The translations under genes and the position numbers were made by a program. A stretch of 26,873 bases of DNA from the IMG/VR virus record IMGVR_UViG_3300035100_000562, positions 1 to 26,873 of that record. One strand, 5' to 3'. This document shows positions 1 to 26,873 of the stretch, piece after piece. The notes beneath the pieces are model-generated. The model ran no database searches. It saw nothing but the letters and a program-made list of their open reading frames with translations, and had not been told where the DNA came from. Source of the DNA: a virus. Position 1 is the first letter of the stretch. The number at the start of each line of letters is the position of its first letter.

Positions 1-2191
1 CGTAAGTGGGGCCGGTCACCGGCGCCACCCGGTTGAACCCCTCGACGCCCTTCACCGGCGCCACCTGCGCGAAGCCAACCTGCCGCGCCCAGCCATAGAC
101 CGCGCTGGTCTCGTAGCCGGTGTCGATCGCCAGCCGCGCGATGGTCATTGGCGCGCCGCTTGCATGTCTCCATGTCCGGCCCAGAAGATCGGTGAGCCCG
201 CGCCAGCACGCCGGATCGGCGGGCCCGCCGTCGATAACGATGTGATCCACCAGCCAGCTTTCCAACCCGCGCCCCCAGGCCCAGACATCGACCTCGATCC
301 GGTCCTTCTGCACGTCCGCCCCGGCCGTCAGGAACAAGCCCTTCTCAGGCACCGTGCCCGCCGGCCAGTCTTCCTTCTGACCCGCCAGCCGTTGCCAGTC
401 GGGTGCGTCGCCGGTCTCCACCCAGGTTTCGCCAAGCGAGGTGTTGACGAAGGTCTTCATCGCCTCGTCGCCGCCGGCGCGGGCGGAGAGGAAGTTTTTC
501 ACCATCGCCTCGAGCCGCACCCAGGGCGAATAGATCTCGTTGAGGTGGAACCCGGCGATGCCCGTGAAAGGCCGCCGCGCGCGCCACTCGCCCCGGCCCA
601 CGGCCGACCATCTTGCCTGGTCGTCCCACTTCGCGGCGCAGTGGATGCACTCGTAATGCGCCGTCGCCGGCCGGTGCTCACCCTGCTCGCTCTTCTCCCA
701 TCTGACCTGCCCCCAGACCAGCACCTGGGCCTCGCCGCACTCCGGGCACGGCACCCAGTATTGCCGCTGGTCGCTTTCCTCATAGGCCGTCTCGATCCGG
801 CTCGCGCCCCTGTTGGTGGGCGTCGAAACGAGCACGATCTTGCGGTTCCAGAAGGTCACCGTGCGTTTCCTCGCCAGATTCACCGGGTCACCCTCGGCGC
901 CGGCGCTGAACGGGTAGCGGTCAACCTCGTCGCACAGAAGTAACCGGATCGGCCGGCTCGCAAGCCCCGAGGGCGCATTGGCCCCGACAATCGTCAGATG
1001 GCCGCCGGCAAAGCGCTTGTGCAGGATCTTGTTGTTGCCGTCGCGCGACTTCGGGTTGGCGATCTTGTCCCTGAGGCACGGTGTGTCGCGCGCCATTGGC
1101 GAGAAACGGTCCTTTGACCAGGTCTCTGCGTCGCGCTCGGTCGGCATCACCACCATGATCGGCGCCGGATCCTGGTCGATGTGGTAACCGACGGCATTGT
1201 TCAGCATCTCGGTGTTGTGGGTCGGGATCATTGATCGCCCGGCCAGATAAAGCCTGTTCGGGCTGTTGACCTGGATACAGCGCACCGGAACGCTGGCGAC
1301 CCTTTCGACTGCAATGATCCGGCGGCGCTCGGTCTCGGTGGTGCGCCGGCCTTCGCGCGAGGCAAGCCGCGCCCGCTTGCGCGCAAGCCGGAACACGGGT
1401 GTGTCCTCGTAGATCATGAAGGAGAACCGCGTCGCGGGCTTACCCGGTTTGCGCACCCCGTCGATCACCACGCTCGGCTGCTTTGCAACGGCGGTAAACT
1501 TGATCCCCAGCGTCGCCAGCAACTCGCCAAAGCCCTCGGCCAGACGCGGGTATATCGTGATGAACTCGCAGCGCCCGCGGTCATCAATGTACCCATCCGT
1601 GTCCATCAGCCCCTGCAGCAGCGCCAGCCGCTGATCTTTCGATGCCCTGAGATAGGCCGGTGGAATATGCTTGCCCGTGTCCGGTGTCTTGCGCGACTTG
1701 ATGAGGCCCAGTTCCCGCAGCCTCAGGCTGAAGGGTTTTGCCTCCGGCAGAACCGGATCGACCGACGCCCCGTGCTTCCACTGCATGCCGAATTGCCGCC
1801 CGCATTCGGCACAGTTGCCTCCCTTGTACCGGCCGACCACGTTCATGTCGTGCCCGCGCCGGCAGATGTGGTCTGGCCAGGGAAAGGTCGGCCTGAGCGT
1901 CAGGATGTGCGCAAACCGCTTGTCCTTCGCCTTGACCTCCACCGCCATGCCGCAGCCGCGCAGGTGATCGGCGATTTCGAGATCATCCTCATGCGCGGTG
2001 ATCTGCGAACCATAGCTGTGCCCGTCACCCAGCCACACGCCGAGCACATAGGGCGGGATCGGCAGGTCGGCCTCGGGCAGCTCCAGTGCCCCCGCCACCG
2101 GGATGGCATAGCGGTTTCTTTTTCTGTCTGTGTAGTAATGCGCTGTCTCAGCAATCTCCCTCGTTGTCAGAACCATCCGGTGGCTCATCAT
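1..2191 (-). CDS. Phage terminase large subunit (GpA-like), C-terminal part with C-terminal half of an intein; runs off the left edge
   Basis: The minus-strand frame is open from a TAG near 2238 to the window edge with no stop. It first encodes the endonuclease part and C-terminal splicing part of an intein (to 1214). From 1213 it encodes terminase: an extein starting TEMLNNAVGYH, a Walker B-like LLLCDEVDR near 940, a CPEC...CIHC zinc-binding-like pair near 620-750, and nuclease-side sequence such as GADVQKDRIEVDVWAWGRG near 250-320. This is the GpA family ATPase/nuclease that packages phage DNA into proheads. The N-terminal part lies in another frame (2148-2723). If this half is translated independently, ATG codons at 2191, 2188 or 2176 could start it, with GGGGGA about 8 nt before 2191. 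Otherwise it is the downstream part of a frameshifted gene. The protein end is outside the window. Confidence 0.85.
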   Translation of the reverse strand, partial: MMSHRMVLTTREIAETAHYYTDRKRNRYAIPVAGALELPEADLPIPPYVLGVWLGDGHSYGSQITAHEDDLEIADHLRGCGMAVEVKAKDKRFAHILTLRPTFPWPDHICRRGHDMNVVGRYKGGNCAECGRQFGMQWKHGASVDPVLPEAKPFSLRLRELGLIKSRKTPDTGKHIPPAYLRASKDQRLALLQGLMDTDGYIDDRGRCEFITIYPRLAEGFGELLATLGIKFTAVAKQPSVVIDGVRKPGKPATRFSFMIYEDTPVFRLARKRARLASREGRRTTETERRRIIAVERVASVPVRCIQVNSPNRLYLAGRSMIPTHNTEMLNNAVGYHIDQDPAPIMVVMPTERDAETWSKDRFSPMARDTPCLRDKIANPKSRDGNNKILHKRFAGGHLTIVGANAPSGLASRPIRLLLCDEVDRYPFSAGAEGDPVNLARKRTVTFWNRKIVLVSTPTNRGASRIETAYEESDQRQYWVPCPECGEAQVLVWGQVRWEKSEQGEHRPATAHYECIHCAAKWDDQARWSAVGRGEWRARRPFTGIAGFHLNEIYSPWVRLEAMVKNFLSARAGGDEAMKTFVNTSLGETWVETGDAPDWQRLAGQKEDWPAGTVPEKGLFLTAGADVQKDRIEVDVWAWGRGLESWLVDHIVIDGGPADPACWRGLTDLLGRTWRHASGAPMTIARLAIDTGYETSAVYGWARQVGFAQVAPVKGVEGFNRVAPVTGPTY

Positions 2192-2447
2192 CGAACAGGT
2201 CCCCCATGGCGCGGCTCGCGCGCACCTCCGTGTCGGACTCTACCGCCCAGAGATGATCGGCATCGGCGATGATCGAACTGCCGTCCGAGAACCGCACCCG
2301 GTAGCAGGGCCGGTCCGTCATCACCCCGGTCGCTGCCGTCACCCGGCAGGGCCGGCCCCGCTCGTCGAAGATCACATCGCCAACCCTGATCTCGCCCATG
2401 GTCGTCCAACCCCCGGGCGTCGGGATGGGCGTGTCCAGTGCCAGCGC
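1214..2447 (-). other. Intein with LAGLIDADG-type endonuclease inside terminase Walker A, class 3 features, frame-broken
   Basis: The intein replaces the boundary between GK and T of the terminase P-loop (SSSQVGK / TEML). Residue 1 is Ala (ALALDTP), not Cys or Ser. Block B ends HLW, block F has VRCIQV, and the C-terminus is MIPTHN followed by Thr. Ala1 plus Trp in block B, Cys in block F and Thr two before the terminal Asn is the WCT signature of class 3 inteins, which were described from phage proteins. Two dodecapeptide-like motifs, LGVWLGDGHS near 2010-2040 and LLQGLMDTDGY near 1580-1620, mark a LAGLIDADG homing endonuclease. Between them lies a zinc-ribbon-like cluster (CRRGHD, then CAEC). 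The span is 1234 nt, which is 411 codons plus one base, so it fits a single extra nucleotide. The frame changes between about 2150 and 2200. Confidence 0.85.
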
Positions 2448-2723
2448 CTTGCCCACCTGCGAACTCGACATGATGACGACGGTCTCGGCAGCGCCGTCCG
2501 AGATCGCCTCCATGATCCCGCGCTGATACTCGGCGCGCGAGGTCCGCCAGCGCCCCGGCTCGGCGCTCGCCTCCGAACTCAACCGCCTGTTCGCATCCGC
2601 CCAGTCACTGATCGTCAACTCCGGCGGCGGTGTCAGCGCCTTCAGCGCCCGGCGCACCGACCTTTGCAGTACCGGCGTCCCCGACAGGGTCAGGATCGTC
2701 GTTGTCTCGCTCAAGGCGCACAT
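2148..2723 (-). CDS. Phage terminase large subunit (GpA-like), N-terminal part with N-terminal half of an intein
   Basis: This part encodes the terminase N-terminus (ELTISDWADANRRLSSEAS, then GRWRTSRAEYQRGIMEAISD) up to the Walker A-type motif SSSQVGK. An intein start, ALALDTPIPTPGGW, follows directly. The open frame continues through intein block B (SSIIADADHLW) and ends at a TGA at 2148, where the sequence has already lost intein similarity. The continuation is in the frame one base over (1-2191). The start at 2723 is chosen because ATG there is preceded by GGAG and leads straight into terminase-like sequence; upstream in-frame residues look like a shadow of the small-subunit gene, which overlaps by about 119 nt. 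On its own this product would be an inactive N-terminal fragment unless it is spliced in trans. Confidence 0.8.
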   Translation of the reverse strand: MCALSETTTILTLSGTPVLQRSVRRALKALTPPPELTISDWADANRRLSSEASAEPGRWRTSRAEYQRGIMEAISDGAAETVVIMSSSQVGKALALDTPIPTPGGWTTMGEIRVGDVIFDERGRPCRVTAATGVMTDRPCYRVRFSDGSSIIADADHLWAVESDTEVRASRAMGDLFDDEPPDGSDNEGDC

Positions 2724-3177
2724 CCGTCTCCGCCAGTTCCTCCAGCGCCTCGCGCATGGCCCCGCGCAGCACGTCCCGCACCGCCCCGGGGCTTGCCGCG
2801 GCATGGACCTGCGGCGCCAGCCGGTCGGGCAGCGCCAGAAGCCGCGTGCGCAGCAGCGCCAGCACCGCGATCCAGGCCGCCTCCGCGTCCTCGGCCGCGA
2901 TCACCGCGCCGCGCCTCGTTTCGGCCTCCATCTCGGCGAGATCGGCCCGCGCCCGGATGAACCGCGCCCGTTCGGCGGCATAGTCCGGCGCGCCGGCCTG
3001 CGCCTTCGCGGCCTGATCGCGCAGGTAACGCACATAGCCGCGCACCGAGCCGATCAGGTCGTATTGGCCCCGCGTGGCCTTCGGGATCACGCCCTCGCGG
3101 CTGAGCTGCTGCACCCGCCGCTCCGAGAGGTCCAGAAGCTTCGCGATCACCCCGATGGGCTGGCTGGGCGATGACAC
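2605..3177 (-). CDS. Phage terminase small subunit, Nu1-like
   Basis: The 190-aa protein opens with a MerR/excisionase-type winged helix-turn-helix (residues 8-45: IGVIAKLLDLSERRVQQLSR, then REGVIPKATRGQYDL). This is the DNA-recognition arrangement of Nu1-type small terminases, which bind the packaging site and recruit the large subunit. A long charged helical stretch follows (about residues 60-165, rich in A, R and E), as expected for oligomerisation. The gene lies immediately upstream of the GpA-like large subunit and overlaps its start, the usual order of the pair. It is the first gene of the left minus-strand block; the 114 bp to the divergent plus-strand gene must contain its promoter. 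The last 25 residues are low-complexity (G, A, D) and overlap the next gene. Confidence 0.85.
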   Translation of the reverse strand: MSSPSQPIGVIAKLLDLSERRVQQLSREGVIPKATRGQYDLIGSVRGYVRYLRDQAAKAQAGAPDYAAERARFIRARADLAEMEAETRRGAVIAAEDAEAAWIAVLALLRTRLLALPDRLAPQVHAAASPGAVRDVLRGAMREALEELAETDVRLERDNDDPDPVGDAGTAKVGAPGAEGADTAAGVDDQ

Positions 3178-3256
3178 GCGATTGCTCCCGGCTCGCTCAT
3201 AAAGCCATGATATTGCTGCGATTATACTGGATACGCCGACCCTTCAGAGCGAAGCT

Positions 3257-3278
3257 GATTGCACGAAACAATGCAATC
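3257..3278. promoter_or_regulatory. Perfect inverted repeat upstream of the plus-strand small genes
   Basis: GATTGCA and TGCAATC form a perfect 7-bp inverted repeat around the 8-nt spacer CGAAACAA. It ends 13 nt before the ATG at 3292, next to that gene's GGAGA ribosome binding site, and lies in the divergent gap shared with the small terminase gene. A TATACT at 3223-3228 could be a -10 box for the plus-strand genes, but I see no convincing -35. It could be an operator or an RNA hairpin controlling translation. Confidence 0.4.
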
Positions 3279-3291
3279 AACGGAGACAACG

Positions 3292-3468
3292 ATGACCTTC
3301 ACCGAAGCCCTCGCAAACCCGGAAACCCGCCGCATGATCGATGCGATCGAGGACATCCGCGCCTCGCTCGACGGCCGGGAAGACGACACCATCCTCCTCG
3401 AGGCGCTCGAAAACGCCTACGCCGACTTCCAGCGCAAGACGGGCCTCGACCTTCGCGATTGCCGCTGA
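3292..3468 (+). CDS. Small conserved-looking hypothetical protein, 58 aa
   Basis: The start at 3292 is chosen over the upstream in-frame ATG at 3259 because GGAGA sits 5 nt before it and the upstream residues overlap the inverted repeat. The protein (MTFTEALANPETRRMIDAI...) is acidic and predicted helical, with no membrane segment and no motif I recognise. It is followed after 12 nt by a second small gene with its own good ribosome binding site, so the two are probably co-transcribed. The plus strand here is opposite to all neighbouring phage genes, which marks 3292-4364 as a separate transcription unit or inserted cassette. Function unknown. Confidence 0.65.
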   Translation: MTFTEALANPETRRMIDAIEDIRASLDGREDDTILLEALENAYADFQRKTGLDLRDCR

Positions 3469-3480
3469 AAGGAGACCACG

Positions 3481-3750
3481 ATGAACCGCCTGAACCCCCG
3501 GACCACGCCCCGCCATCAGCTTCGTGCCGAGAAGGCCCGTCGCAATCACGAAGCCGCGCTCGCCGCCTTCATCGGAAAGAAGGCCGAGATCGACGAGATG
3601 CTCGCCCGCCTGCAGGCGCTCAGCGACGATCACTTCGGGTTCGACCCCGAGGCGGTCAACTGGGCCATCGTCGGGACCCTCGAACACTACGCCAACCTGT
3701 TGAAGCGCATCACCGACAGCGCCTTCGGCGAAGGCGAATACGCCGAGTGA
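3481..3750 (+). CDS. Small hypothetical protein, 89 aa
   Basis: ATG at 3481 is preceded by AAGGAGA at a good distance. The N-terminal 30 residues are basic (RTTPRHQLRAEKARRNHEAA) and probably helical; the C-terminal half is acidic and ends GEGEYAE. There are no cysteines, signal peptide or membrane segment. It is the second gene of the plus-strand unit, 12 nt after the 58-aa gene. The charge asymmetry would suit a nucleic-acid- or protein-binding adaptor, but nothing specific supports that. Function unknown. Confidence 0.65.
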   Translation: MNRLNPRTTPRHQLRAEKARRNHEAALAAFIGKKAEIDEMLARLQALSDDHFGFDPEAVNWAIVGTLEHYANLLKRITDSAFGEGEYAE

Positions 3751-3773
3751 TCCCCGGCTCTGCCCGAACTCCG

Positions 3774-3791
3774 GCCCGCCCGCTGGCGGGC
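3774..3791 (+). terminator. GC-rich stem-loop between the second and third plus-strand genes
   Basis: GCCCGCC and GGCGGGC form a perfect 7-bp stem around the loop CGCT, 24 nt after the stop of the 89-aa gene. TTGGGG follows, not a T-run, so intrinsic termination would be weak. It may act as partial terminator or mRNA stabiliser. Confidence 0.4.
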
Positions 3792-3842
3792 TTGGGGTCG
3801 TAGAAGGCGCCGCATGTCGCGGCCCGATGAAGGAGACCCCGG

Positions 3843-4364
3843 ATGACCAAGCTTTCCGACACGCAACTCGTTATTCTCAGCGCTGCCGCGCAGCGCGACG
3901 ACCGCAACGTCCTGCCGCTCCCCGGCAGCTTGCGCGGAGGTGCCGCCGCCAAGGTGATCGGCGCGCTGCTGAAGCGTGGGCTGATCGCCGAGACGGTGAC
4001 GGACCAACGCGCGAAGGCCGATCCTGCCCTGAACCGCATCTGGCGCAACGACGAGGATGGTTGCGCGATCCTGCTGCACATCACCGACGCTGGCCTTGCC
4101 GCCATCGGCATCGAGTCGGAGCAGCCGGTTCCCGGCGCCGCGTCCAAGGTACGAATACCGCGCACTGGCACGAAGCAGGCAAGGCTCATCGAGATGCTCC
4201 GCGCCGAGGGCGGCGTCACCATCGACGAGATCGCGGCCGCGCTGTCGTGGAGGCCACACACCGTACGCGGCGCCATGGCTGGCGCGCTGAAGAAGCGGCT
4301 CGGGCTGACGATCACCTCCGAGAAGATTGAGGCGCGCGGACGGGTCTATCGCATAATTCCCTGA
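3843..4364 (+). CDS. DUF3489-domain protein, 173 aa
   Basis: Residues about 108-171 (TKQARLIEMLRAEGGVTIDE...) match the DUF3489 pattern, a winged-helix-like domain common in alphaproteobacterial phages and genomic islands. The N-terminal half (SDTQLVILSAAAQRDDRNVL, then a LITDAGLAAIG-like stretch) resembles a second helical DNA-binding-type unit and is also seen in DUF3489 proteins. ATG at 3843 has GGAG about 8 nt upstream. In many alphaproteobacteria DUF3489 genes sit with DUF2924/serine-recombinase cassettes; here the recombinase cassette lies about 16 kb away at the other end. A DNA-binding regulatory role is likely from the fold, but the target is unknown. Confidence 0.8.
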   Translation: MTKLSDTQLVILSAAAQRDDRNVLPLPGSLRGGAAAKVIGALLKRGLIAETVTDQRAKADPALNRIWRNDEDGCAILLHITDAGLAAIGIESEQPVPGAASKVRIPRTGTKQARLIEMLRAEGGVTIDEIAAALSWRPHTVRGAMAGALKKRLGLTITSEKIEARGRVYRIIP

Positions 4365-4382
4365 CTTGCCTCGCACCTGTTG

Positions 4383-4407
4383 CCGCCGTCCCTCGCCGGG
4401 GCGGCGG
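4383..4407. terminator. Hairpin between convergent genes, likely bidirectional terminator
   Basis: CCGCCG and CGGCGG, extended inside by CCC/GGG with one T-G mismatch, form a strong stem with loop TCGCC. It lies 18 nt after the plus-strand DUF3489 gene and just before the 3' end of the minus-strand gene at 4411, where terminators of both units are expected. TGCTTATTT follows on the plus strand. Confidence 0.6.
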
Positions 4408-4410
4408 TGC

Positions 4411-4635
4411 TTATTTCGTCCCGCGCACACGGAGCGCTTCGAACAGCCGCCGCAGGGCGAAGGAGCGGGCCAGGCTGACGATGGTGAAAATTCCGCCCAT
4501 CTTGAGGTTCTGCACCAGCGTCGTGTGCAGGCCGAACACGGGGAAGATCAGCATTTGCGTCACGACGGCGACGCCGTAGCCCACGGCCACGTTGGCGAGG
4601 GCCTCGATCAGCGACATAAGCCGGGATTGCTTCAT
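4411..4635 (-). CDS. Small phage membrane protein, DUF7220-like, 74 aa
   Basis: The 74-aa protein (start MKQSRLMSLIEALANVAVGY) has two hydrophobic segments: residues about 12-36 (ANVAVGYGVAVVTQMLIFPV) and about 44-60 (LKMGGIFTIVSLARSFALRR). A basic C-terminal end (RRLFEALRVRGTK) follows, so both ends are probably cytoplasmic. The pattern, including SLIEA.AN..VGYGVAV.TQ and the ARSF.LRRLFE end, matches a small family found in alphaproteobacterial and other phages (DUF7220 as I recall it). The ATG overlaps the stop of the methyltransferase gene (ATGA), so the two are translationally coupled. The role is unknown; membrane placement with a methyltransferase might suggest host take-over or exclusion, but that is speculation. 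Confidence 0.75.
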   Translation of the reverse strand: MKQSRLMSLIEALANVAVGYGVAVVTQMLIFPVFGLHTTLVQNLKMGGIFTIVSLARSFALRRLFEALRVRGTK

Positions 4636-5867
4636 GCGGCCGCCGCCTTCGTGTCGCGGACCTCATCGAAGGACCGCCCCTCACCATCCAGTACCGCCTG
4701 CCGCCCGGTGAACCGCTGCCAGCGCTCCACGATCACGTCGACGTATTTCGGATCAAGCTCCAGAAGCGCCGCCTTGCGTCCGGTCGTCTCGGCCGCGATC
4801 AGCGTCGTGCCGCTGCCGCCGAAGGGGTCGAACACGAGATCGCCCACGCGGCTGGAATTGCGCAGGGCGCGTTCGACCAGAGCCACCGGCTTCATCGTCG
4901 GGTGCAACTCGTTCTTCGCCGGCCGGTCGATCAGCCACACATCGCCCTGGTCACGCGCCCCGCACCAGCGGCGCTTGGTTCCTTCGGGCCAGCCATAGAG
5001 GATCGGCTCGTATTGGCGCTGGTAGTCGGACCGCCCCAGCGTGAACCTGTCCTTGGCCCAGATCACGAAGGTCGACCAGTGGCCGCCGGCCTCGGTGAAG
5101 GCCTTCTGCAGCGTGTGCAGCTCACTCGACGACATGCAGATATAGACCGCGCCCGCGGTGTGCGCATTGATCAGCGCGCAGGCATCATACAGGAACTGGC
5201 CGAAATCCTGCCCAAGCGCGTCGTTCCTGATCCGGCGATCCTTGCCGGCCTTCTCGGCACCAACGCCACCGGCATAATCGACGTTGTAGGGCGGATCGCA
5301 GAAGCAGATGTTGGCCTTGTCACCCCCAAGCAGGCGCTCCACGTCCGTCGCCACCGTGGCATCGCCGCAGAGCAGCCGGTGCGGGCCCATCACCCACAGA
5401 TCGCCCGGGCGGCTGACCGGGTCTTCCGGCGCGTCGGGAACCTCGTCGGCATCCTCGGCAGCCGCTTCCTCGACCCCGGACAACAACGCGTTCAACTCGT
5501 CCTCGGTAAAGCCCGTGAGCCCGAGGTCGAACTCGGCCTCAATGAGGTCGCCCAGCTCCAACCCCAACAGGTCCTCGTCCCACTCGGCGTTCTGGGCCGA
5601 GCGGTTGTCCATAATCCGGAAGGCCCGCGCCTGGGCCTCGGTCAGCCCCTTGGCCACATGCACCGGCGCGGTCTCGAGCCCCAGTTGTCGCGCCGCTTCC
5701 AGCCGCGTGTGCCCGGCAAGTACCACCATGTTCTCGTCCACCACGATAGGCTGGCGCCAACCGAACTCCGCGATGGAAGCGGCGACCGCTGCCAAGGCCT
5801 TGTCGTTGCGGCGTGGGTTGCGGGCATAGGGAATGATCTGCCCGAGAGGCAGTTCGATCACGTCCAT
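4632..5867 (-). CDS. ParB-like domain fused to N6-adenine/N4-cytosine DNA methyltransferase
   Basis: Residues 1-90 are a ParB/sulfiredoxin-type domain (LGQIIPYARNPRRNDKAL; VVLAGHTRLEAARQLG, the GHxR box). Residues 155-400 are a class-beta DNA methyltransferase: catalytic DPPY at 191-194 (CFCDPPYNVDY) precedes the SAM-binding motif FDPFGGSGTT at 346-355. The 411 aa are typical for this phage fusion family. It probably methylates phage or host DNA to evade restriction or to regulate replication; the ParB domain may add DNA binding or nuclease-like function. ATG at 5867 has AGGA 8 nt upstream. Repeats of GAAACGAAA begin 24 bp upstream. No restriction endonuclease partner is visible, so this is an orphan methyltransferase. 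Confidence 0.93.
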   Translation of the reverse strand: MDVIELPLGQIIPYARNPRRNDKALAAVAASIAEFGWRQPIVVDENMVVLAGHTRLEAARQLGLETAPVHVAKGLTEAQARAFRIMDNRSAQNAEWDEDLLGLELGDLIEAEFDLGLTGFTEDELNALLSGVEEAAAEDADEVPDAPEDPVSRPGDLWVMGPHRLLCGDATVATDVERLLGGDKANICFCDPPYNVDYAGGVGAEKAGKDRRIRNDALGQDFGQFLYDACALINAHTAGAVYICMSSSELHTLQKAFTEAGGHWSTFVIWAKDRFTLGRSDYQRQYEPILYGWPEGTKRRWCGARDQGDVWLIDRPAKNELHPTMKPVALVERALRNSSRVGDLVFDPFGGSGTTLIAAETTGRKAALLELDPKYVDVIVERWQRFTGRQAVLDGEGRSFDEVRDTKAAAA

Positions 5868-5891
5868 GGGTGGTTCCTGGTGTTGGGCGGT

Positions 5892-6033
5892 GAAACGAAA
5901 CGCATCAGTGCCCCGAAACGAACCGAAAGTCCGTGAAACGAAATGGGGTCCGACCCCCGTTTCGTTTCAGGCGGGGTGTTTGGGGGCGTCAGCCCCTTGT
6001 TTCATTGGGTTTTGTGGCAAAGCGAAACGAAAC
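5892..6033. repeat. Five GAAACGAA(A) units, iteron- or operator-like
   Basis: GAAACGAAAC occurs at 5892, GAAACGAACC at 5915, GAAACGAAAT at 5935, the reverse complement GTTTCGTTTC at 5959-5968, and GAAACGAAAC at 6024. The first three are spaced 23 and 20 bp, close to two helical turns. They lie in the leader and promoter region of the methyltransferase gene. Repeated sites of this type bind a dedicated protein, either a repressor or an origin-binding protein. Confidence 0.65.
5934..5969. repeat. Large inverted repeat with 15-bp arms
   Basis: TGAAACGAAATGGGG (5934-5948) is complementary to CCCC-GTTTCGTTTCA (ending 5969) at 14 of 15 positions; the exception is a T-G pair. The loop is about 6 nt. 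It contains two of the five GAAACGAAA units in opposite orientation. The stem could act as a cruciform, an intrinsic hairpin, or a double operator site. Confidence 0.7.
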
Positions 6034-6281
6034 GGGTATTTTCGGCGGCGTCACTGGGAAAGCCCTGCGCCTCGCCCCCCCGTATACGGTTGCAAACAGG
6101 AGGGACCCGTTCATTTTCAATGGGTTACCAGATTCGGAGATTTGAGCGGAGACAGTTTTTTCGGAAAACTGGTCACCGGCTGCGGCGCTTCAAACCACAC
6201 ATATCCAGAACGGAAACGGGGAGAGCCGTCTTCCAACGCACTCTCCCCATTATGCCCTACGGGTAGCACGAAACTGTTGCA

Positions 6282-6309
6282 TGTGTCGAACACAAAAGTG
6301 TTGCAACAC
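6282..6309. promoter_or_regulatory. Two adjacent palindromes with GTGT/ACAC half-sites
   Basis: TGTGT-CGA-ACACA lies at 6282-6294, and the perfect 12-bp palindrome GTGTTGCAACAC at 6298-6309. An extra TGTTGCA is at 6275-6281. The shared half-sites and about 16-bp centre spacing look like tandem operators. They lie just beyond the 3' end of the DUF6362-like gene. Confidence 0.45.
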
Positions 6310-6320
6310 ATTGGATTCAC

Positions 6321-6701
6321 TTAAGCATTCAGCCGCGAAGCAATCTTGGTCAAGGCCAGCTTGTGCTTGCGCCACGCAGTGGTACGATCCACACCTAACT
6401 CGCCGCTGATTTGTTTCCACGGCACGCGCGCCGCCCGTGACCAGATCAACTTACGTTCAGCCTCTTCAATCCAAAGCACCCAATCAAAGGTCTGCTCAAG
6501 ACGGGTGATCGACGCCGACGACGGCCAGACCCGCATCGGCTGCGGTTCCATCGCTGCGATCTCGCGGCTGGTCCGCGCGATGTCCGGCCATGCGTTGAAA
6601 TACCCACGCGCCTTCACTGGTGGAAGTTTGCGCAGGGTGCGGATCGCTTCTTCGAAATGATCCGCGACATCGTCCGCGGTCCAGGTCTTCTTCTCACCCA
6701 T
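6321..6701 (-). CDS. DUF6362-like phage protein with C-terminal HTH, 126 aa
   Basis: The start at 6701 (MGEKKTWTADDVADHFEEAI) is chosen because GGAGGTG precedes it; the longer frame to 6764 overlaps the next gene without a ribosome site. The middle holds W-rich sequence (LEQTFDWVLWIEEAERKLIW). The C-terminal 35 residues (VPWKQISGELGVDRTTAWRK) form a clear helix-turn-helix of the type in which a repeated-trial recognition helix follows GVDRTT. I recall this layout as DUF6362 in alphaproteobacterial phages. It probably binds DNA as a small regulator or terminase-like adaptor; the target is unknown. It overlaps the preceding 65-aa gene by 8 nt, placing it in the operon headed by the resolvase. 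Confidence 0.75.
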   Translation of the reverse strand: MGEKKTWTADDVADHFEEAIRTLRKLPPVKARGYFNAWPDIARTSREIAAMEPQPMRVWPSSASITRLEQTFDWVLWIEEAERKLIWSRAARVPWKQISGELGVDRTTAWRKHKLALTKIASRLNA

Positions 6702-6891
6702 GGCGCACCTCCCCCGCGGGGCGTGGCCCATAGAGTTTTGTACCCAATTGCTCGACCAGTTCACGTTCCGGCCAAGTCAGGCGTTGATCGTCAACGCTGA
6801 CAGCCAGCACGCCTTGTTCGTGCCAGCCGTCCCGTTTGACCTGTTCAGGATCACGGCGGTGCCCGCCATAGCCTTTGGGTGTGAACCTCAT
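6694..6891 (-). CDS. Small phage protein, 65 aa, unknown function
   Basis: The start at 6891 (MRFTPKGYGGHRRDPEQVKR) is set by the ATGA overlap with the resolvase stop and by GGAGGTG upstream. The N-terminal third is basic with GYGGHRRD; the rest (VLAVSVDDQRLTWPERELVE) is mixed and probably folds with the next gene's product or on its own. No cysteines or membrane segments. The tight overlaps on both sides (4 and 8 nt) support it as a real operon member between RuvC-like resolvase and the DUF6362-like protein. Function not recognised. Confidence 0.7.
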   Translation of the reverse strand: MRFTPKGYGGHRRDPEQVKRDGWHEQGVLAVSVDDQRLTWPERELVEQLGTKLYGPRPAGEVRHG

Positions 6892-7376
6892 GCCACACCT
6901 CCCCGGGTCTCGATGGCCCACTGCAGGATGGCGATAGCGTCCGCTTCATTGTCATCAGCGGGGCTAAATCCTCGGGCACGTGCAGCAGCGACCATAGCCT
7001 CTTTTGATGCGTTACCCTTGCCGGTGGCATGGCGTTTGATGGTGCCGACCGGGACGCCCTCGTAGGGCACGCCGCGCAATTCAGCCCATGACGTCAAAGT
7101 CGCCATGAGTCCGCCGTAGATGTGGCTTGCATCGGTGCCAGCGTGACGGCGCACTTCCTCGAACCAGATCGCCCCAATCGGTCCAGACAACCGGTCAAGC
7201 TCTGTTAGCCAGTTGGTGAACCGCAGATAGCGCATCCCTCCACCGTCATAACGGCCGGGCTTAAACGATGCGGTGCCGCTGGTGATCAGGCCGTCAAAGC
7301 CACGGATGGCCCAGCCGGTGGTCGTGCCGAGGTCAAGCGCAAGGATACTGCGCGGGGTTTGTGTGGGTTGGGTCAT
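6888..7376 (-). CDS. RuvC-like Holliday-junction resolvase (phage type)
   Basis: The 162-aa protein starts with a RNase H-fold strand and first acid, ILALDLGTTTGWA (Asp15). The second acid is in IWFEEVRRH (Glu73/74), and the last acids are in ADDNEADAIAI (Asp141/142, Asp146). The central GTIKRHATGKGNASKEAM matches the RuvC-like VKRxxTGxGxAxK segment. These features define the RuvC family that cuts four-way junctions, here probably resolving branched replication or recombination intermediates before packaging. ATG at 7376 is preceded by GAGGAGG. The 390-bp gap upstream holds an AT-rich stretch with a possible promoter (TTGAAA, then TATATT about 19 nt on), so this is the first gene of a minus-strand unit running to 4411. 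Confidence 0.9.
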   Translation of the reverse strand: MTQPTQTPRSILALDLGTTTGWAIRGFDGLITSGTASFKPGRYDGGGMRYLRFTNWLTELDRLSGPIGAIWFEEVRRHAGTDASHIYGGLMATLTSWAELRGVPYEGVPVGTIKRHATGKGNASKEAMVAAARARGFSPADDNEADAIAILQWAIETRGGVA

Positions 7377-7766
7377 GCAGACCTCCTCTTCGATTTGGTG
7401 AGCGAGGCGAGACGGCTATCCCGTGAAGGCTGCGGTCTCGCCAGGCCCCGAAGGGTGGTCTGGTCAGGTCAGGCGCGGGGCGACGAGGCCGCCCGGCATA
7501 TCTTTCAAAACATTCAGGGAGGGCTCTTGAAAGATTTCCGCCCCTAAGTCGTTGTCTTGTATGTGTAATATATAATCTTTCAATTATTCAATATTTCAAT
7601 AGGTACCTCTCTCTTATTATTTAAACGCGCGCGTACGCGTACAGGGATAAGGGGTCCTCTTGAAAGATTGAAAGATTTGAAGGATTCCTTTTTTCCGTTT
7701 TAACTCATTGCGTTATGCCCAATGCGTACTTCAAATTCAGCTTCAGTGGGTTTGAAGGATCTCCCG
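7377..7766. other. 390-bp non-coding region with AT-rich core and nonamer repeats
   Basis: No credible gene is seen. The core at about 7545-7740 is strikingly AT-rich against the GC-rich surroundings and contains the alternating purine-pyrimidine run CGCGCGCGTACGCGTAC near 7626-7641. TTGAARGAT nonamers are scattered through it. A minus-strand promoter for the resolvase operon could lie at about 7570-7605. It follows the 3' end of the primase-helicase gene, a plausible place for a replication origin. Confidence 0.6.
7500..7760. repeat. Seven TTGAA(A/G)GAT nonamers in both orientations
   Basis: Forward copies start at 7527, 7660, 7668, 7677 (TTGAAGGAT) and 7752 (TTGAAGGAT). Reverse copies (ATCTTTCAA) are at 7500 and 7575. 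Three forward copies are tandem at 8-9 bp spacing (7660-7685). Multiple short repeats flanking an AT-rich stretch beside a primase-helicase gene is the general pattern of an iteron origin. Confidence 0.6.
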
Positions 7767-10046
7767 TCACCCGCCAAACCGCGCCAACCTGTACACCATG
7801 GCCTGCTTGGTCGATGAGCCGCGCATACCCGTCGTGACATCCCCGCTTTCGATCAAGGTCAGCAGGATCTCATCACGGTCACGCGACTTGAGCCATTGTG
7901 AGGCGCGCGTGATTTCGGATTTGGCGATGCCTTTCGCACCTGCCGCCCGAATAATCTCCTTCAACCGCTTGAGATGCGCTTCCGTCTCGGTGTCAGCAAC
8001 ATGGCGTTCAACAGCCTCCATGGTCCGCCGCGCATAATGGCGCACAAAATCAATGGCCCAATCTGCGGCCGAGAGGTCGATCGCAGGGTTGGTCGGATCG
8101 CGTCCAACCGCCACAATCAGCGCCAGCTTCAACGCGTTCTCCCCAATACGCGCCAGGATCGCAGTGAAGGCTGTTCCACTTGCTGCGCGCAACTCCCCCG
8201 TCAGCTCTGCGCTGAGCAGTCGAAACCGGTCTCGGGCATCCTCGGTCATCGGCACGATTGTTGGGTTCACCGCGGTGTTTTGATCGGCCGTCTTGCCTGC
8301 AAGATTGCCTTTCTGGTGCCCACCACCGCAGGCCACGCTTTGCAACCCGGCGATCAGCGCAGGATCAGCCTGGCGCATGCCCACGGCGATATTTTCGTCC
8401 GGGTAATCCTCATCACTCGGCAGGATCAGAAAGCGCGCCAGCGATCCATCGACGACGTTTGCGCCCTGCAATGCACCCCAGAAGTGCAAAGGCGTCGTGG
8501 TGCCATAGACACTCAGGCAGGGTTGATTGATATCCCGCCGCTCGTTTGAGCCATCACGGTTAGCATATTCCGCGCCTAGAAAGATCCCGCCAGCCGCCGT
8601 GTAAAGCTCGGTCATATTATCGAGGATTTCGGTGATATGGCGCGGACTGCGCCGTCGATCGGCTGCCGCCGCCAGGAACATACCGAATTCGTCGATCTGG
8701 AACAGGATCGCCGGCTGACGATGCAGTGCGGTCAAAAGCCCCGCGCCGGAGGCGATCTTGTTGCCACCGAGATAATGGGCCAGCCCCGCCTCGAAAAAGA
8801 CCTCGTTGATGATCTCGCGGGCGTGGTTCTTGCCTGATCCGCTATCCGCAATGCCCACGACATACAGGTTCGAGCGCAGGTTGCTCTCGGTGCGATACTG
8901 CCGCCCCATGAGCGCACCAATCGCGCAAAGGCTCGCACCGAGTGACAACAACGGCTGAGGACGCCGGGCTGTCGACAGCATGTAGTCGGTCAGATCCCCC
9001 ACCAATCCATCGGGCATGATCAGCGTGAATGGCGAGGTGGCCGAAGATTCCTCATCACCCTCAGCATGTTCTCCCAGCTTCGACAAGAGATCCGCCGCAG
9101 GATGCTGTTCATCGCGGGCCGTCGATCCATCAAAGCGCAGTGAAGCATCAGGTTGCCAGCCGCGCTCCATGGCCAGGTGATAGATCGTGCCCGCGCCAAT
9201 CCGGTCCGGTTTGAAACTGGCCCAGGCCTTAGCGGTCGCCGCAGGCACATTCTTTGCCGCCTGCGCTGACCAGCCGGCAAAGATATCGCCCCCGGCGTCA
9301 CCAAGCGCTCCCTTCAGCGCCATGCCAATCCGCACCCAGCTGTCATAATCCAACTCTGCATTTGGCATCCATTTCAGCGCAGCCTCAATGGCCGGCAATG
9401 TCCCCATTTGGCTGTGGGCCTGCAGGTGCTCCGTGCCTGTTGATCCTGTCGCGAGGCCACGTTGGCGCAGATGTTCGGGCAACAGCGCATAGGCCTCATC
9501 GAGAAAGGCGCGTGCCATCTCTGCGGTAATCTTAGGCAGCTCCGTGATGTCGATATCCGCCAGCCCCTCCTCGGGCCAGGCATAGGGCGCGCCAGTGTCC
9601 GGGTGGTTGGCGTAGGCCACGAACTGCTGACCAAGGCAAAGCACTTCCAGCGGATGACGTTTGATGCCCCGGAAAGGGGTTTCTGTGCGATAGATCAGCA
9701 TCCGTTTCGGCGCTTTACCGATGCGCAGCGCCGGCGTGTCCCCCAGCCGTTCGCGCGCCAATCCCTCGATCCGGAGCGCAAGTTCGGCGTCTTCAACAAC
9801 GTCGATATCGACGGCTGCAACCGCACCACCAACAAGCCCGACGCCACACTCGGGCCAGGCCGACCACGTCGTCACCTCCACCTCCGTGGTCGGGCGCTCA
9901 GTGTGCCGGTTCCATTCTGGATAGTCCGCCCACGCCCCACGCTGGAAGCGGCCGGGCTTCTTTGTGCCCGGGCCGATGGGGAGAATAGCATAGCCATTGG
10001 TGACAAGCCGCGCGCCGAAGCGCGCCATGAAAGATGTATTGGTCAT
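7767..10046 (-). CDS. Phage primase-helicase: PriPol-like N-terminus, PriCT-2-like domain, DUF3987-like P-loop ATPase
   Basis: The start at 10046 (MTNTSFMARFGARLVTNGYA) is set by the TGATG overlap with the DUF6511 gene. Residues about 1-185 are a bifunctional primase-polymerase domain: AVAAVDIDVVED holds the DxD metal site (80-82), and IGKAPKRMLIYR the downstream conserved segment. Residues about 215-297 (LPAIEAALKWMPNAELDYDS, later GTIYHLAMERGW) match PriCT-2. Residues about 340-700 are a DUF3987-like helicase domain with Walker A GIADSGSGKNHA (398-409) and Walker B ILFQIDEFGMF (447-457). At 759 aa it is a typical phage or plasmid primase-helicase that starts DNA synthesis at the origin and unwinds. 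The C-terminal 60 residues look like a winged helix (KSEITRASQWLKSRDRDEIL). It is the central replication gene. Confidence 0.9.
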   Translation of the reverse strand: MTNTSFMARFGARLVTNGYAILPIGPGTKKPGRFQRGAWADYPEWNRHTERPTTEVEVTTWSAWPECGVGLVGGAVAAVDIDVVEDAELALRIEGLARERLGDTPALRIGKAPKRMLIYRTETPFRGIKRHPLEVLCLGQQFVAYANHPDTGAPYAWPEEGLADIDITELPKITAEMARAFLDEAYALLPEHLRQRGLATGSTGTEHLQAHSQMGTLPAIEAALKWMPNAELDYDSWVRIGMALKGALGDAGGDIFAGWSAQAAKNVPAATAKAWASFKPDRIGAGTIYHLAMERGWQPDASLRFDGSTARDEQHPAADLLSKLGEHAEGDEESSATSPFTLIMPDGLVGDLTDYMLSTARRPQPLLSLGASLCAIGALMGRQYRTESNLRSNLYVVGIADSGSGKNHAREIINEVFFEAGLAHYLGGNKIASGAGLLTALHRQPAILFQIDEFGMFLAAAADRRRSPRHITEILDNMTELYTAAGGIFLGAEYANRDGSNERRDINQPCLSVYGTTTPLHFWGALQGANVVDGSLARFLILPSDEDYPDENIAVGMRQADPALIAGLQSVACGGGHQKGNLAGKTADQNTAVNPTIVPMTEDARDRFRLLSAELTGELRAASGTAFTAILARIGENALKLALIVAVGRDPTNPAIDLSAADWAIDFVRHYARRTMEAVERHVADTETEAHLKRLKEIIRAAGAKGIAKSEITRASQWLKSRDRDEILLTLIESGDVTTGMRGSSTKQAMVYRLARFGG

Positions 10047-10432
10047 CAGAAGGGCACCTCGGGTGTCATGGCGTCGAGGCGTTTGCGGTCTTGCCCCGCA
10101 AGTTCGCGTAGGTGGTCGCAGTAGCCGGTGACGACCGCGTCGATGAAGCGGTCCCACTCAGTCTCGGTCAGGGTGGCAAGATCGGATTTACCGATGCTCT
10201 CGAGGTATTCGCCACCATATTGGCCACCAACGCTCATCGCCTGCATTTCATTAGGGGTGGGATCGATCATACCTGTCCTCCTGTGACAGATGTCCTGGCA
10301 GGTGCGAGAACAGAGGTGTTTGCGGCTTTGGTCCCGCCGCTTGTCCGAGACTGTGAATATCGGGTTGAACCAGCCAAACCCGCGAGGTTCCCGGCGGCAG
10401 AGGGCGCAGAGGCCGGAGTTGATTTGGTGCAT
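10046..10432 (-). CDS. DUF6511-like zinc-binding small protein, 128 aa
   Basis: The N-terminus CALCRREPRGFGW and the later LCSRTCQDICH give two CxxC/CxxxC pairs that would bind zinc; the CxxC...GFGW pattern matches what I know as DUF6511 in alphaproteobacterial phages. The rest (MSVGGQYGGEYLESIGKSDL, ELAGQDRKRLDAMTPEVPF) is acidic and soluble. ATG at 10432 lies inside the 3' end of the helicase gene in another frame, giving a 166-nt overlap; the helicase tail there is low-complexity while this frame is well structured, so this frame is the constrained one. The stop overlaps the primase-helicase ATG as TGATG. Role in replication is inferred from position only. Confidence 0.8.
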   Translation of the reverse strand: MHQINSGLCALCRREPRGFGWFNPIFTVSDKRRDQSRKHLCSRTCQDICHRRTGMIDPTPNEMQAMSVGGQYGGEYLESIGKSDLATLTETEWDRFIDAVVTGYCDHLRELAGQDRKRLDAMTPEVPF

Positions 10433-12003
10433 GGGTCGAACCTATAGCCGGAGATTTCAAGAAAGCGGCCAGACGGACGCACCGAGATCGCGGTTGGCCG
10501 AGCCAGTTGCCCCGCCTGCGCAATGGCATCGTCGACATTGCGCGGCATCGGGCAGCCCGGCGCGCGCTTGCGCCACCACTCGAACGCCTTCTGGCGCGCA
10601 TAGCCCTGATGCTCGACACAGACCCATTCGTTGTAGGACTTGAGCCCGCAGCTATAGGTGACCTTCAGTGATGGCAGCCCGCCGCGCTTGTCGTGCCGGC
10701 TGTAGGACACACCGTGGACCAGCAGCCATTGGACTTTCGGCGACAAAACCGGAAGCGTGGCCGCTGTGGGGGCTATTTTCACCTCGCGTGCTGGGAACAC
10801 GTAACCGCAATCCGGGCATTCCGTTGCCGAGAGCGCGAGGATGCTGTCGCACTCGGGGCAGACCTTTGTGGGGGCCTCGCCACCTCCGCCATCGCCCGGG
10901 CGTTTCGGGCGGACCAGATCGATCGGTCCGTGGCGGCGGACATTGCCCGCAAAGTCGAGAACCAGACAGTTTTCCTTGTTCGGAGCCAGCCGCGTGCCGC
11001 GACCCACCATCTGAACGTAGAGCCCTGCAGACTTGGTGGGGCGCAGGAGCGCAATCAGATCGACGGCGGGTGCGTTGAACCCGGTCGTCAGCACACCCAT
11101 TGAGGCCAGTGCGCGGATTTCACCCCGTTTAAAGGCTGCGACAATGGCATCGCGTTCGTCCTTTGGCGTGTTCCCGAAGATTGTGCGGCAGGCGATCCCT
11201 TGACGGGCAAACTCCTCGGCCACATGACGCGCGTGCTCGACGCCCGAACAGAAGGCCAGCCAGGATTTGCGGTCTTTTCCATGAGTGATGATCTCGCTCA
11301 CGGCTGCCCGCGTGATGGTATCCTGATCAACTGCGGCTGCCAGATCGCGCGCAATGAAGTCACCCGCACGGGTGCCGACCTTCGAGATGTCCAACCGTGT
11401 TGCCGGTTGTTTCGACACTAGCGGGCTCAGATATCCAGCGTCGATCAGATCGCGAACTGGAGCCTCATAGGCAATGTCGGTGAAGAGTGCGTCCTTGCCC
11501 TCATGCAGCATGCCGCTGCCCGTCCGGAACGGTGTGGCGGTGAACCCGATCACCTTGAGTGCGGGGGTAATCTCCTGCAGCGCGTCAAGAAAGCGCCGAT
11601 ACATTGTGCTGGAATTGCCGGGGATGAGATGGGCCTCATCAATCAGCACCAGATCGGTGTGGCCGATCTCATGGGCGCGGCGATGGATTGATTGGATCCC
11701 GGCGAAGAGGATCCGCGCCCGTGCCTCGCGTTTGCCCAAGCCCGCCGAATAGATGCCCGCGGGCGCCTCAGGCCAAAGCCCAGTCATCTCGGCATGGTTT
11801 TGCGCGATCAACTCGCGCACATGGGTCACGATCAGAATGCGTTGATCCGGCCACGCCTTCAGCACCCCTTCGATGAAGGACGCCATGACGAGGGACTTGC
11901 CGCCGGCCGTGGGGATCACAACGCAGCAATTGCCAGATTTCTCGGCGTAGTACTTGTAGATCGCGGCGATCGCGGCCTGTTGATAGGGGCGCAGGGTCAG
12001 CAT
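10267..12003 (-). CDS. DEAD/DEAH-box superfamily 2 DNA helicase
   Basis: All SF2 motifs are visible: Q-like LRPYQQAAI (4-12), motif I PTAGGKSL (31-38), motif Ia VTHVRELI, motif II IDEAH (121-125), motif III FTATPFR (154-160), then motif V VLTTGFNAPAVD and motif VI QMVGRGTRLA. Two CxxC pairs (CPECDSILALSATECPDCGY) form a zinc ribbon after the helicase core. An RecG/UvsW-like role in unwinding or remodelling phage replication and recombination intermediates is likely. The last ~55 residues (STPASAPSAAGNLAGLAGST) are low-complexity where the DUF6511 gene overlaps. ATG at 12003 overlaps the end of the nuclease gene by 7 nt, so the two are coupled. Confidence 0.92.
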   Translation of the reverse strand: MLTLRPYQQAAIAAIYKYYAEKSGNCCVVIPTAGGKSLVMASFIEGVLKAWPDQRILIVTHVRELIAQNHAEMTGLWPEAPAGIYSAGLGKREARARILFAGIQSIHRRAHEIGHTDLVLIDEAHLIPGNSSTMYRRFLDALQEITPALKVIGFTATPFRTGSGMLHEGKDALFTDIAYEAPVRDLIDAGYLSPLVSKQPATRLDISKVGTRAGDFIARDLAAAVDQDTITRAAVSEIITHGKDRKSWLAFCSGVEHARHVAEEFARQGIACRTIFGNTPKDERDAIVAAFKRGEIRALASMGVLTTGFNAPAVDLIALLRPTKSAGLYVQMVGRGTRLAPNKENCLVLDFAGNVRRHGPIDLVRPKRPGDGGGGEAPTKVCPECDSILALSATECPDCGYVFPAREVKIAPTAATLPVLSPKVQWLLVHGVSYSRHDKRGGLPSLKVTYSCGLKSYNEWVCVEHQGYARQKAFEWWRKRAPGCPMPRNVDDAIAQAGQLARPTAISVRPSGRFLEISGYRFDPCTKSTPASAPSAAGNLAGLAGSTRYSQSRTSGGTKAANTSVLAPARTSVTGGQV

Positions 12004-13001
12004 GGCGCAGCCTCCGTGTTGCGGGCGTCATTTGACCAGGAGGCGCCATCTTTCATGCGGTAGGTGACAATGTCGTCCCCCGCATCGATGACCTCACCCG
12101 GCACGAGATCGGGGATGAAGAGATGTTTGCCGCAGGCGGCCCGCTGCTCGGCCGGCGACAGCATTCTGTCGTGCCGCGCGCAGTGCCATCCACCGAAGTC
12201 TTTGCTTGCCGCGCTTCCAGACGAAGAACCGGTATCCACTTCTTCTGGAAGCGCTCCGACGGCGGTAGAATGCAGGCAGGACCGACAGGTCACAGCGGCC
12301 CCGCCACCCTCATGACAGGCGGCATGGTGATCGCAAAAACGACATTCGAACCAAGCCGAATCTTCGCTGATCCGCGCAGGCGGGTGCTGGGCAAAGATAA
12401 CCCGGCCAGCCTTCTCCAAAAGGCGTTCCGCCGTGGCAGGTTCGGCCTCAACCCGTTCAATATGCAGCGCGTCAGTGTCCTTGCAGACCGCCACATAAAG
12501 CGCGCGGGTGATCCCCGTCAGATGCATGTAGAGCTGCATCTGCGCGGCATGCTGGGGCTTAGCCAGCACCACGCCTTTGGCGGTCAGCTCAGTGAAGCTC
12601 TTGACCCCGTGGGTCTTGAACTCCAGCACATGCCAGGTCTTCGGGGCCTCTAGGATGCCGATGGCAACGCCGTCCAGCGAGCCGCCGAAATGGCTGCCAT
12701 GGGCCTCGACCCGGAACTGGCGACCGGTTTCGGGATCGACCTCGAGCACCGTTGCACCAGTGGCACGCAGATTTCGCACGAGGCGGTCCTCTTCCAATTG
12801 ACCAGTCTCGAAGAGGCGCAGCAGGCGGCCGGAATGGCGCGCAGGCGTGACCCAGCGGAAATCATACCAGAGCGCGCGTGCGCAAGATTTACCGATGATG
12901 GATGCGCCGAGATGGTCACGGAAGCCATCGCCCTGGCGGGCCTCATAATCGGCATAGATCGCCGTCAGCGTTGGCGTGGGGGGTGCGGGAAGATCAGCCA
13001 T
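11997..13001 (-). CDS. PD-(D/E)XK nuclease, Cas4-like, with probable Fe-S cluster
   Basis: Catalytic residues of the PD-(D/E)XK fold are visible: GGSLDGVAIG (Asp110) and HVLEFKTHG (Glu127, Lys129), followed by the motif-IV-like QMQLYMHLTG. Cys40 in GKSCARALWYDFRW plus the C-terminal set FECRFCDHHAAC match the Cas4/AddB-type four-cysteine Fe-S arrangement. A 90-residue C-terminal extension has more cysteines (CRSC...HCARHDRMLSPAEQR) and may be a second zinc site. Such nucleases process DNA ends for phage recombination, acting with the Sak4-like protein and helicase of this operon. The start is ATG at 13001, overlapping the upstream stop as TGATG with GGGAGG upstream; a GTG one codon earlier is possible. 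Confidence 0.88.
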   Translation of the reverse strand: MADLPAPPTPTLTAIYADYEARQGDGFRDHLGASIIGKSCARALWYDFRWVTPARHSGRLLRLFETGQLEEDRLVRNLRATGATVLEVDPETGRQFRVEAHGSHFGGSLDGVAIGILEAPKTWHVLEFKTHGVKSFTELTAKGVVLAKPQHAAQMQLYMHLTGITRALYVAVCKDTDALHIERVEAEPATAERLLEKAGRVIFAQHPPARISEDSAWFECRFCDHHAACHEGGGAAVTCRSCLHSTAVGALPEEVDTGSSSGSAASKDFGGWHCARHDRMLSPAEQRAACGKHLFIPDLVPGEVIDAGDDIVTYRMKDGASWSNDARNTEAAPC

Positions 13002-13363
13002 CACAAGCCCTCCCGTTCACTGCGGGCTTGGGCCTCGGCCAGAATGCCGTCCCATGTCGCAGGATCGTGCCGTTCACGCAGAACACCGATCAGCGCGTCC
13101 TTCAGCTTTTCGCGGCGGCGACGACCGGTGCCTTGGGCCAGAAGTTCCGCCCGCTCGCGGCTCAGATGCCGAAGCGCTGTGCGGGCCCTGTGGAACCAGT
13201 CTGGATCGATGGGTTTGTGACCCCGCTGGCGCGCCAGATCGGCGGTTGCGATCTGAGTGCGGATTTTGGCAATGGCGTCGTCGAGTTCGATCAACCGGCG
13301 CTGGTCATCAGGCAAGCCGGGGCTGGTCACGGCCCAAGGGGCCGCGTTAGTCAGATCAGTCAT
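13001..13363 (-). CDS. Phage hypothetical protein, 120 aa, helical
   Basis: The start at 13363 (MTDLTNAAPWAVTSPGLPDD) has AAGGAT about 7 nt upstream; the longer frame to 13402 lacks one. The body is long, highly charged helices (LIELDDAIAKIRTQIATADL; FHRARTALRHLSRERAELLA), probably a coiled coil, with no catalytic motif. It sits between DUF669 and the Cas4-like nuclease and is coupled to the nuclease by TGATG, so it likely serves the same recombination module. Function unknown. Confidence 0.75.
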   Translation of the reverse strand: MTDLTNAAPWAVTSPGLPDDQRRLIELDDAIAKIRTQIATADLARQRGHKPIDPDWFHRARTALRHLSRERAELLAQGTGRRRREKLKDALIGVLRERHDPATWDGILAEAQARSEREGL

Positions 13364-13427
13364 GGGAATATCCTTAGATGGGGTAGGGCGCTGCCCCCGC
13401 ACACAGGGGCTGGAGCAGCGCTGTGCA

Positions 13428-13943
13428 TCAGCCCTTCTTGTTCCAGGGAGCGGAGGCCATTTTGGCCGGGGCAGAAGCAGGCTGCGTCGTGGGCGGTGCC
13501 ACGGCAGGGGCAGCAGGCTTGGCAGCAGCGGCCGGAGATCCGCCAGCCTCAGGCTGAAGGTAAGCTATTGCGTTACTCTCGCCGTAACCGTTCTTCGGCG
13601 GCTTGATTTTCACCTGGATCGTCATCGGGATCAGGTGCAGTTCCTCGCTGGCGCTGACATGCATCCGGCCCGTGGCGTGGCAGATGGCCGAAAGGGTGCG
13701 CTGTGCAATCTCAACCGTGGTCGGGTTCGGGTTCACGAGGTTCAGCTGATCAAAGATCTTCCGGCCCTGATGCTGGCCGTCCAAAATATCCAGCATCAGC
13801 CAGAGAAACTGGCCCATACCGTTTTTGGTAACGCGCATCTCGCTTTCGACGATCTGGGCGCGGTATTTGCCTGCGGGCAGCAGCTCGTAAGCGGTGGTGG
13901 GTTCAACGCTGGTAGCGTCAAAGGGCGTATCAAAACGTGCCAT
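13428..13943 (-). CDS. DUF669-family protein, possible single-stranded DNA-binding protein
   Basis: The 171-aa protein has the DUF669 pattern: start MARFDTPFDATSVEPTTAYE, then LLPAGKYRAQIVESEM, GQFLWLMLDILDGQHQGRKI and TLSAICHATG. DUF669 proteins accompany Sak4-type recombination genes in many phages and are generally suspected to be OB-fold SSB-like proteins. The C-terminal 45 residues are Pro/Ala-rich and disordered, ending SAPWNKKG, reminiscent of SSB tails but basic and not acidic at the tip. AAAGGAT precedes the ATG. It is 23 nt downstream of the Sak4-like gene in the same operon. Confidence 0.88.
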   Translation of the reverse strand: MARFDTPFDATSVEPTTAYELLPAGKYRAQIVESEMRVTKNGMGQFLWLMLDILDGQHQGRKIFDQLNLVNPNPTTVEIAQRTLSAICHATGRMHVSASEELHLIPMTIQVKIKPPKNGYGESNAIAYLQPEAGGSPAAAAKPAAPAVAPPTTQPASAPAKMASAPWNKKG

Positions 13944-13966
13944 GGTCGTATCCTTTCAGGTCTGGT

Positions 13967-14716
13967 CTATTCAGGTTGGGGCATGGCTGCGAGGAACTCT
14001 GACCACTCAAGCGGCAGGGTGTCCGGCAGGCCGTAACGGTTCTTGGCGAGGAAGGCGGGACGCTCTTCGGTGTGCATAACGCGCGCACCGGACCCGAGCG
14101 CCCGGGTCACCTTCTTGTTAAAGCCGACATCGGATTTAGCGACCGAGATCTGGTAGTTGGCAAACAGCACCACATCGGAATGTTCCTGCAGCAGCGCCGA
14201 AGCTCGGGTCTGCAGCTTGATCACATACCGGTCATAGGGTTCATGCTCTGGGCTGTCGAAGCGCTTGATGTCTGTGTGGGCAATCTGGATGACCACCATG
14301 CCCTTTCGGTCGCGCAGCGCATTCAGCTTGTCGAGATATTCGCGCCAGATGGTCAGAGCCTCGGCGTAGCCCTTTCCAAAGCCCGGGGTTTCGATCGACT
14401 GCCAGCCGTTGCGTTTGCACGCCTCTGCCCAAATTAGCGGTTCCAGCCAGTCGACGCTGTCAACGACGACCGTGCCGTAATCGTGATCTTCCTCCAGCAA
14501 GGCGTCGAGCGCTTGTGCAACTTCGGCAAAGCTGGTCGCCAACGGAAAATGCGGAACCTGCAGCTTACCGAGGCCGTCCTCGGTCATGATGAACACCGGC
14601 GCGCCCGCGCCAGCCGCGAAGGTGGATTTTCCGACCCCGGCAACGCCGTGGATCAGGATACGCGGTGGTTGGAGCACCGAACTGGTGCGCAGAGATGCAA
14701 GAGAAATAGCCATCAT
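13967..14716 (-). CDS. Sak4-like RecA-fold ATPase (phage single-strand annealing/recombination)
   Basis: Walker A is GVAGVGKST (24-32), Walker B TVVVDSVDW (82-90, Asp86), and IQIAHTDIKRFDSPEHEPYD carries the histidine and charged loop seen in the AAA_24/Sak4 group. The RecA-like core fills nearly all of the 249 aa, the usual length. Sak4 proteins pair homologous single strands together with an SSB; the DUF669 protein next door is a likely partner. ATG at 14716 overlaps the preceding stop (ATGA), so translation is coupled. Neighbours include a Cas4-like nuclease and SF2 helicase, completing a recombination module. Confidence 0.88.
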   Translation of the reverse strand: MMAISLASLRTSSVLQPPRILIHGVAGVGKSTFAAGAGAPVFIMTEDGLGKLQVPHFPLATSFAEVAQALDALLEEDHDYGTVVVDSVDWLEPLIWAEACKRNGWQSIETPGFGKGYAEALTIWREYLDKLNALRDRKGMVVIQIAHTDIKRFDSPEHEPYDRYVIKLQTRASALLQEHSDVVLFANYQISVAKSDVGFNKKVTRALGSGARVMHTEERPAFLAKNRYGLPDTLPLEWSEFLAAMPQPE

Positions 14717-15201
14717 CGCACCTCCTCGCCCAGCACCAATCGGAACTTGGGCTTGCCGGTGCGGACCGTGCGCGCAGGCTCAAAGCCTTTGCGCCACGAC
14801 TCCGGAAGTGCCGCGTATTTGCGCTCGGACACCTTCAACGTGGTGTCGATGAACTCGGACGGGTCTTCGCCAGCCGAGGCGATGTTTTCGGCGATCTGGG
14901 CGAGTTTCGCCTGATCCCAGTCGATCCGTTTCGCCAGATCTGCGATCACAGTGACACCGCCATCTGCAAAGCGGATCGTGCCCGTGTCCTTGCCGGCGTC
15001 GTGACGGTGCTCAGTCGCACGGTCAGCATAACGCACCTCCAGAGCGAGGGCGAAGCGCTCGGTCACCGCTTTCATGCGCGCAGCGGCGGTATCGATTTCC
15101 GCCTGAACAGCGGCAAGCAGCGACGGAGGCATGAGCGTCAGTTCTGTCACTGGCATGTTAAGCATGTCATCCACGCTCGGAATATTTTCGGGGTAAGCCA
15201 T
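14713..15201 (-). CDS. Phage hypothetical protein, 162 aa
   Basis: The start at 15201 (MAYPENIPSVDDMLNMPVTE) follows GGAGA at 6 nt; the longer frame to 15366 has only low-quality sequence upstream. Residues about 30-65 form a helix (LAAVQAEIDTAAARMKAVTE), followed by KDTGTIRFADGGVTVIADLA and a C-terminal part with WRKGFEPARTVRTGKPKFRL. The conserved-looking GTIRF..GGV.V...KRI.WDQ pattern is common in phage recombination operons, but I cannot name the family. The stop overlaps the Sak4-like start, suggesting a functional partner such as a mediator or ssDNA protein. Confidence 0.78.
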   Translation of the reverse strand: MAYPENIPSVDDMLNMPVTELTLMPPSLLAAVQAEIDTAAARMKAVTERFALALEVRYADRATEHRHDAGKDTGTIRFADGGVTVIADLAKRIDWDQAKLAQIAENIASAGEDPSEFIDTTLKVSERKYAALPESWRKGFEPARTVRTGKPKFRLVLGEEVR

Positions 15202-15229
15202 GTAGGTCTCCAATTCTGGGGCTTCAGTG

Positions 15230-15541
15230 TCACGCGGCGGGCAAGAACCGGTCGGTGATGGATTCGGTTGGGGTGGTCGGTCTCGACCGAGCGATCGCCA
15301 GATAGGCGAAGCGATCCGAGGCGAGCCGTTCCTGGACGAGATGTACCAACCCCTGTTCGGCGGCACGCCAAGCCGCCGCAGCGAGATCTCTCAGTACCCG
15401 CCTCTGGTCAGGTGTCAGCTTTGAGATGAGCGAAGCCGCATCGACCGCGAGGAACCCACGGTGATAGATTACGGCCGCGCCCGGCTCGGCCTGGGCCACC
15501 CAGGCACAGAAGCTGACTTCGTCTGGTGCCTCGGACTGCAT
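15230..15541 (-). CDS. Phage hypothetical protein, 103 aa
   Basis: ATG at 15541 overlaps the stop of the HTH gene (TGATG). The N-terminus (MQSEAPDEVSFCAWVAQAEP) leads to GAAVIYHRGFLAVDAASLIS, a small beta/alpha core, then a helix LTPDQRRVLRDLAAAAWRAA. It ends with LVHLVQERLASDRFAYLAIA and a low-complexity tail. The pattern GE.V.YH.G.LA.D is recurrent in alphaproteobacterial phage early operons. Probably small and soluble; function unknown. Confidence 0.75.
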   Translation of the reverse strand: MQSEAPDEVSFCAWVAQAEPGAAVIYHRGFLAVDAASLISKLTPDQRRVLRDLAAAAWRAAEQGLVHLVQERLASDRFAYLAIARSRPTTPTESITDRFLPAA

Positions 15542-15750
15542 CACGCCACCCGTTCGTCCAGGCTGTCGGCAGTCTGGCGTAAATGTGCCTCTTCATGCGC
15601 CAGCACATCCTCAAGGCGGTAAATGATCCGCCCACCGATTTTCATGAAGGCCGGACCTTGGCCGGTCCATCGCCAGCGCTCGAGCGTGCGGTGCGAGATC
15701 GTCCAGCGGCGCGCAAGCTCCTTTTGTGTGAGGCAGGGTTTCTGCTGCAT
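15541..15750 (-). CDS. AlpA/excisionase-like helix-turn-helix protein, 69 aa
   Basis: The protein begins LTQKELARRWTISHRTLERW (7-26) and continues GPAFMKIGGRIIYRLEDVLA. This is the MerR-like winged HTH of the HTH_17/AlpA/Xis group. Such proteins act as excision directionality factors or transcription activators of integrase and early genes. It is the first gene of the minus-strand early operon, with a ribosome site GGAGACAG before ATG 15750. With a large serine recombinase, a directionality factor is needed for excision, but these are usually unrelated to MerR-like proteins, so a regulatory role is as likely. Confidence 0.82.
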   Translation of the reverse strand: MQQKPCLTQKELARRWTISHRTLERWRWTGQGPAFMKIGGRIIYRLEDVLAHEEAHLRQTADSLDERVA

Positions 15751-15873
15751 CTCTGTCTCCTCTGATGATTACAGAGCGAAGATGCGAAATCCTGACGTGG
15801 GATGTCGTCGGGATCCGTGATGGATGCGGAGGGGGATGGGATGGCCCTTGGAAACAAGGCGGCGAATGAGAAA

Positions 15874-15902
15874 GGGGGATGAGCATCCACCGCTCATCCC
15901 CC
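15874..15902. promoter_or_regulatory. Perfect inverted repeat GGGGGATGAGC, 11-bp arms
   Basis: GGGGGATGAGC (15874-15884) and GCTCATCCCCC (15892-15902) are perfectly complementary around a 7-nt spacer. It lies in the leader of the early operon, about 125-150 bp before ATG 15750, and about 45 bp after the divergent regulator's stop. No T-run follows on either strand. It may be a terminator for the upstream gene or an operator for the early promoter. Confidence 0.6.
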
Positions 15903-15917
15903 ACTCGATCCCCCCGC

Positions 15918-15938
15918 CATCCCCCACCTGAGGGGATG
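15918..15938. promoter_or_regulatory. Second inverted repeat CATCCCC / GGGGATG
   Basis: CATCCCC (15918-15924) and GGGGATG (15932-15938) are perfect complements with the same 7-nt spacing as the neighbouring larger repeat, and share its GGGGATG core in opposite orientation. It starts 8 nt after the stop of the winged-helix gene at 15947. Shared core and spacing suggest that one protein binds both, or that the two stems form a tandem terminator. Confidence 0.5.
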
Positions 15939-15946
15939 TAGTTCGC

Positions 15947-16630
15947 CTAGTCGACCCTCAACCGGTAGCTGCCGCGCCCATCGGAATGAATCAGCTCCCG
16001 CCAGTTTTTCTTCGACTTGAAAACGTCCGCCATCTTGAGGCTCTTCGAGCGGGCCGCCGCCAGGATCTGCTTTCCGCTCTGCCAGGGCTGACCAGATTGC
16101 GCGGCAGTATGGAGCGCGCGCACGACTTCCGCCTGTATGGGCCCCAATTGGAACTGATGGCCGTTGCAGCGCACATCCTTGTAGTCACGGGAGGCGATGA
16201 AGGTCCGGTCCTCACAACTCCCGTTGCCAGCGTGAAAACCTGATTTTATTTCATATCGATCGCGTTCCCCACGCCGCAGGAGAAGGTCCCCGATCACCAC
16301 GTAGAGAGGCGCGTAGTCGTCTTGGAGACAAGCATAGCCTGAGGGCCCCGAGCGAAACTCACTCAAGCGCATTTCGCCCGACCGAAACAAGTGAAAGACA
16401 TCGCAGGCATGCAGATCAAGAAGGCCACTGAAGTATCGTCGCTCTTCTGCCACACGGAACCGCGCGCCATCGGAATCTTCCTCGTATCCCCCGATCTCGA
16501 GCGGTAAGTCGAAGACCCGGATCGACAGCCGCAACTGGTCGTTCTCAGCAAGATAGACGAGATCATCCTCTGGAATGGACCATCGTTCGAGAACCTCAGG
16601 CAAAGAGAAGTAAGCCTTTTCAATATCCAT
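15947..16630 (-). CDS. Putative DNA-binding regulator divergent from the repressor, 227 aa
   Basis: The N-terminus (AYFSLPEVLERWSIPEDDLV; LAENDQLRLSIRVFDLPLEI) resembles a MerR/excisionase-like HTH followed by a beta domain. Residues about 158-227 (FQLGPIQAEVVRALHTAAQS; KMADVFKSKKNWRELIHSDG; GSYRLRVD) form a winged-helix pattern of the kind seen in response-regulator output domains. ATG at 16630 follows GGGGGG at about 4 nt. It faces the S24 repressor across 109 bp containing an SOS box, the position held by cro or an antirepressor in lambdoid phages, though it is much larger than Cro. I infer a regulatory role from fold and place; the family name is not known to me. Confidence 0.75.
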   Translation of the reverse strand: MDIEKAYFSLPEVLERWSIPEDDLVYLAENDQLRLSIRVFDLPLEIGGYEEDSDGARFRVAEERRYFSGLLDLHACDVFHLFRSGEMRLSEFRSGPSGYACLQDDYAPLYVVIGDLLLRRGERDRYEIKSGFHAGNGSCEDRTFIASRDYKDVRCNGHQFQLGPIQAEVVRALHTAAQSGQPWQSGKQILAAARSKSLKMADVFKSKKNWRELIHSDGRGSYRLRVD

Positions 16631-16657
16631 CTGCCCCCCCGAATCTTGCGTGCAATC

Positions 16658-16672
16658 GTTCCTTTTTTGTTC
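16658..16672. promoter_or_regulatory. SOS (LexA) box of alphaproteobacterial type
   Basis: GTTC-CTTTTTT-GTTC is a perfect match to the alphaproteobacterial LexA operator GTTC-N7-GTTC (GAAC-N7-GAAC on the other strand). It lies 28 nt upstream of ATG 16630 and 68 nt upstream of the repressor ATG, where it could repress both divergent genes. It implies that DNA damage directly relieves LexA repression of the switch region. The S24 repressor itself could also use this site. Confidence 0.7.
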
Positions 16673-16696
16673 TAATGTCTTGACCAGCGTCGCGCA

Positions 16697-16726
16697 ATCC
16701 TATCTTATCCTATTTAATCCACACTT
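16697..16726. repeat. Three 10-bp direct repeats before the repressor gene
   Basis: ATCCTATCTT (16697), ATCCTATTTA (16707) and ATCCACACTT (16717) repeat at exactly one helical turn just upstream of the GGGGA ribosome site at 16731. Phased repeats at this place suggest binding sites for autoregulation by the repressor. TTGACC at 16680 is a possible -35, but the -10 spacing is poor. Confidence 0.5.
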
Positions 16727-16739
16727 CTTTGGGGATAAT

Positions 16740-17417
16740 ATGGACGTCCACCACACGCTCGCCGACCGTCTCCATGCCCGCGCCAGCCAGCTCGGCCTGA
16801 GCCCTGCCCATGTTGCCGAGATGGCCGGGGTCAATCGTTCCTTCGTCTACGACATCCTGCGTGGCCGCTCGACGCGGCCTGGAATCGACCGCCTCGCGGA
16901 GGTCGCGCGTGTCTTGAAGGTGGAACTCGACTGGTTGATCCACGGCATAGGTAATGTCGAAGGCACCCCTCCGTTCATCGAGAACCCGGACGATGCTTTC
17001 GTTTCGATCACCCACGCGGGCGTCAGGCCTTCAATGGGCGGCGGTTCAGTCGTCCTCGAAGACCATGTAGCGCCAGATCGCGCCTATCACTTCAGAAAGT
17101 CTTGGATCAAACACGGCTTGAAAGCTGCGCCCTCTCAATTGCGCATCATGAAGGTCGAGGGAGACAGCATGGAACCCACGCTCTTTGATGGTGACACGGT
17201 GCTCGTTGACATGGACCGTAAGGCACCAAACCCACCGGGCATCTTCGTTCTCGATGATGGCATGGGCTTAGTGGCGAAACGCCTGCAGCATGTCCCGAAC
17301 AGCGACCCGCCCGCCGTCCGCGTAATTTCGGACAACAAGCATTACCCCGAATACGAGCGCACGGCTGACGAGATCAATATCGTGGGGCGGATCCGCTGGT
17401 TTGCACGGGAGGTTTGA
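16740..17417 (+). CDS. Prophage CI-like repressor: XRE HTH plus S24 (LexA-type) peptidase domain
   Basis: The start at 16740 (MDVHHTLADRLHARASQLGL) follows GGGGA at 6 nt; the longer frame from 16650 covers the promoter region. Residues 8-70 are an XRE-type HTH (AHVAEMAGVNRSFVYDILRG). Residues about 115-220 are an S24 peptidase with catalytic Ser143 in VEGDSMEPTLFDGD and Lys180 in GLVAKRL. THAGVRP (91-97) offers an Ala-Gly site for self-cleavage in the linker. RecA filament would trigger self-cleavage and induction. It is transcribed away from the divergent winged-helix gene and controls the early region; downstream it is followed 1 nt later by the interrupted gene at 17419. Confidence 0.92.
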   Translation: MDVHHTLADRLHARASQLGLSPAHVAEMAGVNRSFVYDILRGRSTRPGIDRLAEVARVLKVELDWLIHGIGNVEGTPPFIENPDDAFVSITHAGVRPSMGGGSVVLEDHVAPDRAYHFRKSWIKHGLKAAPSQLRIMKVEGDSMEPTLFDGDTVLVDMDRKAPNPPGIFVLDDGMGLVAKRLQHVPNSDPPAVRVISDNKHYPEYERTADEINIVGRIRWFAREV

Positions 17418-17418
17418 G

Positions 17419-18150
17419 ATGATGGAATTCCGCTCCCTCGCTGACGATGATCCCGCATTAAGCTTCTCGCCGCTCCTGCGCGGGGTGCTGAAAACCTTCG
17501 CCTACCTCGACGAGCATGGCTCCATCGACCTCACCCCGTCCAAAGCCTTCAAGCGCAATTTCGTTCGCTGGGCCGCAGCCGAATTCGACTGGCCCGGGCA
17601 TAGCGAGGCGGACCTCTTCGCCGTCAACAAAATACTCAACGAACATGACTTCATGCCGCTGGGGGATATTCACTTCCTGCTGACCACTTTGAAGATGGGT
17701 CGGAACTACAAGGGAAATTTCAAGCTGACGAAGTCAGGGGCGGAGCTGGCGCATCAACCCGGACGTTTGTTCGGGATCATAACGCCGTTCTACCTCTTTG
17801 AAATCGATCATTCGGGTTGGTCACGGACCCCGGACCAAGTGCTGCCGGGCAACTGGGACGTCTTCCTCAATGTCCTCAATGTCGAGACTGAGGACGGCGC
17901 AGCAGGCGCCCACCTGCGGCAGATCTTGTTCGGTGAACCAGATCCCAGTCCCTTTCCACGCTAAGATGATATGATGGGCAGCCTTTACACTCAGGTCTTG
18001 CGCCCTCTCGTCTGGACCGGCCTTCTTCAGGAAACCCGGCTCGATGGGTCGTTTCGCTCGCAAGATAGCCTGTTCACCAAGACTCCGCTTTGGAAAGCCG
18101 TCCTGAAACTAGATACCGACACTATGGTGCGGCCAGCAACGCGGCATTGA
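17419..18150 (+). pseudogene. Hypothetical gene interrupted by an in-frame TAA
   Basis: The gene starts at ATG 17419 with GGGAGG upstream, just after the repressor stop. The first 181 codons (from MMEFRSLADDDPALSFSPLL, with NFVRWAAAEFDWPGHSEADL and LTTLKMGRNYKGNFKLTKSG) read as a normal soluble protein. TAA at 17962-17964 then interrupts, and the same frame stays open and sensible through RPLVWTGLLQETRLDGSFRS and FTKTPLWKAVLKLDTD to TGA at 18148. A Tyr codon to TAA substitution would explain this: the context PFPR-stop-DDMMG is smooth. The family is one seen next to prophage repressors but has no function I know. The truncated 181-aa product may still be made; an ATG at 17971 could restart the rest. 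Confidence 0.75.
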
Positions 18151-18187
18151 TGAAATCATATCGTCAATCAATCAGCGTTAGTTGGAA

Positions 18188-18210
18188 GCGGAGGATGCAT
18201 TCTCCTCCGC
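18188..18210 (+). terminator. Stem-loop GCGGAGGA / TCCTCCGC, possible terminator
   Basis: A perfect 8-bp stem with 7-nt loop (TGCATTC) lies 38 nt after the end of the interrupted gene and 131 nt before the membrane cassette. No T-run follows. It would separate the repressor transcript from the cassette, which would then need its own promoter. Confidence 0.45.
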
Positions 18211-18340
18211 ACCGCCGAATGGAAACACCCCGGTGGATCAATGATCGGATGCAATCGATCAGAAGGACGACACTCGAAGCCGCTTTCCTTCTCTGCCAGG
18301 TGACGTAACATAGCAGGGTTCCGTCAACCAACAGACACTC

Positions 18341-19111
18341 ATGACAAAAAACGCACTGAATATATGCCTTGCGACATCCGCATTATTTTTACCCCTCTAC
18401 CTTTGGCGGAGCACTTATCCTTCAAGCGATTGGGCGGTTTTGGCCTTTCTCCCGCTCTCAGTAATGTTATTTTTCGGATACCTGTCGCTTAGCGCGGCCA
18501 TTTTTCGAGCCAGGTTCCGCGCCGCAATCAGAGCAGGATCCCCGCTAATGAGCATTTTATCCGGTAGAATAAGGGCGATTTCAGGGGCCCTAATATTTGT
18601 GTTGATCTCGATACCGCTTCTGGCTTGGCAAGCACTCGTATCGAGCCTTTCAGAAATCCTAATTCTGATCGCGCTTGGCGTTCTTTCCGGGGGCTTGTTT
18701 GCCGGATTAAAACTGAAGTTTTTGCCACATTTCCACCAGCCCTTCGCCAACGCAGTAGCCATTTCAATCGGCACATGGATTGCCGCCGCAGCCTTTATTC
18801 CAATCATCGCATGGATGAACTGGTACTATGTGTCTTATCCTGGAGAAATCCGTACCGCCAGCCTTCCTGAAGCGGTGATGCAGGGTTTGCAGGAACTCCC
18901 ACCACGCCGAGGCTGGATAGCCGAAATTTTGGCGCCCATGTACGCCTATGAAGCCGGAAAGTTGTGGGCTGTTGTACAGTTAGGCTCTTCTAAATGGTCG
19001 ACCATACTTTACAGTCTTGATACAGCCTTGGTAAGCTTTATAGTAGCACGGTCCAGCATAGTTCTTACCCTACTTGCACAAACCCTAGATCGAGACAATG
19101 ACGCTGCATGA
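18341..19111 (+). CDS. Polytopic membrane protein, 256 aa, unknown family (cassette gene 1)
   Basis: Hydrophobic segments are at about residues 5-22, 31-55, 78-100, 104-124, 137-160 and 221-247, so 5-6 membrane spans. Basic residues between spans 2 and 3 (FRARFRAAIRAG) suggest that loop is cytoplasmic. Between the last two spans lies a soluble part of about 60 residues (GEIRTASLPEAVMQGLQELP). No transporter or channel signature is recognised. The ribosome site is weak. It is clearly more AT-rich than the phage genes and overlaps the next gene by ATGA, so the pair arrived and works together. Placement between the repressor and integrase genes is where phages carry exclusion, defence or toxin genes. 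Function not known. Confidence 0.8.
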   Translation: MTKNALNICLATSALFLPLYLWRSTYPSSDWAVLAFLPLSVMLFFGYLSLSAAIFRARFRAAIRAGSPLMSILSGRIRAISGALIFVLISIPLLAWQALVSSLSEILILIALGVLSGGLFAGLKLKFLPHFHQPFANAVAISIGTWIAAAAFIPIIAWMNWYYVSYPGEIRTASLPEAVMQGLQELPPRRGWIAEILAPMYAYEAGKLWAVVQLGSSKWSTILYSLDTALVSFIVARSSIVLTLLAQTLDRDNDAA

Positions 19112-20106
19112 CCCAGTCACCGAACGGATATGAGACCAAGAAAAACAAGACAGCATCGCGTTTTTTTTGGGCGGCAATTCTGGTGTTGGCAGGCCTTACA
19201 TTGATGCTCACATTGGTCGGCACTCTACGCAACTCCGAACCTGTGGGACCAACCACCTTCGAAATCCCAAAGACAACGCTAGAGACTATACTTAGCGAGG
19301 CTGCGGAAAAAGCACAGGTAATTGTTGCGCCCGAAACAGAAACGATCCTGCAAAACGTCTACGCTCCGGTATATGCAGCGATCCCAGAATATGCGGAATT
19401 CCATTATTCCGTATTGGGGGAATACGTTGAATTGACAGAAGCCGCGTTCGGCCAAATGAGCGATGGGCTCTACGATCGGTTGTTCAAGGGGTTTGAACAG
19501 CGGCTCTCAAACGCTGTAACATTGTTGGATCAAAAGTATTCCGAGGCGTACCGCAGCGCACTCAAGGAGGAGATCGAAACGACAATTCCGACAGAGCAAT
19601 TATCACTGCCCCTTGGGGAATTGACGCAAGCTGCACTGGAAGACGCAGTCGGCCGCGCAAGAGTTACGCTTCCACTTGCCACAGTCGTAGTTGGTGTTGC
19701 AGGGAGCGGCACTCTTAAAGTTGTCGCAGCAACCGTTGCAAAGAAAATGGCAGCAAAAGTTGCTGCTAAAGCAGCGGCTAAAGGTGTTGCAAAAGGCGGT
19801 GGTTTTCTGGTCGGTGCTGGCGGAGGAGCTTTATTGTGCTCTTGGAGTGGCCCTGGAGCAGCCCTATGTGGCATCCTCGGCGGAACAGCAGCATGGCTTC
19901 TAGCTGACGCAGCCGTCGTCAATATTGACGAATATTTCAATCGAGATGAGTTCGAAGCTGAACTCCGGGCACTGATCGACGAAGATAGAGCGGCCAGGCA
20001 ACTCCTAATTGAGGAAGCACTGCGAAACAAAGCAGCTCAAATGGATGCAGCCACAAATGAAATCATGAAAGATTTTACACTTCGCGATTTGTCCTCGGGG
20101 AACTAA
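19108..20106 (+). CDS. Membrane-anchored protein with glycine-rich hydrophobic domain, 332 aa (cassette gene 2)
   Basis: A basic N-terminus (NGYETKKNKTASRFF) precedes one membrane span at about 19-40. A long helical, mostly acidic stretch follows (about 50-180). A hydrophobic helix is at 187-208 (TLPLATVVVGVAGSGTLKVV), then a Lys/Ala-rich amphipathic segment (AKKMAAKVAAKAAAKGVAKG) and a Gly-rich hydrophobic region 230-270 (GGGFLVGAGGGALLCSWSGP). The C-terminal 60 residues are acidic and helical (NRDEFEAELRALIDEDRAAR). The glycine-zipper-like middle resembles membrane-inserting or pore-forming segments, but no family is identified. The start overlaps gene 1 (ATGA), with no gap. Codon use and base composition follow gene 1. 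Confidence 0.82.
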   Translation: MTQSPNGYETKKNKTASRFFWAAILVLAGLTLMLTLVGTLRNSEPVGPTTFEIPKTTLETILSEAAEKAQVIVAPETETILQNVYAPVYAAIPEYAEFHYSVLGEYVELTEAAFGQMSDGLYDRLFKGFEQRLSNAVTLLDQKYSEAYRSALKEEIETTIPTEQLSLPLGELTQAALEDAVGRARVTLPLATVVVGVAGSGTLKVVAATVAKKMAAKVAAKAAAKGVAKGGGFLVGAGGGALLCSWSGPGAALCGILGGTAAWLLADAAVVNIDEYFNRDEFEAELRALIDEDRAARQLLIEEALRNKAAQMDAATNEIMKDFTLRDLSSGN

Positions 20107-20360
20107 CCCATTACCTTTCAATGGTGTCCTGATAATTAGTTTTTTAGCATTAGCGCATGAAATTCAACGCAAACGTTGAGCCTCGCCTTTGCAGGGTGCC
20201 CTCATACGAATTCAGCTAGGCCAACAAGTTGCATCCCCGATGGCGACGCAAACCCGATCCTGCACGCAGCACCCCGCACCATTCCCGCAACCCATTGTTT
20301 TGACTTGAATACCAGCGCCGCTTGAAGCCCAGATAGGGCAACAACCCGAAAGGCGCTCCA
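20107..20360. other. 254-bp intergenic region before the integration cassette
   Basis: The first 60 bp are AT-rich with a weak CCATT/AATGG stem at 20108-20124 and a run of six T at about 20137-20142, a possible terminator for the membrane cassette. A small CAACG/CGTTG hairpin lies at about 20167-20180. TTGACT near 20300 is a possible -35 for the integration cassette. No gene is seen. Confidence 0.4.
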
Positions 20361-20546
20361 ATGCTTAATGATATCTCAACCCCGATTTCGGGGCCCAACC
20401 CCTTATGCCCAGACCGTATGTCGGCAGAGGCGCGCTTCGCCGAAATCGGACGCATCTTGGCCGTTGGCGTGGTTCGCCTGAACGCCACGAAGTCCAGCGG
20501 TTTATCTGCCGAAACCGGAGACAGTTTTGTGGACTTGTCGCCCTGA
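20361..20546 (+). CDS. Small conserved protein preceding DUF2924, 61 aa
   Basis: The protein runs MLNDISTPISGPNPLCPDRM, then SAEARFAEIGRILAVGVVRL, ending ETGDSFVDLSP. A small ORF with the segment MSAEARLAEIGRILA and a Ser-rich end typically sits just ahead of DUF2924 and serine recombinase genes in alphaproteobacteria, so I take it as real in spite of its length. AAAGGCG lies upstream. The gap to the DUF2924 start is 46 nt. Function unknown; the helix could bind the recombinase or DNA. Confidence 0.72.
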   Translation: MLNDISTPISGPNPLCPDRMSAEARFAEIGRILAVGVVRLNATKSSGLSAETGDSFVDLSP

Positions 20547-20592
20547 AAGAGCGGTGGTCTTCGTGCAAAACGTATCCGCATCGGAGGAATTG

Positions 20593-21093
20593 ATGAAGCA
20601 TGACAATAAGATAACGCCCGCAAAGCTGGGTCTGGATCCACAGACTGATCAAACCGTCCTGGCTCGCCTGGCCACCTTGAGGGCCATGTCGGTCAAGGAG
20701 CTAAAGGCCGAATGGGAGAAGCTCTTCGGCATCCCTGCGCCGAACAACAGCCGCAAGTTCCTGGAATTCAGGATCGCCTATCGCATCCAGGAATTGACCT
20801 ACGGCGGCCCCGATAGGGAAACGCGCTGCATGCTGGATCTGCTGGCTGATGAGGTCGAGGGACATGCGCGACACAAGCACCGGATCGGGGATCCCCGAAA
20901 TCCCGTCACGGGCACCAAACTCATCCGCGAGTGGGACGGCGTTGAGCACACCGTAACCGTGCTGAAAGACGGCTTCGACTGGCAGGGGCGCAAATTCAAA
21001 TCGCTCTCGGCCGTGGCCCGCACCATTACCGGCACACGCTGGAATGGCTATCGCTTCTTCGGGCTACGTGAGCGCAAGCGGGAGCAAGCATGA
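20593..21093 (+). CDS. DUF2924-domain protein, recombinase-associated
   Basis: The start at 20593 (MKHDNKITPAKLGLDPQTDQ) follows GGAGGAAT. The body has the DUF2924 signature: LRAMSVKELKAEWEKLFGIP, NNSRKFLEFRIAYRIQELTY, then TKLIREWDGVEHTVTVLKDG, FDWQGRKFKSLSAVARTITG and TRWNGYRFFGL. DUF2924 proteins accompany large serine recombinases in alphaproteobacterial islands and are presumed accessory factors. At 166 aa the length is normal. Its stop overlaps the recombinase start (ATGA), so the two are coupled. Confidence 0.93.
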   Translation: MKHDNKITPAKLGLDPQTDQTVLARLATLRAMSVKELKAEWEKLFGIPAPNNSRKFLEFRIAYRIQELTYGGPDRETRCMLDLLADEVEGHARHKHRIGDPRNPVTGTKLIREWDGVEHTVTVLKDGFDWQGRKFKSLSAVARTITGTRWNGYRFFGLRERKREQA

Positions 21094-22418
21094 TGGAGGG
21101 CACCAACCGCCTGAACCGTCGGCTGCGTTGCGCCATCTACACTCGCAAGTCGACCGAAGAAGGTCTCGACATGGAGTTCAACACCCTCGACGCCCAGCGT
21201 GAGGCTTGCGAGGCCTACATCGCCAGTCAGCGATCTGAAGGTTGGGTCGCCACCCGCGATCGCTATGACGACGGCGGTTTCTCTGGCGGCAACCTCGAAC
21301 GACCCGGTCTCAAGCAGCTTCTGACGGACATCGACGATGGTCTGGTCGACGTGGTTGTGGTTTACAAGATCGACCGCCTGTCGCGGTCGTTGATGGATTT
21401 CTCCAAGCTGGTCGAGGTGTTCGACCGCAACGGTGTCACCTTCGTCTCTGTCACGCAGTCGTTCAACACCACCACTTCGATGGGACGGCTGACACTGAAC
21501 ATCCTGCTCAGTTTTGCCCAGTTCGAGCGTGAGGTGATCGGTGAGCGCATCCGCGACAAAGTTGCCGCGTCCCGCAAACGCGGAATCTGGATGGGAGGCT
21601 ACGTGCCCCTCGGCTACGATGTGCAGGATCGAAAGTTGGTGGTGAACGACGCAGAGGCCGCATCGGTCCGTCGCATCTTCGAGCGGTTTGTTGAACTCGG
21701 CTCCGCCACCGTTTTGGCACGCGAACTTCGCCGCGAGGGGTTCCGAAACAAACAGGGCACGCTGATCGACAAAGGTTACCTCTACCGGCTGCTCAAGAAC
21801 CGAGTTTATCGCGGTGAGGCAGTTCACAAGGGCAAAGCCTATCCCGGTGAACATGACGCTATCATCGACGCAGGCCTTTGGGATCGGGCGCATGCCATCT
21901 TGCAGGAAAGCCCCCGCAAGCGGGCCAACAACAGCCGTGCGCAGACGCCAGCGCTGCTGAAGGGGCTGATCTTTGGCGAAAATGGCGCGGCCATGACGCC
22001 CACCAGCACCAAGAAGGGGGCGAAGCTCTATCGATACTACGTTTCCATGGATGTGATCCGGAATCGCGAAACCTGCGAGGAGACTGCCCCAACACGGCTT
22101 GCGGCTGGTATGGTTGAGGACGCTGTAGTGACCGAGGTTCGGCGCATTCTGCAGACGCCAGAGGTGGTCACGCAGGTGCTAGCCGCCTTGAAACGCGAAG
22201 GCGGCGGCGCGTCAGAGGCGGATGCCATCGCAGCGCTGCATGAGTTCGGCGCCCTCTGGGCGCGGCTGTTTCCGGCCGAGCAGGCACGGATCATCCAGCT
22301 TTTGGTGCGGCGCGTCACCGTCACCGCAGCAGGGCTTGAGGTGGACATTCGGCGCGAAGGCATTGCCGGGGTCGTCCGCGAGATGGTCGCGCCGCGCAGG
22401 GTGGAGGCAGCGGAATGA
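21090..22418 (+). CDS. Large serine recombinase (integrase)
   Basis: The resolvase N-terminal domain has catalytic Ser21 in IYTRKSTEEG, the DGGFSGGNLERPGL segment, KIDRLSRSLMDF and the helix FAQFEREVIGERIRDK. The recombinase DNA-binding domain covers about 185-285 (VNDAEAASVRRIFERFVELG; KGYLYRLLKNRVYRGEAVHK). The usual cysteine zinc ribbon is missing: LLKGLIFGENGAAMTPTSTK has no CxxC pair, as in some members of this clade. The 442-aa length is at the short end of the large serine class. It would insert and excise the element. The start is set by the ATGA overlap with DUF2924 and GGGAG upstream. Confidence 0.95.
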   Translation: MMEGTNRLNRRLRCAIYTRKSTEEGLDMEFNTLDAQREACEAYIASQRSEGWVATRDRYDDGGFSGGNLERPGLKQLLTDIDDGLVDVVVVYKIDRLSRSLMDFSKLVEVFDRNGVTFVSVTQSFNTTTSMGRLTLNILLSFAQFEREVIGERIRDKVAASRKRGIWMGGYVPLGYDVQDRKLVVNDAEAASVRRIFERFVELGSATVLARELRREGFRNKQGTLIDKGYLYRLLKNRVYRGEAVHKGKAYPGEHDAIIDAGLWDRAHAILQESPRKRANNSRAQTPALLKGLIFGENGAAMTPTSTKKGAKLYRYYVSMDVIRNRETCEETAPTRLAAGMVEDAVVTEVRRILQTPEVVTQVLAALKREGGGASEADAIAALHEFGALWARLFPAEQARIIQLLVRRVTVTAAGLEVDIRREGIAGVVREMVAPRRVEAAE

Positions 22419-22798
22419 CCAAGCCCGACGACACGATCCGCATCTTAATCCCGTTGAAGGTTCGCAAGAAGAACGGTCGGCCCAAAATCCTGCCGCCCGC
22501 CAACTATCGGCCCAGCGAAGACCAGACACAGGACCCGCATATCTTGCGCGCCATCGGACGGGCGTGGGGCTGGCGACGGCGCATGGAGGCCGGTGAGTTC
22601 GGCACGATCCAGGAACTGGCCGAGGCCGTTGGGTTGGCGGAACGGCATGTCAGCCGCCAGCTACGTCTTGCATACCTCGCGCCGGAGGTACTGAAGCGCC
22701 TGACCTGCGAGCGAGAGGTGTCTTCGGTCAGCCTGTACGATCTGTGCTTTCTGGCTGGGGTGGCTTGGCAACAGCAGGTGGAGCGAGTGTTCGATTAG
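22415..22798 (+). CDS. Small HTH protein downstream of the recombinase, 127 aa
   Basis: The start overlaps the recombinase stop (ATGA). A basic N-terminus (IPLKVRKKNGRPKILPPANY) is followed by a ParB/KorB-like HTH at about 65-95 (TIQELAEAVGLAERHVSRQL; RLAYLAPEVL). Such a gene regularly ends DUF2924-recombinase cassettes in alphaproteobacteria. It may bind attachment or promoter DNA and help direct recombination, perhaps as a directionality factor. The exact role is not known to me. It is the last gene on the plus strand before the junction. Confidence 0.85.
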   Translation: MTKPDDTIRILIPLKVRKKNGRPKILPPANYRPSEDQTQDPHILRAIGRAWGWRRRMEAGEFGTIQELAEAVGLAERHVSRQLRLAYLAPEVLKRLTCEREVSSVSLYDLCFLAGVAWQQQVERVFD

Positions 22799-23085
22799 CG
22801 GCTGGCGTTTGGCCTCAAACGAGACAGGCACGGTGCTGTTCCAGATAGAGCGGACGTTCGTGCCTCCTGCAGTTAATGGCGGGTGAGAGCCCATGTCTGC
22901 CATTGCTATTTCGTGCTGCGTGCGCACGGAGCCGTGTCTTTGCTGCACGAGCAAATCGACGCACGTTGTTCAGCACAAAGGATTGCGGGCATTCAATCCA
23001 AGAGACCCGGGTTCCATTAAGAAAAGAAAATCTGGACGGCTTTCACCCGCCTTGGAGCACCAAGAGACTCCGAAAACCTCGTACC
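22799..23085. other. Element-chromosome junction region
   Basis: This 287-bp gap separates the last plus-strand cassette gene from the minus-strand transporter operon. No credible gene is seen; the open frames are overlapping and unlike proteins. A GTTTG/CAAAC hairpin is just after the HTH gene stop (22810-22822 approx.). The right attachment site should lie here or in the 3' end of the transporter ATPase gene, but the left site is outside the window, so no repeat can be compared. Confidence 0.5.
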
Positions 23086-24051
23086 CTACATTGAGTCTGC
23101 AAGGGGGTGGTAGCAGGCTGTACACACACCATCTGACTGCTTTTCAAGACGCGGTGCTTCGCGCTCGCATTTGTCGCTGGCAAAGGCGCACCGCGCACGG
23201 AAAGCGCACCCTTCTGGCGGGTTCAGCGGGTCGGGCAATTCGGTTTCTCGACCCTCTGGCGCGGTCAACGGACGTCCGACCACTGGCGCACTGTCTGCCA
23301 GAAGCTTGGTATATGGATGTTTGGGATGAGCAAAGACTTCATCCGCCGGACCGACCTCGACCACTGAGCCAAAATAAAGTACCGCGACCCGGTCGCTAAC
23401 CGCCTCGACCACGGCAAGATCGTGGCTGATGAATAGATAGGTCAGCCCGAACTGTTCTTTCAAATCGGCCAGCAGGTTCAGAACCTGCGCCTGCACAGAC
23501 ACATCCAGCGCCGAAACGGGCTCATCGAGAATGAGGATGCGCGCATCCGCGGCCAGCGCGCGGGCAATGCCGATCCGCTGCGCTTGCCCGCCTGAAAACT
23601 CATGCGGATAACGATCCAGAAACTCCTCGCGCAGGTTCACTGCTGCAAAGATCTCCCGAACGCGGTCCGCACGGGCCGCCGCGGGCATCCTGTGAAGGTG
23701 CCTCAGCGGCGCTTCCATGATCTGCCGGATCGTCTTGCGCGGGTTGAGGCTGCTTATCGGATCCTGGAAAACGTATTGGATCTTGCGGCCGAACAAGGCC
23801 GGATCGGCGTTGTCCAGCGGCTCTCCATTGATTTCGATCGTTCCCGAACTGGGCGGCAACAGGCCGACCAGCATCCGCGCCAAAGTGGACTTGCCACAGC
23901 CGGATTCACCAACGATGCCAAGGGTTTCCCCCTCCTCGACAGTCAAAGACAGCGGTTGAACGGCCCGCACCATTGCGCGAGGGGGGCCGAACATGCGTTT
24001 GCCCACGGGAAAGACCTTGCTCAATCCGGTCAGTTTGAGAGCAGTGGTCAT
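23086..24051 (-). CDS. Peptide/nickel-type ABC transporter ATP-binding protein (OppF/DppF-like)
   Basis: Walker A is GESGCGKST (48-56), the ABC signature FSGGQ (152-156), and Walker B ILILDEP (172-178); the C-terminal oligopeptide-transporter domain has CAFRARCAFASDKC. The 321 aa are usual for the F subunit of dipeptide/oligopeptide importers. The start at 24051 overlaps the fusion gene stop (ATGA); the upstream 31 in-frame residues are its shadow. It energises substrate import at the inner face of the membrane. The C-terminus ends normally (CTACYHPLADSM), so the inserted element did not truncate it. The peptide, sugar or metal specificity is not resolvable here. Confidence 0.92.
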   Translation of the reverse strand: MTTALKLTGLSKVFPVGKRMFGPPRAMVRAVQPLSLTVEEGETLGIVGESGCGKSTLARMLVGLLPPSSGTIEINGEPLDNADPALFGRKIQYVFQDPISSLNPRKTIRQIMEAPLRHLHRMPAAARADRVREIFAAVNLREEFLDRYPHEFSGGQAQRIGIARALAADARILILDEPVSALDVSVQAQVLNLLADLKEQFGLTYLFISHDLAVVEAVSDRVAVLYFGSVVEVGPADEVFAHPKHPYTKLLADSAPVVGRPLTAPEGRETELPDPLNPPEGCAFRARCAFASDKCEREAPRLEKQSDGVCTACYHPLADSM

Positions 24052-25934
24052 TGGCTCGCCTCCTGCGGTGACGTTTCCGGAGCAAGGCAGCGCACAAGGC
24101 TTTCGGCACCGTGCCGCGCAAGCTCGATATTCCCCCGCCGACATGCATCACTTGCCTTATGGCAGCGCTCGGCAAAGGAGCATCCCTCGGGCAGCTTGTC
24201 CACCACAGGGGGCAGGCCGGGAATGGCTGCCAACTCGCGACGGCCTTGCCCCAGTTCAGGAACGCAAGCCATGAGCCGCGCGGTATAGGGGTGGGCCGGT
24301 GCATTGAGAATGGTTTTTGTCGGACCTTCTTCGACAATCCGGCCCGCATACATCACGGCCACCCGGTCACAAAGTTGGGCCACCACGCCGAAATCATGGG
24401 TGATAAAGATGATGGCCAACCCACGATCCCGCCGCAGATCATCCAGCAACGACAGGATTTGCGCCTGCACGGTCACATCCAGCGCAGTGGTCGGCTCATC
24501 CGCGATGATGACCTCGGGCTCGTTGGCCAGCGCCATGGCGATCCCTACGCGCTGCCGCATGCCGCCGGACATCTCGTGCGGGTAACTGTCAACGCGCTGT
24601 TCCGCATTGGGAATGCGCACCGATTTCAACAGGTCGATGGCGTGGGCGCGGGCCTTTGATCTATCAATGGAGTGATGGGCGCGAACCGCCTCGATCAGCT
24701 GGTCGCCAACCGTGTAAAGCGGGTGCAGCGTGGCGAGCGGGTCCTGGAAAATGTAGGCGATCCTCTCGCCCCTGAGCGATCGGAGTTTTTCATAGGGCGC
24801 GCCGATCAGGTCTTCGCCCTTATAGTGGACAGCACCACCGGTGATAACGCCGGGGGGCGAGGCCACCAGTCCCATGATGCTGAGGGCTGTCACCGATTTG
24901 CCAGATCCGCTTTCGCCGATCACCCCAAGGCATTCGCCAGGGTTCACTTGCAAATCCACACCTCCCACGGCCTTGTAAACGCGGTCCTTGACGTGGAACT
25001 GGGTCTTTAGCCCACGCAATGCAAGCAAGGTGTCGGGTTTGGTTTCCGGGACCGGTCCGGTCCGCTTGACCATTGTGGCCGGCATCGGGCGCGACAGGGC
25101 GCCGGATTTTAGGCGCGGGTCCAGCGCGTCGCGCACCCCGTCCCCCAGAAGGTTGATCGCCATGACGATGATCAGGATCATCGCACCGGGCACGACCGAG
25201 GTATGCGGATTGGTGATCAGCGCCGACCGCGCCTCGCCCAGCATCGATCCGAGATCGGCCTGCGGCGGCTGCGACCCGAGCCCCAGAAAGCTGAGACCGG
25301 CGGTTTCAAGGATCATCCAGCCGATCGTGGTGGACATGGCGATCACGATCACCGGGATCACGTTGGGAAGCACTTCGGTCAGGATGATGCGCGCATTCGT
25401 CATGCCCGACAGCCGCGCCGCATCGACGAATTCCTTATGAGCGATGCCCACGGTAATTCCGCGGATGTTGCGGGCAAAGAACGGGATGTTGACAGCCGCC
25501 ACTGCGATCAGCGCGTTCATCAGCCCCGGCCCGAGGGCTGCGACAATGGCCAGCGCCAGTAGGATGTAGGGGAATGCCATCAGCATATCGACGCCGCGCA
25601 TGATGATGTTGTCGGTCCGCCCGCCGTAAAAGCCGGCGATGATGCCGATGGCCGCGCCAAGCGTCGCGGCGATGATTGCAGCGGCGAAACCCACGGCCAG
25701 CGATAGGCGCGTGCCCCAAAGCAAGCGGCTGAGAAGATCGCGACCAAGGTGATCTGTTCCCAGCAACGCACCTTCGGAAAGCGGCCGTTTGAACCGGTTC
25801 GCCGTGTCTGTCACATCGGGATCGGCCAGCGGCAAAAGTGGCGTGATCAGCGCAAGCAAAACGACCAGCCCCATTACGATTAGTCCGCCTAGCGCAAGCC
25901 GGTTGCGCGCCAGAAGCTTGAAGAAAGCCATCAT
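24048..25934 (-). CDS. ABC transporter permease (DppC-like) fused to ATP-binding protein (DppD-like)
   Basis: Residues 1-285 are a DppC-type permease: N-terminal span [20 protein letters not shown], then [20 protein letters not shown] and the EAA loop [20 protein letters not shown] (169-188). After a linker (about 286-300) residues 303-628 are a DppD-type ATPase with Walker [10 protein letters not shown] (340-348), signature [10 protein letters not shown] (455-464) and Walker B EVIIADEP (474-481), plus the C-terminal CSFAERC motif. A permease-ATPase fusion occurs in several alphaproteobacterial opp/dpp systems. It would form a heterodimer with DppB-like permease and the F-type ATPase. The start ATG at 25934 overlaps the permease stop (ATGA). 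Confidence 0.93.
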
Positions 25935-26873
25935 GTCTTAATCCTCGGGTCGAGCAGGCTTTGTGCGACATCGACCGCGATGTTGAACATGACGTAGCAA
26001 GCCGCGACAAAGACGACGCCGCCCTGCACCAGCAGGATGTCCCGTTTGAGGATGGCATCGACCAGCATCCGCCCAACGCCGGGCCACTGGAACACCATTT
26101 CGATATAGACCGCCCCGGACAGAACGAACCCGGCCTGCACCCCCAGCACCGGAATGATGCTGACCATCGCGGCGCGCAGGGCATGGCGCCAGATGACCGA
26201 TCGTTCATGCACGCCCTTGGCCCGTGCGGTACGGATGAAATCCTGCCTCAGCACCTCGAGCATGGCCGAGCGGGACAGGCGGGCGATGACACCTGTCGCC
26301 ACCACCGCCAACGCCAAAGCGGGCAGGGTCAGGTGGTTGATCAGTGCAGGCAGGTCACGCGCGCCATAGATGGGCCACATGCCGGACACCGGGAACCATC
26401 GCAGTTTCACGGCAAAGATGAGGATCATCATCATACCAAGGAAAAACGAGGGGATTGAAATGCCAAGAAGCACAGCGAAAGTAATGGCCTTGTCAGCCAA
26501 CCCGTATTGCCGGGCAGCCGATACGACGCCTGCTGCGATACCGAGGAGCGAGCACAGGACAAATGAAGTGCCCGCAAGGACCAACGTCGCCCCGAAGCGG
26601 TCAAGCACCTCGTCCAGAACCGCCCGGTTGAGAGAGAAGCTGCGCCCGAAATCGCCTTGAAGCATGTTGCCGAGCCAGATGAAATATCGTTGCACCATCG
26701 GCTTATCCAAGCCGAGGTCGCGGTTCAGTTTTTCCACGTTTTCCGGGGTCGCGTAGGACCCGAGAATGGCCGTGGCGGGGTCGCCGGGGATCATGGCCAT
26801 GATGAAGAAGACAATGATCGAAATTCCGAACAAGACCGGAATCGCGGAAATCAGCCTCTTGAGGATATAGCCT
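25931..26873 (-). CDS. ABC transporter permease (DppB-like), N-terminus off the right edge
   Basis: The open frame extends past the window edge. In-window sequence begins GYILKRLISAIPVLFGISII, the usual first span of DppB/OppB, so only a few residues are missing; a TTG at 26833 is internal and not the start. Later are MIPGDPATAILGSYATPENV, the FGRSFSLNRAV-like segment, and the EAA loop RQDFIRTARAKGVHERSVIW. Spans are seen in the usual six-helix layout. It pairs with the fused permease-ATPase to make the substrate channel. The periplasmic binding protein would lie beyond the window. Confidence 0.92.
   Translation of the reverse strand, partial: GYILKRLISAIPVLFGISIIVFFIMAMIPGDPATAILGSYATPENVEKLNRDLGLDKPMVQRYFIWLGNMLQGDFGRSFSLNRAVLDEVLDRFGATLVLAGTSFVLCSLLGIAAGVVSAARQYGLADKAITFAVLLGISIPSFFLGMMMILIFAVKLRWFPVSGMWPIYGARDLPALINHLTLPALALAVVATGVIARLSRSAMLEVLRQDFIRTARAKGVHERSVIWRHALRAAMVSIIPVLGVQAGFVLSGAVYIEMVFQWPGVGRMLVDAILKRDILLVQGGVVFVAACYVMFNIAVDVAQSLLDPRIKT

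What the first reader, a model, noticed from the sequence alone, without database searches (positions are those of the whole stretch)
2148..2191. Frame break inside the intein: frameshift or natural split gene
The N-terminal part ends at 2148 in one frame and the rest continues in the next frame from about 2191. The intein span is 411 codons plus 1 nt, so one extra base explains it. But the break lies after block B and before the endonuclease, where natural split inteins divide, and the second frame has ATG codons at 2191/2188/2176 with GGGGGA upstream. If it is real, this would be a fractured terminase rejoined by trans-splicing; if not, the prophage cannot package.
Basis: partly seen in the sequence, partly recalled or inferred. 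Interest (0 to 1): 0.75.

Follow-up and report, generated by a model that had tools for sequence, protein, structure and literature searches.

The report
Natural split intein in phage terminase
The DNA-packaging motor gene of a family of viruses integrated in marine and related bacteria is encoded as two overlapping genes whose protein products are apparently joined afterwards by a self-splicing element cut in two; this is a rare arrangement, and here it still carries its gene-drive enzyme.

Summary
The frame break is real and is not an error. The window's gpA-type terminase large subunit (TerL) is interrupted inside Walker A (SSSQVGK|TE) by a 1234-nt intein (411 codons + 1 nt). The same 1234-nt length, break and downstream start codon occur in 20 of 20 close relatives (18 distinct sequences; Rhodobacteraceae isolates, MAGs and viral contigs; dS up to >1). 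All coding parts are under purifying selection (dN/dS 0.01-0.19). Of 208 related intein loci, 186 are uninterrupted; the broken ones are this clade, a second lineage of two (L044/L194), and one locus best explained by TGA read as Trp. Selection switches from the N frame to the C frame across the break. The C-half start is invariant (19 ATG, 1 TTG). In 13 loci a C-frame stop lies 12 nt upstream, leaving little room for frameshifting. Signatures are class 3 (Ala1; Trp, Cys, Thr triplet; His-Asn). Best explanation: two overlapping genes, an N-extein/IntN (about 99 aa) and an IntC carrying an intact LAGLIDADG endonuclease plus the C-extein, joined by trans-splicing to rebuild the ATPase P-loop. 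Splicing itself is inferred, not shown. The only naturally split class 3 intein I found reported is AceL NrdHF (PMC7891396).

The parts
2148..2720 (-). terL-N gene: N-extein (about 91 aa, Walker A up to SSSQVGK) + IntN (99 aa). Start at 2720 (MCALSETTTIL) is inferred; the ORF is open to ATG 2804
   Evidence: ORF and translation; GpA_ATPase profile positions 1-44; homologous N-half in L218 hits PHROG terminase large subunit E 2.5e-46
2148..2447 (-). IntN of the split class 3 intein: Ala1, block A, block B with DHLW, acidic tail, TGA stop
   Evidence: best solved relatives are class 3 DnaB inteins 6rix/6bs8
2247..2249 (-). [quoted passage not shown]
   Evidence: invariant in 41 aligned inteins and in all 13 split copies checked
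2148..2191 (-). 44-nt overlap of the two genes, +1 frame relation
   Evidence: sites 271-300 of the intein show about 4-fold fewer changes at C-frame third positions than the rest of IntC
2200..2205 (-). GGGGGA, Shine-Dalgarno-like purine run (GRRGGA/GAAGGG in relatives)
   Evidence: purine run present in all 20; duplex energy -5.6 to -8.6 kcal/mol in the 13 tested, but about 7-27% of positions do as well, so modest evidence
2189..2191 (-). ATG start codon of the terL-C gene
   Evidence: ATG in 19 and TTG in 1 of 20 loci; among the least-changed triplets of the linker (1 step in 18 distinct sequences)
1214..2191 (-). IntC (326 aa): LAGLIDADG homing endonuclease + blocks F and G, ending THN
   Evidence: LAGLIDADG_3 E 2.2e-6; PI-SceI-like fold of the read-through composite
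2015..2047 (-). LAGLIDADG motif 1 (VLGVWLGDGHS)
   Evidence: Asp retained in all 13 copies checked
1586..1621 (-). LAGLIDADG motif 2 (LLQGLMDTDGYI)
   Evidence: retained in all 12 copies that reach it
1277..1279 (-). Cys of the WCT triplet (block F, VRC), predicted branch-point nucleophile
   Evidence: invariant in 41 inteins
1214..1222 (-). Thr-His-Asn at the C-terminal splice junction (block G)
   Evidence: Thr and Asn invariant and His nearly invariant in 41 inteins
2..1213 (-). C-extein: rest of Walker A (TE...), GpA ATPase and nuclease domains; cut by the end of the contig
   Evidence: GpA_ATPase E 2.1e-76 and GpA_nuclease E 6.4e-61
2605..3177 (-). terminase small subunit gene just upstream
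   Evidence: weak HTH hits; homologue in L218 hits PHROG 57 terminase small subunit E 3.5e-28

Best explanation
The terminase large subunit is encoded by two overlapping genes. The first makes N-extein + IntN and stops at TGA 2148. The second starts at ATG 2191, inside the first, and makes IntC + C-extein, IntC carrying a complete LAGLIDADG endonuclease. The two intein fragments associate and splice in trans by the class 3 route: the block F Cys takes the N-extein, transesterification to Thr+1 follows, then Asn cyclisation. This ligates VGK to TE and restores Walker A of the packaging ATPase. Shown here: the two-frame anatomy, its conservation, selection on all parts, intact signature residues. 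Inferred: initiation at 2191, association, splicing, packaging function, endonuclease activity.
For: Same 1234-nt length, break and start codon in 20 of 20 close relatives, 18 distinct. One clade, support 100/100, for the 13 copies put in the tree. dN/dS 0.01-0.19 in N-extein, IntN, IntC and C-extein with dS up to >1. Third-position changes follow the N frame up to nt 219 (2.96 steps per site against 0.4) and the C frame after nt 300 (2.96 against 0.6-0.8). Start codon kept (19 ATG, 1 TTG). C-frame stop 12 nt upstream of the start in 13 of 20. 62 intein-free relatives in viral contigs are single-frame across the site; no cis copy of this intein was found in this TerL subfamily there. WCT, HN and both LAGLIDADG motifs intact. 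Only the linker of the read-through composite is predicted poorly (pLDDT 65-69 at residues 71-90, mean 94). An otherwise complete morphogenesis cluster in an isolate. A second terminase lineage, L044/L194, broken in the same region under selection.
Against: No protein-level evidence of two halves or of a ligated product. The Shine-Dalgarno match is only moderate. Four loci (L002, L025-L027) have lost the N-frame stop, so IntN there would carry a 41-53-residue extra tail. The slow overlap could also be an RNA signal. In the second lineage L194 has no clear start codon at the position used in L044. The fold was computed on a read-through composite, not on two chains.
Confidence: 0.82

Rival explanations
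1. Programmed +1 ribosomal frameshifting in the linker makes a normal cis precursor; the two frames are one gene.
For: Fixed +1 offset in all 20 loci; depressed third-position change in the overlap; the same RNA would also yield the short N product.
Against: The C frame is closed by TGA 12 nt before the ATG in 13 loci, so the shift window is under 60 nt; I see no conserved slippery heptamer there. A shift at the N-frame TGA would skip the TTREIA segment, whose second Thr is invariant in 41 inteins, and 4 loci lack that stop. An invariant start codon, with the one change being ATG to TTG, is unexplained. In the second lineage the frame offset differs between L044 and L194.
Confidence: 0.1
2. 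Dead gene: an inherited frameshift in a decaying prophage, halves not functional.
For: A one-base offset is what a simple indel would leave.
Against: dN/dS 0.01-0.19 on both sides with dS up to >1; no further stops or indels in 18 distinct inteins; intact head and tail genes.
Confidence: 0.03
3. Sequencing or assembly error.
For: Single-base offset in one metagenomic contig.
Against: Same break in 19 other loci, including isolates (Thalassovita, Seohaeicola, Thalassobius, Paradonghicola); no unexplained isolated break among 187 other loci.
Confidence: 0.01
4. Two genes are made but not ligated: the halves work as a non-covalent terminase, and the intein is only a HEN carrier.
For: Intein fragments bind tightly in general; the trans reaction was not tested here.
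Against: The cut lies inside Walker A, and the splicing residues (Trp, Cys, Thr, His, Asn) are conserved under selection.
Confidence: 0.04

Closest known systems
AceL NrdHF split class 3 intein (Hoffmann et al. 2020, PMC7891396)
   Same: Naturally split class 3 intein in a phage-like gene; Ala1; IntN 98 aa (here 99); split where the endonuclease sits in cis inteins
   Different: There the WCT triplet is MCT, IntC is 48 aa and a separate GIY-YIG endonuclease gene lies between the halves. Here WCT is canonical, IntC is 326 aa with the LAGLIDADG endonuclease inside it, and the genes overlap by 44 nt with nothing between
Cis class 3 inteins with LAGLIDADG endonuclease in terminases (e.g. L036 Parvibaculum, L037 Opitutae, same TerL site)
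   Same: Same insertion site in GpA TerL, same motifs, about 50% identity
   Different: Single continuous reading frame
Class 3 DnaB inteins of mycobacteria (PDB 6bs8, 6rix)
   Same: Splicing domain fold and signature; 61% identity over 69 residues to 6bs8
   Different: Cis mini-inteins, no endonuclease, different host protein
Fractured genes / AceL-TerL split intein
   Same: Phage genes cut by split inteins, including a terminase
   Different: AceL-TerL is described as atypically split with a 25-aa IntN (PMC11766414); fractured genes carry a free-standing endonuclease between the halves (as described for AceL NrdHF in PMC7891396)

Membership tests
Class 3 intein | No Cys/Ser/Thr nucleophile at intein position 1 | tested here: met
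   Ala1 in 13/13 split copies checked
Class 3 intein | WCT triplet: Trp in block B, Cys in block F, Thr in block G | tested here: met
   DHLW (or EHLW/AHLW), VRC, THN in all copies that reach them; W67, C390, T409 invariant in 41 inteins
Class 3 intein | Groups with known class 3 inteins | tested here: met
   Best PDB profile matches are class 3 DnaB inteins 6rix, 6bs8, 6riy
Class 3 intein | Branched intermediate on the block F Cys | not testable with these tools
   needs biochemistry
Naturally split intein | Intein and exteins encoded by two genes, conserved as such | tested here: met
   20/20 close relatives, selection on both halves, conserved start codon; actual initiation at 2191 not shown
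Naturally split intein | Trans-splicing gives a ligated host protein | not testable with these tools
   no proteomic or in vitro data
Fractured gene (with free-standing endonuclease between the halves) | Separate endonuclease gene between the halves | tested here: not met
   Halves overlap by 44 nt; the LAGLIDADG domain is inside IntC
Programmed +1 frameshift gene | Conserved slippery site with stimulatory element at a fixed shift point | tested here: not met
   No conserved slippery heptamer seen in the <60-nt window; judged by eye on the alignment
GpA-type terminase large subunit | GpA ATPase and nuclease domains | tested here: met
   PF05876 and PF20454

The most novel reading that the evidence does not exclude
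Endonuclease-bearing class 3 inteins in phage terminases have become naturally split at least twice (the Rhodobacteraceae GpA clade and the L044/L194 lineage), as overlapping or nearly abutting genes with the homing endonuclease kept inside IntC. This would be an intermediate between cis homing inteins and endonuclease-free split inteins, caught in cultured hosts.
Probability: 0.55. Interest if true: 0.78.

Novelty: new variant of a known kind. Interest (0 to 1): 0.72.

Why it matters
A 2020 survey of 1701 class 3 inteins in nr found none split, and the first naturally split one (AceL NrdHF) came from a metagenome. This finding gives a clade of 20, several in cultured isolates (so testable in the native host), with a canonical catalytic triplet. 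It keeps a complete homing endonuclease in one half, so it bears directly on how cis homing inteins become split inteins. It makes a phage packaging ATPase depend on joining two proteins across its own P-loop. It also yields new split intein pairs with both predicted catalytic nucleophiles on one fragment, useful for protein ligation. Automatic annotation may well label such genes as frameshifted pseudogenes.

Tried and rejected
Sequencing error and dead gene (rejected by 20/20 conservation and dN/dS). Frameshift at the N-frame TGA by analogy with prfB (an AAGGAG/AGGGAG run lies just upstream, but the UGC codon cannot plausibly re-pair, the stop is missing in 4 loci, and the TTREIA segment would be lost). 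Transcript slippage on the GGGGG run (not conserved: GAGGG or GAAGG in most relatives). Shine-Dalgarno strength as proof (only moderate). Charge complementarity between IntN (-9 to -13) and IntC (+8 to +20): present, but the core charges of cis inteins are alike (-5 and +12 on average), so not informative. L049 looked like a third split but has TGA at conserved Trp positions, so recoding is the simpler reading. No member of the clade in the phage or plasmid collections. Sampling 395-397 genomes of the same family and order added none beyond those known.

Full report
Observation. On the minus strand the window starts inside a GpA-type terminase large subunit gene (PF05876, PF20454). The N-extein ends SSSQVGK and the C-extein begins TEMLNN, so the intein sits inside Walker A. 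The intein runs from Ala1 (base 2447) to Asn (base 1214), 1234 nt, remainder 1. The N frame stops at TGA 2148-2150. The C frame is open from after TAG 2240-2242 and has ATG at 2189-2191.

Not an error. A viral-contig scan gave one relative 94% identical (L002), with the same break. A genome scan gave eleven more (L025-L035, 76-93% identical over IntC), all broken at the same place. A C-extein scan gave seven more. In all 20 (18 distinct sequences) the distance from Ala1 to the C start is 256 nt and, where complete, the intein is 1234 nt. Of 208 related intein loci with both ends, 186 are continuous. The 22 others are 19 of this clade, two of a second lineage and L049, which has TGA at conserved Trp positions. 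The 13 copies put in the tree form one clade with 100/100 support; the nearest cis inteins are L037 and L036, at the same TerL site, but that sister placement is weak.

Functional, by selection. Pairwise dN/dS is 0.01-0.19 in N-extein, IntN, IntC and C-extein, with dS up to more than 1. Parsimony steps per site by codon position are 0.40/0.42/2.96 in the N frame for IntN, and 0.80/0.56/2.96 in the C frame just after the overlap. The overlap itself (sites 271-300) is slow in both frames, with C-frame third positions at 0.78. That fits dual coding, or an RNA signal. Ala1, WCT, THN and both LAGLIDADG motifs are intact.

How the C half is made. The start codon is ATG in 19 loci and TTG in one, and is among the least-changed triplets of the linker. 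A purine run lies 9-14 nt upstream, moderately complementary to 16S rRNA. In 13 loci a C-frame TGA lies 12 nt before the ATG. Together with the N-frame stop, this leaves under 60 nt for a frameshift, with no conserved slippery site that I can see. The TTREIA segment at the start of IntC has a Thr invariant in 41 inteins, so a shift at the N-frame stop is too late. Independent initiation is the simplest account; frameshifting keeps about 10%.

Structure. A read-through composite, used only for the fold, is predicted with pLDDT 94.1 and pTM 0.92. The lowest values (65-69) are at residues 71-90, where the break lies. It matches PI-SceI over its length and the class 3 DnaB inteins over the splicing domain (profile search). 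This shows that the two parts make a complete intein plus endonuclease. It does not show that two separate chains assemble.

Context. In Thalassobius vesicularis the split gene lies between a small terminase subunit and portal, decoration, major capsid, tape-measure and tail genes, so the phage looks complete apart from this break. The window itself holds the early and lysogeny side of such a prophage (repressor, serine recombinase, primase, helicase) and a flanking host ABC transporter.

Second lineage. L044 (MAG) and L194 (viral contig), 72% identical in IntC, carry a class 3 intein in a different terminase. Both are broken between block B and the endonuclease, with different frame offsets, dN/dS 0.08-0.17 and dS above 1.3. 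A cis homologue (L225) reads straight through. L044 has a GTGA stop-start overlap with GGGGGTGG upstream; L194 has no clear start there. It is weaker evidence, from two sequences.

Known art. [quoted passage not shown] PMC10559147 reports an artificially split one. I found no report of a naturally split class 3 intein in a terminase or with its endonuclease retained. The library holds open-licence papers only, so absence is not proof.

Verdict. A natural split class 3 intein, well supported as two conserved overlapping genes; trans-splicing is inferred.

Noticed in passing
L044:3555-4804 and L194:1754-3008: Second, independent terminase lineage with a class 3 intein broken between block B and the endonuclease, under purifying selection; GTGA stop-start overlap in L044.
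   Followed up: partly
L049 (Bacteroidetes bacterium 41-46 contig): Class 3 terminase intein with TGA at conserved Trp positions (HQ*Q, LGL*LGDG): the element probably reads TGA as Trp.
   Followed up: partly
window 2148-2177: Overlap of the two genes shows about four-fold fewer third-position changes than the rest of IntC; whether this is dual coding or an RNA signal is open.
   Followed up: partly
L002, L025, L026, L027: N-frame stop lost (TGA to CGA), so IntN would run 41-53 residues further in a frame overlapping IntC.
   Followed up: yes
NZ_CYSB01000024 and NZ_CYSB01000048 (L030, L033): Thalassovita autumnalis CECT 5118 carries two different copies of the split intein on two contigs, a chance to test cross-reactivity of the halves in one cell.
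   Followed up: no
window 4632-5867 (-): ParB-N domain fused to an N6/N4 DNA methylase, common in phages; strong PADLOC type II MTase match.
   Followed up: partly
window 18341-20106 (+): Two adjacent ORFs (256 and 332 aa) with hydrophobic or glycine-rich stretches near the repressor; no PADLOC match, and no Pfam match for either: possible lysogenic cargo.
   Followed up: partly
window 23086-26872 (-): Host oligopeptide ABC transporter genes flank the prophage, about 0.3 kb past the ORF after the serine recombinase (21090-22418).
   Followed up: partly

What the first reader, a model, noticed from the sequence alone, without database searches (positions are those of the whole stretch)
18341..20106. 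AT-rich two-gene membrane cassette between repressor and integrase genes
A 5-6-span protein and a membrane-anchored protein with a glycine-zipper-like hydrophobic core overlap by ATGA, are compositionally unlike neighbours, and occupy a phage accessory position. I recognise neither family. The pattern (polytopic protein plus protein with pore-like segment) suits a superinfection-exclusion, abortive-infection or toxin module. This is the best candidate for an undescribed system here.
Basis: inference. Interest (0 to 1): 0.75.

Follow-up and report, generated by a model that had tools for sequence, protein, structure and literature searches.

The report
Prophage cargo: split inner-membrane protein pair
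A bacterial virus genome carries an inserted 2.1-kb piece with two overlapping genes that together make one undescribed inner-membrane protein complex, which other bacteria encode as a single fused protein; it may protect the host cell against further viruses, but what it does has not been tested.

Summary
Two genes, 18341-19111 (256 aa) and 19108-20106 (332 aa), overlap by ATGA and form the most AT-rich stretch of the window. They are the only evident genes in a 2,091-bp insert (about 18151-20241) that is absent from eight related phage contigs with the same backbone.

Neither protein matches Pfam, NCBIfam, PHROGs or PADLOC above threshold. Homologous pairs, same order and overlapping when intact, occur in about 2% of sampled Rhodobacteraceae genomes. 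A sister clade encodes both as one ~600-aa protein. The two genes are therefore split halves of one complex: six TM helices (gene 1), then one TM, an acidic predicted-periplasmic helical domain with a FHYSVLGEY motif, a cationic glycine-rich hydrophobic hairpin and an acidic tail (gene 2). The split falls in the cytoplasmic TM6-TM7 loop.

Chromosomal relatives sit among housekeeping genes, not in defence islands, and no other viral relative was found. The fusions argue against a toxin plus antidote. My best reading is a lysogenic-conversion module acting at the inner membrane, most likely limiting superinfection; that function is inference, about 0.4. A non-defence envelope role is the main rival.

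The parts
18151..20241 (+). Inserted cargo unit of about 2,091 bp; a GATG lies across both junctions (18149-18152 and 20239-20242), which may be chance
   Evidence: Homology to L082, L084, L092, L093, L098, L101, L103, L104 stops at about 18150 and resumes at about 20242; no cassette homologue in 80 related viral loci
18341..19111 (+). Gene 1: 256-aa polytopic inner-membrane protein, 6 TM, N-in and C-in predicted
   Evidence: ORF; hydropathy and positive-inside over 9 homologues; BLASTP to the L003 homologue E 1e-15
19108..20106 (+). Gene 2: 332-aa membrane-anchored protein; starts inside gene 1 (ATGA)
   Evidence: ORF; homologues at 22-51% identity
18491..18586 (+). Gene 1 cytoplasmic loop TM2-TM3 (residues 51-82), mean K+R 5.8
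18812..19024 (+). Gene 1 predicted periplasmic loop TM5-TM6 (residues 158-228), acidic on average, with a partly conserved P-R...E...KLW pattern
19171..19227 (+). Gene 2 TM anchor (residues 22-40), equivalent to TM7 of the fused relatives
19366..19434 (+). Gene 2 conserved motif PVYxxIPxYxxFHYSVLGEYxEL (residues 87-109); FLDWYYSLxxEYxR in fused relatives
   Evidence: alignment A7
19669..19920 (+). Gene 2 hydrophobic / Lys- and Gly-rich / hydrophobic hairpin (residues 188-271); its middle (207-252) holds essentially no acidic residue in the split homologues
19906..19968 (+). Gene 2 conserved motif DAAVxNIDExxNRDEFxAxLR (residues 267-287)
16740..17417 (+). Neighbour: S24/HTH prophage repressor, upstream on the same strand
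   Evidence: Pfam Peptidase_S24 and HTH_3
17419..18150 (+). Neighbour: orf243 up to its ancestral stop; in this window a TAA at 17962-17964 ends it after 181 aa
   Evidence: relatives read a 243-aa protein through this point
20593..22418 (+). Neighbours: DUF2924 protein and serine integrase, the conserved end of the phage
   Evidence: Pfam; 80 related viral loci

Best explanation
Shown (about 0.9): the two genes are the only evident genes of a 2.09-kb insert in a temperate-phage backbone and belong to an undescribed family that exists as a split pair or as one fused chain, so they work as one complex. Well supported (about 0.75): it is an inner-membrane complex with six TM helices from gene 1 and a seventh from gene 2, which carries an acidic helical domain in the periplasm and a cationic glycine-rich hairpin that is in, or can enter, the inner membrane. 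Inferred (about 0.4): the phage carries it as a lysogenic-conversion module acting at the inner membrane of the lysogen. Most likely it hinders a second phage's DNA entry, or opens and depolarises the membrane when infection disturbs it (RexB-like). In this model the periplasmic domain senses or contacts, gene 1 holds it, and the glycine-rich hairpin acts.
For: Empty sites in eight phages with the same backbone. Foreign GC and GC3. Downstream of the repressor on the same strand with no promoter or terminator signal above chance in between, so expression with the repressor is possible, as for lambda rexAB and CarolAnn 43/44 (PMC6426606). Split pairs in Rhodobacteraceae and no lone gene 1 in the 389 sampled genomes without the pair. 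Fused relatives form a sister clade, support 100/99; fusion N-termini match gene 1 by profile (hhalign 93.2%, E 3e-7) and share its six TM spacings and loop charges, with the gene 2 anchor as TM7. Pairwise identities of the two genes correlate over seven pairs (Mantel r 0.58, p 0.015). Both ORFs stay open although nearby phage genes carry stops.
Against: No defence-system, superinfection-exclusion or RexAB model matches the window proteins. Chromosomal homologues lie among housekeeping genes, not in defence islands or prophages. No other phage and no plasmid with an intact copy was found. No phenotype data exist. The gene 2 model is weak (pLDDT 64) and the gene 1 model unusable (pLDDT 47).
Confidence: 0.42

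Rival explanations
1. It is an ordinary but undescribed host envelope protein (stress, lipid or cell-envelope upkeep) picked up by the phage, with no anti-phage role; any benefit is host fitness.
For: Chromosomal homologues sit beside housekeeping genes such as ilvC, metG/truB and guaB; the fused form shows vertical synteny next to a YhhQ-like gene in four genomes; no defence islands.
Against: Presence is patchy (about 2% split, about 3% fused of sampled family genomes), the loci of the split form differ, and sequences diverge fast (gene 1 15-35% identity), which is unusual for upkeep genes.
Confidence: 0.35
2. Gene 2 is a pore-forming toxin and gene 1 its membrane immunity protein (toxin-antitoxin or bacteriocin type).
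For: Gly-rich hydrophobic hairpin; the insignificant top structural matches are alpha pore-forming toxins (SmhB, AhlB, ClyA; best E 0.02, TM 0.18); the Paracoccus plasmid copy lies next to a MazE/Doc pair.
Against: Relatives fuse both into one chain, which does not fit a toxin and a separate antidote; gene 2 keeps a TM anchor; no fold match is significant.
Confidence: 0.08
3. It is a solute transporter or channel pair.
For: 6+1 TM architecture; weak sub-threshold MscL similarity (13.5 bits against a cut-off of 27.4).
Against: No transporter family matches any member above threshold; neighbours show no conserved substrate pathway.
Confidence: 0.1
4. Passenger DNA without function in a decaying prophage.
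For: orf243 and a small ORF beside the insert carry stops, and the TerL intein reading frame is broken; two chromosomal copies of the pair are degenerate (L026, L032).
Against: Both cassette ORFs are fully open with conserved motifs, order and overlap.
Confidence: 0.05

Closest known systems
Lambda RexAB and CarolAnn gp43/gp44 exclusion systems
   Same: Two adjacent prophage genes on the repressor strand, one a polytopic membrane protein, cargo position near the repressor (PMC6426606)
   Different: No RexA, RexB or DUF4747 match; here both partners are membrane proteins, the second is predicted periplasmic, and relatives fuse them
P22 SieA superinfection exclusion
   Same: Prophage-borne inner-membrane protein in the lysogen (PMC10883804)
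   Different: SieA is one 162-164-aa protein with three TM helices and acts alone; no sequence match here
Alpha pore-forming toxins (AhlB/SmhB/ClyA)
   Same: Helical protein with a hydrophobic hairpin between long helices
   Different: Structural matches insignificant (E >= 0.02, TM 0.18); gene 2 is membrane-anchored and its relatives are fused to a polytopic partner
Hypothetical proteins WP_167623613.1 and WP_167623612.1, Paracoccus sp. AK26 plasmid pAK3
   Same: Homologue of gene 2, 38% identity, all motifs
   Different: Frameshifted into two ORFs, C-terminal extension, no gene 1 upstream

Membership tests
RexAB-type exclusion | Sequence match to RexA or RexB (DUF4747) | tested here: not met
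   No Pfam, PHROGs or PADLOC match for P0001 or P0002
RexAB-type exclusion | Two genes downstream of the repressor on the same strand | tested here: met
   Repressor 16740-17417 +, genes 18341-20106 +; shared transcription not shown
RexAB-type exclusion | Infection-triggered membrane depolarisation | not testable with these tools
   Needs phage challenge
SieA-type superinfection exclusion | Single ~160-aa inner-membrane protein with three TM helices | tested here: not met
   256 aa with 6 TM plus a 332-aa partner
Toxin-antitoxin / toxin-immunity | Separable toxin and antidote chains | tested here: not met
   Both halves fused in one ORF in at least 7 Rhodobacteraceae genomes and in G863 and G846
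MscL | Score above the Pfam/NCBIfam cut-off | tested here: not met
   13.5 against 27.4 and 13.9 against 142 bits
Alpha pore-forming toxin (ClyA/AhlB) | Significant fold match | tested here: not met
   Best E 0.021, TM 0.18 on a pLDDT-64 model
LeoABC dynamin-like proteins | Significant profile match and a GTPase domain | tested here: inconclusive
   Four of 14 gene 2 domains match LeoB at best E 0.001, perhaps through the glycine-rich segment; no Pfam GTPase match
Split/fused 7-TM family defined here | Gene 1 upstream of and overlapping gene 2, or fused to it; xxxYSxxxEY-type motif; Gly-rich hairpin; D/E-E-x(3)-R motif | tested here: met
Phage cargo (moron) | Absent from otherwise syntenic relatives, foreign composition | tested here: met
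Phage cargo (moron) | Own promoter and terminator | tested here: inconclusive
   Nothing above shuffled background; the scan covers only sigma-70 consensus

The most novel reading that the evidence does not exclude
A new kind of anti-phage system: a two-gene inner-membrane guard whose periplasmic helical domain meets incoming phage DNA or ejection proteins and whose glycine-rich hairpin then blocks or opens the membrane; Rhodobacteraceae chromosomes carry the same machine split or fused.
Probability: 0.25. Interest if true: 0.75.

Novelty: new variant of a known kind. Interest (0 to 1): 0.5.

Why it matters
The family is absent from Pfam, NCBIfam, PHROGs and PADLOC, yet its architecture is clear and occurs both split and fused, and phages with an empty site give a natural control. 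That makes an unnamed inner-membrane complex testable. If it guards against phages, it adds a membrane-level defence in a major environmental bacterial family.

Tried and rejected
Viral-contig scans with P0001, P0002, two alignments and two DNA motif patterns found no relative. Three-row alignment A1 had no usable conserved stretch. PDB sequence searches found nothing. Structure prediction could use only window and L003 rows, so it was shallow; gene 1 failed (pLDDT 47) and fold searches with gene 2 gave no significant match. Wide scans of class and phylum gave mostly short glycine-zipper matches (model positions about 215-255), which I discarded as composition. The defence-island idea was tested on 62 neighbour proteins: only methyltransferase models (CcrM appears among the NCBIfam matches) and MADS-like matches appeared. 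Rfam, promoter, terminator and repeat scans showed nothing special. No E. coli DNA match. Relatives by taxonomy of the window's own record are not available because it is viral.

Full report
Observation. The stretch has 50.3% GC against a window mean of 60.7% (sd 4.0) and lies in the lowest 0.4% of equally long stretches. Its GC3 (0.50, 0.47) differs sharply from that of the neighbours (0.67-0.77). The window is a whole virus record of 26,873 bases. At its right end is an oligopeptide-type ABC transporter gene set, which I take to be host DNA (inference).

Insert. Eighty viral contigs were kept that carry a close relative of the serine integrase. Eight of them share the whole backbone orf227 - repressor - orf243 - DUF2924 - integrase, and in all eight the distance from the end of orf243 to DUF2924 is about 0.36 kb instead of 2.4 kb. 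Alignment shows homology ending at about 18150, at the ancestral stop codon of orf243, and resuming at about 20242. The insert is therefore about 18151-20241, and the two genes are its only evident content. No relative of either gene was found in any of the 80 loci. Other relatives carry other cargo nearby: L094 has an IS256-type transposase and an HNH/HIT-like protein between repressor and orf243, and L128 has a RecD-like helicase (these names are my reading of the sequences). The region is thus an accessory site.

Family. No match above threshold exists in Pfam, NCBIfam, PHROGs or PADLOC for the window proteins, nor in the libraries tried for their relatives. The first relative was a frameshifted plasmid gene in Paracoccus sp. 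AK26. A genome scan then gave L003, a Rhodobacteraceae MAG contig with both genes in the same order between ilvC and an EamA-like gene. Gene 2 is 43% identical there, and gene 1 matches at 25% identity with E 1e-15. A profile search of 397 genomes of that family found 16 matches. Eight genomes carry the split pair with gene 1 directly upstream; two of these are degenerate (L026 with a short gene 2, L032 with a short gene 2 and a gap between the genes). Seven carry one fused ORF of about 580-670 aa (longer where the called start is too early) with a polytopic N-terminus and a gene 2-like C-terminus. One more (L036) looks like a fused gene with a disrupted frame. A gene 1 profile found exactly the eight split-pair genomes. 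They are in the profile, so that match is by construction, but the other 389 genomes gave no lone gene 1. A broader gene 2 profile over 363 of these genomes raises the count of fused or partly fused forms to about eleven. Fused relatives occur sparsely outside that family (L079, L080, L081, L163). No other viral relative and no intact plasmid relative was found.

Split and fused are two forms of one machine. In a maximum-likelihood tree of the gene 2 domain the seven intact split rows (window included) and ten fused rows fall on opposite sides of one branch with support 100/99; long branches are present, but the separation holds in all 200 bootstrap trees. Profile comparison links split gene 1 to the fusion N-termini (93.2%, E 3e-7). 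Averaged hydropathy puts TM helices at 4-22, 32-50, 83-101, 106-124, 139-157, 229-247 in gene 1 and at 7-25, 30-48, 81-99, 105-123, 141-159, 221-239 in the fusions, with matching loop lengths and charges; a weaker hydrophobic peak at 208-226 of gene 1 (mean 1.14) I do not count. A seventh TM at 264-282 of the fusions corresponds to residues 22-40 of gene 2. The gene boundary thus falls in the cytoplasmic loop between TM6 and TM7. In all seven intact pairs gene 2 starts inside gene 1 (overlap 4, 8 or 11 bases), and the identity matrices of the two genes correlate (Mantel r 0.58, p 0.015).

Anatomy of gene 2. After TM7 come an acidic segment of about 147 residues, predicted helical (mean pLDDT 64, pTM 0.54), with the motif PVYxxIPxYxxFHYSVLGEYxEL; then a hydrophobic stretch (188-206), a Lys- and Gly-rich stretch with essentially no acidic residue (207-252), a second hydrophobic stretch (253-271), and an acidic tail with DAAVxNIDExxNRDEFxAxLR. 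By the positive-inside rule the simplest topology is N-in, a periplasmic domain, a membrane hairpin whose cationic loop faces the cytoplasm, and a periplasmic tail (inference). Whether the hairpin is always inserted or only on a trigger cannot be told.

Function. The phage acquired the pair near the repressor, on the same strand, as rexAB lies next to cI in lambda and 43/44 next to the repressor in CarolAnn (PMC6426606). Nearby phage genes carry stops (orf243 at 17962-17964, the small ORF at 20361-20546) and the TerL intein reading frame is broken, while both cassette ORFs stay open; this fits a benefit to the lysogen but may only mean a recent arrival. An inner-membrane complex with a periplasmic part is where exclusion proteins such as SieA act (PMC10883804). 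Against this, chromosomal relatives sit among housekeeping genes and not in defence islands, so a general envelope role is almost as likely. A toxin with its antidote is unlikely because relatives fuse the two. Structural searches gave no significant match; the top but insignificant ones were alpha pore-forming toxins.

Verdict. A real, undescribed two-gene membrane module, shown to be phage cargo and shown to be the split form of a family that also exists fused. Its function is open, with membrane-level superinfection control my first choice at about 0.4.

Noticed in passing
window 17962-17964: orf243, downstream of the repressor, is cut to 181 aa by a TAA stop; related phages read a 243-aa protein through this point.
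   Followed up: yes
window 20361-20546: Small ORF ahead of DUF2924 (motif SGPNPL) is conserved in 13 relatives checked but ends early here at a TGA where none of the relatives has a stop.
   Followed up: partly
window 1-2804, - strand: Large terminase appears to hold an intein (near 'SSSQVGKALALDTPIPTPGGW'), and the reading frame breaks inside the intein.
   Followed up: partly
L094:4175-6401: Related phage with an IS256-type transposase and an HNH-HIT-like fusion protein between repressor and orf243.
   Followed up: no
L128:5000-7195: Related phage with a RecD-like helicase between repressor and DUF2924.
   Followed up: no
L002:5719-7409: Paracoccus plasmid pAK3 gene 2 homologue, frameshifted, without gene 1, with a long C-terminal extension, next to a MazE/Doc pair.
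   Followed up: yes
L030, L033, L034, L035: Fused form lies beside a YhhQ-like queuosine-precursor transporter gene; in L033 and L035 also beside an ArfB-like release factor and a pncB-like gene.
   Followed up: partly
L079:8092-9918, L080:8097-9935: One 45%-GC genome carries two fused paralogues, 71% identical; L079 is near two FHA-domain-like proteins.
   Followed up: no
gene 2 family (alignment A7): Four of 14 members match PADLOC LeoB weakly (best E 0.001) and one PDC-M09B (0.0012), perhaps only through the glycine-rich segment.
   Followed up: partly
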